Source of the DNA: Selaginella tamariscina
Taxonomy: Eukaryota > Streptophyta > Lycopodiopsida > Selaginellales > Selaginellaceae
Length of the DNA: 64,000 nucleotides
NCBI GenBank assembly: GCA_003024785.1
Contig: PUQB01000077.1
Location: 124,001-188,000, forward strand
Direction of reading: 5' to 3'
Below, in pieces: positions 1 through 64,000 of this stretch; the stretch's first letter is position 1; the number at the start of each line of letters is the position of its first letter. The notes under the pieces were generated by a model. It did no database searches. It saw nothing but the letters and a program-made list of their open reading frames with translations, and was not told the DNA's origin. Made by a program: the position numbers and the translations under genes.

Positions 1-481
1 TCAGTGTCTGGCATAGTTTTGAACACATAAACGCATCCTGGAAATGCCCGTTCAGGCAAATGCAGAGATGAGGCAGTTCCAAGAGATGATGCTTCTATAT
101 GTCATCTTCTGAAAGACCATCCTGGCGTCACGGATTCTGCCTGTTTGTGCATATGCATCCATCATGTATGTACACGAAATAGCGCTCTGTTCCGGCATTC
201 TGTCAAAGCATCCCTTTGCCTCCTCTAGGTGCCGGTTCTGGGCATATGCTCCCACCATTATAGTCCATGAGAAGATGTTCCTGCTCTCGAGTGAATCAAA
301 AAACGGACAATGCATCATACACGCTTCCGCATTTTCCATACATTTGTACAAGATGGTTTCCCAGGAATGTGGACTTGTCTTGCCACTGCTCATTGAGTAA
401 CGTTCGTAGCCGGGTTACCTCTCCAATAGATTTGCATCTGTTCAATGCCGATGCATACTGCTGTTTGAAGCTTCCCACCAT
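1..481 (-). CDS. PPR protein, N-terminal part (runs off the window)
   Basis: Pentatricopeptide-repeat protein; members of this family usually bind organellar RNA for editing, splicing or stability. The start ATG at 481 is followed by a short leader and the phrase GNHLVQMYGKCGSVYDAL, typical of PLS-type PPRs, then repeats such as FSWTIMVGAYAQNRHLEEA and ISWNCLISAFA. The frame breaks near 297 where a T run has six bases; the inverted copy at 6.4 kb has five and stays open, so a one-base homopolymer insertion explains it. The gene lies just downstream of a UGT on the same strand, an order repeated in mirror image at 4.6-7.8 kb. The C-terminus is outside the window, so PLS-E/DYW class cannot be decided. 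The family call is secure; functionality is uncertain. Confidence 0.75.
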
Positions 482-573
482 TCATGGTTACTCTGGGTTA
501 AGCAATTCCGGGCTCAGAACGAGACCTGTTTATTATATATCGGTCTACAGAGACAGACCTTAAACAATGCATA

Positions 574-960
574 TCAAGCACTTAACAAGGCAGTGAGTTT
601 GTTCAAGTTCTTATCAGACGATCCGCCTTTGTCGATGCTTCTTCTAATCTTCTCCCCAAGTTCCACAGCATTTTTCTTTAACACCTTCCCAGAATCCTCC
701 ACCATAAGCTTCTTGATTACCTTCTCAACCTCGTCCTTGCCAACCAAGCCTCGTGAGCCCTTTGAAAACTTGAAACCAACCTTCCAATCGTGCACACACA
801 ACTTGCAGTTTATGTTCTGCTCGGCAAAAATAGGCCAGCAAAGCATGGGCATCCCACATGGGAGTGCTTCCAGAATCGAGTTCCAGCCACAGTGTGTCAG
901 GAACCCCCCTACCGATCCATGTTTCAGTACCTGTAACATTAACGAGTAAAATAATACCGT

Positions 961-1011
<51 letters not shown>

Positions 1012-2203
1012 AAGTTGCGGAGCCCATGAAATGATAAGTCCTTGTTTTTTGTTCTGTCAACGAAGCCATTGAAGAAGTCTTGTGCTTGTTCACCGTCTTT
1101 CGCGATAAGGTCGGGCCTCACCACCCAGAGAAATGGTTGCTTACTCGACTCAAGGCCAAGTGCAAGCTGCTGTATCTGTTCCCTGGACATTGTTGCTAAG
1201 CTCCCAAAAGATATATACAGCACCGAGGACGGCTCCTGTTGGTCGAGCCAGGCGATGCAATGCATGTCTTCTTTCCAGAGACCTTCCCCGCCTTTGAAAC
1301 TGCTGCCCTTCTCGCGGGATAGAAACGCACCGGGTAATAAGGGGCCGATGGGAAGAAAGCTTGTACATGGAAACATCTCATTCAGTCCGTCTACGATGTC
1401 GCCTTCAAGCTCTTCAACGGAGTTTATGAGTATGCATTTTGCTTCGCTGTTACGAGAAGCAATGCGGACTCTCTTCTGCAGATCTGATGGGTCTGCTGGC
1501 GACAGGATGGAGTGTGGAAGTTCGTCCCTGTGAAGATTGCGGATGCTTGGTATGTGGTTGATGGGGATGTTTTCTGCTTCTGAACAAACACAAAGCAATT
1601 AAGAACGATGATGCATTAAGTCATTGACTCAACACCAATGCGCATTAAACACCTTAAAGTCAAACAAACACACCCACGCACGCGCACCGAAACTGACCTG
1701 TAGAGGTGACTGGTACGATGCCATCAGAAATCAAGCACTCCAATGAAGAGTTAATTATCTGACTGGCAGCTCCGCTGGTCCACAGGCCAATCCTTGGAAT
1801 GCCGAGCTTGTTAGCAAGATCCTGGCCCATGTGAATAAACCAGTCCGCCAGAAGCCCAGAGAAGGGAGCAGACCATACCTCCTGCACGTACCTCCTCCTT
1901 TAGCAGGTTGTACAATCCGTCTCTGGCCCGTTCCATTGCATCCAGGTGTGCCATCAGAGTGCTTGAGCAGGTCTTCAAGCTGGCACCAACGTCGAAAACC
2001 GAAAGCGGGATCGAGACAATCCGTATGAAGTCTTGGTTGGGGAGTGATCTCTGCACTCTGGCTACATCTTGCTCAGGAATAACAATCGTACTAAGGAAAT
2101 GTGGCGAAGAAAGACGGGAGAGCAGGTGCAGAATGGGATTAGTATGTCCTTGGAGTGCCAATGGGACTACCAATACATGAACTGGAGCCTCTTCTTGTGC
2201 CAT
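574..2203 (-). CDS. Family-1 UDP-glycosyltransferase, left inverted copy (two frameshifts)
   Basis: Plant family-1 UGTs transfer sugar, usually glucose from UDP-glucose, to small acceptors in the cytosol. Three exons: 1698-2203, 1009-1579, 574-930, with GT-AG introns 1580-1697 and 931-1008. The start [10 protein letters not shown] precedes the N-terminal [17 protein letters not shown] motif (GHxNP with the catalytic-type His). The C-terminal PSPG nucleotide-sugar box spans the second splice site (WAPQLQ / [18 protein letters not shown] ... EQN). Two breaks are visible by comparison with the mirrored copy: one extra C in exon 1 (about 1889) and an A run of six instead of seven in exon 2 (about 1046). 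The mirrored copy is correct at both places but has its own lesions. The acceptor cannot be predicted. It may be a functional gene with sequence errors or a young pseudogene. Confidence 0.82.
961..1007. repeat. (GT)n(GA)n microsatellite in UGT intron 2
   Basis: A dinucleotide tract of GT followed by GA units fills most of the 78-bp second intron of the left UGT. The mirrored UGT carries the same compound tract as CT/CA (5780-5833) with a different length and interruptions, so it was present before the duplication and has since diverged by slippage. Confidence 0.9.
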
Positions 2204-2314
2204 ATCCGAAACAACCAGCACCTTCACACTATCGACTGGCATAAACTGGAGCCTCTTCTTGTGCCATATCCGAACAACCAGCACTTCACACTAATCCCCT
2301 TTCTCGACTGGCAT
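2180..2314. repeat. Tandem duplication over the left UGT start codon
   Basis: Two adjacent near-identical units (2180-2242 and 2244-2314) begin AACTGGAGCCTCTTCTTGTG and end GACTGGCAT. The right inverted copy has only one unit, so the duplication arose after the inverted duplication or was lost on the right. Each unit contains the UGT 5' end; the distal copy creates an in-frame upstream ATG at 2284 that would add 27 residues to the protein. The family-typical start is 2203. Confidence 0.85.
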
Positions 2315-2670
2315 ATACCTCTGCAAATTACTATGTCCAAATGTCTGTCGTATCCGGCCCACGAAATATACTTTACTCCAGTCATAAAGAATAATCATCT
2401 CATGCATGTGTGACGTGTTTTAAAAAATGGTAGGTTACGTGTATATAAATATACGCATGCGTCCTAGAGTCAATCAATAATGGAAACCTTCTTGCTACGG
2501 TGTACAAAATAGAAATTTAACACAGACGGACACGGAGAGAGAGAAAACTCAATTAGCAAACTCATGAAATACAGCGTCTTATGTTATCTACAGAGAAACA
2601 TCAGGACATACATCAGCAGAAAACTAAGGAAATTAGTTGTACTTGCACCTCAGATGATGATGAAATGGAA

Positions 2671-4127
2671 CTAAGTGCCGTTCTTGAGTTGGGCAAGCCT
2701 CTTAGACAGCTCATCCACGGACCCCTTACTTGGAGTGGGCAACCTATGGATACCAGCCTGGGGTAGCTCTGCAGAAACCTCCAATCCATAGCTGTCCGCT
2801 ACCTGAAAGAAGAGTCTTAGTTGTGTATATACATGTGTGTGTGTATCAGTGGTATAGGTTTATTTGATTTGTCTCTGTTATAATTATAAACAACCAACAC
2901 ACACGGCACACGTACCACACACATACCTGGTGCATAAGTGATGTCACGCCTTCCTCAGGAGTCGAGAGGGAAGTGCTACCCCCAATGCACTCTCAACGAA
3001 CTCCGACTGGACTTCCATGTTTACAAACACCTTCTCGAACACGTCCATTGTCTGTGATATCTTCTGCATGTTCCCAACTTCAAGAGCGCCCTGGAGTGAC
3101 TTCACCATCGAACCCATTGATTTTGCAATTCCCTAAGATAACATATGGCATAAAACATATAATAGCGGTCTGTTTGTACATAAATTGTTTGTAAGTAGAT
3201 TGATATGTAGAATAACATAGCACCCACATGGAAGGAAATAAGCTGAGTTTTGCTTCTAATTTCATGGATATTTATTTACACATGGATATGCATACATTTC
3301 GACACAGAACCACACATATACATCTGTGAGTGAATGTGTGTGCATATCCGGATGTAAACGTCCATGTACTGCTAGTTTGGTTCGTAGTAGATTCTGATGG
3401 TGTGTATCCACGTGGGTCCATGGATGCATGTTACGTATATATGAATACATGCGGCTATATATGTGTGTGAATGAAAAACCATTCCCTATTTAGCTGGAAT
3501 TTATTCATGGAATCTGCGTGTCTGTGGGTGTGAGTAAATGTGTATGCATATCCATGTGTAGATGACCATGTATGCATATTACTTCATAGCTCATGCATAG
3601 CTCATAAGCAAAAGCTAAAGGCTGGCCGTTACTAGTCTCCATCCGTGTGTAAATGATAACTAAAGCTCAAAGGTGGAAGTTTTGTTCCTACGGGTGAGTA
3701 TGCATGTATATATAGCGTATATATGCGTACCCTCTCTGCATTCTGTACGAAGAGGGCCCTGATAGATTCTAATGTTCTGCATGTGTGCGTGTGTGTTGTT
3801 ATTGTGTTTACAAAATTCTAATGAACTCAATGTGTGTCTTAGAATGATAATGAATTTGAGTACCTGGATCTTGTTCTGAGTGCCGAGGCGTGCAACAATG
3901 GCATCGAGGCGAGACGAGAGGCGCAAGTAATTGAGCTGCTCATTGCGCTTACGGATGGCATTCTGTGCATAAATTCGTGCGCCGTCCATGTTCCCCTTCT
4001 CCATGGCCTTCTTCACCTTGAGCTTCTCCTTTCCTTCCTCCGCCTCGCATTTCTTAGCCTGCCGCACCAGGCTCTTGGATGTGTACCGCAGGTGAAACAC
4101 CTGCTCCATCAGCTTGTCGCCGCCCAT
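2671..4127 (-). CDS. CHMP1: ESCRT-III subunit CHMP1 (DID2/SAL1-like)
   Basis: CHMP1 acts late in multivesicular body formation on endosomes, recruiting VPS4 and LIP5. Three exons: 3864-4127, 2927-3132, 2671-2802; introns of 731 and 124 bp with GT-AG ends. I chose the start [20 protein letters not shown] at 4127 because it aligns with the family N-terminus; an in-frame ATG at 4163 would add 12 residues. The core [20 protein letters not shown] is highly conserved. The C-terminus [11 protein letters not shown] is the MIM1 helix that binds MIT domains. Exon sum is 602 nt: a run of five G (about 2981) should be six, giving 603 nt and 200 residues, close to the plant length of about 203. The only defect is thus one homopolymer base in a conserved gene. 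It sits alone between the inverted UGT-PPR arms. Confidence 0.93.
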
Positions 4128-4304
4128 TTTCTTCCTTCCCAGATCGAACCCTAAGATCCCCATCCCGCTTCCCGCATCAATCCCTAGTATCCCATCCCTC
4201 TACACGTTGAGCTGCTTAACGGTAAAATTGACCAGAGGCATCCTAAGTACATTCAACGGTGAGATTGCACGAATCTAATCCAACGGTGAGATTGCACTCG
4301 TATG

Positions 4305-4379
4305 CTATATATATATATATATATATATAGAGGGATACACATACAGTATTGCAAAACGTAGATCATGTAATGTGCCAAG

Positions 4380-4408
<29 letters not shown>
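4305..4408. repeat. AT and CA microsatellites
   Basis: An (AT)n tract at about 4305-4330 and a (CA)n tract at about 4381-4408 followed by (TA)n lie at the inner edge of the right inverted arm, between CHMP1 and the UGT upstream region. They mark the spacer boundary of the inverted duplication. Confidence 0.85.
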
Positions 4409-4417
<9 letters not shown>

Positions 4418-4419
4418 TG

Positions 4420-6789
4420 TCTTTTAAAACACGTTTCGACACACACACATGCATGAGACGATTATTCTTTATGACTGGAGTAAAGTATGTTTCGTGGGCC
4501 GCCGGATACGAAGACATTTTGCACATAGTAATTTGCAGAGGTATATGCCAGTCGAGAAAGGGGCTTAGTGTGAAGTCCTGGTTGTTTCGGATATGGCACA
4601 AGAAGAGGCTCCAGTTCATGTATTGGTAGTCCCATTGGCACTCCAAGGACATACTAATCCCATTCTGCACCTGCTCTCCCGTCTTTCTTCGCCACATTTC
4701 CTTAGTACGATTGTTATTCCTGAGGAAGATGTAGCCAGAGTGCAGAGATCACTCCCCAACCAAGACTTCATACGGATTGTCTCGATCCCGCTTTCGGTTT
4801 TCGACGTTGGTGCCAGCTTGAAGACCTGCTCAAACACTATGATGGCACACCTGGATGCAATGGAACGGGCCAGAGACGGATTGTACAACCTGCTCAAGGA
4901 GGAGGTAGTGCAGGAGGTATGTGGTCTGCTCCCTTCTCTGGGCTTCTGGCGGACTGGTTTATTCACATGGGCCAGGATCTTGCTAACAAGCTCGGCATTC
5001 CAAGGATTGGCTTGTGGACCAGCGGAGCTGCCAGTCTGATAATTAGCTCTTCATTGGAGTGCTTGATTTCTGATGGCATCGTACCAGTCACCTCTACAGG
5101 TCAGTATTCGGTGCGCGTGGGTGGGTGTGTTTTGTTTGACTTTAAGGTGTTTAATGCGCAGTAACTGACTTCGATGCATCATCGTTCTTAATTGCTTTGT
5201 GTTTGTTCAGAAGCAGAAAAATCCCCATCAACCACATACCAAGCATCCGCAATCTTCACAGGGACGAACTTCCACACTCCATCCTGTCGCCAGCAGACCC
5301 ATCAGATCTGCAGAAGAGAGTCCGCATTGCTTCTCGTAACAGCGAAGCAAAATGCATACTCATAAACTCCGTTGAAGAGCTGGAAGGCGACATCGTAGAC
5401 GGACTGAATGAGATGTTTCCATGTACAAGCTTTCTTCCCATCGGCCCCTTATACCCAGTGCGTTTCTATCCCGCGAGAAGGGCAGCAGTTTCAAAGGCGG
5501 GGAAGGTCTCTGGAAAGAAGACATGCATTGCATCGCCTGGCTCGACCAACAGGAGCCGTCCTCGTGCTGTATAATATCTTTTGGGAGCTTAGCAACAATG
5601 TCCAGGGAACAGATACAGCAGCTTGCACTTGGCCTTGAGTCGAGTAAGCAACCATTTCTGGGTGGTGAGGCCCGACCTTATCGCGAAAGACGGTGAACAA
5701 GCACAAGACTTCTTCAATGGCTTCGTTGACAGAACAAAAAAACAAGGACTTATCATTTCATGGGCTCCGCAACTTCAGGTCTCTCTCTCTCTCCTCTCTC
5801 TCTCACACACACACACACACAACACACACCACACACGGTATTATTGAACTCGTTAATGTTACAGGTACTGAAACATGGATCGGTAGGGGGGTTCCTGACA
5901 CACTGTGGCTGGAACTCGACTCTGGAAGCACTCTCCTGTGGGATGCCCATGCTTTGCTGGCCTATTCTTGCCGAGCAGAACACACACGCAAGCTGTGTGT
6001 GCACGATTGGAAGGTTGGTTTTCAAGTTTTTCAAAGGGCTCACGAGGCTTGGTTGGCAAGGACGAGGTTGAGAAGGTAATCAAGAAGCTTATGGTGGAGG
6101 ATTCTGGGAAGGTGTTAAAGAAGAATGCTGTGGAACTTGGGGAGAAGATTAGAAGAAGCGTCGACAAAGGCGGATCGTTTGATAAGAACTTGAACAAACT
6201 CACTGCCTTGTTAAGTGCTTGATATGCATTGTTTAAGGTCTGTCTCTGTAGACCGATATATAATAAACAGGTCTCGTTCTGAGCCCAGAATTGCTTAACC
6301 CAGTAACCATGAATTGTGGGAAGCTTCAAACAGCAGTATGCATCGGCATTGAACAGATGCAAATCTATTGGAGAGGTAACCCGGCTACGAACGTTACTCA
6401 AGGAGCAGTGCAGGACAGTCCACATTCCTGGGAAACCATCTTGTACAAATGTATGGAGAATGCGGAAGCGTGTATGATGCATTGTCCGTTTTTGATTCAC
6501 TCGAGAGCAGGAACATCTTCTCATGGACTATAATGGTGGGAGCATATGCCCAGAACCGGCACTTAGAGGAGGCCAAAAGATGCTTCGACAGAATGCCAGA
6601 ACAGAGCGCTATTTCGTGTATACATGATGGATGCATATGCACAGCAGGCAAATCCGTGACGCCAGGATGGTCTTTCAGAAGATGACATATAGAAGCATCG
6701 TTTCTTGGAACTGCCTCATCTCTGCATTTGCCCTGAACGGGCATTTCCATGATGCGTTTCATCTGTACAAAACTATGCTAGACACTGAT
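4420..6789 (+). repeat. Right arm of large inverted duplication (UGT + PPR)
   Basis: Mirror copy of 1-2427. It differs mainly by single-base indels, by simple-repeat length and by lacking the 5' tandem duplication. The PPR portion continues past 6789 to about 7800, beyond what the left arm shows inside this window. Confidence 0.88.
4593..6222 (+). CDS. Family-1 UDP-glycosyltransferase, right inverted copy (frameshifted)
   Basis: Mirror paralogue of the UGT at 574-2203 with the same three-exon structure: 4593-5099, 5211-5778, 5865-6222; introns 5100-5210 and 5779-5864. The start [10 protein letters not shown], the GHTNP motif and the PSPG box (ISWAPQLQ / [18 protein letters not shown]) are present. 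Breaks unique to this copy are a TG insertion in exon 1 (about 4920), a one-base loss at the start of exon 2 (about 5220), losses around 5450 and 5570, and changes at 5985-6030. The left copy is intact at those points, so each copy can be read through with the help of the other. More damaged than the left copy, therefore more likely a pseudogene. Enzyme family is certain, substrate unknown. Confidence 0.75.
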
Positions 6790-7800
6790 GTGATTTCATG
6801 GAATGTGATGATCACGGCTTATGGAAGCCGGAGATGTACATCGGGCTCGGTATGTCTTCCACGAGATGCCGGAGTGAGATATTATCTCATGGAATGCGAT
6901 TCTTGCTGCAAATGCCCAGAAGGGGAATTCACAGGAAAAGGAGTCTCTTTGACAAGAACTCACTGTCCTAGAGCACAGTCATATCTGCACATGCAGGTTC
7001 GGGCCGTGTTGAAGATGCAAGGTTATTGCTTGAGGAGTCTCCAGAGCCATCGTGTGTTGTTTCGTGGAGCTCGATGATTGCCGCATATGCACGTAGTGGA
7101 GATGGAAAGAAAGCGCTTGAGCTCTTTGCTTTCAAGGATCTAGACGGACTACAGCTTGATGAATTTTCAGTTGCAAACGTTCTCGGAGGGTGTGAGCATC
7201 TCAAAGAGGTGAAGCTCGTACATGGAGCAGTGCATTGTTCTTGTTCGTGTTTAGTGGGAACTGCTCTGGTGTCTGCGTATGGAAGATCAAGGAGTGCATG
7301 TGATGCAAAGAAAGCTTTTGATTCTATAGAACCAGGGACGTGGTTGCATGGACGAGCATGCTGACGGTACACGCAGAATGGGTTTAGCAAGGAAGCGATT
7401 CGTCCGGACATGGTTTCTTACTTGTGCCTGGTAGATGCATGTGCTGAGGTCTCGGACTTAACAGGCGGATGTAGTAAATGCATGCGTTGTTGAGAGCGGT
7501 TTCTATACTCACGTCATTCTTGGAACCGCGCTGGTCAATATGTATGGCAAATGTGGGCGACTTGAACAGAGCTCAAGAGGTATTCAACAAGTTGCATGAG
7601 CGGAACACAGTGTCATGGAACACAATCATCGTGGTGCATGCACAGAATGGGCACGGGAAAGACGCTCTTATGTTTTTCCACAGGATAAATTTGGAGGGCG
7701 AACAACCAAACTCTACAACTTTTACCATAGTTTTATCGACATGTAGTCACGGTGGTCTCCTAGAGGAAGGCAGGAGACAGTTCATGTCGATGTCGGAAGA
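6313..7800 (+). pseudogene. PPR protein pseudogene, right inverted copy, 3' truncated
   Basis: Counterpart of the PPR at 1-481. The original ATG has become ATT at 6313-6315. PPR motifs occur in several frames: FSWTIMVGAYAQNRHLEEA (6520s), IVSWNCLISAFALNGHFHDA (6700s), VISWNVMITAYG (6790s), VVSWSSMIAAYARSGDGKKA (7060s) and NTVSWNTIIVVHAQNGHGKDA (7610s), so several frameshifts separate them. The last recognisable part, FTIVLSTCSHGGLLEEGRRQF, is the region that normally precedes the E domain. Homology stops abruptly near 7800, before any E/DYW domain, where a low-complexity stretch and then a truncated antisense UGT begin. Confidence 0.85.
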
Positions 7801-7889
7801 CTCAGTATATATAACTGGAGCTCCAAATGGTTCTCTCTACACACGCACGCATTCTCTCTACCACACGCACGCACAACAATTTAGCAAAG

Positions 7890-8742
7890 CCAATGGTTGC
7901 AACCACAGCAACAGTGTTTGCATTGAACTCTCTAAGAGCTTCCAACTCGGCACGTTCTATCTCCTCAAAGGAATTTATCAAAACCCAGGAGTCCTGTGTG
8001 AGGTCTTTCGTTCTATTGTACCTCTTTACAAATCCCACATCATAACTTACACACTCTTGCCTGTACACTGTGGGAACTGCCCACTTCGGGTGGTGACAAT
8101 CCCGGTAAGTATGTAATAACCTCGTCTGATGTAGCATCTGCCCAAGATTCATATCTCTCTCATACACATGCACACGTAATGCGATATATAACTCACCTTG
8201 CACGGGAATATCTCCTTTGTCCAGCAAGACGGGGATGTGAAGGTCGATAACAAGGAAGCACAAGTCGCGGTCCACAAGGTCACATTCGGCACGCCAAGCC
8301 TCTTAGCCACGTCTCTGGGCCACTTAAAGAAGAGGTCGGATATCAGACAAGTTACTGCCGGTCCTTCCTTGTTGTCAATAACGTCTAGGATAACTTTCTC
8401 GACTGGCTTCTCCATGTCAAGAACCGACTGTAGGAAAGCCACTCGGTTGTCCTTGTAGAATACATCAAACTCAGCTAGTGGAACCGTGAGTATATCCGGG
8501 ACTGTCTTAAAATGAATGTCTACAAGTAACAAAGTAAATTTATATAGCAAACAGACTACTTACTTACCACGGTTGCTGTCAAATGACTTCTTCATTCTCT
8601 CTTGGTTGCTCTCCACATTGATAAAGGTTATATAGAAACCTCGACAAGCTAGAGCTCGACATAAGTGTAATAGTGGACTCAAATGTCCCTGTGTTGGAAA
8701 TGGTATTGCCACAGCATGGGGCCTGCTATGTTCATTTACCAT
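7890..8742 (-). pseudogene. UGT gene fragment lacking its C-terminal half
   Basis: Truncated paralogue of the UGT at 9081-10859. Exon 1 (8568-8742) begins MVNEHSRPHAVAIPF and contains FPTQGHLSPLLHLC. Exon 2 (8197-8519) has CLISDLFFKWPRDVAKRLGV; exon 3 starts at 8137 with DATSDEVITYLPG and ends around VLINSFEEIERAELEALREF. Similarity to the complete paralogue is lost near 7890, before the PSPG donor-binding box, so it cannot make an active enzyme. Exons 1 and 2 are free of frame breaks, unlike those of the complete copy, so the loss of the 3' half is the main lesion. The break abuts the 3' truncation of the PPR pseudogene, suggesting one rearrangement created both ends. Confidence 0.85.
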
Positions 8743-9080
8743 TTCTTCTTCAAACTCTCTCTCTCCAAAAGATAAGTAGTGGTAAACATATATATATTTT
8801 ATTTTAATTCTGATTAAAATAATATAATGGAGTTTATGGCGACCATGTGCCAAAGAACTCTGCGGTCCTTTACCAGACACGTACGAGACAACCAAAGCCG
8901 CACATTAACTGACAAACAACTTGTCGTGTTCGAACAACTATATTGCTACCTGTTCTTGTCAACACCAACCACGTGGAATCTGTATAACGTCAATGTAATA
9001 TCTCTCTCTCACACACCCACGCACACACACACGGACGCGAGCAAACCACCAATCCTTGCGACAGCACCAGTCCAATACGA

Positions 9081-10859
9081 TTATATCACATCATCTATGA
9101 ATCTCTGCAAGTTGTTATACGAAGAACCCCCATCAGAAACAGCCGTGTAAGCAGCCTCCTTAAGCTTCCTCGCACTCTCTCGAATCTCCAAGCAGCCCTC
9201 CATGAAATCCTTGACCACCCTCACAAATTCATCCTTAGCCAAATGTCCCTCTCTTTCGAACCTCACCCCTATCTTCCAGTCTTCGGTGATAAGTTTACAG
9301 TTCAGATTCTGCTCGGCGGCCCGAGGATAACATATCATTGGCACGCCAGCACATATGCCTTCCATCACTGAATTCCATCCACAGTGTGTGAGGAACCCGC
9401 CTGTTGACCTTGCATGAGCACTCCAACTGCGGTGCCCATGAAACAACTTGACCAAACCCTTCTCCTGTAACCTTTCTAACAAACTCCTCAAAAAACGCAT
9501 GGTGCATATCATATACCGAGTTCGGCCTGATAGCCCATATAAATGGCCTCTTGAGCTCCTCTAACCCACTCGCAACGTCTTGGAACTGATCGAACTCCAG
9601 CTTAACAATGCTTCCGAATGAAAGGTAGAGAACCGAGTCTGGCTTCTGTTTCTCAAGCCATGTCAGGCATGCTCATCCTCCTTCCACAGGCTCGGGTTTG
9701 ATACTTTCTCCTTGATGGCGTTTGTATCAGTTCCACACAAGAGCACAGCCCAACAGCAACACTGTTTGCATTGAACTCTCCAAGAGCTTCCAACCCAGCA
9801 TGTTCTACCTCCTCGAAGGAATTTATCAAAACCAAGGGTCCTGTGTGAGGTCTTTTGTTCTTCTGTACCTCTTTGCAAATCCCGCATCGAAACGTACATA
9901 CTCTTGCCTGTAACTTGAGGGAACTGCCCACTTCGGAGTGGTGATATTCCTGGTAAGTATGTGATTACCTCGTCTGATGTGGCATCTGCACCAAGAGAAG
10001 CATATGAATACACTATACTTTACGTATGAAAAGAAGTAGAATGTAATAAAAAAAAAAGAAAAGCTCACATCATTTTACATGTACAAAAATGTGTTAAAAT
10101 ACTATAAACACAAACACTACTTTGCGAAATACAATGGAATTTATGAACAACGAGATCTACCAACATAAGAAACAAACAAATTCACAAGTATGACTATGAT
10201 AAACTTTAGATCAATACATTGTTTAGTACAATAAAATGTATTTGAATAAGAATATGGAACACTGTATCACAACATTTATAAAATATGCATTTAATTAAAT
10301 ATAAATTACCTTGAATGGGAATATCTCCTTTCTCCAGTAGCACAGGAATGTTGCAGTCAATTAAAAGGCAAGTAGAATTAGCAGACCAGAAAGGTATATG
10401 CGCCACACCAAGCCTCTAGCCACGTCTCTAGACCACGTAAAGAAGAGGTCAGATATCAAACAAGATATCGGTGGTCCTTCCTGCTTCTCAATAACATCGA
10501 GAATCACTTTCTCAACCGGCTTCTCCATGTCAAGTACTGATTGTAAGAAAACCAGCCGGTTATCTTTGTAGAATCCATCGAAATCTGCTGCTGGAACTGG
10601 CAGTAGATCCGGGACTGTCTTGAAATGAATGTCTACGGAACAAATACATAAGTAAACAAAACAAAATTAGCATAAAATACTTACCTTGGTTGCTGTTTAA
10701 CGAGTTCTTCATCCTCTCTTGGTTGCTCTCCACGTTGATGAAGGTTATATAGAAACCACGAGAAGCGAGAACTCGACATAAGTGTAACAGTGGAGTCAAA
10801 TGTCCCTGTGTTGGAAATGGTATGGCCACAGCATGAGGCTTGTTATGCCCTTTAACCAT
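9081..10859 (-). CDS. Family-1 UDP-glycosyltransferase (frameshifted)
   Basis: Second UGT subtype of the window, clearly different from the inverted pair. Exon 1 10685-10859 (start MVKGHNKPHAVAIPF; an upstream in-frame ATG at 10904 is possible), exon 2 10310-10632, exon 3 9081-9985; introns of 52 and 324 bp. Motifs: PTQGHLTPLLHLC near residue 15, CLISDLFFTWSRDVA, VLINSFEEVEHAGLEAL, DSVLYLSFGSIVKLE, then PSPG elements VVSWAPQLE and [20 protein letters not shown] with AEQNLNCKL. Breaks: one A missing in exon 2 (about 10426; the truncated copy has AAG), a few indels around 9690-9720, and two around 9415-9430 inside the PSPG box. All parts of a full-length enzyme are present in order. Either a recent pseudogene or a real gene with sequence errors. 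Confidence 0.78.
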
Positions 10860-11170
10860 TTCTTCTTCAAACTCAAATTGAGTCTCTTCTCCACAATTCT
10901 CCAACTTAATTGGGGAAAGTGGTAGTACTTGCCAATCTACTTAATTTCATTCTTAAGATAAGAATTCACTACGTAGACTTATATATTGTAAATGGTCCCA
11001 TCAATGATAAAGATTTTTTACCTATATATACACGTATGATAGCGAGACAACACTTGTCTTGTTTAAACACTATAGATGTAATTATATCGGATGTATACAT
11101 AGTACACATTACATAGACGTTTACTTGTTAAACAGTTACCTGGAACATTTACACCACGAGTGTTTGCAAT

Positions 11171-11367
11171 TTAGCCAACAGTGATATTCGGTGACATGTA
11201 TGCACCAGAGGATGCCAACTCAGCCATCTTAGAAGCTACTCTTGTAGCAATATTCTTGTAAACTATAGCACTTTCACTGTTTGAATCCGAGGCCACAATT
11301 GGCCTACCTTCATCCGACGTCTCTCTGATTGTGATATCAAGTGGAACCTGGAAAACATCAAGGTGAT

Positions 11368-11408
<41 letters not shown>

Positions 11409-12358
11409 TACACAGAGTTACCTTCCCAAGCAATTCAATTTGCATCTCCTTTGCGGTAGCTTCACACCCGCCATGACCGAAAATGTGAGAGCTCTCACCA
11501 CACTTTGGACACTTGAAATAACTCATGTTCTCAACTAATCCCAAAATCTACCAAAACTCAAAAAATCAACATTCGAATGTTGTGTATAAATAACCTTCAC
11601 AATGTGTGTGTGTTTGTTACTTACGGGGACATTAACTTTCTGAAACATAATTGTTCCTCTGCGTCGTCTAGTAAAGCAATGTCTTGAGGTGTCGAAACAA
11701 TTACAGCACCTGTCAAAGTTCACAAAAAGTATGTGCAGGTGTCTTTAATATATGGTCTGGTACGTTCTACTGTACAGGTAGGTTTCTATACAATCATGGT
11801 ACTTGTCTATGGTTCTGTACGTATGTAAATACATCAAGACATACATATACATCATATATACACAATATACACAAAAATGCATAACCTGCCAGTTTTAACC
11901 GCTGGGAGATGGATATCTGTGCGTCACCAGTTCCAGGAGGCATGTCTACTATCATATAGTCGAGGTTCCCCCACGCAACACCTCTTGTTAATTTCTCCAA
12001 AGCACTCATGACCTATAAAAGGAACAACTGGCAACAAAGTATTTAGCTGCACCATGACATATACTTTGTTCATTACCATCGGTCCTCTCCATACAATTGG
12101 GGAATCCTTGTCTACTAGAAAACCCATGGACATGCACTTTACCCCGTAGTTTTCCAATGGTAACATTTATTAGCTGCAAAACATGTGAACATGCATCCAA
12201 GACACAGATTCATTACACACGCGCGCGCGCGCACACACAAAGTTGTGCATCATGTGTTATACATTACACATATGGACATATATAGAACATTTTTCTTCAC
12301 TGAATACATAATAGCTGGTAACTACTACAAATATACACATTATACATCATGCCATGCG

Positions 12359-12395
<37 letters not shown>

Positions 12396-12826
12396 TCTGT
12401 GCATGTTAAGTACCAGAATCTAGTTTAGGCTGCCCAGAGAGGTTCATCAAAAGTGGAATAGAGGGACCATAAACGTCCGCATCCAGAAGTCCAACCCGGA
12501 GCCTACATTCCATTGCAAGTGCTACCGCTAAGTTCACTGCACCGAAGAATTGGCACACACACACACGCGCACACTACACACGAAACACAACACGTATGCA
12601 GACACATACACACAAAATGTAACCTGCAATTGTGCATTTCCCCACGTCTTTCTGACAATACACACGCACAGCCATGCACACATACAGACAAAATGTAACC
12701 TGCAGTCGTGGATTTCCCCACGCCTCCTTTTCCAGATGCCACAGCAATAATGTTCTGGACACCATCCAATTGCGCCTTGCCCAGGGCGCCGGCGGCCATA
12801 GCTAGACCTCTGTTCCACATTCTCAT
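11171..12826 (-). CDS. NUBPL: Mrp/NBP35-type P-loop ATPase, NUBPL/INDH (complex I Fe-S assembly)
   Basis: Members of this branch insert Fe-S clusters into mitochondrial respiratory complex I. Seven exons: 12700-12826, 12414-12536, 12077-12173, 11886-12012, 11625-11709, 11422-11547, 11171-11347, all GT-AG. Motifs in order: deviant Walker [66 protein letters not shown] and the metal-binding CPKCG pair. Exon sum is 862 nt; one base is missing in an A run at the start of exon 3 (about 12168) and one in exon 5 (about 11660, DARRG motif). Restoring both gives 287 residues; the Arabidopsis orthologue is a little over 300. The arginine-containing N-terminus [13 protein letters not shown] is short for a mitochondrial presequence, so an upstream exon may be missing. 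Confidence 0.92.
11363..11411. repeat. (CT)n(CA)n microsatellite in NUBPL intron
   Basis: A compound CT then CA tract occupies most of the intron between NUBPL exons 6 and 7. An uninterrupted (AC)n tract at 12359-12391 sits in the same gene's intron 2. Both lie close to splice sites but leave the consensus bases intact. Confidence 0.9.
12614..12724. repeat. Duplicated exon 1/intron 1 junction of NUBPL
   Basis: The block ACAAAATGTAACCTGCA plus about 20 bp ending ATTTCCCCACG occurs at about 12614-12650 and again at 12687-12724, separated by CA-rich DNA. The second copy is the real exon 1 end and 5' splice site (antisense). The first is a diverged copy inside intron 1 that keeps a GT donor-like sequence. 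Confidence 0.75.
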
Positions 12827-13851
12827 TTCTATAAGCCCTAAATTTCCAGGGTGTTTAATGTTAATGACGTGGTTTATACTAAATAATAAATAAATTATTT
12901 GAGAATGTGGATTTTTTAGAAATGTTCTGCAAAGTAGCATACAGTTCATGTGCGTATATACTGCATGTAGTATACACACAGGTATAGGTGGTTCCCGTGA
13001 CGCATGTGTGCCACGTAGTTCTTGAGTTTAAAATTACTTGTAAAAGATCCACTTCAAACGTTGGAGGAATAGTGTAAAATAATATTGCACATATGCATAA
13101 TGACACGTGGGGCTGACCTAGCCTCCCATGTTTATTATGTACAAGTGAATATGAGTATAGCTTATACATTCCATAACTTATCAATTGTAACAAATTTATG
13201 AAATGTTATGGCTGCGTGTAGAAGTGCCTTGTATATTATATATATAATACATGTCATATACTACTTTATAAATAATATTTAAAACAAATCCTAAGTAGAT
13301 AGTCAGTTCTCCCCTATCATGTGATACACATGTGACGTGTGATAACCTATTACTTATATGTGATATTGGATGTACTATATACACACATGCATATCATATG
13401 CTACTTACAAACTGTTTGGTTCTACTTTGCAATATTCCTCTCCCATCCAACGTGTGTAATGAATTCTAATTACAAACCGTTTGATTCTACTTTGCTTATC
13501 CCTTTTCCAACGTGTGTAATGGATTTCTAATTACAAACCATTTGATTCAAACCAAGTGAACATAGGTAACTTACATAACTTACAGCTTTGCATATAGTCG
13601 GATCTCCCATGTAACACGTGGCAATTACACATGGGAGGCCAGGTTGTGTCACGTGTATATACTATATGCACTATATACACATGCAAATCCTATACTACTT
13701 TACACTGTTCTAAACACTCCTAAAAAGTGTAATTTACAAGTGAAAATGTTTTGTAATTATACGAGGCACATATGTAACACGTGGCACTGACACCATATAT
13801 ATTACACCGACGGCAGAGATGAACCCTAAACAGGAATAGGGTTTCGAAGAA
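12827..13851. other. Intergenic spacer with G-box-like motifs
   Basis: No gene is supported. This AT-rich spacer separates divergently transcribed NUBPL and ELOF1. It holds several ACACGTG/CACGTG-type motifs (around 13108, 13328, 13613, 13650, 13778) and two imperfect copies of a block ending CCAACGTGTGTAATG (around 13446 and 13508). These are candidate cis elements only. A TATATATTACA stretch at about 13795 could act as the ELOF1 TATA region. Confidence 0.5.
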
Positions 13852-14278
13852 ATGGGGAAGCGCAAATCTGCTAAGAAGCCGGCGCCAAAGAAGACGCAGG
13901 AGAAGCTCCAGACTATCTTCAGTTGCCCTTTCTGCAACCATGAGAGCAGTGTCGAATGCCGCATGTAAGTGCACAAATTGGGGTTTATCTTCTCTGAATT
14001 CTGGGATTTCTTCAGGGATCGAAAGAATTCAGTGGGCGAGGCCTTCTGCAGGATCTGCGAGGAGAAGTATTCTACCCAAATTGATGGTAAGCGATCGAAA
14101 TTTGACTATTTTTCATGATTTTCTAATTTCCCTCTTTGTTGTGCAGCTCTGAGCGAGCCCATCGACGTGTAAGTAATTAATTACATGCATATACTTAATT
14201 ACAAACTGATATATAATAGAAGCCTGCCTAGAATAATAATACTTGGGTATTACATGTTAGTTATAATATTGAATTATC

Positions 14279-14321
<43 letters not shown>

Positions 14322-14526
14322 CCATAATTTAGTTTTATCTAGTCTAGTGTATAGTAAATATGATATATGATAATTTTATACTATATAGTAATAAGAATAT
14401 TATTATTTCTTGTTAGCATAGATATGAGGGTGCAAATTTAGTCTAATAAGGCTAATGGTGTTCCTTTTATTGATTTGCAGCTACAGTGAGTGGATAGATG
14501 AGTGTGAGCGAGCAAACAATGGATGA
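13852..14526 (+). CDS. ELOF1: Transcription elongation factor ELOF1 (Elf1 zinc-finger protein)
   Basis: ELOF1 binds RNA polymerase II and supports elongation through chromatin and transcription-coupled repair. Four exons: 13852-13964, 14016-14086, 14147-14168, 14481-14526; introns of 51, 60 and 312 bp, all GT-AG. Total 252 nt, 83 residues plus stop, the size of animal ELOF1 and without the long acidic tail of some plant versions. Features: basic N-terminus [14 protein letters not shown], zinc ligands in [13 protein letters not shown] and [10 protein letters not shown] (CxxC pairs), and the C-terminal [10 protein letters not shown] signature. The frame is fully intact, in contrast to most neighbours. 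The long last intron is rich in AT and holds an (AT)n tract at 14279-14314. Confidence 0.97.
14279..14314. repeat. (AT)n microsatellite in ELOF1 intron 3
   Basis: A run of alternating A and T inside the 312-bp third intron of ELOF1. A shorter (AT)n run follows the stop codon at 14545-14561. Confidence 0.9.
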
Positions 14527-16379
14527 GAATTGTGAGCCTTTAAAATATATATATATATATAGTGGCTAGTGTGTATATGTCTTTATTTTATAGGACTGGT
14601 TTATGTTGTATGATCAGCCTGTAAGCTATCAATATAATGTTCTTGGGGGAACTGTATTATAGTAATAATTATATACTGTATAAAATTTTTCTCTTTCCCT
14701 TTGTTGTTTTACGAATGTGTATGTGCACGCACGTACATACACCACGTGCGTGTGGCCATCCGGTCATATTGCACTTCATTTATGTGAAACCATGAGAGGT
14801 GTATCATTTCGTTGTTCATGTAGTTTGTTTAAACATACACCTTCCTTTCCCTGTCTCTCTCGGGTCTTTACACGTATCTTTATATGATTGCATGTAGACA
14901 CCAGATGTTATGATGTGTGGGTATGTCATTCATTATATGAAATTTAATGAATCAATTAACTCCTAATGAATTAGTAAGATTGACTCGTTCTCTTACCTCT
15001 CCCATGTGTAATGAAGTTATAAACTAATAATTAATACTTAATGATTTTTAAATTTAGAGTATGACTTCTTTAACTTTAAATATAGGATTTATCTTGTATG
15101 TGTTTACTCTTAAATGTAAATTAATTTTATTTCAATCATTCTTAAAGGAGAACCTAAATTGAATTTAATTATGTGTTTATTCTTTACATATAAATTAATT
15201 TAATTTAACCGTTTGCAAAAAAGTTCCAAAGATGAGCTTTTAAGTTACATGTAGTGGATATAAATTAATATTTATAAAATTTAAAATCAATTGTGCATGT
15301 TATTAAGTTTATATATTTTACAATTTCATTGTTTAAAATATAGTTCACTAATATATTTTAGGATTAAACAAACAAAAAATAAAAAGCATCTTTGAAACAC
15401 AGGGATAGATTAGAACAATAATAGATTATATCAACTCAAAAATAATTAAAAAAATTTGTTACAAATTAGGCATTGAATGAATATGTTACTTAGACAAGAA
15501 AACATGTTTAGTGTAGTATAGTTATGAAGGTTGCTATTAAATGTTTAAGATTTAATAACTAAGGGTTCATTATTCGTCACATAACTAATGATGAACTTCA
15601 ATGTGCTTAAGACACAATGTTGGAAATGAGCCCTAGCACATAGTTGTGAACGAAGTACATATGCAAACACAAGCTTAGATCTTTGTGTTTTAAAACCCTA
15701 CACATGATATAAATGTTGCAATGGTAATCTTTATTGTTTAAATCTCGAACGAACGACACAATAAATGTTTCATTTCTTCCTCGTTGAACCACCTTGACCC
15801 CGCTAATATGCTCTTAAAATATCTTTATTTAGTCATAATTCTTCTCTTGTTCTTTTAACATCTTATTAGGTGTTTGCCATCATAGTAAGGCACATGCATT
15901 GATCCCACTCATCTTGGTGGTGATGGAGTCCTCTCCTTAGGTGTGACAACTTGATAAATTAGTGTTTGTTCAATTTCCCTCTAAATTGAAACATGCTTCA
16001 TAAAAAACTTTCACCTTCTCTGTTGTTAAGTGCATTCTTTTGTGAATTAGTCACATGGCCGGACTTGGGTAACACCGGTCTGAAGGATCCATACATATGG
16101 ACAACTATAACATGTCGAAGGACATGGACAAAACTATTATATCATCTATTGCACAAGTTCCACGTTCTCGATTGTGTTTATTTACCTCCTTATCAAAGAA
16201 TCTCAAAGTTGGAGCATGCTAGAAGATAACTTATCAAGAGCCTGCAAAGAGTCCTTTCCTTTTCCATAAGACCCAAGCACTTAACTTGACTTGATTGACT
16301 AATTTTTTTAATTGCTCAGTCTTTAGGGTATACCTTTCTTTTTTCCACCTCATCAAATATGAGTTCCTTCCTTCTCTTG
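14527..16379. other. AT-rich intergenic DNA
   Basis: I see no gene. The first about 170 bp are presumably the ELOF1 3' UTR. The rest is AT-rich with scattered short open frames lacking family resemblance. ORFs at 15607-15792 and 15993-16229 have no recognisable motif and are treated as chance. Confidence 0.5.
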
Positions 16380-18520
16380 TTAGGAATAACCCATAATGGA
16401 TGTCATGTCTGTGTGATTGCAAGTTGTCAGAGGTGTAGATGTTCTATGCACCATTCTAATATAAACATTAGTCAATGCAACAAATTCAAGACTTACAAGG
16501 TATTCATTTGTGTCGACAAGATTGATTACCATAGTTGGTGATACAACTTCTACTTGAGTTTCGACAACTCTTTCAATTAACATCTCTTTTGTTAAGGACC
16601 TTACAACCTTTACCTTTGCACTCTACAAAATGGTGTTGGTCAGGTCAAGCATGGTGGCTTCTAATAAGGGAACACGCTTTGTGAGTTGGGCCCTCCTCAC
16701 TCTTGCATGTACCATCTCCACGTTGTTAATGGTCAAAACACTAGCCATCCCTTCCTCAGTTAAGTCACATATCTCCACTATGGAAATACGATTTTCGTGC
16801 TCAATCCACCAATCCTTAAAAGCATGAATGTTGTTTGAAGTGCATTCATTCTAAAAAGACTCTAATAGAGTTAATCTCTTTAGCTTATCTTCAAAAGTTA
16901 ATGTTTCTGGCCAATAACATGATAACTTCATGTGCTCAGCTCTATGTTCTTTTAAGATCCATTTTAAGTCACTTGATGCATGAATTGCATGTAATGGAAC
17001 ATACATCTCTTCTTCTTCTCTTGCCATTATTGAACATTTATTGCATAGCTATCCATATAACACCTACTTCATCGGACATGAATCCAAAGAAATTAATGTT
17101 GGTGAGTCCCACTGCCACAAACATTCAACATAGTGTTCAAAAACTTGGTCACTGCCACACTATCTTTCCAACACATGTCACCATATGTTATTTTAGCCAT
17201 TAAATGCAAGCTGAAAAATAATGAATTTATTAATCATAATATAAATATGCATATTTCACACTAGTTACAAAAAATCATAAAGATGAATACCACTTCTGGC
17301 CTAGTTAGAAATATGATATGTGTGGTCTAGGACCACCCATTGTTATTGTATGTCACCACCATGTTGACACATGCGGATATAATCCACCCTTGAACCTGGT
17401 CCTTGGATTATCATTTTATAAATAAGAGGCTATTTTCCTACACCAATAAGTTCCATCTCTAGAACATAAACAATGTGAATGAAGGGTATTGATAGCTCCC
17501 TCTTCAATTTTAAAAAAATCCTCATATCCTTTTTTAAAGTGTGTTTTATTATTCTTTATTTATCTAATCCATTCACAAGTTCTATATGAATCAAAATTAG
17601 ATAGATTAATGAGAAATGAATGTTTTACCTTTTGTAATTGGTGAGTGGTTCAAGGTTATCAGTTATATGCTACATCATCAAAAGTTCTTTCATGATTGTT
17701 TCACATACTGCTTAGAATTCTATAGCCCTCGAATTGGTTCTAGGACTATTCACAATTTCCAATTAATTGAATCCATTGTTCTAGATTTATTTATAAATGA
17801 TAAAGAATTATTGATGGGGTGCTAATGGTGTCCTCAATAGATGAAGATTTACTCTTTGTGACATTGTTCAATATGATGTAGTAAGATGCAGCATTGCATC
17901 ACTTTAAATGAGCATGCAAATGGCCACAATGCATGTATATCATGCCTTCAACTGTCCTGCTGGTCTTCACCTTTTACACCAAACCCTTGAAGTGAAATTT
18001 GTTCTACTTCTTAATAATGTTTATGAAAGAACACAAAGGGGATGTTTTTAGTTGTGGCAGTCCTTTTTTCTCTTCATCCAAATACTTGCATGTGTTTTCA
18101 TTTTGAGGTGGCAACTCAAAAATTACATCCTCATTATATTTCTTAAGCACATCAAAAATGTCAAATAGTTTTCTTAATGAAACTCTTTCTACTCTAACAC
18201 TTATTTGTCTTTTGTAGTATTGTAAGAATCAAATCATTTTTATTAAAGCTCTTTATTCTAAATGGAGGGCCTTTGGCAGGATGCAATGTGTAAAAATTAA
18301 ACTCCATAATCCATCCCCCTTAGCCAAGACCTCCGCTTTTATTCCTAACTCGCTAAAAATTAACAATAATTGAACATCTAAACTGTTCCCCCGCTAGAAT
18401 GAAGAATGTTGCATGAAGTTCTTCACAAATGCAAATGCATTACCATTTTCATCAACTGGAAATTCCTTTGCAACATTGTCGTATTTCACTCTAGCCATTT
18501 TTTTCTATAGCAATGAAATG
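16380..18520 (-). pseudogene. Decayed reading frames of unknown origin, probably transposon relic
   Basis: On the minus strand, protein-like stretches separated by stops can be followed: MARVKYDNVAKEFPVDENGN near 18500, RVSLRKLFDIFDVLKKYNED near 18180, and FKDWWIEHENRISIVEICDL near 16820 leading into an open frame down to about 16380. Composition and long stretches of plausible protein suggest one old coding element on this strand. I do not recognise the family. It could be a retroelement polyprotein or a host gene relic. Confidence 0.4.
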
Positions 18521-20223
18521 AGTAAGGTTTTCGAAATTGTAAACTAATCTAATTTTCGATGTTAGTAACGTATCAGTCAATTAACAATATGCAATGTTAA
18601 TGTTTGTCTCAAAAAGTATTAAAACAAATATAGTAGCTGGAATATTTAAATCTAAATCTTATTATATTTAAGTCTTCTTTGTTTTAGGTCTCTAACATTG
18701 AGTAACCATATATTCGTAACCACTAAGTTAATGGAACCTAACATGAAATCATAACCTTTACTTTAAGGTAACCCTATCTCTTTCCTAATTGCCACTCCTA
18801 ACTGTCAATTTTAAGGAACCCTATTTATAATTCTAATCACCAATTTTAGGAACCTTATTTACAATCTTGGCTGCCATTTTTATTTACAAGCAAGGAACCT
18901 TATCAATAATTTTAAAAGCCAATATTTGGTGGCATGCTAGCTTTGACAAATATAACACTAAGAAGACATGGTGGCAAAGCCAGTGTAGCAACCACATAGT
19001 CCGACATAGGCTCGAAAACGAGGTCTTCTTGTTGGTGTTAACATGGACATAGGAAGCCTCTACTCTCACCTCTAGGTGAACACCAACCTCGACCACGATT
19101 TCTCTTTCTACAATGGAATCGCAAGTGAAGTCCCTTCATTAGACATAATTGGCACTATTTCCATTCCAATGGTCCTACTATTTATATGGGTGCCCAAGAC
19201 AACGTAGTTAAGGAGGAGAGCTATAAAAACAAATATGAGGTTACTTTAACCCAGGCCAGTCAATTGATGGGGAAGAAGAGAGGCTACGAAAAGAGGCATG
19301 AGGGGAGACATGAAGAAGAAGAAGGCAAAAGGCAAACCCAAGGAAGAGAAGGAGGTATATAGTATTCTAGCCACCTACAAGAGTTCAGCAAATCAACTGC
19401 AACGGATCTTCATTAATGACTTAGGAAATCCTTTGGACATTCTAGTTTGCTATCTACTATCAAACAAGGTCATTCAATGAGTGAACCCTGAGGGCTAGTG
19501 GGGAGCTTTGAGTGGGCAAGTGGATATCTCTACAACACCACCCAATTTATTCTTTTATTAAGTAGGGCAGGAGGACTGGCATAGTTGGCCAAAGATTCAA
19601 ACATGCTTACCCTACATGAGGCAAAGCTTATAGAAATCAAGTTCAAGGCATGGGCTTCTTTGTTATCTACATCAATTATAGGCTCCATACTTTATAGAAG
19701 TTGTATAAGAAAGCCATAAATAACGACAATAAAAAGTGTTGGATTGTTTATATGAGAGCAAGCTTTAATAAAAAGTGACGCCATGGATTAAACTTTTTGG
19801 TTTAAACCATGGTTTTTATTATTCATGAATAATAAACCTCAATTTTAATTATATATATATATATAATATATATATATACTAATAATTTATATAATGAATA
19901 AATTGAAAAAGTATTCATAAAATTAAAGAATATAAAAATACATGTATATATTTAATTTAATTTAAAATCATTAAAAATTATTATATAAATTGGTATGAAG
20001 TTTGTTAATTTAAACCATTATGGTTTATTTGGTATTTAAACTATGGTTTAAATTAAAATTGTCAATCCATGAAGTCTGATACAGATGCTCTTCATGTTAT
20101 AATGTTTAAACAAATTAATAGTTAATTGATTAACTTATATAAATATGTCTAAATTAATCATTTTTTAATGTAGTTTGTCTTCTACTTCTATTAAGACCAC
20201 TTTGCCTCATCTCTTGTTAAGTG
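18521..20223. other. AT-rich intergenic DNA, no supported gene
   Basis: Contains a lysine/glutamate-rich open stretch on the plus strand around 19298-19480 without recognisable domain, and an (AT)n tract near 19847-19880 that sits within a low-complexity ATTTAAA-rich block up to about 20170. Nothing here is assigned a function. Confidence 0.45.
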
Positions 20224-20422
20224 TGGAGGGCACAACAAAGATTCTAGACTCTTTGAGCAATAGTGATTGTAAAGATATCCAAAATGGAAGGAAAGTGCAG
20301 TAAGAAAAGCTTTACCAAATTTGATTTGTGCAAAGATAATGTTCAAGGTACACACTTGATTACTTTCTTCTTCCTTTGTTAACTTTTGTTCTTTTTAGAA
20401 TGAGATAGAAGAGGACTTAGAG

Positions 20423-20542
20423 CAGCGAATTCAGTTGGAAGTAAATTTGTTACCGTACAGTGATATAAAAGCAAATTTGCTTTTACATTATAAAAGCAAA
20501 ACCATTATACGGCAACAAATTTACGTACAACTGAATTCGTTG
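20423..20542. mobile_element. hAT-type MITE, 120 bp
   Basis: The insertion is almost a perfect fold-back: one end reads CAGCGAATTCAGTTG and the reverse complement of the other end CAACGAATTCAGTTG, with matching GTAAATTTGTT continuing inward. It is flanked by the 8-bp direct repeat ACTTAGAG (20415-20422 and 20543-20550), which occurs once at the empty site in copy B (about 51047). The 8-bp duplication plus a CAGNG end fits non-autonomous hAT elements. Confidence 0.9.
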
Positions 20543-21825
20543 ACTTAGAGAATGCTGTTAAACAAGCCAAGGAAACGTGAGAGAGGAAGCAAATTTGAAG
20601 CAACAAATCTATAAAAAGCACAACCGATGTATGATGAAGTTCACGTCTATTATTGGCCTAACCTTGGGCAAGGACAAGTTTGAAAGGGTCACCAGCATCC
20701 CTCTTAGGCAATGCTAGTGGATGGGGCTAGAGAAGTTGTATACACTTTCAAAGGCAAACGAATTGAGGATTTTGTACTTAAACAAGCTTGGTTGCTTGGA
20801 CAAGAAGATGAGCAATAGACCTTGGGCTTACATAGAGTGCAAGACGAGTGGTTGAAGTGGTTCACTATCAAGAGAACAGTTTAGGGCAAGGCTTTAGAGA
20901 TCTTGGAGAATGGTTCATGATGAGGCTTTAAAGATCTTGGAGAACATGTGTGAGGATGGCAACAACTTAAGAACAAACGAGGACTTCTCCTATTGGTTTG
21001 ACAAGATGAGAGCCAAGTGTAAGACTTTTATGTTTCAACCTTTTCTCAAATGTATATGATCATGTTCTCTATTGAGCCAAAGGATTTCCTCGACCAAGAG
21101 GAGAGGATGATTTAAAGGTATGTAGTATTTCAATATTACTTTCACTAACACATTGTTTAGTGGCAAAGGAAGTCATTCTATCACCACAATAAAGCTCTAG
21201 ATGGACCACATGGGCTCTCCTCATATGTGGAGCAAGAGGACATCTTCACTAACCCCATTTGAGTGTGCCAAGTGCTCTTTTGATTGGACTTTTTAGAGGG
21301 AGAACCACCAGCTTGAAAAGCAGACATGCATAAGTTACACATTGATAACTTGATGTCACTCCTATGGCAACCCAAGGAAGTGGAGGTAGTTTTGAAACAA
21401 GGACCAAGAAATGGATTATACCTCTTGCAAAGGCAAGTCCATCTGTACCTAGGGTTAGTAGCTCATCAAGTTTGCCCTCACATGCTCCATCTACGTTGCT
21501 CTAGAAGGTGTTGCTCAAGAAGGTACTTTAGATTTAAGGACAACCTATTATTATTCATCCTCGACTTTGGTTATTGCTCGAGGCAGGTATGACTTAGTTG
21601 TGTGTAACATAGAGGATATGAATAGGTCTTTCTTTGATGAGGGTGTTGAGTAGTAGGAAACTTACAACATGTTGCATGATCTTTTGATGAACAACACACC
21701 TCAACTCTCAGATAGGGTTTCTAGAGGAGGTAAGTGAGTACAATTTCAATCTTGTCATACTAGATCTCCTCAACAACTTGGAGCCTCTTCCTTCATCCTT
21801 GAACAACAACATGCCGCATCTTAAT

Positions 21826-23497
21826 TGTTAGAGTTTTAACCCAAAGGGCCAACACGTGGCTGCCAAGTGGCTATTCGGTGTCATCACCCTGTGTGAGTAA
21901 CGCTAAGTCTTCCAAAGTAACCCTAAAGTCTGACTCTGGGGCCCAATTAGGCAAAGACTTAGAGTCCTACCCTAAGTCCCTTAGAATGACCATCCCTTGA
22001 ACCCTAGAGGCCAATTAGGCAGAGGACTTAAAGTCTTACCCTAGTACCCTAAATGACCATCCCTTGAACCCTAGGGTAACGAGTAGACTTTAGGATCCTG
22101 TCCCAGTAAACCTAGACAGGCTCATGCCTTAACTCTATAAAGAAGATGTGTCTCACACATACTCCGTGGCAAAGCTAAGGCATCGTCACTTACCCCTCGA
22201 GGAATCACCCTATTCGGGAGTAAACCCCTTTAGGGTAACAAGGGGTACCCTGAACCACGACTAACCCCTAAGGGTTTGAGTGCCAAGTCATACCCTAGAC
22301 CTAGGGCTAGTACTTAGTGAGGACACGAGTGTGCGCTGTAGGCGGACACAAGTGTTTTGCTAAGCAAACTCCCTAAGATTAGGTTTGGATAATCCTAAGT
22401 ACATGACTTTGTAAGTGCCTTATGAAAGGGCTTCTGCTAATAAGCTTAGGTTGTTCAACCCCTGGATTCCAAGGAGAACACTCCCCCAGCCAAGTGTGCC
22501 AAGCATGCTTGTTAACTAGAGTATCCAACCTCTTAGCGACAAACCCATGACACAACCCCAAAGGGCATGCCTTGGGCTTTGTATCGCGTGATGTCTAGCC
22601 AGTGTCATTATCTCCATGTGACACTGCCTTCCATGATGTGGGCTGTCATGCCATAGCCCTTAAATTCAAGAGTTGCACCAAGTACCACAGATAAGGCTCT
22701 CAAATGCCAACTCTAGAACCCTCAATGAACCCTTAGGAACCAGGTAACGTGAACCTGTCAAACAAAATCCCACGCTCATAGTTGGACAAGGACACGGATT
22801 AGCCTTGCTTGGCTGTGAGTGCTACACCTAGCTTGATGTGGAGGAGGAGGCTGGAGACAAGCCTCAACCTCTGCCTCTTGGAATGTGCATTCCGACAAAA
22901 CCTCCCAGGTATGGATTCGCCAACGTTAAGGGTAAGCTACCCCAAAGGTGGGACGTACCCCTGGCATCTGAAAGTTAGGGGGCACAATAGAGGGTTGTGC
23001 CTTGACGACACAAGCTAGAGCTTGCACCGAGAGAAGAGTAACGAGCTCAGTCATGAACCCAGGAACCCTCACTCCTATATACTACCTTATTTATGTGAAG
23101 AGCGCCCCCCCCCTGTTTTCCTATTTACATAAGTGGGCTAGCACTGAAATCTCATTCTCAGAGGGAACATACTTGGTGAGTTATCCATAACCCCTAAACC
23201 CTAACCTGTCAAACCTAGGGGTATTTCTAAACATATCCAACATGCCAAACTCACCAGAACTAACCATTAACCCAACCGAGACACAAAAATCAGGGTAAGA
23301 GTTTTCTAGAAAGTAAGTTCTAACTTCGCCTAGAGTTTCCTGTAAATACCTAATGACACCCGGCCGGACCATCACCAGATACCCAAGTGCACTAAACGGG
23401 CCTATTTCTTACTACATCTAAAGCTTATCAACATAGCACAGTATGTAATAACAGTCAACGTCCAAAGTAAAGGGGAGTCATAGTAAAAACTATGACA
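21826..23497 (-). mobile_element. Solo LTR (LARD family) with TTAAT target-site duplication
   Basis: The 1672-bp insertion starts TGTTAGAG and ends ACTATGACA, so it has TG...CA ends. It is flanked by TTAAT on both sides (21821-21825, 23498-23502), present once at the unoccupied site in copy B (52196-52200). The sequence is homologous to both LTRs of the element at 40154-47537 and to the solo LTR at 48807-50635. The transcription sense of the LTR is minus, judged from the paired element. No internal region remains, as expected after LTR-LTR recombination. Confidence 0.93.
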
Positions 23498-23502
23498 TTA
23501 AT

Positions 23503-24178
23503 GCAGTAAGATTTGATGAAGCTCTTCAGTTCACAAGGATGCACTTGTCCACAAATGATTATATGATGGTCTTTGCAACATTCTCCATGATTTGCAGAGT
23601 TGTACAGGTGACTAATATCATCAAGCTTGAGCATTTAACAATCCACGAACAAGGATGGGGATATCATCACAGGATGAAGGTATTACTCCTAATTGTTCTT
23701 TAGATTTTATTTCATTTTCTATGAAACATTGATTGTGATGTTGCCTTTTCAAGCATTTAGAATTGCACCTAGTGACCAATCAATTGTGGCTAGGAAGAAT
23801 CCTCATGGAATACAAGATTGCTACTAGTCCGCATGGTAAGATTTCTTTTTGTAGTTCTCCTCTAACTGTGTACTTATAGGCTTTCCTCTATAACCTAAGA
23901 GTCTGCAACTTATGCAGTTCATAATCAACAAGCTTACAAAGGAAGGCAATCTTGTTTGGGATATAGGGTCAAGTACAAAATCATCTATGGTTGTAGCTAT
24001 CAATTTAGGAAGAAACATCTTGGGAACAAAGAGGTTGTTCAGCTTGTAAGGATTGCCAATGCAAGGATTGCAAGTGAGTTGACTCAACCACCTTCTAGTG
24101 CAACTCAACGATAGTTTTAGAATCATAACGATGCTAAAAGAAGAAGAGAACATGTAGCCAAGTGTAGGATAAGATATA
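23503..24178 (+). pseudogene. Methyltransferase-like C-terminal segment, copy A
   Basis: Downstream of the solo LTR the decayed gene resumes with the segment that begins LNAVRFDEALQFTRMHLSTN in the copies, followed by an exon containing a degenerate SAM-binding motif I like that of copy B (VWDIGSSTRSLMVATIDLER; here DIGSSTKSSMVVAINLGR-like). Two GT-AG introns with T-rich acceptors can be traced (about 23680-23753 and 23836-23918). Stops interrupt the frame. It aligns in order and spacing with the C-terminal half of the gene at 54662-57778. Confidence 0.55.
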
Positions 24179-24205
24179 AGTTCAATCTATATAGTTTGTT
24201 TAATT

Positions 24206-24216
24206 GTATATATATA

Positions 24217-24252
<36 letters not shown>
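24206..24252. repeat. (AT)n microsatellite in copy A
   Basis: Alternating AT tract just downstream of the methyltransferase-like relic. The equivalent place in copy B (about 52918) has only a few AT units, so it expanded in copy A. Confidence 0.85.
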
Positions 24253-24256
<4 letters not shown>

Positions 24257-24749
24257 AATATGATAGTGTAAATTATTTATGTAGGATGATTTCATTGAAT
24301 ATTATAAAACAATAATGTTTTATGGTATACTTTATATGCAAGTTCAAATAAACATAAGTTGTTTTGTGCAAAACAAGAAGTATCAAAATTAAACTCCACA
24401 TTCATAATACACTGAAGAAATGTTTAAAATACACTATTCCTTTAAAGTCTTGCAATTTGATATTTGTTGACCATAGTATATTCCATCAACATTCTAGAAT
24501 ATTCTAGGCTCCTAGTTTAGGTGTATATGTTTATTCTTTTAATACAAATTAATTTAATTTAACCATTAAGTTTTAAATTGTTTCAAATGGATATAAATTA
24601 ATATTGTCATAGATTTTAAAAATAAATATTTGCATATTTTTAGAAAAATTATATATTCTACCAATTTACTCCAATTTAAAATATCATATATAAGAACTAA
24701 ATAAACAAAAAAAATTAATAAAAGCAACATGTTATTAATTACATTGAAT

Positions 24750-24890
24750 GAACCCGAGTAGACTTTAGGATCATGTCCTAGTAGACCTAAACAGGCTCAT
24801 GCCCTAACCCACAAAGGAGATGTGTCTTAGCATATGCCAACTCCGGAGCCTACTCCCTTTCAGGTATGCATGGCAAATCAGGCCGAGGTG
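24750..24890. repeat. Fragment of the LARD-family LTR inside copy A
   Basis: The stretch from GAGTAGACTTTAGGATC to about GGCAAATCAGG matches an internal part of the solo LTR (around 22080-22170) and interrupts the alignment with copy B (near 53428). It lacks LTR ends and flanking repeats, so it came by deletion, gene conversion or template switching rather than normal insertion. Confidence 0.65.
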
Positions 24891-25627
24891 GTATAGTTTT
24901 GTCACGTGGTGGTCCAGACTAAAATGAGTTTTTTTTATTTTCCCCTCCGATGAAGTAAATTACATAAAGGTGTTAAACAATAACAAAAGAGTTGTTTAAA
25001 TAGCACGAAGCTTGCCTATTAAAAAAATGAAATATTACAAATTTATCATAATAGAAAGCAAGCTTATTTAGCATTATTGATTTTTTATTTAATTGACTTA
25101 GTTTAAAATTTTTAAAACTTTAATTTCTCTTTTACAATGTCACCACTTTTTAACTCATATCTTCATTTGTTATTTAGCTCCTCTTGGAAAGAAAATAAAG
25201 TAAAAGGAAAAAAAATGATTTTTCTTTTTAAATGTTATAAACAATCATAATACAATCTTGTTTTTAAATTTATGATCAATTTTAAATTGAACTTGTAAAA
25301 TTCCCTTTATTAAGGTTTAATATAAATAATCAACATTCCCTTTATTAAGGTTCAATCACGAGTTAAAGTATTTGTTCTTTTTATAAGTTCAATATATTAA
25401 TAATTTTGATGTTTATTTCATAATTAAGGATGTCCTTTACTTAAGAATATTTTAAATAAATTGCTTCATTATATTTTTATTTTTTTAATTAAGTTTGTTT
25501 TTTTCAAAAACTTTCCATACTCATCCAGCAGACCGCTCTTCTTAAGCATATTTTTTTTTTTTTTTATTTATAATATTGGAGTTCACTTCTGAATGAGAAG
25601 AACGATGCATCTTTAGACTTCCAGAGT

Positions 25628-26549
25628 AGCTTGTCTTTCTTTTTAATCTGTTTTAATTAAACTTAAATAAGTATTAAACCTATCTGTGACGTTTTTACTT
25701 AAAAATAACTATATCGCGTGTATCTAAAACTTCACTCACAAGTAGACTTATATGTTTTCTTTTTTTTAATTTCAATCACAACAAGACTTTTAGATTTTTT
25801 ATTTTTTATCTTTTCCTTAGCATTGTTATTCCTTTCTTTGACTCTAATGTCTTATTTAAAAAATGTGATTACTATATTTCATCTTCATCTTCGTCCTCTT
25901 GTATAATGTGTTCATCGAACATGTCACTAGTATCTTATAAATTTATAAAGCAGCAATATCCCCACGGGTTGCAAATGAGCCCAGCTAACCTATGCATGAA
26001 TATCCAGGCTGGAAACAAGCCTGGCATTTGGCCATGGTTGTGTTTTCAGCTTCTCGCCTCGTAAGCATAGAATTGTGGCTTTCATGATTTCATTTATGTG
26101 AAATCGTGTAACTTGTAGGCATCAGATTATATCTTGCGTATGTATATCACATTCGTATAAATGTACTATGGATGCATGCATTGTATACATAAATGTATAA
26201 CTAATCTGTTGTACTTTGAAAACATGTGTGAGAGAGAGGTTTCTTTGACACACTATGCACTCCTAGATAATTATTATAACCTTGATTGTCAAATCACCAT
26301 CCTTCTGTTTCCAATTTAGAAACTATGCAAATGTGTAATTATAATAATAATAATCATTAAATTTCCAATTGCATTTGATATATATGTAATTAATAATATT
26401 TTTTAATTTTTACTAAATTTTCGGAAGGATAAAGTTTTTAAATGAAACTATAAACTATCTTAGTTACATAAATTTTGATGGACCCAACATAGTTTTGTCA
26501 AGTGTAAGATTCTCTTTGATATTGTTTTTGATCCTGTTACCTTTTACAG
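25628..26549. other. AT-rich spacer before the CVNH cluster
   Basis: No gene supported. The part around 26190-26330 is one of three copies of a spacer sequence (inverted relative to 30330-30640 and 38700-38930) containing an AG-rich tract and CCAACCTTGGTTATAA-like core, so it belongs to the duplicated CVNH neighbourhood. Confidence 0.5.
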
Positions 26550-26728
26550 CACGATGCAGAATGCATGAATTAAATAAACTTATATTTGAAGAGTTACTGA
26601 ATAAACGTAGGGAGGAGAGAGCTTGTCTACACTTCTTAGCATTTGAGCTCTTTAAGAAGCTGAACAAACCATACATAGCAGTTGGGGATGGCTATTACAT
26701 GCTTTGTATTTATAAAATAGTAACATAA
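26550..26728 (+). other. Conserved unidentified exon, copy 1
   Basis: After a strong acceptor (CCTTTTACAG) an open frame reads RMHELNKLIFEELLNKRREE and ACLHFLAFELFKKLNKPY, ending at TAA 26726-26728. Two further copies occur at 34209-34405 (plus) and 38075-38257 (minus), and a partial fourth at about 30065-30150 (minus). The acceptor and peptide are kept in all three, with differences that are often conservative, hinting at coding constraint. Upstream exons were not found. Function unknown. Confidence 0.45.
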
Positions 26729-26817
26729 ACGACTTAAAACAAAGAAAATTAAATAAGATAAGACCGTTTTATTTTCTTTTATTTACTTAAGAGATGTTCA
26801 GCATAAACATAGACAGA

Positions 26818-27435
26818 TAGCAACTTTAGCACAAGTGAGAGTGTTCTAATGCAGTTGTTAAGATCACGAACCAATTCCTCCCACTGCAGAAAGCTCTCAC
26901 GTTGCTACCACCTCCGCATGCGGACGTTGTTACAAGATCGAATTAAGCTGCTTTAATCATATGAGAACAGAGTCATGGTGATGGTAATTACATGAGAACA
27001 GAATTAATGGTCATCGTCATCGTGACTGTCGCAATAATTTTATAATATAAATATGAAATGTAAAACGATCTGCTTAAAAATAAACCTGTTTATGTTAAAC
27101 TCATTGGCTTGAACAATCTAGCTGGCGAGTGGTGCTATTGAACCCAACACACTGGTTTATGTCGATGCAGGTTGGGAGTCTTATTCCTGTTGAATTATCG
27201 ATCAAACGTCTTGCGGAGGGAGGAGAGATTACATTACATACTATACTAAATACTAATATACAGATTTCATGAACAACCGCTCGAACTGCTGAAATTACTA
27301 GGGTTTTAAAAATTTAGACATTTAAATTACACTATCTGAAAATTACATAATGAGACAACCGTATGAAGAATTTAAGCTGTGTATACGTACTTGAGCAGAG
27401 CTGACAACAGCTAAGAGCATGCGGATGGAGGCCTG
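26818..27435 (-). pseudogene. Cyanovirin-N homology gene relic 1
   Basis: Degenerate copy of the CVNH genes of this cluster. The 3' part with the second half-domain lies at 26818-26960, the first half-domain around 27120-27235 (INQCVG/NSTT-like region), and a signal-peptide exon remnant (MLLAVVSSAQ-like) at about 27388-27435. About 160 bp of unrelated or rearranged DNA separates the halves. It cannot encode a CVNH protein. Confidence 0.75.
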
Positions 27436-27913
27436 TAACGAAGACATTTAATAGTTTAATCTAAAACTTTGTCCTTCCAAAAATTTAAGAAAATAAAAAT
27501 CAAGATATGTACAATTGCTTCTTTATTAAGCGTGCAAATCTTAAAATCTACTAAGACAGCGACAAAATCTTATGTCAAAATCTTGAAGAAGACATTTTAA
27601 TAAAAGGATTTTTAATGATTATTATTAATAATTAATTGGTCATATTTAGAATAATATATTGCTGCTTTATAAATTCCAGAAAAAGAATAAGAAGGATAAG
27701 CCATGCCCCAACTACTTGTTTCGAAACTATTCAGAACTTGTATATATTGAGAAACTATTCAGAATTAGTACGGAAGGTCCCTCGATGGGAAACAAACTGT
27801 AATCTAAAAAAATTTAAGGCATCTCATTAAAATAAAATGCCAACCGTTTTATTTACTTAAGAGATATTAATCACTCATTAACATCTCAACATAAACACGT
27901 ATAGATAACAGAT

Positions 27914-28452
27914 TTAGCAGCAGCGGAGAGTGCCTTCAATGTTTTCAATGCAGTCGTCAAGATCACGAACTGAAGGCACACCACCGCAAGTAGCTCTCAC
28001 GTTGACACCTCCGTAGCTGATGTTGATACAAGATGCAACAAAGTTGCTTGAACAGTCGAGCTGGCCAGTGGTGCTATTGAATCCAACACACTGGTTTACA
28101 TCGATGGAGGCTGGGAATGTTACTCCTGATGAATTTGCGCATCTTGCAGACATGATATTACCACTGAAGGAGATATTAGTGCAGGACTGCGAGAAGTTGC
28201 AAGCCTACAAATGAAGACAAATGTCATTATTTCTTTCCAAACAAAATGAAGACCTTGTGTGTGTGACATTATGTCACGTTCTTTGTTTTATGTTACATTA
28301 AATTCACTACAACATATTATAGACTTCATGAACAAGACAGAATACTATACTTAACCTGGTTGAAACAACCCTAAACTGTGTATACTTACTTTTGCGTGGC
28401 CGATAACAGCTAACAGAATGCTCAAGATCACTAAAGCACGAATGGGAGCCAT
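27914..28452 (-). CDS. Secreted cyanovirin-N homology (CVNH) protein 1
   Basis: CVNH proteins are small carbohydrate-binding lectins made of two tandem sequence repeats; known eukaryotic ones occur in ferns and fungi. Exon 1 28390-28452 encodes the signal peptide MAPIRALVILSILLAVIGHA; exon 2 27914-28204 encodes the whole domain after a 185-bp intron. Total 117 residues, frame intact. Repeat 1 runs CNFSQSCTNISFSGNIMSARC to the NQCVG segment; repeat 2 SNFVASCINISYGGVNVRATC to CIENIEGTLRCC. The two half-domains each keep the FxxSC...L/VxAxC pattern and there are multiple cysteines suited to an extracellular protein. N-linked sequons (NIS, NST) are visible. The conserved TATA promoter is at 28525. 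A close duplicate lies 3.2 kb away at 31084-31657 in the same orientation. Confidence 0.92.
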
Positions 28453-28524
28453 TTCTAAAAGCAAGCTTTGCAAATGAATATAGAAGATAGATGATTGAGA
28501 TGATCATTTCCAAAGCATCTTACT

Positions 28525-28560
28525 TATATAGTCCCCATTTTGTGTTATCTTATCAAGTTG
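28525..28560 (-). promoter_or_regulatory. CVNH1 core promoter (TATA)
   Basis: Read on the minus strand: AACACAAAATGGGGACTATATAAG about 75 bp upstream of the ATG. The block around TGGGGACTATATAA is conserved upstream of every CVNH gene in the window, which supports a real core promoter. Confidence 0.8.
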
Positions 28561-28974
28561 CGTGTTGCAATCCAACAGTTCTACCTTGGTGTGCACCCTG
28601 TAAAGTCTTGGCAAGGTTACCGTATACGTTATTATTTGCTATTCTTTTATATACGTGTATGGATATGGACTGGGCCATGTTCACTGCTATCAGATTGCGT
28701 TGTGCCTGGACTCTTGTGCCATACCCGCTTAGTAATCTAATATTATTTTCAATCACTCTTTTATATCGATTTTATACTAATAAATTCATATATTAATAAC
28801 TTTTATAATTTAATATCTGAAGTCAGTCCTCCCATTGATATTAAATTATTATCTCTAGAGACAATAATGTGTGCGCATCTGTTTGTTTTGACACATTTCT
28901 TTCAATTGCGCAACTTTTCAGACACTTGCGTTGATCTCTCCCAGAGATGTTAATCACTCATATAAACATCTTAG

Positions 28975-29225
28975 CGTAAACACATACAGAGAGCAGCAGC
29001 ACGTGAGATTGCCATTAACATTTCCAATGCAGTCCAATCACGAACAAACGGTTCACCACCGCGAAAGCGCTCACGTTGGTACCTTCGATGCTGACGTTGT
29101 TACAAGATTGAGTTAAGTTGCTTGAACAATCTATTGAAAGTTGAAACCAACACACTGGTTTATTTATGTTGATGCAGGTTTGGCGTCTTATTCCTGTTGA
29201 ATCGATCAAGCATCTTGTACATAGG
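28975..29225 (-). pseudogene. Cyanovirin-N homology gene relic 2
   Basis: Minus-strand similarity to the CVNH domain exon, from the C-terminal CC-stop region (about 28995) through VxAFAVVNRLF-like altered sequence to CxxSTGIRRQTCININKPVC. Frame breaks and a deletion remove part of both half-domains, and no signal-peptide exon is seen upstream. Confidence 0.75.
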
Positions 29226-30329
29226 GTAGTGTAAGTAAATAAAAGAAAATAAAACGGTCCGTATGTCTATGGGTTATTTGTTGTGTGTCCGTATGTCTAT
29301 TGTGAACGCCCCCATCAACTCTCAACGACCATCCTAAATCACCCATCGCTGACATCATAAATCGCTCATTAATTATTAGTCTGAATCGCCCCGTTAATAT
29401 CTATTTTAAATTATATTTAACGGTTATCATAAATCTTAAACAATTAAAATCTTAAACCTCCATTTTATGATTATTCTAAACTCTTTAAAATTTTTAACAT
29501 AAAAATAACTTAAAAAATAAAGATAGTGAATAAAGAGTTAAGTTATTGCATAATTAATAAGTAATCACAATCAACGTTTCATATAAAAAGAAATTATAAT
29601 AAAAATTACACTAGAATAAATTCGTTAAAGATAAAATAGTTTTATTTTTTTTCACAGCTATAAAATCATACTTCGGGTGTTCATGTTCATGCCGTTCTCA
29701 CTGTTATTAAAGATAATAATTAAGTTAAAAATTTATTAAATAATTAATTAATAAATAGTAAATATATATTACTACATATAGTAAGTTTATTATGTGAGTT
29801 TGTTTTCGTGACATTATTGACTTAGCAAACATTTTAAATTATATTAAATGATCATTTTAAATCTTAAATTCTAAATTTGAAATTTATGTAACATTATTGT
29901 CAACTTCAAAAAAAACTTATTAAGTTAAGGATAATAATTGAGTTAAACAATTTAATTTAAAAATAAATTCATTTAAATTCAAAATAATAATTAACTTAAA
30001 CTTTATTAATTAATAAATTATTATTAAATAATTAAGCCCACCGATAGCGAGCATGTGTACTATTTAAATATAAGTTTATTTAATTCATGAATTCATGTAT
30101 AATCATCTATGTTGTGAAAGGTAACAAGGTTAAATCAATATTAAAGAGGCTTTTTACACATGTAACGACTAAAGAGCAAGAAAATCATGTTATGTTCTTG
30201 AAGAATCCAAATTGTTTACAACTACTTTTGTAAAGATGTTTTTACTGATTATTATTAGTAATTCAACATATGGAAAGCAACTGGACATTTAATGATTATT
30301 ATTAATTATAAATTACATATATGCATAGT
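29226..30329. other. AT-rich intergenic DNA
   Basis: Very AT-rich with no coding signal. At about 30065-30150 a truncated minus-strand copy of the conserved unidentified exon and its acceptor region is present. Confidence 0.5.
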
Positions 30330-30640
30330 ATCTAAATTGGAAATAGAAGGATGGTGATTTAGAATATGGCAACCAAGGTTATAACAATTATTTAGGAGTG
30401 CATAGTGTAGTGTGTCAACAGAAGCCCCAAGAGTAGTGAATTTGTGCAGCAACAGAACCTCTCTCTCTACACACACACACAGCACATTTATATGAATGTG
30501 ATATATATATATATATATATATGAAGATATAGATACATGTGGGCATAAGAAGTACACACATGAATTGAGTATGTGTATCTGATGCCTACAAGTTATACAT
30601 ATAAAGATACGGAAACAACACGAATTCACATAATGAAGAT
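30330..30640. repeat. CVNH-cluster spacer repeat
   Basis: Homologous to 38700-38930 (same orientation) and 26190-26330 (inverted). Shared parts include AACCAAGGTTATAACAATT, TAGTGTGTCAACAGAAGCC and the AG/CT-rich tract before ACACACAC. It marks segmental duplications that multiplied the CVNH genes. Confidence 0.7.
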
Positions 30641-31083
30641 AAAACGATGTGAAGCCACAATTCTATGCTTATGAGACATTCCAAGTGCAAGGGCCAAAGG
30701 CTTTCGGACCTGGATATGCAATTCATGCGCAAGACATTTTAATTACACAAGTATTTTAAATTTTGAGAGAAATCAGCAGGTCACGGGTAGTTTATAAAAT
30801 GCTTATGCAAAGTATTACAAGCATTAAATACAAAGCTAAGAATAAGAAGGGTAAGCCATGCCTAAACTGCTTGTTTCTGAAACTATTCAGAACTTGTATA
30901 TTTAGAAACTATTGAATGCTTAGTTATGCCTATGCTGGATGAGTATGGAAATTTATGGAAAGTAAACTTAACTAAAGAAATGTAAGGCATCTCATTAAAA
31001 TCAATTAACTTCAACCATTTATTTACTTAAGAGATATTAATTACTCATTAACATCTCAACATAAACACTTATAGATAACAGCT

Positions 31084-31657
31084 TTAGCAGCAGCGGAGAG
31101 TGCCTTCAATGTTTTCAATGCACTCGTCAAGATTACGAACTGAAACCACACCACCGCAAGTAGCTCTCACGTTGATACCTTCGAATCTGACGTTGTTACA
31201 AGATGCAACAAAGTTGCTTGAACAGTCGAGCTGGCCAGTGGTGCTGTTGACGCCAACACACTGGTTTACATTGATGGAAGTTGGGAATGTTACTCCTGAT
31301 GAATTTGCACATCTTGCAGACATGATATTACCACTGAAGGAGATATCAGTGCAGGACTGAGAGAAGTTGCAAGCCTACAAATGAAAATAAATGTCATTAT
31401 TTCTTTCCAAACAAAGTAAAGACCCTGTGTATGTGTGCCATTAAGTCGTTTTCTTTGTATATGCTTACATTAAACACTACAACGTATTATAGACTTCATG
31501 AAAAGAATGTAAGCTGCAGAGAATACTAGGCCTATATAACCTAGACATATATACTATACTTAATCTGGTTGAAACAACCGTAAACTGTACTTACTTTAGC
31601 GTAGCCGATAACAGCTAACAGAACGCTCAAGATCACAAAAGCACGAATGGGAGCCAT
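31084..31657 (-). CDS. Secreted cyanovirin-N homology (CVNH) protein 2
   Basis: Close tandem paralogue of CVNH1. Exon 1 31595-31657 encodes signal peptide MAPIRAFVILSVLLAVIGYA; exon 2 31084-31374 encodes the full two-repeat domain (CNFSQSCTDISFSGNIMSARC; SNFVASCNNVRFEGINVRATC; CIENIEGTLRCC). 117 residues, frame intact; intron 220 bp. Duplication also covers about 250 bp downstream (a block starting near 30840, matching 27685) and the promoter. Replacements relative to CVNH1 cluster in the second half-domain (INISYGG to NNVRFEG), where the carbohydrate site would lie. Secretion is inferred from the signal peptide; ligand unknown. Confidence 0.92.
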
Positions 31658-31731
31658 TTGTAAAAGCAAGCTTTGCAAATGAGTATAGAAGATATACGAT
31701 TGAGATGATCATTTGTTTCCCCACCATCTTC

Positions 31732-31770
31732 TTATATACTCCCCATTTTGTGTCATCTTATTAGGTTGCG
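31732..31770 (-). promoter_or_regulatory. CVNH2 core promoter (TATA)
   Basis: Minus-strand GACACAAAATGGGGAGTATA followed by TAAG, about 75 bp upstream of the ATG, matching the promoters of the other CVNH genes with one change (ACTATATAA to AGTATATAA). Confidence 0.75.
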
Positions 31771-31959
31771 TGTTGCAATCCAACAGGTGTGCACTGGCAA
31801 GGTTACCGTATACGTTATAATTTGCTATTCTTCTATATACGTGTATGGATATGGAATGGGCCCTGTTCACTGCTATTTGATTGCGTTGTGTCTGGACTCT
31901 TGTGGCATACCCGTATAAGCTCTTCTAACAACAAGATATTAAATTATTATCAAAAAAAA

Positions 31960-33600
31960 TTGAGTTTTTAAATGTTCTGTGTTACAGTAAAATCTGTTTA
32001 ATTTAACAGCTTAATAATCTAATATTATTTATCCATATTAATAAATTCATATAATTCAATAACTTTTATAATTTAATACTTGAAGTCTAGTCGTTCCATT
32101 GATATTAAATTATATCTCTAGAGATAATAATGTCTAATGGTTGATATCCAAATATATCCAGTGATCGACTCAAAGCATATGTATACAACTCTTTAAAGTC
32201 AATATTGATCAATTATTAATTACTTTCATGCCAGTTGATCAAGAGCCAATACTAATTAATATACAATATATAATTAAAAATTTATCATATCAACATAAAT
32301 GTTGAAAATAACAAAAGCTCCTCATGAAATTAAAAAAAAAAAAACAACCACTTTTTATCAAGAAAAATAACATCACCTGTCCAAGGAAAACAGATTATTT
32401 CAGATTCATTAACTTAAGTTAATTCATAACTTATATTATTACGAATCAGAATAAATCAAGTGAATGCAGTCTTTGTCTTAATTAATCAGCATACCATGCA
32501 CTAATGATAGTGTTTAAGTTTGATGTACGTTGTTTTAAATTCACTTGCACCAGATACAAATATTGATACATATCAGGTTTGGAATTGCATACTTATCATG
32601 CACATTTTACATTTGCCAGGTTGTTGAGTACATAGATATTGACTTTGAAGAGTACATAGATTTTGAGTGCGAGATTATTACTTACTGACCCTACAATACC
32701 AAATATGGCCCTACATTGCCAATTGTCTATTCTGATTTCAAGACTTTTTTAATCAAGCTCGTTATTCTTTCAATTTGAATTCAATCGTGATATTTGATTA
32801 GTGAACATTGATTTCTGTGTAGTGTTAATCATATTTATAAGGATGTGTCATTGAAATTTTTAACTCTCAAAAATATAAATAACCCTAAACCAGTCATTTT
32901 CTTAAACCATTTATTTCATATAATCTTTACTATTCTCATTTGGCAACTAATTCCCACTTAGAATGAACCTTCAATTGCAGCTTGAGCTCTAAATGACTTA
33001 GTAACCCCTGAAAGGGGACTAGGTCAGCACCATTACTCATACTTCGTTTGGTGTTGAATTCAATTTAAAAGATAGTGAGCTTAAGCAAAATAAAGTCCTG
33101 AATCAGAATAAGCAAGAGAAGACACAACATAAATTTAATTTGGCATTGTAAATTTTTAGGGCCTGTAAGTAACGATCTCACACTCAATATGTACACAACA
33201 ACATAGCAAATGTAATATGTGCCTTCAATTCCCAAAGAATAATATATAAATAAGCTAATTGAAAACTGCACATTTACACGAGGCTGATCATCTAACACAT
33301 TTCACCTATAATATTAAGTTGTGATAACTTAATTGATATTCAATACTTGTATCTAGTGTAAGTAAATTTAAAACAGCGTTACATACATGTGTATACATAC
33401 GTGTCATATATACAGCTTAAACACTATTCATTAGTGCATGATTTACTGATTAATTAAGACAAAGACTGCCTTTCACTTGATTCATTCTGATACGTAACAG
33501 TAAGTATCATATATATTAAAGTTGAGTGTATTATATTGACTCTTCAATTAAGGCCTCCAATCCGAAAGGAGGAGTAATCGTTTATCTTGTGATTAGAAGA
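31960..33600. other. AT-rich intergenic DNA
   Basis: No gene supported. An open frame at 33065-33298 (minus) is hydrophobic, low-complexity and lacks homologous copies or splice context, so it is taken as chance. Confidence 0.5.
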
Positions 33601-33890
33601 TCTTACAGGGGTATGTCACAATAGTCCAGGCCCAACGCAATCAGATAGCAGTGAACGTGGCCCATTTCATTAAATACAGTCATCCATACACGTGTATAGA
33701 AGAAGAATAGCAAATTATAACGTGTACAGTTAATCTTGCAAAGATTTTCCAGGGTGCACACCAAGGTAGAACTGTTGGATTGCAACACGCAACTCGATAA
33801 GATAACACAAAATGGGGACTATATAAACAAGATGGCTGGGAAACAAATGGTCATCTCAATCATCTATCTTCTATTCATTTGCAGCTTGGA
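33601..33890 (+). promoter_or_regulatory. Orphan CVNH promoter and 5' UTR without a gene
   Basis: This plus-strand block is the inverted equivalent of the CVNH1/CVNH2 upstream regions: it contains GGTAGAACTGTTGGATTGCA, ACACGCAACTCGATAAGATA, AACACAAAATGGGGACTATA (TATA at 33820-33827) and the transcribed leader ATCATCTATCTTCTATTCAT. Homology ends near 33890 at TTGCAGCTTGG, just where the signal-peptide ATG should follow; unrelated AT-rich DNA comes next. Confidence 0.8.
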
Positions 33891-34208
33891 AATAATCATT
33901 AAATTTCCAATTGCTTTCGATATGTATAATATATATGTAATTAATAATAGTAAAAAATCATCTTTTATGTTTTACGAAAACGTAGTTCTGGGTTCTTCAA
34001 GATTTGACATAAGATTTTGTCACTGTCTTAGCAGATTTTAAGACTTACACGCTTAATCAAGAAGCGATTGTAAAAATTAAACATATCTGTAAGGACAAAT
34101 TTTTATATTAAACTATTAAATGTCTTAATTACATAAATATGAGGACCCAACGTAACTTTGTTCAAGTGTAAAAATTCTCTTTGATATTAACCTTGTTAGC
34201 TTTTACAG

Positions 34209-34405
34209 CATGGATAGTTCATCGCTATTCATCAGAATGCATGAATTAAACGAACTTATATTTGAAGAGTTCCTAAATAAACACATGAAGAGTGTGCTTG
34301 TCTACACTTCCTAGCAGTGGAGCTCTTTAAGAAGTTGAACAAATCATAAAGAGCATTAGTGATTGGAGTGATGGCTATTACATGCTTTGTATTTACAAAG
34401 TCATG
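34209..34405 (+). other. Conserved unidentified exon, copy 2
   Basis: Follows acceptor GCTTTTACAG; reads RMHELNELIFEEFLNKH, then needs a one-base shift to continue ACLHFLAVELFKKLNKS. Same orientation as copy 1 at 26550, inverse to copy 3 at 38257. Confidence 0.45.
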
Positions 34406-34472
34406 ACTTAAGATAAAAAAAAATGTTAATCATTCGTAAGCATCTCAACATAAACACATACAGATAGCAACT

Positions 34473-35067
34473 TTAGCAACACGTGAGATTTCCAATGCAT
34501 TTGTTAAGATCACGAACCAATTCCGTACCACTGCAGATAGCTTTCACGTTGGTACCTCCGTCGATGCGGACACTGCTACAAGATTGAGTTACGTTGCTTG
34601 TACAGTCAAGCTGGCGAGTGGTGCTATTGAATCCAACACACCGGTTTATGTCGATGCAGGTTGGGAGTCTTATTCTGTTGAATTATCGATCAAACATCTT
34701 GCACATAGGGTAGTACCGTTGAGAGAGATCAACGCAAGTCAGTGAAAAGTCGCAAGGAACCTGCAAATTCAAAGAAATGTGTCATTATTCTTTGCAACAG
34801 TGAAGCCCCACGTGTGTGTGTTACATTCTCTCGTGTCCTTGACATGTTTTATGGATAAGGATTTTACACTAAACATTACAACTTATATAACAACCACTAA
34901 GGAAAAAACTGCTGAAATTACTAGAGTCTTAAAACTAAGACAGCTTCATCTGAAAATTACATAATGAAACAACCATATAAAGAATCTAATCTGTGTATAC
35001 GTACTTGAGCATGGCTGACACCAGCTAAGAGCATGCTCAAGATCACGAAAGCACGAATGTAGGCCAT
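34473..35067 (-). pseudogene. Cyanovirin-N homology gene relic 3 (recent)
   Basis: Signal-peptide exon from 35067 (MAYIRAFVILSMLLAGVSHA) is intact, followed by an intron and a CVNH exon ending at 34473. The domain keeps DINRCVGFNSTTRQLDCTSN and VTQSCSSVRIDGGTNVKAIC, but the first half-domain has frame breaks near 34680-34700 and the C-terminus lacks four residues (GNLTCC instead of GNVNGKLTCC). Closest relative is the plus-strand gene at 37382-37958. The lesions are few, so it could be a very young pseudogene or partly a sequence error. Confidence 0.75.
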
Positions 35068-35144
35068 TTAATTTGTGAATGCAAACTTCCCAAATTTGTA
35101 AAGAAGGTATATGAACGGATGTGAGCTTTGTTGCTCAAGGTTCT

Positions 35145-35175
35145 CCTTATATAGTCCCCCTTTGTGTTAGTTGCG
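35145..35175 (-). promoter_or_regulatory. Core promoter of CVNH relic 3
   Basis: Minus-strand CACAAAGGGGGACTATATAA, about 80 bp upstream of the relic's ATG, again the conserved CVNH core promoter. Confidence 0.7.
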
Positions 35176-35334
35176 TGATTGCACTCTTGAAAGTCTTGGC
35201 AACCATATCACTAGATGTTTACTCTTTGCTGTACGTGTATGCATGCGTGAACATTTGTAATGGAATGGGCCATACATATGCCCGTATGGGCCATGTTCAC
35301 TGCTATATGGATGCAGAAACATTTCTAATATAGC

Positions 35335-37130
35335 TTGCCCTGGGTTTAGACCCTACCAAGACGCGTACGTACGTCGACAGCAGCAAACATGTCAAGCTTG
35401 AAGGAACCCTAATCTGTTTCTATTGACAAAGTATTATACCATGTCTTTATCACTGTCCTGTTCCAATCCAGGAAGGCCACGAAGTTGCATCGTGTCTTTG
35501 GTCACCTCTCTCTTTCTTTGGCCAGGCCTACTACGATTCTCCATCAACATCAAATACTTCAAGACATATATTAGTGTAGCATTGTAAGTAACCAAATAGA
35601 TTTTTTTTATTAAAGTATATATTTAAACCAGATGTTCTAAATAGGGCTGATAAGATAATGATACTTGTTTTTCAATTTTTCTGTAATTTTTTAAAAGTTG
35701 ATATAACATTAATATTAATCCCTCCTTCCTAGTTTAGCTACATGGAACTCACTGAGGAAATCTATGGATGAACATTACTAATCATGCATAAATATTATAT
35801 GTTTCTATATTGGTTAACAGCCTGGTGATTTTGATTTACATTATCTCTTTGAACCCATTCCTTGAGCACTAGGTAATGTGAGACAGATTCTTGTTAAGTA
35901 GTTTACTCTCCCCTCCATATACATGTTTTCTTTATTCTCATTATAAGGTATATCTCCTTAGTTATAGTGAAAGAAAACACACTGAGGTGAATATAAATAG
36001 AAATGGATTGAAGTAGCTGAAAGAGGAGTGTGTGGGCTTGGCTAGCATTTTTTGAGAATATCTACAAAATTTACATTCTTAGAATATTCTACAGTAAAAA
36101 AAATCTGTTTTACAACACTAGTTGAAAACTTCAAGTACAAAGACACAAACTTTACGTAAAAAAATATATTTATAAATTAAATTGTTTTTTATCAATTACA
36201 ATATTCAAGTGTTTATGAAGAGAGTGAGTAAACTTTGATATAGCAAATCAAAAATCAAAAATACACTTTACATCAGTTATTTACGACAACCCTAATTAAA
36301 TTGCAATTACTTAATTAAATTTTAATTTTAATTATATTTATTTTATATTCAATTTTATATTATTAAAAAATTTGTTCACACCAAGTTAATTACAAATGTC
36401 CTAGTATGCAAGTAAGGAAGGACTAAATTAATTTCACTTGATTAATATTCACTAATACTCACCCAGGAAGAGCCATCAACAACCTCCTCATGAAGGAGTA
36501 AAAAAGGATGAATTCGAAAAACCTCTTCTCAGGTAACTTAAAATCTCACGCATTTATTAATTAATTAATATAGAAACATATAATATTATGCATACACATT
36601 AATAATGATTATTGAAAGCATATCTGAATATACATTTTAGCTTTTACACCTAGCCAGTTCCGTGTAACTAAATTGATATTATTAATAATGTTATAATCAA
36701 ACTTTTAAGAGAATTAATGAGAAATTAAAAAAAAAATTAAAAATTATATAAAATTATCACCCCTATTTAAGATTTTTTATACTTTTATTTTAATTAATCA
36801 ACGATTGATCATTTAATATAGGTTTGTAACCTGGGTAAAGAGAGAGGTGTGAATATATGGTAAAAGGATGTGTTCACATATCCCAAAGACACATGCAACG
36901 TTACCAGCAGCGAGGCCTTCCTCAGGATGGTAATTTAAGATGACGGTAGAAGATGGTATGCAGCATTACAAGTCCCAAGCGAAGCTCTTAGAATCTTAAT
37001 ACTTTGTCAATAGAAGGCCAACCAGTCAAAGCAGGTTAGGAGTCCTTTAATTTTAATAGCTTGCTGTTGTCATCGTAGGGTCCAAACTGGGCAACCTAAG
37101 AAGAACGTAGCATTGAACATGGCCCATCCC
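35335..37130. other. AT-rich intergenic DNA
   Basis: No supported gene. It separates the minus-strand CVNH relic 3 from the plus-strand CVNH3 gene. Only the last part (from about 37135, GCAGTGAACGTGGCCCAT) belongs to the duplicated CVNH promoter unit. Confidence 0.5.
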
Positions 37131-37289
37131 ATTAGAAATCCATATAGCAGTGAACGTGGCCCATGCACCCATGGCCCATTAGAAAACCTCATGCATGCGT
37201 AAACATCCCGGATAAGGTTGGCAAGACTTTCAAGAGTGCAATCCAAGGTAGAACTTCATTGGTGAAGTACAACACGCAACTCTATACAA

Positions 37290-37314
37290 TAACACAAAGT
37301 GGGGACTATATAAG
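37290..37314 (+). promoter_or_regulatory. CVNH3 core promoter (TATA)
   Basis: AACACAAAGTGGGGACTATA followed by TAAG, TATA at 37306-37313, about 70 bp upstream of the ATG at 37382. Same block and spacing as the other CVNH genes. Confidence 0.8.
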
Positions 37315-37381
37315 GAGACCTTGAACAACAAAGTTCACATATCTTCTTTACAAATTTGGGAAGTTTCCATTCACAAATTAA

Positions 37382-37958
37382 ATGGCCTCCATTGGTGCTT
37401 TCGTGATCTTGAGCATGCTCTTAACTGTTGGCAGCTATGCTCAAGTACGTATACACAGATTAGATTCTTCATATGGTTGTTTCCAGATTTAAGTGTATTA
37501 TAAATGTCTTATATGTATTGTAAAGTAATTTCAGCAGTTCCCTTTCTTTAGTGGTTGTTCATGAGATCTCTATATAAGTTGTAGTGTTTAGTGTAGAGTC
37601 CTTATCCATAAAACACGTGCGCATCTATTTGTTTTGACACATTTCTTTCAATTTGCAGGTTCCTTGCAACTTCTCACAGACTTGCGTTAATCTCACCTCC
37701 AGTGGTACTATTCTACGTGCAGACTGTTTCGTCGTCGATTCAACAGGACAAAGACTCACAAGCTCCATCAACATAAACGATTGTGTTGGGCTCGATCGCA
37801 CTGCTGGCCAGCTTGACTGTTCAAGCAACGTAATTGGATCTTGTAGCAGTGTCCGCATCGAAGGTACCAACGTGAAAGCTATCTGCAGTGGTGCGGAATT
37901 GGTTCGTGATCTTAACTTATGCATTGGAAATGTTAATGGCAAGCTCACGTGCTGCTAA
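37382..37958 (+). CDS. Secreted cyanovirin-N homology (CVNH) protein 3
   Basis: Exon 1 37382-37444 encodes signal peptide MASIGAFVILSMLLTVGSYA; exon 2 37659-37958 encodes the domain (intron 214 bp, acceptor TTTGCAG). 120 residues, frame intact. First repeat CNFSQTCVNLTSSGTILRADC to DCVGLDRTAGQLDC; second SNVIGSCSSVRIEGTNVKAIC to CIGNVNGKLTCC. The L-x-A-x-C and NxxGxL elements match the CVNH consensus better than in CVNH1/2. It is the only plus-strand member and belongs to a subgroup with relic 3 (34473-35067). Predicted extracellular lectin; ligand unknown. Confidence 0.93.
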
Positions 37959-38074
37959 AGTTGCTATCTGTATGTGTTTATGCTGAGATGTTAAGAGTGA
38001 TTAACATCTCTTAAGTAAATAAAAGAAAATAAAACGGTCTGTTGTATTTTATTTTCTAGTTTTTGTTACTACTT

Positions 38075-38257
38075 TATAAATGCAAAGCGTGTAACAGCCA
38101 TCTCCCAGTACACGTTGCAATCACTGTATTGCTCCGTATGGTTTGATCAGCTTCTTAAAGAGCTCAACCGCTAAGAAGTGTAGACAAGCTCTCTCCTCGT
38201 GTTTTTTTAGGAACAAATCAAATATAAGTTCATTTAATTCATGCATTCGTGTATAAT
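38075..38257 (-). other. Conserved unidentified exon, copy 3
   Basis: Minus strand, after acceptor AACTTTTACAG: RMHELNELIFDLFLKKHEER, ACLHFLAVELFKKLIKPYGA. Ends in TLCIYKV followed by a stop. Lies tail-to-tail with CVNH3, as copies 1 and 2 lie near minus-strand CVNH relics, so exon and CVNH gene travelled together in the duplications. Confidence 0.45.
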
Positions 38258-38289
38258 CTGTAAAAGTTAAGAAGGTTAAAACAATATTA

Positions 38290-39545
38290 AAGAGGCACAT
38301 GTAAGGGGTGAGGAAGTTAAGTTGAAACAGTTTAATTAGAAATTTTGTCCTTCCAAACGTTTTGAAAAATAAAATTCAAGATATGTCTGCTTTTAATACA
38401 GCGACAAAGGCCCCTTTTCTTAATTACAGTTAATTAAATTAATGATTTTTATGGATTTAAAAGATATAAATTAAAAAGATCTTCACGGTTAATGCATTTG
38501 ATCTATCTACATGATTTAATGTATATAAATTTTCCTTAAATACATGTTATGTCAAATCCTGAAGAATTCAAATTGTCTAGAACTACGTTTTAATAAGACA
38601 AAAGAGTATTTTTAATGATGATTATTATTAATTAATACATATAAATTGTACATATAAAAAGCAACTAGAATTTAATGATTATTTATTATTATTAAACATA
38701 AGTATCTAAATTGAAAATAAAAGAATGGTGATGTAGATATGACAACCAAGGTTATAACAATTATTTAGGAGTTCATAGTGTGTCAACAGAAGCCCAGAGA
38801 ATAGTGAATTTTGCAGAAGTAACAGAACAGCTCTCTCTCTCTCTCTACACACTTGGTTTCGAATTACAAAATATGAATATGAGATACATATTATGAAGAT
38901 ATAGACAAAGAAATACATGTGAAATTGAGTATGTGTACATGATGTGTCTAATGATTGAGTATGTGTAGCTTTATAGGAGTAAAATCATTAATATGATTTA
39001 ATATTTAGATTATTTAGAGATGGTCTTTTTATCTTAATATGCGTAATATAATATATTTAGTCTGATCTGGAATATTTATTTATAATAAGCAATAAGTTTA
39101 ATTAATATTATTTTTATAAAGATACAGAAACATAATATGAAATGATGTAAAAGCATATACGAGTGCAAGGGCCAGTTGATATTATTAAGATTTTGAGTTC
39201 CCAACCACATTGGATATTTTATCTTATGTATTATTAAATTTAAGTAATTTATTGTTGATTTTTCAGACGGATCGTTCTGAAAAGTGTTCGCTGGGTCTCC
39301 AATGTGTGAAGAATTTTATCTGAAAAGTGCATGCTCGCTCTCCAACGTGTGAAGGATTCTATTGTCTGTTGAGAGATAGTTTGAATCGTAGAAGAAACAG
39401 AAATTATAAGATGTTGAATCTTCAATCAAATCCATACATAGAGCAATAGTTGACTAACATCTTGTGATTTCATTCAAGATGTACCTGGGAATGGATACAA
39501 AATAAATGTTAAAATGGGAATATATGAGAAGGATTAAGATGTATT
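38290..39545. other. Intergenic DNA with CVNH-cluster repeat
   Basis: AT-rich without genes. About 38700-38930 is the third copy of the spacer repeat described at 30330. From about 39260 (GATCGTTCTGAAAAGTG, partly repeated at about 39318) sequence turns GC-richer and may be the 3' end of the adjacent minus-strand gypsy relic. Confidence 0.45.
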
Positions 39546-40153
39546 AAAATTAGAATTATCGTGAAGGCATCCTTGAGTGTTGTAAATACATGTTCTGCCT
39601 TATCGGACCGAGAAAAATCCCTGTGCACTTGGTGAGTTCCGTAAGTGGAAATACACGCTTGGAGAAGTCCTGTATGAATCACATGTAAAAGTTTGCAAAG
39701 CTAAGGAAACATTGTATGTCTTGTACAAACTTGGGCTTGTGCTAAAATTAGAACTATCATAAAGGCGTTCTTGAGTGCTATGAATGTATGTTCCGCCTTA
39801 TCAGATCAAGAGAAATCCCCTATGTGCTTGGTGAGTTCCGTGAGTGGAAGTACACGCTTGGAGAAATCTTATATGAATTGCATGTAGAAGTTTGCAAAGT
39901 CAAGGAAACATTATATGTCTCGTACAGACTTGGGCCTCTCCCACTGCACGATAGTCTTCACCTTGTGCATGTTCATGGAAACGCCAACAAAAAAACCGAT
40001 GTAGCCCAAGAACTCTATAATATCCCTGTCGAAAAAACACTTCTTCAACTTCGCATACATGCCATGCTTGCGAAGCTTTTATAGAACTAGTCATACATGC
40101 TTGTCATGGGCTGCCTGGTCCTTAAAGAAAATTAAAATGTCATTGAGGTAGAG
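39546..40153 (-). mobile_element. Ty3/gypsy reverse transcriptase/RNase H relic (distal part)
   Basis: Minus strand from 40153: YLNDILIFFKDQAAHDKHV (the YxDD-type motif has become YLND), KLRKHGMYAKLKKCFF, IIEFLGYI and VKTIVQW, then FLDFANFYMQFI and LTELTKHIGDFS, i.e. RT fingers/palm end and the start of RNase H. The last segment is tandemly duplicated (39546-39738 and 39742-39937). Stops are present. The upstream half of the RT lies at 47538-47757, because a 7.4 kb element has inserted between them. Confidence 0.82.
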
Positions 40154-41998
40154 TGTCAGAGTTTTAACCCAAAGGGCTAACACGTGGTAACACGTGGCTG
40201 CCAGGTGGCCATTCGGCGTCATTACCCTATGTGATCAACGCTAAGTTTCCCAGAACAACCCCAACGACCCCTAGGGTTAGACTCTAATGCCCAAGTGGAC
40301 AAGAGACTTAGGGTTTAGCCTAAGTCTCCCTAGAATGTCTGCCCCCAGAACCCTTGAGGGATAACCCTAGTTGACTTAGGGTTTTGCCTAAGTCTCCCTA
40401 GAATGTCTGCCCCCAAAACCCTTGAGGGATAACCCTAGTTGACTTAGGGTTTTGCCTAAGTCTCCCTAGAGTGTCTGCCCCCAAAACCCTTGAGGGATAA
40501 CCCTAGTTGACTTAGGGTCTTGCCCTAGAAGACCTAGACAGGCTCATGCCCTAACCCCCATCAAGGAGACGTGTGTTCCACACATACCCCCGTGACAGAG
40601 CTAAGGCATCGTCACTTACCCCTTGAGGAATCACCCTCATCCGGGAGTACAACCCCTTTAGGGCAACAAGGGGTGCCTGAACCACGACTAACCCCTAAGG
40701 GTTTGAGTGGCCAAGTCATACCCTAGACCTAGGGTTAGTACTTAGTAAAGACACGAGTGTGCGCCGTAGGCGGACACAAGTGTTCTGCTAAGCAAACTCC
40801 CTAAGGCTAGGTTTGGGATAACCCTAAGCACATGACCTTGCGAGTGCCTCACGAAAGGGCTCCTGCTAATATGTTTAGGTTGTTCAACCCTTAAATTCCA
40901 AGGAGAACACTCCCCTAGCCAAGTGTGCCAAAGCACACCTAGTTATGAGACCTAACCTCCCTTGAGCGGATGCCCAAGACTTAGCACCCTAGTGCAAGCA
41001 CAAGCATGTCTGTTTGCTAAAGTATCCAACCCCTTGGCAACAAGCTCATGACATAACCCCAAAGGGGCATGCCTTAGGCGTTGTACCATGTGACGTTTAG
41101 CCCAGTGTCACATCTCCATGTGACGCTGCCTTCCCTGATGTGGGCTATCATGCCATAGCCCTTAGATTCAAGAGTTGCACCAAGTGCCACAAACGTGGCT
41201 CCTAAATGCCGACTCTAGAACCCCTCAATGAACCCTCAGGAACCAAGTAACATGAACTTGTCAAACAAGATCCCACGCTCAGTTGCACAAGGACACGGAT
41301 GTGCCTTGCTTGGCCGTGAGTGCTACACCTAGCTTGACGTGGAGGAGGAGGTTGGAGACAAGCCTCAACCTCTGCCTCTTGGAACGTGCATTCCGACAAG
41401 ACCTTCCAGGCATGGATTCGCCAACATTAAGGGTAAGTTACTCCGAAGGTGGGACGTACCCCTGGCATCTGGAAGTTAGGGCGGCACAACAGAGGGTTGT
41501 GCCTTAACGACACAAGTTAGGAGCTTGCACTGGGAGAAGAGTAACGAGCTCAGTCATGAACCCAGGAACCCTCACTCCTATATACTACCTTATTTATGTG
41601 ACAGAGCCCCCCCCCTGTTTTCCTGTTTACATAAGTGGGCTAGCACTGAAATCTCATTCCCAGAGGGAACATACTTGGTGAGTTATCCATCGACCCCTAA
41701 ACCCTAACTGTCAAACCTGGGGGTATTTCTAAGCATATCCGACACGTCGAACTCACCGAACTAGCCATTAACCCAACCAGGACACAGAAAACGAGGGTAA
41801 GAGTTTTCTAAAAGGTAAGTGCTACCTTCGCTTAGAGTTTCTCGAGATATCTAAGGACAGCCGGCCGGACTACCCCTAAACACCTAAGTGCACTAAGCGG
41901 GGCTGTTTCTCACTACATCTAGGGCTTGTCAACATAGTACAGTAGGTAACAACAGTCAACGTCCAAAGTAAAGAGGAGTCATAGTAAAAACTATGACA
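40154..41998 (-). repeat. 3' LTR of the LARD-like element
   Basis: 1845 bp with TG...CA ends. Contains about three tandem units of about 69 bp (around 40310-40515) built of GACTTAGGGTTTTGCCTAAG and CCCTTGAGGGATAACCCTAG; unit number differs from the partner LTR, which has two (around 45940-46080). The difference accounts for most of the length gap between the two LTRs. Confidence 0.9.
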
Positions 41999-44900
41999 CA
42001 CTCCTCGCCTTTGAAAATGTCAACGTCCTCGTTGACGTCCAACTCCAAGACTAGATAATGTTAGAGAAAACTAACCAAAACTAACATATCACTCTATGCG
42101 GAGTCAGCCAAAAGTTCACATAATTTTATTACCCCCCTTGCATTACGCGAAACCAAGTACTTCAGAACCGTCGTTCACTAAGTCATAAACCCAGTTGCCG
42201 GAGGCACCACCTGCGACATGAAGTCACTTGGAGACCTTTTGCACGTCTGCAAAGTCTGTCACCCGACGCACACAACACAATGGTTAATTTCTTTACTTAA
42301 CTAGAATTTATATTGGAGGCCTCTAGTTAGTGTTGTTGCCGGCCCCTTGGTTAACAAGAAATAAAGGCTTGCTTTATTCCTTAATATCAAACGCTGTTGA
42401 CGACTTTGTCGTCTTAGCGCACAACAAGCACTTTGACGTCCATCGCAAGTGCTTAACCAAACGCCTCCTTGTTTCTCCAATTGTTCCACAATTCCACATG
42501 TTACAGTATTATAGCTTCACATTTCTGCATCCCTCAGTGTTTCTCATTACCCCTTTTCATAAGGGTCTGCTACTATACCTATCCTCATTAGTGTATAGCT
42601 ACGCTAGACTAAGTATGAGACTTTTTATCGGAATTAAGCTCTTCTCCGATACAAGAGTACAATTCATAAAACCCTGTTCTTTGTAAACATGTCAATCTGG
42701 CCAGAGGCGATCACAGAGGCGCATAGCTGTACACATGTATACAACAAGGTCTTGCCAATTTGCCAACTGCCATCCACTTGGTGTGTTATTAACATAAATT
42801 TATTCCCAATAGGAACCAAATTCAGTCAAATCCGCAACCAAGTGTGATAGCCTTACCATTTCTTTCGCAACCATCTTTGTACTCTTTCATAACACCGACC
42901 AGTTTAGGGACCAGATAAGCTAACATACCTTTCTTACAAACTAATGTGGAAACCAGGAAATTCAACCCATCCTCTCTAGTGCCTCAATCGACAACCTTCA
43001 GATAACACGTCTCTTAATTGTCATCTCATTGTACTCATTCCCCAAAGAGTACATTATACTACTCTTTATCTCACTAAGTTCAAAATACCATATTTTAAAA
43101 CTTAGTTTCCACGATAAGAGTCTCTCTGAATTCAGAATACTACAGCTCCATAACATTATATTTATATTCCAACTTTTAAATTGATTTCGTAAATGTTTCT
43201 CAACACTATACCGAAGTATAGCATTTTCACTAATTGAAGCAACTAGTGATTTTGATAAACATCTTTTAAAACTAATCCTTATTTATAAATAGTCGCAATT
43301 TCGATATTGATACTCTTGAATGGATAATGATCGTTTTAACGTTCAAATCCTAAGCTTATCAACTAGTTGTTATACTAGTGGATATAAACTTACAATCGTA
43401 TCAATTTGAAATGCTACACTACATTATAGATATGGTCTTAGTTTACATGAACCAAACTTCAATTTTTAAGTGGACGTATAATGTTATGACAGTATTCTGA
43501 GGAACTTTGTTCAGAGACTAAGAGGAATCATGAACTAGTGTTTGGTTCATATAATTGATTTAGTAAAATATCAACCTCCACATAAATGTTATCATAACAC
43601 TGAAGTGTTATATCAACTTCACGTTTTAGTCATACCTTATAATTCAATATATCTTCCTAAACATGAATAAAATATTAATTCAGTACATTGAACTAAGATA
43701 CATTATTCACTCTAGACACCTAGCAATCCAGAAAGTATCACATGCCCCTCAAGCAATGTATTGAGAAATGTCTCATTTCTCAACTAACTTGAAAACATGT
43801 TTCAAGTTATAACACTAAGGTAGTGCCTTACCAAAGTGTTGAACTCAGTCCGCTTGAGTCTTTATATTTCATGATTATGGCACCTCATGTGATCATAACC
43901 AAGTCTTAATATTGAGCGCTCCAAACTCAATATTTCAAGAGATACCATATTATACTTTGACAAGTCATTTATAATCAATCTTAAAAGACTGTCATAAATA
44001 CTTTCAAAGTTTAAAATATGAATATCTCAATGAATGAGGTGATAGGAAACCTCATATTTTCGAATCGGATATTGGACGAATCTTGAACTACAATTATCAA
44101 GAAGGGACCCATCTTCTTGAGTTAATCCCGCTACACAATATCATACTTACAAGAATATTAAACCAAGGTCAAGGAACACCATCAAACCTTGAGATAGAAC
44201 CAAAGATTAACCCAAGGAATACAATCAAACCTTGAGTTAAGAATAGTTTTATTTTTCAATATTCTAAAGAACTGAAGATACATACTTTATTTATTCTTTA
44301 AGTGCCCACATTTGCGACCATGATGCAAAGTCAAGAAACCGTCTTTTGAATAATCGTATTCGACTCTAAAATAAAATTGATATTGAAAATCAATATCAAC
44401 TTTCAATTCTCATCGAACACCGACTCTCTGAGGAGGTACATGCACTTAAACCTCCAATGGAAATCCGACTATTACTAGCTCATTGGTAATTCTCAACATA
44501 AGTTATCAAACTTAGCAAGTTTCCTTACTTAGTCGATAAACAAAGTGAAGAATCCCAAATCATGCTCTTCTTAACCAAGGAATCACCCTTGTTCAAGAAC
44601 TTCTCCCACATTGCAAACAATGTTACAGTTTCCAAGATTAAAGAGTTAACAATGAAAATGCACAAGTGTGCGCCGAACGCCTTCACTATGCAAGTCTTCA
44701 TTACTCAGTAAATTAAAAATGTAAACGTATGTTTCTAACATTACTCTTTCTGATAGATCATGCCATCTATCCCAAAAGTTGCATTGATAGGGATGCAACA
44801 TTAAATCCGTCTACTGCCAAAATATATTATTCTATCCCATTCTTAAGATCCCATATGAGATAATTTCATAATCAAGTTAGCCGAGCTAGCTAACTTGAAT

Positions 44901-45782
44901 ACAAAGTGCGCGCTTAAACTACTAAGGTTTCAAGTTGTACATGTTCAAATTAGGTAACTTGAACTTAGTAAACTATTTCACCTAATGTTACTTGTAGCTA
45001 GCGTCATCAAAATATTGCAAACATCGGACAATACTTTGATTACATTGGATATTCGAACTAACTAAACATATTCATCATATGTTAATATTTAACATTCCGT
45101 TGTATTATAAGTTCATCACCATAGTCTGCTTCTAGAGTTACACTCTCGGAAACATGCACTATAATAAGAACTTATTTTACACTTTATGTCAAAATGTAGT
45201 GTTCCATCTTATGTTTGAATATGCCCTTTTTCCAAGTCAAAGACGCACATCTGAACATAAGTCTTTCCCCGTTTGAACACTACAGTTGGATCCGATATTG
45301 AATCTTGACATAGCCAAAACTCAAAGGACACTATCTGTTTCCAAATCATGTGTTATCCCAAATTCAAACACCTTAAAGAAAAAGAAAAATTTTCAATAAT
45401 GGGTAAGCTTAGTATATCACATGACCCACTTCACAAGACTTAGTTTGTAAGCCAGAACAAACTAACACGCCATCTTGTGGAAACATATGGTAAAGTAATG
45501 GACAACCTTAAGGTCAAGTAACCTAGAGAAAACGTAACCTGGTACAACTTGGAAGTTGCCTTCCGAGTGCTACCTTTGACATTGGAGTCCATAACCCACA
45601 CCCACTTATTAAGTAGATGTTCTTTGAAGAGTTATAGATCTCAGGACCATCTCTCCGCGCAGAATTCAGACGTTAGCCGAAAGTGATAGAGTACTTCAAA
45701 AATTTAGAACTAACTAAACCCTGAAACACACTACAACTTTAGGCAGTCCTTGCTGACCGTAGAGAATGGCTCCGGTACCAAT

Positions 45783-47537
45783 TGTCAGAGTTTTAACCCA
45801 AAGGGCCAACACGTGGCAACACGTGGCTGCCAGGTGGCCATTCGGCGTCATCACCCTGTGTGAGCAACGCTAAGTTTCCCAGAACAACCCCAACGACCCT
45901 AGGGTTAGACTCTAATGCCCAAGTGGACAGGAGACTTAGGGTTTAGCCTAAGTCTCCCTAGAATGTCTGCCCCCAGAACCCTTGAGGGATAACCCTAGTT
46001 GACTTAGGGTTTAGCCTAAGTCTCCCTAGAGTGTCTACCCCCAAAACCCTTGAGGGATAACCCTAGTTGACTTAGGGTCTTGCCCTAGAAGACCTAGACA
46101 GGCTCATGCCCTAACCCCCATCAAGGAGACGTGTGTTCCACACATACCCCTGACAGAGCTAAGGCATCGTCACTTACCCCTTGAGGAATCACCCTCATCC
46201 GGGAGTACAACCCCTTTAGGGCACAAGGGGTACCCTGAACCACGACTAACCCCTAAGGGTTTGAGTGGCCAAGTCATACCTAGACCTAGGGTTAGTACTT
46301 AGTGAGACACGAGTGTGCGCCGTAGGCGGACACGAGTGTTCTGCTAAGCAAACTCCCTAAGGCTAGGTTTGGGATAACCCTAAGCACATGACCTTGCGAG
46401 TGCCTCACGAAAGGGCTCCTGCTAACATGTTTAGGTTGTTCAACCCTTGAATTCCAAGGAGAACACTCCCCTAGCCAAGTGCCAAAGCACACCTAGTTAT
46501 GAGACCTAACCTCCCTTGAGCGGATGCCCAAGGCTTAGCACCCTAGTGCAAGCACAAGCATGTCTGTTTGCTAAAGTATCCAACCCCTTAGCAACAAGCT
46601 CATGACATAACCCCAAAGGGCATGGTTGTACGTGTTTAGCCCAGTGTCACATCTCCATGTGACGCTGCCTTCCCTGATGTGGGCTATCATGCATAGCCCT
46701 TAGATTCAAAATTGCACCAAGTGCCACAAACGTGGCTCCTAAATGCCGACTCTAGAACCCCTCAATGAACCCTCAGGAACCAAGTAACATGAACCTGTCA
46801 AACAAGATCCCACGCTCACAGTTGCACAAGGACACGGATGTGCCTTGCTTGGCCGTGAGTGCTACACCTAGCTTGACGTGGAGGAGGAGGTTGGAGACAA
46901 GCCTCAACCTCTGCCTCTTGGAACGTGCATTCCGACAAGACCTCCTAGGCATGGATTCGCCAACGTTAAGGGTAAGTTACCCCGAAGGTGGGACGTACCC
47001 CTGGCATCTGGAAGTTAGGGCGGCACAACAGAGGGTTGTGCCTTAACGACACAAGCTAGGAGCTTGCACCGGGAGAAGAGTAATGAGCTCAGTCATGAAC
47101 CCAGGAACCCTCACTCCTATATACTACCTTATTTATGTGATAGAGCCCCCCCCCCGTTTTCCTATTTACATAAGTGGGCTAGCACTGAAATCTCATTCCC
47201 AGAGGGAACATACTTGGTGAGTTATCCATCGACCCCTAAACCCTAACTTGTCAAACCTGGGGGTATTTCTAAGCATATTCGACACGTAACTCACCGAAAC
47301 TAGCCATTAACCCAACCAGGACACAGAAAACGAGGGTAAGAGTTTTCTAGAAGGTAAGTGCTACCTTCGCTTAGAGTTTCTCGAGATATCAAAGGACAGC
47401 CGGCCGGACTACCCCTAAACACCTAAGTGCACTAAGCGGGGCTGTTTCTCACTACATCTAGGGCTTGTCAACATAGTACAGTAGGTAACAACAGTCAACG
47501 TCCAAAGTAAAGAGGAGTCATAGTAAAAACTATGACA
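45783..47537 (-). repeat. 5' LTR of the LARD-like element
   Basis: 1755 bp, homologous to 40154-41998, with small indels and substitutions that indicate some age. The primer-binding-site-like TTGGTACCGGAGCC follows immediately on the minus strand (45769-45782). Confidence 0.9.
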
Positions 47538-47757
47538 TAGATCACCATAAACTAGTTCAAGAAGTTTGGAACACGACTGGGGCATAAAAGGCATCACCGT
47601 GTACTTGAAATGTCCATACCTTGTATGAAAGGTAGTCTTCCACTCATTACTTGAATAAATCCATACAAGATTGTAGGTCCCTTATAAGTCGATCTTTGTG
47701 AACACTTTTGCTCCTCGTAGCCAATCGAAAAGTTCCAGGATCAATGGCAATGGGTAC
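47538..47757 (-). mobile_element. Ty3/gypsy reverse transcriptase relic (proximal part)
   Basis: Minus strand: PLPLILELFDWLRGAKVFTK, IDLxGTYNLVWI, NEWKTTFHTRYGHFKYTVMP, then degenerate sequence up to the LARD insertion. This is the classical PLP...LxxLxGA...F...DLxxxYxxI RT region, continued at 40153 and below. The plus-strand LTR-like sequence at 47758 interrupts it upstream. Confidence 0.82.
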
Positions 47758-48260
47758 TGTCACAACCCGATACAGGATGCAGGATTCCGGATACAAGATA
47801 TAAGATGTAGGATACGGGTTACAGGATATGCCTATAGGATATACCTACAGGATATTTCTATAGGATATGCTACAGGATATGCCTATAGGATAAGGGTCAC
47901 TATTTTTTAGCTCATGACTAAATTGGACTCATGACCAGATTAGCTTGGAGTTGTGAGCATAAAAGTAACTAATTGTTGTACAATTAGTTACTATTAACAC
48001 CAGTTTTTCTACGATTAATCTTGTCTTATCTTGCTCCTTGCCTCCTACTCTTGTCTTGTTCTTGGTTTCTAGTTCTTGTCCTGCTCCTTGTCCTGTTTTG
48101 AGTCAAGCTTTTTTGTTCTCGGAATCCTGCTCACTTCCTATTCTTGGATCATGGCTTGACAGTTTGATAGTAACTGCTTTTATAACTTTCCGATTTCCAA
48201 CTACTTTTTTTTTTTTTTTAATTCTTTTCCTTCGTTTTCCTCTATTTTCTTTCATAGATC
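47758..48260 (+). mobile_element. Probable gypsy 5' LTR and leader with minisatellite
   Basis: Starts TGTCACAACCCGATACAGGA, an LTR-like beginning, directly after the RT relic of the opposite strand. The U3-like part contains degenerate repeats of about 20 bp such as CAGGATATGCCTATAGGATA (about 47770-47893). A CT-rich stretch and poly-T follow, leading to the gag ATG at 48261. The LTR end and primer-binding site could not be fixed. Confidence 0.6.
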
Positions 48261-50860
48261 ATGGTTGATTTTGAACACTTTCAATGCGAGCACCAAATGT
48301 TGCTTCATGAACTGGCCACTTTGCGCCAAGTGGTCACCGATCTGCAAGGTTCCACCAATGCGGCACATGCAGCTGCCGATGCATTCTCCAAGGCTGCTGC
48401 GCATGCTCTCTCTTAAGCATCGGTGGTTCCCTCTCCATCGAACTTTTTCGGAGCCAAAGATCAGCATGCCAGAAAAGTTCAGTGACAATCGTGCTGATTT
48501 TCAAGGTTTTCTGAATCAGATCCGGCTCTTGATCTGCATGCAACCACGCCTACTCGACTGATGCATAAAAGGTTGGCCTTTTGGCATCCTTATTAATTAT
48601 ATCTCCACGGGCTTGGGTTGCCCCCTTGCTGGAGCGTGATGACCCATTAATGAAAGACTTTGAAGGTTTTGTGGTTGCCTTTGAAGCCTGTTTTGAAGAT
48701 CCTGATAAGTACCGTTCATCATGCACGAAGTTACAAAAGCTCACCCAAGGATCCCAATCAGCTTCCGTCTATGCATCTGAATTTCAGCAACTTTGCACGA
48801 ACATTCTGTCATAGTTTTTATTATGACTCCTCTTTTACTTTGGACGTTGACAGTTGTTACCTACTGTACTATGTTGATAAGCCCTAGGTGTAGAAGAAAC
48901 AGGCCCACTTAGTGTACTTGGATATCTAGTGATGGTCTGGCCGGGTGTCATTAGGTATTTGCAAAAAACTCTGGGCGAAGCTAGCACTTCCATCTAAAAA
49001 ACTCTTACCTTAGTTTTTCGTGTCCCAGTTGGATTAATGGCTAGTTCCAGTGAGTTCAGCATGTCGAATATGCTTAGAAATACCCCCATGTTTGACAAGT
49101 TAGGTTTAGGGGTCGATGGATAACTCACCAAGTATGTTCCCTCTGGGAATGAGATTTCATTGCTAGCCCACTTATGTAAACAGGAAAACAGGGGGGGGCC
49201 TCTGTCACATAAATAAGTAGTATATAGGAGTGAGGGTTTCTGGGTTCATGACTGAGCTCGTTACTCTTCTCCCGGTGCAAGCTCTAGCTTGTGTCGTCAA
49301 GGCACAACCCTCTGTTGTGCCGCCCTAACTTCCAGTTGCTAGGGGTACGTCCCACCTTTGAGGTAACTTACCCTTAACGTTGGCGAATCCATGCCTGGGA
49401 GGTCTTGTGAGAATGCACGTTCCAAGAGGCAGAGGTAGAGGCTTGTCTGCAGCCTCCTCCTCCATGTCAAGCTAGGTGTAGCACTCACGGCCAAGCAAGG
49501 CACATTCGTGTCCTTGTCCAACTGTGGGCGTGGGATCTTGTTTGACAGGTTCACATTACCAGTTCCTGAGGGTTCTAGAGTTGGCATTTAGGAGCCACGT
49601 TTGTGGCACTTGGTGCAACTCTTGAATCTAAGGGCTATGGCATGATAGCCCACATCGGGAAAGGCAGTGTCATATGGAGATGTGACACTGGGCTAAACGT
49701 CACGTGGTACAACACCCGAGGCACGCCCTTTAGGGTTATGTCATAGGCTTGTCGCCAAGGGGTTGGATACTTTAGCAAATAGACATGCTTGTGCTTGCAC
49801 TAGGGTGCTAAGCCTTGGGCAACCGCTCAAGGGAAGTTAAGTCTCATAACTAGGTGTGCTTTTGCACACTTGGCTAGGGGTGTTCTCCTTAGAATTCAAG
49901 GGTTGAACAACCTAAGCGTGTTAGTAGGAGCCCTTTCGTGAGGCACTCGTAAGGTCATGTGCTTAGGGTTATCCCAAATCTAGCCTTAGGGAGTTTGCTT
50001 AGCAGAATACTCGTGTCCGCCTTTGGCGCACACTCGTGTCCTCACTAAGTACTAGCCCTAGGTCTAGGGTATGACTTGGTCACTCAAACCCTTAGGGGCT
50101 AGTCGTGGTTCAAGGTACCCCTTGTCGCCCTAAAGGGGTTGTACTCCCGGATGAGGGTGATTCCTCAAGGGGTAAGTGACAATGCCTTAGCTTGTCATGG
50201 GGGTATGTGTGGAACATGCGTCTCCTTGATGAGGGTTGGGGCATGAGCCTGTCTAGGTCTTCTAGGGCAAGACTCTAAGTCAACTAGGGTTATCCCTCAA
50301 GGGTTTTGGGGGCAGACACTCTAGGGAGACTTAGGCTAAACCCTAAGTCAACTAGGGTTATCCCTCAAGGGTTTTGGGGTAGACACTCTAGGGAGACTTA
50401 GGCTAAACCCTAAGTCAACTAGGGTTATCCCTCAAGGGTTCTGAGGGCAGACATTCTAGGGAGACTTAGGCTAAACCCTAAGTCTCTTGTCCACTTGGGC
50501 ATTAGAGTCTAACCCTAGGGGTCGTTGGGGTTATTTTGGGAAACTTAACGTTGCTCACACAGGGTGATGACGCTGAATGGCCACCTGGCAGCCACGTGTT
50601 GCCATGTGTTGGTCCTTTGGGTTAAAACCCTGACACATTTCATGAGACGAGACTGCATTGATCGAACACTTCCGTTTTGGGTTGAGAAATGACGTGAAGG
50701 ACCTTCTCCTTACGTTATAGAATGCCCAAATATTAACGGAGATCATGCAACAAGCCGTTCGCTGCAACAATTGTTTGTTCGAGCGTCGTCAGGAAAGATC
50801 CCGTCAACAGTTCTTGCAAACCAATCCTACAGTTGTGGTACATGTTCCTGCAACACCTTC
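48261..50860 (+). mobile_element. Ty3/gypsy gag relic, split by a solo LTR
   Basis: A coiled N-terminal stretch MVDFEHFQCEHQMLLHELAT, then the capsid-type sequence MPEKFSDNRADFQGFLNQIR, VGLLASLLIISPRAWVAPLL, DPLMKDFEGFVVAFEACFED and QGSQSASVYASEFQQL. The frame has stops and shifts. After the solo LTR the gag continues at 50636 with FRFGLRNDVKDLLLTL and MQQAVRCNNCLFERRQERSR until 50860, where copy B of the methyltransferase-like repeat begins. The capsid style is that of chromovirus-like gypsy elements found in mosses and fungi. Confidence 0.82.
48807..50635 (+). mobile_element. Solo LTR (LARD family) inside gag
   Basis: 1829 bp, TGTCATAG...CCTGACA, with flanking CATTC/CATTT (one mismatch in a 5-bp duplication). 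Gag homology resumes directly after it. Orientation is opposite to the LTRs at 40154-47537. A TATA-like AGTATATAGG (about 49219) lies in the middle and is shared by all LTR copies. Contains three of the about 69-bp internal units (about 50280-50480). Confidence 0.9.
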
Positions 50861-53800
50861 TGGAGGGCACAACAAAGATTCTAGACTCTTTGAGCAATAG
50901 TGATTGTAAAAATATCTAAAATGGAAGGAAAGTGCAGTAAGAAAAGATTTACCAAATTTGATTTGTGCAAAGATAATGTTCAAGGTACACAATTGATTAC
51001 TTTCTTCTTCCTTTGTTAACCCTTGTTCTTTTTAGAATGAGACAGAGGACTTAGAGAATGTTGTCAAACAAGCCAAGGGAAACGTGAGAGAGCAAATTTG
51101 AAGCAACAAATATATAAAAAGCACAACCTACATATGATGAAAAGTTCACGTCTATTATTGGCCCAACCTTGGGCAAGGACTAGTTTCAAAGGGTCACCAA
51201 CATCCCTCTTAGGCAATGCTAGTGGATGAGGCTAGAGAAGCTGTATACACTTTCAAAGGCAAACGAATTGAGGATCTGGTACTTAAATAAGCTTGGCTGC
51301 CTGAACAAGAAGGATGGGCAATAGACCCTGGCAAGGCTTTAAAGATCTTGGAGAATGATTCATGATGAGGCTTTAAAGATCTTGAAGAACATGTGTGAGG
51401 ACGGCGACAACTTAGGAACAAACAAGGACTTCTCCTATTGGTTTGACAAGATGAGAGCCAGGTGTAAGACTTTTATGTTTCAACCTTTTCTTGAGTGTAT
51501 ATGATTCATGTTCTCTATTGAGCCAAAGGATTTCCTCGACCAAGAGGAGAGGATGATTTGGAGGTATGTAATAGTTTTCAATATTACTTTCAACTGATAC
51601 ATTGTTCAAATTTGTAGTGGCAAAGAAAGTCATTCTATCACCACAATAAAGCTTTGGATGGACTACATGGGCTCTTCTCATATGTTGAGCAAAAGGACAT
51701 CTTTACTAACCCCATTTGAGTGTCACCAAGTGCTCTTTTGGTTGGACTTTCTAGAGGGAGAACCACTAGCTTGAGAAGTAGACATGCATAAGCTACACAT
51801 TGATAACTTGTTGTCACTCTCATGGCAACCCAAGGAAGTGGAGGTAGTTTTGAAGACAAGGACCAAGAAATGGATTACACCTCTAGCAAATGCAACCTCA
51901 ATAAGGTACTTTAGATATTAAGGACAACTTATTGTTTTCATCTCGACTTTGGTTATTGCTCAAGGTAGGTATGACTTAGTTGTGTGTGACATAAAGGATA
52001 TGAATAGGTCTTTCTTTGATGAGGGTGTTGAGTAGTAGGAAACTTACAACATGTTGCATGATCTTTTTGATGAACAACACACCTCAAACTCTCAGACAAG
52101 GTTTCTAGAGGGGGTGTGTGAGTACAATTTCAATCTTGTCATATTAGATCTCCTCAAGCCTCTGCCGTCATCCTTGGACAACAACTTACTGCATCTTAAT
52201 GCAGTAAGATTTGATGAAGCTCTTTAATTCACAAGGATGCACTTGTCCACAAATGGTTATAAGATGGTTTTGCAACGGTCTCCATGATCTGTAGAGTTGT
52301 ACATGTGACTAATGTCATCAAGCTTGAGCATTCAACAATATATTTCGTCCACCACGAACAAGGATGGGAATATCATCACGGGATGAAGGTATTACTCATA
52401 ATTGTTCTTTAGATCTTATTTCATTTTCTATGAAACATTGATTGTGATGTTGCCTTTTCAAGTATTTAGAATTGTTACAGTGACCAATCAATTGTGGCTA
52501 GGAAGTACAATCCTCATGGAATACAAGATCGCTACTAGTCCGCATGGTAAGATTTCTTGTTGTAGTTCTCCTCTAATTGTGTACTTGTAAACTTCATCTA
52601 TAACCTAAGAGTGTGCAACTTATGCAGCTCATAATCAGCAAGCTTACAAAGGAAAGCAATCTTGTTTGGGATATAGGGTCAAGTACAAGATCACTTATGG
52701 TTGCAACGATCGATTTGGAAAGAAATGTTTTGGGAACAAAGAGGTTGTTCAAGCTTGCAAGGATTGCCAATGCAAGGATCGCAAGTGAATTGACTCAACC
52801 ACCTTCTAATGCAACTCAGGCCAACAGTTTTAGGATCATAGCAATGCTAAAGAAAAAGAGAAACATGTAGTCAAGTGTAGGATAGGATATAAGTTCGATT
52901 TATACAGTTTGTTTAACTATATATTTTATTTAATATGATAGTGTACATTATTTATGCAAGATGATTTCAATTATAAAAACAATAATGTTTTTATGGTATA
53001 CTTTATATGCAAGTTCAAATAAACATAAGTTTGTTGTGCAAAATAAGAAGTAGCAAAATTAAACTTCACATTCATAATACACTAAAGAAATGTTTAGAAT
53101 ACACTAAAGGAATATTCCTTTAAAGTCTTGCAATTTGATGACCATAGTATATTCCATCAACATTCTACAATATTCTTAGTTTAGGTGTATATGTTTATTC
53201 TTTTAATATGAATTAATTTAATTTAACCATTAAGTTTTAAATTGTTTCAAATGGATATAAATTAATATTTTCATAGGTTTTAAAAATAAAATATTTGGAT
53301 ATTTTAGAAAAATTATATATTCTACAATTTGCACCAATTTAAAAATATAATATAGATTTCACTTTTTTTATATTTAAATTTTTTTTTCAAATTTTTTTTT
53401 TAATAAAAGTAACATGTTATTAATTACATTAAATGACCATTTATAGTTTTTGTAACATGGTGGTCCAAACTAAAATGAGTTTTTTATTTTAAATAGTAAT
53501 CCCTCTAATGATAGGATTGTTCGATGCTGGTGCAAAGTAAGAGCGCCTAGACAATGCATCCGCTTTGCCATTCTGAAAACTAAATTCCATAAAGGTGTTA
53601 AACAAAATAACAAAAGAGTTGTTTAAATAGCATGAAGCTTTCCTATTAAAAAATGAAATTTATTACAAATTTATCATTATAAAAATCAAGCTTATTTAGC
53701 ATTATTGATTTTTTTTTATTTAATTAACTTAGTTTAAAATCTTTAAAACTTTAATTCTCTTTTTACAATATCACCACTTTTTAACTCATATCTTCATTTG

Positions 53801-54167
53801 TTATTTAGGTCCTCTTGGAAAGAAAATAAAGTAAAAGGAAAAAAAATTAATTTTTTCTTAAATTGAACTTGTAAAATTCCCTTATTAAGGTTCAATCACG
53901 AGTTAAGTATTTGTCCTTTTTATAAGTTCAATATATTAATAATTTTGATGTTCATTTCATAATTAAGGATGGCCTTTTACTTAGGAATATTTTAAATAAA
54001 TTGCTTCATTATAATTTTATTTTTTTAATTAAGTTTATTTTTTCAAAAACTTTCCATACTCATCCAGTAGACCGCTCTTCTTAAGCAGATTTTTTTTTTT
54101 TTTTTTTTTATAATCTTGGAGTTCACTCCTGAATGAGAAGAACGATGCATCTTTAGACTTCCAGAGT
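50861..54167 (+). mobile_element. Dispersed repeat copy B carrying a decayed methyltransferase-like gene
   Basis: Counterpart of 20224-25627 without the MITE, solo LTR and LTR fragment, so it preserves empty sites for all three. It starts inside the gypsy gag (50861) and ends at CTTCCAGAGT (54167). Protein-like stretches on the plus strand include EALKILKNMCEDGDNLGTNK, DFSYWFDKMRARCKTFMFQ, a YDLVVCDIKDMNRSFFDEG segment (position of a methyltransferase motif IV), and a C-terminal exon 52613-52870. Stops show it is a relic. Termini have no clear inverted repeats. Confidence 0.7.
51960..52870 (+). pseudogene. Methyltransferase-like segment, copy B
   Basis: From YDLVVCDIKDMNRSFF (about 51968; compare VDLVVIDPPTG of the gene at 54.7 kb) through VRFDEAL and VFRIVTVTNQLWLGSTILME to the exon 52613-52870 with ISKLTKESNLVWDIGSSTRS and LGTKRLFKLARIANARIASE. 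The last part aligns with LLEKLTKPGGTVVDLTVGTG of the complete gene, i.e. the AdoMet-binding motif I with glycine-rich loop degraded. Introns at about 52388-52461 and 52548-52627. DPP of motif IV is lost (CDI). Confidence 0.55.
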
Positions 54168-54661
54168 TCTGTAGCACTTTCCTCCCTAAAATTACACTGA
54201 TTTTGACAGGTAAACCTGTCATACCGGATTCCATTCCGTATAGAATATTCGTTTTCGTATAAAGAATATTCTGGTGCGGCGAGCGAGCAATCATGGCGGC
54301 ACGGTAATGGTGTCAAAGTTTCACAAATTTGGGGGTTAATCTGACATATATATTTATATTTATGTTTTTACTTTTTAATATTTATATTTATAACTATAAT
54401 TATATTTTATATAAATACCGCATCAAACTAAATAAAAATTACAATAAAAACATAACTCAATCATGAAGACTCGTTTCCACCAGCCAGTGCCTCGTCGTTA
54501 ATGAATGCATTGTTACAGTGTCGTGAACGTTTCTCCAAAATCTGTCTGTCGTAAACTTCGAACTCTTCAACCATTTTCTTTGCCATCTGATTAGCGTAGT
54601 CTGGTAGAACAATACTGAAAACATATTAAAGTTTAAAACCAAAGAAATGATAAAACAAATC
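54168..54661. other. Spacer between repeat copy B and the methyltransferase gene
   Basis: No gene supported. Two GAATATTC palindromes at 54243-54250 and 54264-54271 lie here. The C-terminal-like minus frame at 54457-54640 is a shadow downstream of the methyltransferase stop. The stretch probably contains the 3' UTR of that gene and the border of the adjacent element. Confidence 0.45.
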
Positions 54662-57600
54662 TCACTCATCATCTGATGACTCATATGATCTCTCTTCTGC
54701 TGACTCATCTGATGACTCGTCGTTGTGCTCCACGGACTTCTCTGTAACAACATCCTCGTCGTTTCGAGAAGGTGGATCCTGGTCTCCATCGTTGTCGCTA
54801 GCCAAAGGCAAATCCTGTGCTTCTGTTTCCATGGCCCTCTTCCACTCATCAAAAGGAGTAATCATGGAAACAACTTGATCATCCCCACCACCTTCAACTG
54901 CTGTAACACTTGGAATGACCTTCCTGAAGACATCTCTGGCTGCTAAAACCAGATCCTTGTTGATGTCGATTCCATAACCATGTCTCCCTGTGTGAAAAGC
55001 TGCAAGAATACTAGCACCGGTTCCCACTGTTAGATCCACGACAGTTCCACCAGGCTTTGTGAGCTTCTCCAATAGCATCGCAAACAACTTGGGAGATTTC
55101 GGGCCAATTAAAATCTGAAAGTTACAATATTAAAACATGAGAAAAACAAACAACATTATACCATGGGAGCTGGAAATCTTCTGGCTCATCAAAAAGAAGA
55201 GTGTAGCGAGTGTCCAAGATCTCCTTGTTCTTGGCAACCTTAGAGTAGGGGAAACCAAAAATACACATGGCAATGATGCTTTTCTGAAAAAACAAACATT
55301 AAAAAATGACATTCTCATAAAGAAGAATTACCTTTCTAGAGAAACGGTATCCCCATGACTTTGTCGTGTGCACATAACTCATCTGCAGAAACTTTAGCTT
55401 GCAAGTTTCTGCAGTGTTCTTCAAAGCTAGAACATCATCCGGTAGCACAAACACTACCACATGGCCAGCTCTGTCTAATATCCCGAAAGCAAGGTTCACC
55501 AAGTTCTTCAGCAAAGCATCCGAGAACTTCGTGTATTGATTCACCATCCCGCCTGCCTCAGCAACGCATCCGGTAGGCGGGTCGATGACAACGAGATCAA
55601 CAGCTCCCTGGATGCATTTTGGTGAAGGCTTCGCACCAAACACATGAATAGTCCAACTTGACTTGTGACTCACGATCCAATCCTCAAGCTCCTTCAATCC
55701 TGACGGAAAAGGCCTTCCGGCTTTGAAGTACTGGACTGCAAGGTTCTCTGAATCTGCATGAATGATTTCCCAGCTTCCATTTCCCTTCTCAGGCATCACC
55801 ATCCTCAACATATCATCTTCTTCCAATCCAGCTGAGATGAAGGATGGGGCTGAAGAAGAAGCCTGTCCCTTGCTGACCTTGCTCGCCGATCTAGCATACT
55901 TGATATCCATCTTCACATGGAGCTTCCTTGCAACACTGTCGTTCTTCCATAATAGCTCTCGCCGATCATCCTTGTGTATCTTATAGCTGGCCATCTCCCA
56001 TTCGGGACAGTCACCAGGAAGGAAATCCCCAGAAAGGACAGTGTTCCACTTTGTAATCACTGATATCACGTAACAACCGGCTCCACATGCTAAAATCCTT
56101 GGTAACATCCATCCACTCTTTGAAATCTTCAGGGAGTGCATCGTTTTTCCATTTTAAAAACCTGTAAAAATAGATAAAAATCTGTAAAGAAACAAAAAAA
56201 AAAACTTGCCTGAATGCCATTCTTTTTGCAGATTTTTCCAGCTCAAATAGTCAAGAAGGTGGAATTGTCGCACCGAACTCCTTGTTCTCGAGCATGTTTT
56301 GGTACATATCCAACTTAATTTCATTGTGCATCTTCGTATACCATGTCATGAACTCCTCTACATGCTCGACCAAAAGCTCTTTAGCTGCCTCCGCGACCTG
56401 GCACAATAAAACGAATAAAAATGAAAAATATAAATATTAAATTACATGGAACCAGTAAGTAAAGATGTGCAAAAACTTGATGAAGTCCTTGTCAGGCCAG
56501 CCGGTGACACCTTCCTTCTTGTCTTTCTCCGTCATGTTCACCAACTTCTCAAGAACGCCACGTTCTTGAATGTGCACAAGCTTCCCAAGGATATCAACCT
56601 TGACGTTGGAAGGAAGTTGGGACTTCGCGAGCATTTGAAGCTTCTCCAGAGTTATTTGCTTCGTTGATGGTTTGATAGTGATATCTGTGATCGCCTTAAA
56701 CCAATCTTCGCCGACCGCCGGATCAGCAATGGTGAGGAATTTGTTCATCCGAACTGTGAATGTCTTGTAAACGCTGGAGAGGATCTGAGATTCTGTCTGG
56801 TTTGGTTTTCTGTTCGCAAGTTTTGTAGCGATTTGTCGCTTCAGTTGATTCTGCAAAAGAAACCGAAAATAAAAAAACAATCAAAAGAAGAAGAAAAGAT
56901 TACCTCCCAAAAAATCTTCACCAATGTCGTCTTTGGATACTCGTACCAAACGTCTTCTTTCCTGTTCGATCTCCATACTTCCACAGCTTTTCTATCTTCC
57001 TCCGGCATCCCGCGAAGAACATGATCAGTAGAAAGATCTGCAGACTTCACACAACAATTCCATAAGAACTGCAAGGTGTAAATGATTGTTGTAGGAACCA
57101 CACGAGCAGTTGCTCTGCAAAACAAAAACATTTATTTAGTATTTAAATAATGAAACAAACAAGTTACTTACTCATTCAACCGATTGCAAGCAGCGATTAG
57201 TCTCTTCTCCTCTTGCACTGTGGATGCTATGAGTGTTGCACGTACACGCAAAGTCCATTTCAAACCTGGCTCTTCAGCAAGCAAAGTGTTCAAAGAACCC
57301 GACGATGATTCCCATCCCACACCAGAAACTTTGCATCTTTCAGAAATCGATACCACGTAGAAAATGCTGGCTTATGCAAATCCGCTTCAAACTCTCTATC
57401 GACCTGTGCTTCTGACTCATTCCAACTTCGGCTTTCGTCTGCACTCAACTGTGGTCCGAAAGATAATGTGAACACTGACGTCTCCTGGTAAAATCCTTCA
57501 GCTCTAATCCATCCAACAAGGTCTTTCACGCCGTCCTTAGTGACATTCCTCAAACGTTGGTGTGGGAGCAACCTGTGAACCGGGATACGCGGAGGCTCAC

Positions 57601-57778
57601 CAAGCTCAACTGGAATGTAGTGGTCTCGTCCTTGTAGCGATGTGTCAATATCCGTGTCATACCGAATAACAAGATCCTGAAGAAGCTTGGATGGAGCCTC
57701 AAGTGTCAGCCGCTTCGGAATTGCATATGATTCGGCAACATCCTCAGGAGCATCCAATTTCCTCTTCTTATTGAACAT
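54662..57778 (-). CDS. ParB/sulfiredoxin-like domain fused to DNA N4/N6 amino-methyltransferase
   Basis: Seven exons: 57172-57778, 56904-57114, 56446-56850, 56210-56397, 55332-56161, 55162-55283, 54662-55114; the fourth intron has a GC donor in the classical CAG/GCAAGT context. Sum 2816 nt, about 938 residues. Residues about 64-165 resemble ParB-N/Srx: RIPVHRLLPHQRL, DLVGWIRAEGF, then FLVWDGNHRRVL with the box-II-type DGNHR. A helical middle region of unknown function follows. The C-terminal third has methyltransferase motif IV (DLVVIDPPTG) before motif I (TVVDLTVGTGASILAAF, GYGIDINKDL), the order of beta/N4-type amino-methyltransferases. A Ser/Glu/Asp tail ends it. Defects: frame breaks near 57293 and 56020 and at the exon 6/7 joint, plus in-frame TGA at 56251-56253. 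DPPT instead of DPPY/F/W may alter activity. Substrate base is unknown. Confidence 0.72.
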
Positions 57779-58083
57779 TTTACTACCAAGATCAATGTCC
57801 GTACTTCCTCTGCATTACCGTGTTCTGCAGAGCTTCCTGCGATCCCTATTTCTAGGCATCCATTCACTCACCACAGCATGTTCATCAATGACTTGCAAAC
57901 TATCCACAGGTTCATTGTTTGTCGCATCATCTCTTCGTGTTGCAGTTGTTGCTTGGCGCCTCAGCCTCCTTTCTTGCCACGAGGTTTTGAAGCCATATCT
58001 GCAAGAGCTTCTTGGACGATATGTTCCTGAAGTGTCAAAGTCTTGTATTTATCTCGCAGTCTCTTACTCTGCCTTTGCCTCAT
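57779..58083 (-). other. Possible N-terminal extension of the ParB-methyltransferase gene
   Basis: Upstream of the ATG at 57778 the minus strand reads MRQRQSKRLRDKYKTLTLQE (ATG at 58083), then after a one-base shift RRQATTATRRDDATNNEPVD and VVSEWMPRNRDRRKLCRTR, then in phase GSTDIDLGSK into MFNKK. This basic, charged stretch looks protein-like, but two frame breaks and a TAA separate it from the main frame. It may be the true N-terminus with sequence errors. Confidence 0.4.
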
Positions 58084-58811
58084 TTACAATTACAACAACT
58101 GATAAGAGTGTGTGTGTGAGTTGTTTTTAATTTATAAACACACATTTACTATATATGTATACCTATCAATATATATATAGACACACACGCACACACACAT
58201 ATTTATACATGTGTAATGTTGTTTGTGTGTGCTCACTATATAATGTTCCTTGTGTATGTGTGTAATGTTGCTTATGTTGTGTGTGTGCAATGTTGTTTGT
58301 GTTTTGTGATGTCTGTGTGAGAATGCAAGTTGTAACTAAAAGGGCATGGCTATAGTCCCATTTCCTAATAATTAGCAATTTAGCTATTTAATTAGCATTT
58401 CTAATATTAAAGGAATATTCTTTAGAATATATGTTTGAAAGAGAATATTCTTTAGAATATTTATTTTGTATTTCTACCCTTTAATAATTATAGCATTCAT
58501 TGAACAAAAATTAATAACATTATAAAAGTAGAATGTATTAAATTATATAATATATTGCCTAATATAACAATTAAGGAAGAGCATAGGAGGTACATTATAT
58601 AAATATTGATGTTGTTATTAAAATATAATATTTAAATATAACATATTAATTAAAAATTTGTAGTAGTAATAATATATATAAATCCTATAATATAGTCAAT
58701 CTTCCATATCATTTTTGAAATTATATAGTTAAGTATACAATTTGGTACTATTATTAAAGATTTATAATAATTATGAATATAAATATATGATTTTATAATT
58801 TTGTAATTGCT
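58084..58811. other. Intergenic AT- and TG-rich DNA
   Basis: Contains CA/TG-rich low complexity (58170-58330) and two copies of GAATATTCTTTAGAATAT 30 bp apart (58413 and 58443). No gene. It separates the 3' end of the transposase-like gene from the 5' end of the methyltransferase gene, both on the minus strand. Confidence 0.5.
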
Positions 58812-61800
58812 TTAAGCTTCAAAACATACATTCCCTTGCAGTTTTGTTAATCGTGACTTTATCAACGCTTCTTGACATCCACCCATATCGAATGGATTAA
58901 CATTTATATAAACATGCTGGGTCTTTTTGATTGGGAGACCATGTTTTCTCTAGGCATCCATTATATCTTTCGCTCTCCTTCTCGTTCGCCTTTTTTTGTT
59001 TTGAACCATGCAACCTTAACAATACTATTTTTGTGATACTTCAGGTGTGTCGATAATTTGACCCATCCAAATAGGCTGATTATATGACGCATCTGGAGTA
59101 ATGAGAACCTCATTAGTTTTGAAGATCCTTGCAGCAATCAAGTATGCTTTAGGTTTTTTCCTTTATCCAACAAAGTGTGGGTTTGCACTTCCACATCACT
59201 ACTGGCTTCTATTGTCGTCTATGCTCAGTGATGTCATTTCAATCTCCTCTCGCCACCTGTTTTTAGGCCAGAAAGGTGTTGCAATTCTTACTTGTGACAG
59301 TAGGCCCTTCCAACTCTCGAACAACAGTCTCCCAATAGTTGACCACATGTTATATAGTTCTGAGTAACCAGTTGCCTTATCAGAATTCTCTTGGCACGAT
59401 TTTTGAACCCATGCCACATATTTTTGATGCCATCAATAATAACCTCTTGTTCCTTGAGCTGGGCACTCAATGGAATAGGGTCTGGTTGTCCTTCTGGGAG
59501 AAGTGGCTTTCCATCCTCTCCACTTTTGAAGAGCATTAAGCCCTCTTTCGGTAACCACTCCTGCTCTGATGGCCGTAACTTGTACTGCATAATAGGTATA
59601 CCATCTCGTATGGAGAAAAAGAATTGTAGCGGCACAAGGTGACCAACTAAAGAATCACTCCCTTCTTTTATATACTCCTTGAGAAATTTTTTGAAGTCTG
59701 GCACCTCAGTCACAAGCAAAGCACAACTTTTTTTGGAGATGCAATTTTCAAAAAGATTCATCATATGTGGTAAGGTAAGTGCACTTGTCCTTTTTGTAGA
59801 GTTGGAGACCTTGCTGAAGAACGCATCAATATCTTCATGAGTGTGACCAACCATAAGGAAACTGAGCGTGATTGTTTCAAACACACCTTTGGCAACAAGC
59901 ATTGACAAGTATGCTAGCACATATCTAGAAAATAAAAGTAAGTATGAGCTTGAGAAACCCTTAAGTAAAATGATTTACCTATTTTTGTTCTCGCCTGCAC
60001 AATTATCCATCTGTAAAAGCAAATGACGAGGAAGCTTATTTGATGTTGAGGACACATGTACACTATTTGAGCTAGATCCCTCCACTGAACCTGAACTCTC
60101 AACAGGGCCATCTGTTTTTTGTGCAGGTTGCTGACAATGCCTCTCATATTCCCAAGTAGCCTCAAGTGCAGACGTGTTCATGAGAGCATTATGTAAAGGT
60201 TGAAGGTGTTGTTTCTTCACTTTGAGATCACTGATAGGACTTGTCTGTGAGTGGGCTTCAAGGTTTCTGAAACACATGGCCAACGACCCAATAGTGAAAT
60301 TGGAGTCGCTAGACCAATGTGGAAGTGAAAAGTGTCCATATGACTCACAACCGTGTCCATGTGTTAGCACACCTGTTAAAGAAATCGGAAGTTTCATGAC
60401 ATTTCCAAGGCACTTTGGTGTTGCAAAGAGCTTTGGAATGCTGGTCTTTGAATGATCCATCTTGTCATGGATCAAGCACAGGTACTCTGATGGGCGTGAC
60501 ACAGAAAGCATGCGGTGTGCATAGTACTGAGACCGACAAGTTTGTTGTGCAATCATGTGGGCCTCCATCTTCCTTTGAATGGTAGTGATCTCCACCAAGG
60601 TTTTTGCACAAGCCTCTGCAGCCTTCAATGATGTACAAGTGTCACACTTAGAAAAGCTAGAGTGTTTTGCAATCTCACATCCTTAAAATGAGTATTCCAT
60701 ATGTTGTTGAAGGTACCAGTGCAGATTGCTTGGAGCCCCATCAAGCTGAGGCACTTGTTCACATGTTCACACAGTTTCAATTGAGTGTAGATTGAAGGTA
60801 AAACCTTGAGATTTTCCCTGACCCCTGCATTTGTGGTTCGGCATTTGTGAGGCATCCTGTCTGCATTTGCTTCCACAAAAGCCTTGAGTATCTCTATGGC
60901 TGCCATGATGTGAGAGCGGGTTTTGACCAAGCCAGTGTTCCCATGAACTGAGGTTCGCGCTCCATCTAGCCACTCATCCCTCCGACGGTAGAACGTGGTC
61001 TTTGGGATCCCGTATATACTGTACCAAGCTTTGAAGCAGATGGCCACCTTATTAAATACCATGGATGTACTCTGATAACCTGTGTCCGAGGCCATTCCAT
61101 CAATACACCCAGTTAGTGCAGCATATACAAACTCATGCCTTTGCTTTTGGGTGAGCANATACGAAAGACATGTCTACATTGGGTAATTTCATTCCGGTCT
61201 GCCATCTGACAACACTTCTTCTTGCAACAGTCAATCGTGGAAATGCTCGTAACACTTTCGGAAGATGTAGGATCCATCTTTACCCTCTTGCTGAAACTTG
61301 CAGGGGAAGATCTACAACCCATGAATCGCCTTTTTCTTACAATAGGACCAATGCAAGGAACCTCTTCAAATATGAGTTGTTCTTCCGGGTTGTTATTATT
61401 GAAATCCAACCCAGAATATGTTGAACCATCTTGCCGTCTTAATTCAGATGTTCGCCACCTCACGAGGGATCCAGGATACAATGTGCCATTAGGTGAAACC
61501 TCTGTCACAACTACACCCACGAAGTCGGACCCTAGTTTCTCTTCTGACACTGCTTCCATTGGATTTATAGCTGTGATGATGCCTCTTCCGACTTCAATCT
61601 CACGAAGAAAGAGAATCACCTCATCCATCACAGCAGGCAAGCCATCATCTGGTAAACTCGTGCTACTATTTGTTTGTGACTCTGCATATTCTGTGTCAGC
61701 CTTGACTTCATCCAAATTCCACAATACAGGAGAACCCTCCTCAAATTCCATTCCCAGAACCTCAACATGCTTGTAAATGGTGTTCACCCATACGTACACA

Positions 61801-61916
61801 CAAGATCCTTGGGAAATATTGTGACATGATGCATTATTATCTCGAACTTCCACAGTTCCAGTGCCAACTATCTCGTTGTTCCGAAGAAGACATACTTTAT
61901 CTCCAGTATTAAACAT
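58812..61916 (-). CDS. DDE-type transposase-like protein (DUF8039-like + DUF7869-like)
   Basis: Exon 59979-61916 starts after an acceptor at 61923 (ATG 61916) and joins a second exon from 59924 over a 54-bp intron (NR/YVLAYL). N-terminus GDKVCLLRNNEIVGTGTVEV...GSPVLWNLDEV resembles the DUF8039 module of plant transposons. Next a DNA-binding-like GIPKTTFYRRRDEWLDGART, a Cys pair KCDTC, then a DUF7869-type core with likely acidic catalytic residues: LIHDKMDHSKTSIP, LLLQMDNCAGENKNRYVLAY, FLMVGHTHEDIDAFF. The 3' part has a chromatin-module-like VLITPDASYNQPIWMGQIID and SIVKVAWFKTKKGE. Breaks: an A run one base short (about 60672), the undetermined base at 61158, and shifts or stops at about 59400-59200 and 59030. 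Stop taken at 58812. It lies between the palindrome array and the methyltransferase gene, same strand as the latter. Confidence 0.7.
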
Positions 61917-62069
61917 ATTGTCCTGCACATAAATAATTGTATTATTTATGATATCTGTTTATGCAATATTTCTAAGAAATCTGAATTACGGTTACTTAAT
62001 AATATGCATATGCAATAATACATAATTATGTTTAGAGATAATATCTCATGTTTGATTAATACAACTGAT

Positions 62070-63106
62070 GGGCGGGATTAATCCCGCCCACGAATCCCTC
62101 CGACGAGGAACGGTCGGCGGGATTAATCCCGCCGCCGACTCAACCCTTCGGAGAGAGTCGGCGGGATTAATCCCGCCTTGGACTCCCTCCGACAAGGAAG
62201 AGCCGGCGGGATTAATCCCGCCGCCTCTTCCTCCTCGGGGGAGTCCGGCGGGATTAATCCCCCGACTCTCTCCGACGAGGAAGGGAGTCCGGCGGGATTA
62301 ATCCCGCCGCCGACTCAACCCCTTCGGAGAGAGCGGCGGGATTAATCCCGCCTTGGACTCCCTCCGACAAGGAAGAGTCGGCGGGATTAATCCCGCCGCC
62401 TCTTCCTCCGGGGGAGTCCGGCGGGATTAATCCCGCCGACTCTCTCGAGGAAGGGAGTCCGGCGGGATTAATCCCGCCGCCGACTCAACCCCTTCGGAGA
62501 GAGTCGGCGGGATTAATCCCGCCTTGGACTCCCTCCGACAAGGAAGATCGGCGGGATTAATCCCGCCGCCTCTTCCTCCGACGAGGAAGGGAGTCCGGCG
62601 GGATTAATCCCGCCGACTCCCTCCGCGAGGAGAGTCGGCGGGATTAATCCCGCCGGACTCCCTTCCTCGTCGGAGGAAGAGGCGGTCGGGATTAATCCCG
62701 CCGGCTCTTCCTTGTCGGAGGGAGTCCAAGGCGGGATTAATCCCGCCCACAATTCTTACGACGGGGAATGGGTGGCGGGATTAAACCCGCACATAACTCT
62801 CTCCAAAACTATGATTTCAAAGAGATTCGGGATAAATCCTGTCCCCAAATCTTTAAAACAGGGAAGTGGTGGCGAGATTAATCCCGCCACCCCTTCCCTG
62901 CCTCCTAAAATGGTTGGCGGGATTAATCCCGCCGACAACTCTTTCTAATAAATTCTGGTAACTCTTCATCAGTTGAGAAGGTTATCGACGGGATTAATCC
63001 CGCCACTCTTTTCAGTGGCGGAGAAGCATTGCCCGGAGATGGTGGCGGGATTAATCCCGCCACTTCTTCAAGAGGCGAAAAAGAAATGGCCGGATTAATC
63101 CCGCCG
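62070..63106. repeat. Array of 23 palindromes GGCGGGATTAATCCCGCC
   Basis: Sixteen perfect copies and seven with one to several changes, starting at 62071, 62116, 62160, 62205, 62247, 62291, 62335, 62380, 62420, 62461, 62506, 62550, 62597, 62637, 62685, 62730, 62774, 62827, 62871, 62916, 62987, 63044 and 63088. Spacing is mostly 44-45 bp, about four helical turns. The middle is built of higher-order units of four palindromes (about 170-175 bp, beginning 62116, 62291, 62461). Spacers are themselves inverted repeats of GACTCCCTCCG/CGGAGGGAGTC type. GC-rich in an AT-rich surrounding. It lies directly upstream of the transposase-like gene; a donor-like ACAAGTAAGTAT at about 63271 on the minus strand suggests the array may be in its first intron. 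Confidence 0.95.
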
Positions 63107-64000
63107 CCCCGGTTAACCTAGAATATTAAGTTAAAAGGATATTTAAACGTGATAAATCCCTAACGGAATATATTATAATCCTAATGCATTTCTAAACCCC
63201 TAAATTGTAATTTTAAGAGAGAATGTAAGAGAGTGAATCTTAATAAGTATTTTTAAATTTGTTTATAATACTTACTTGTAAACTGAAGGCGCCGTGCTTT
63301 CCTATAAAGAATAGCACCCAATTTAATCTCGCTCCTGAGATGATCACTATGAAGAAAAAAGAAGATCTACAGAGTGAAAAATACAGAAATGAAGAAACCC
63401 TTGCCGGAGAAAGAACCAGATCTGAATTTGAGTGGGAAATTAAATGCATTTTCAAATTTACATGTCAGACCGACAATACATATGTCAGAAATTCAAATTT
63501 TTTAAAAAGAACAGAAAATAAAATTTAAGATGAGTTGACACAAATATCCGACACTCTGACATATATACTCTCCAGTTCCAATGAGTATTTTAAAATTGCA
63601 TTTAATGTTATTCAAGTGATTCAAGCTGTTTAATATTACGAAATTTTAGACTATATTCTACATTCTTAGTATTCAAGTATATTTATATTATATATATATA
63701 TAAATATATACTTATACAATAAATAAATTGATATATTATTATGTATCATTAAAATATATTCATAGTCTGTTTATTATTATTATTTTCTTAATTACTCGAG
63801 TATTTAGTTTTCATTTCCTAGTATCAATGGGATATTCTTTAATATTTTATTAATATTTGAAGAATATTCTAATATTAAACCTGATTATCATAATTAAATT
63901 AGTCTTGTTCTTAATTATTGCAGTAATTATTCTACATTTGTATATATTAATGGGATTTTCTCAATTAATTTGTTATTATTTCAAGAATATTCATGTGTTA
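63107..64000. other. AT-rich DNA beyond the palindrome array
   Basis: No gene is supported. A possible non-coding first exon of the transposase-like gene ends at the donor at about 63272 (minus). An open frame at 63259-63528 (plus) has no recognisable domain. GAATATTC motifs recur near 63872 and 63985. The outer end of the putative element may lie here or beyond the window. Confidence 0.4.

Follow-up and report, generated by a model that had tools for sequence, protein, structure and literature searches.

Palindrome arrays as putative protein-binding platforms inside a 15-kb Sola-like transposon of Selaginella tamariscina

The window analysed in this study, a 64,000-nucleotide stretch of Selaginella tamariscina DNA (assembly GCA_003024785.1, contig PUQB01000077.1, positions 124,001 to 188,000), carries a dense array of short palindromes, which raises the question of what kind of DNA holds the array and what the array might do there. 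The features needed for the answer are listed below in window numbering.

58319..58322, no strand: GAGA, left copy of the 4-bp target duplication; the right copy directly follows the right end (stretch L027)
58323..64000, no strand: left part of the transposon; left end ATGCAAGTTGTAACTAAA..., right end at 73473 (stretch L027, base 73)
59288..61916, minus strand: DUF7869 (transposase-like) gene, start codon at 61916
62071..63105, no strand: array 1, 23 palindromes, 16 exact
62071..62747, no strand: left block of array 1, younger and GC-rich; 16 copies in a higher-order unit of about 175 bp, partly inverted
62774..63105, no strand: right block of array 1, older; seven copies, common to other copies of the element
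63106..64000, no strand: AT-rich central region between the arrays, running on to 66833 outside the window (stretch L017)
63267..63279, minus strand: candidate splice donor ACAA/GTAAGT, present in 9/9 aligned copies

A total of 23 copies of the 18-bp palindrome GGCGGGATTAATCCCGCC were found in array 1, as the initial annotation had claimed. Apart from the 16 exact copies, four carry one mismatch, two carry two mismatches and one (62826) carries five. At up to three mismatches 22 sites were found in the 64-kb window, against none in 100 shuffles. The half-site GGCGGGATTA gave 44 matches in the 64 kb at up to one mismatch (1.6 expected), 42 of them inside array 1. From start to start, the 16 leftmost copies are spaced 40-48 bp apart and the later ones 44-71 bp. 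The higher-order unit, put earlier at 170 bp, was found at about 175 bp and is repeated 3.6 times across 62071-62702; the inverted part of the block (62566-62619 against 62632-62685) is 100% complementary. The proposed spacing of four helical turns holds as a median, which was 43-45 bp in 17/17 arrays compared, but strict phasing is absent from array 1 (vector length 0.03-0.17 for periods of 10-11 bp). Array 1 as a whole is self-complementary, unlike its spacers taken singly, so that the description of the spacers as inverted repeats stands only for the array: 2/22 spacers reached p<0.05 uncorrected, which is not significant. The spacers of the right block, earlier called unrelated, have a weak symmetric motif in common in their arms (6.9 bits, where 2000 shuffles gave 3.7 +/- 0.5).

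Analysis of the assembly (300,702,823 bases, 1391 contigs) revealed 27,128 copies of the exact 18-mer and none of the reversed control. The positional mapping rests on the first 100 listed of these 27,128 places, of which 95 were compared with the window: around 91 of them the DNA aligns to the window's element on its DUF7869 side, and four lie in a variant stretch (L025). On contig C1 the places are clustered, mostly as paired clusters a few kb apart, and all six DUF7869 matches listed on that contig are 2.1-2.4 kb from a palindrome array. The 18-mer is therefore not an ordinary satellite unlinked to DUF7869 genes, and its copies mark a DNA transposon that carries such a gene, in support of the transposon parallel drawn earlier. 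DUF7869 itself gave at least 300 matches in the genome (4250 candidates, 150 scored) and matched 0/14 control genomes. The window copy of the gene is broken, with frame changes judged by eye near 61158 (an N), 60690 and 59360; several genomic frames run for more than 1000 residues without stops, so intact-looking copies exist. In viral contigs the exact 18-mer was matched once (about one match expected by a rough estimate), and DUF7869 gave 21 pattern matches and no relatives. No plasmid matched the array region, and the 18-mer occurred nowhere in the paper text searched. In prokaryote genomes, paired inner 12-mers were matched in seven stretches, all with different flanks; closely spaced GGGATTAATCCC palindromes are thereby seen in unrelated bacterial contigs (L002-L008) as well.

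The element that holds the array extends from 58323 to about 73473 (15,151 bp), and the window contains its left 5.7 kb. Two other copies begin matching at 58322/58323 and continue to the right end. The ends consist of ATGCANGTTGTAACTAAA and its inverse, and this motif occurs 1526 + 1484 times in the genome. A 4-bp target duplication was observed at 7/12 copies, including the window's own, compared with 6/132 mismatched pairs; the remaining 5/12 copies are without it, and its sequence varies between copies. The element is present in many hundreds of copies. From left to right it consists of the left end, the DUF7869 gene (leftward), array 1, the AT-rich centre, array 2, a rightward gene and the right end. 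Array 2 (66834-68267) lies outside the window, 3.7 kb from array 1, with 17 sites at up to two mismatches, seven of them exact. Both arrays share a core and a spacing of about 44 bp and differ in their spacers, and they stand at the 5' sides of the two divergent genes. The element ends are absent from the longest 25 of the 289 inverted-repeat pairs in the window. Alignment of the left and right parts as a source of the ends was rejected, since it yielded AT-rich matches that were judged to reflect composition; run with no shuffle control, it reached at best 62.5% across 323 columns (E 2e-10, inverted), and E 2e-7 in direct orientation. In the central region three copies of ATGTCAGA occur at 63462-63562 in both orientations, one adjoining CCGACACTCTGA, which we take to resemble the maize TNPA-binding 12-mer. 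The variant stretch (L025, 1-3001) carries a copy of the ParB-like/methylase gene described below, matching window 56558-58094, next to a palindrome array and the rightward gene; no DUF7869 was found in these 3 kb.

Relatives of the DUF7869 protein have a predicted DDE/D transposase core with an integrase-like fold. Three D motifs occur in order in 53/102 relatives, the other 49 falling outside the strict pattern, and the second and third acidic residues are 41 residues apart. A longer relative has Tudor-like and BAH-like additions. Foldseek alone gave no match at E <= 0.001 for DUF7869, and its sequence profile matched none of the solved structures. Four gene pieces scanned against Pfam matched DUF7869 only; weak matches to TNP1/En-Spm (Transposase_23) were seen for a window piece (E 0.096) and for 3/56 relatives (best E 6.6e-4). 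An intron presumably precedes the GHTHEDID part of the window gene. On the minus strand the candidate donor at 63275 could pair with an AG that precedes the start codon by 6 nt (61923), so that array 1 would fall in a 5' intron of this gene; this AG is absent from the acceptors that a splice-site filter listed, and an alternative acceptor is at 63117 (minus-strand sense). DUF7869, PF25273 and the GHTHED motif were not found mentioned in open-licence paper text, and this domain of unknown function is now linked to an abundant transposon whose ends are mapped.

The rightward gene matches the NIF phosphatase domain (E 1.4e-8) and includes a segment judged ParB-like by eye. Just outside the left end of the element, an intron-bearing gene (54662-58130, minus strand) also has an N-terminus that is ParB-like by eye, and its C-terminus matches N6/N4 methylase at 26.4 bits, just below the Pfam threshold of 26.7 bits. 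One frame of each gene was scanned for Pfam ParB at E 10 without a match, the rightward-gene frame gave no match among solved structures, and none of 7996 scored candidates was a homologue of the neighbouring gene at E <= 1e-3. Clusters of perfect palindromes read by ParB are known as parS, a candidate parallel drawn earlier. The element shares such clusters with parS; the rightward-gene frame scanned is without the Pfam ParB match.

By element type the nearest system is the Sola superfamily, against which the element was set by description only. Sola elements have a DDD-type transposase, a 4-bp target duplication and inverted ends, some members exceed 15 kb, and the superfamily occurs in moss and is uncommon among flowering plants (PMC10741241). 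The three D motifs of the relatives, the 4-bp duplication and the size of 15,151 bp, together with the ATGCANGTTGTAACTAAA inverted ends, make the element fit this superfamily; palindrome arrays are unmentioned in the passage cited. Against membership of Tc1/mariner, the duplication is 4 bp and variable instead of the mariner TA (PMC10741241). The predicted catalytic fold of the DUF7869 relatives resembles that of Tc1/mariner transposases (Mos1, SETMAR) and retroviral integrases; points of difference are the 41-residue gap and, in the longer relative, the Tudor-like and BAH-like additions. CACTA (En/Spm) membership was likewise dropped, as the ends are ATGCANGTTGTAAC and not CACTA, the four scanned gene pieces contain no Tnp2/TnpD domain and the arrays do not stand next to the ends.

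Overall, array 1 is probably a binding platform in the interior of a 15-kb Sola-like transposon, one of a pair, occupied by a putative protein. The platforms flank the AT-rich central region, which probably holds both divergent promoters. A dimeric protein would bind each 18-bp palindrome; the most likely candidate is element-encoded, either the DUF7869 transposase or the rightward gene's product. Dense sites about 44 bp apart would give high local occupancy, and this occupancy may switch or shield the central promoter region. The position of the arrays at the 5' sides of divergent genes and far from the ends argues for control of the promoter region rather than end recognition, and we therefore infer an effect on expression or silencing and not on cutting at the ends. 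By analogy, the nearest working parallel would be VANDAL/VANC, where motif-bearing tandem repeats in noncoding parts expand and contract, and the anti-silencing VANC proteins of VANDAL elements bind them and remove methylation (PMC10398659). No VANC-like gene was recognised in the present element, and its motif is an 18-bp perfect palindrome placed in two arrays.

A more specific form of this reading, which we put forward only tentatively, is self-protection: the CpG-bearing palindromes on both sides of the divergent promoters would be coated by a protein of the element, perhaps its transposase, whose Tudor-like and BAH-like domains would act as readers, and the promoter hub would be kept open against silencing. 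If true, this would allow a transposon of 15 kb to multiply to many hundreds of copies. The genome with its 27,128 copies offers a ready 18-bp probe, and the element would make an anti-silencing role of internal arrays testable outside Arabidopsis.

It is unlikely that the arrays are a selfish, functionless palindromic repeat, multiplied by slippage and template switching inside an abundant element. Array 1 does contain higher-order and inverted repeats, and its size varies, with 23 sites in the window against 15 and 16 (up to five mismatches) in the related stretches L019 and L023. Against this reading, the same core and spacing occur in two arrays with unrelated arms. Between arrays 1 and 2 of four elements, core identity was 0.83-0.89 (a value inflated because sites were picked by core resemblance), compared with 0.275-0.295 for arms and 0.26-0.27 for shuffled sequence. 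Cores also outlast arms within the old block, where units of array 1 agree at 116/126 core positions and 84/182 arm positions by leave-one-out; this figure was preferred to an earlier one of 82/182, which used the left-block arm consensus, since left arms fit that consensus at only 53%. In the same block 12/14 core CpGs are kept, and CpG is not depleted in the flank past 63106 either (o/e 0.79). Little excess conservation of the core is seen between copies, which favours the selfish repeat and counts against the binding platform. Eight other copies of the old block differ from the window at 49/820 core positions (6.0%), 164/1726 spacer positions (9.5%) and 87/1435 flank positions (6.1%), with the weak site 62826 counted apart (18/136) and one of the eight (L018) partly misaligned. 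The difference between core and spacer has p = 0.003, an optimistic value because units and copies are related. Cores are thus moderately better kept than spacers and no better kept than noncoding flank. The earlier claim that palindromes are far better conserved than spacers holds within the array and is much reduced between copies, where spacers come close to the equal conservation that had been named as evidence against it. Neutral, nearly even drift of most copies would produce this pattern, which is no proof of present-day selection; any constraint would have acted in the active lineage during array building.

We regard as still less probable that the element captured a host transcription-factor array that enhances or silences its two divergent genes. 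The 5' position of the arrays at both genes and the preserved symmetric core are consistent with this, but the candidate named initially, E2F, fails: its consensus WTTSSCSS, taken from a literature-search listing, matches 0/23 palindromes, and its two matches both lie in spacers.

An end-recognition array, in which the transposase binds the palindromes to assemble a cutting complex, the role proposed for the subterminal repeats of CACTA elements, is more doubtful again. A transposase-like gene adjoins the array, and soybean Tgmt* CACTA elements have dense subterminal repeats that can form palindromes and include both GC-rich and AT-rich parts (PMC2613891), a composition that the present arrays share. 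The two differ in ends, in the 4-bp duplication and in transposase family. Once the element ends were mapped 3.7 and 5.2 kb from the arrays, these proved internal, and the subterminal reading of array 1 was dropped.

Least probable is that array transcripts fold into long double-stranded RNA feeding silencing: RNA of 62060-62755 (minus strand) has a folding energy of -639.8 kcal/mol, where 20 shuffles average -334, and in each of three blocks the real spacers fold better than their shuffled versions (z -6.2, -10.1 and -20.1; 0/60 shuffles each), but any array of palindromic units folds strongly, and it is left unexplained why two arrays whose spacers are unrelated have an identical core.

Elsewhere in the window, an inverted duplication (1-2231 and 4566-6788; 95.9% identical over 2250 bp) contains glycosyltransferase and PPR pieces, and the closest relative of the glycosyltransferase is in Selaginella (48%; best of four matches at E <= 1e-80). 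Three CVNH (cyanovirin-N homology) domain frames were found at 27917-28204 (minus), 31087-31374 (minus) and 37638-37955 (plus), and 68-bp tandem repeats occur at 40305-40524, 45933-46078 and 50275-50484 inside a dispersed repeat of 1.6-1.9 kb.
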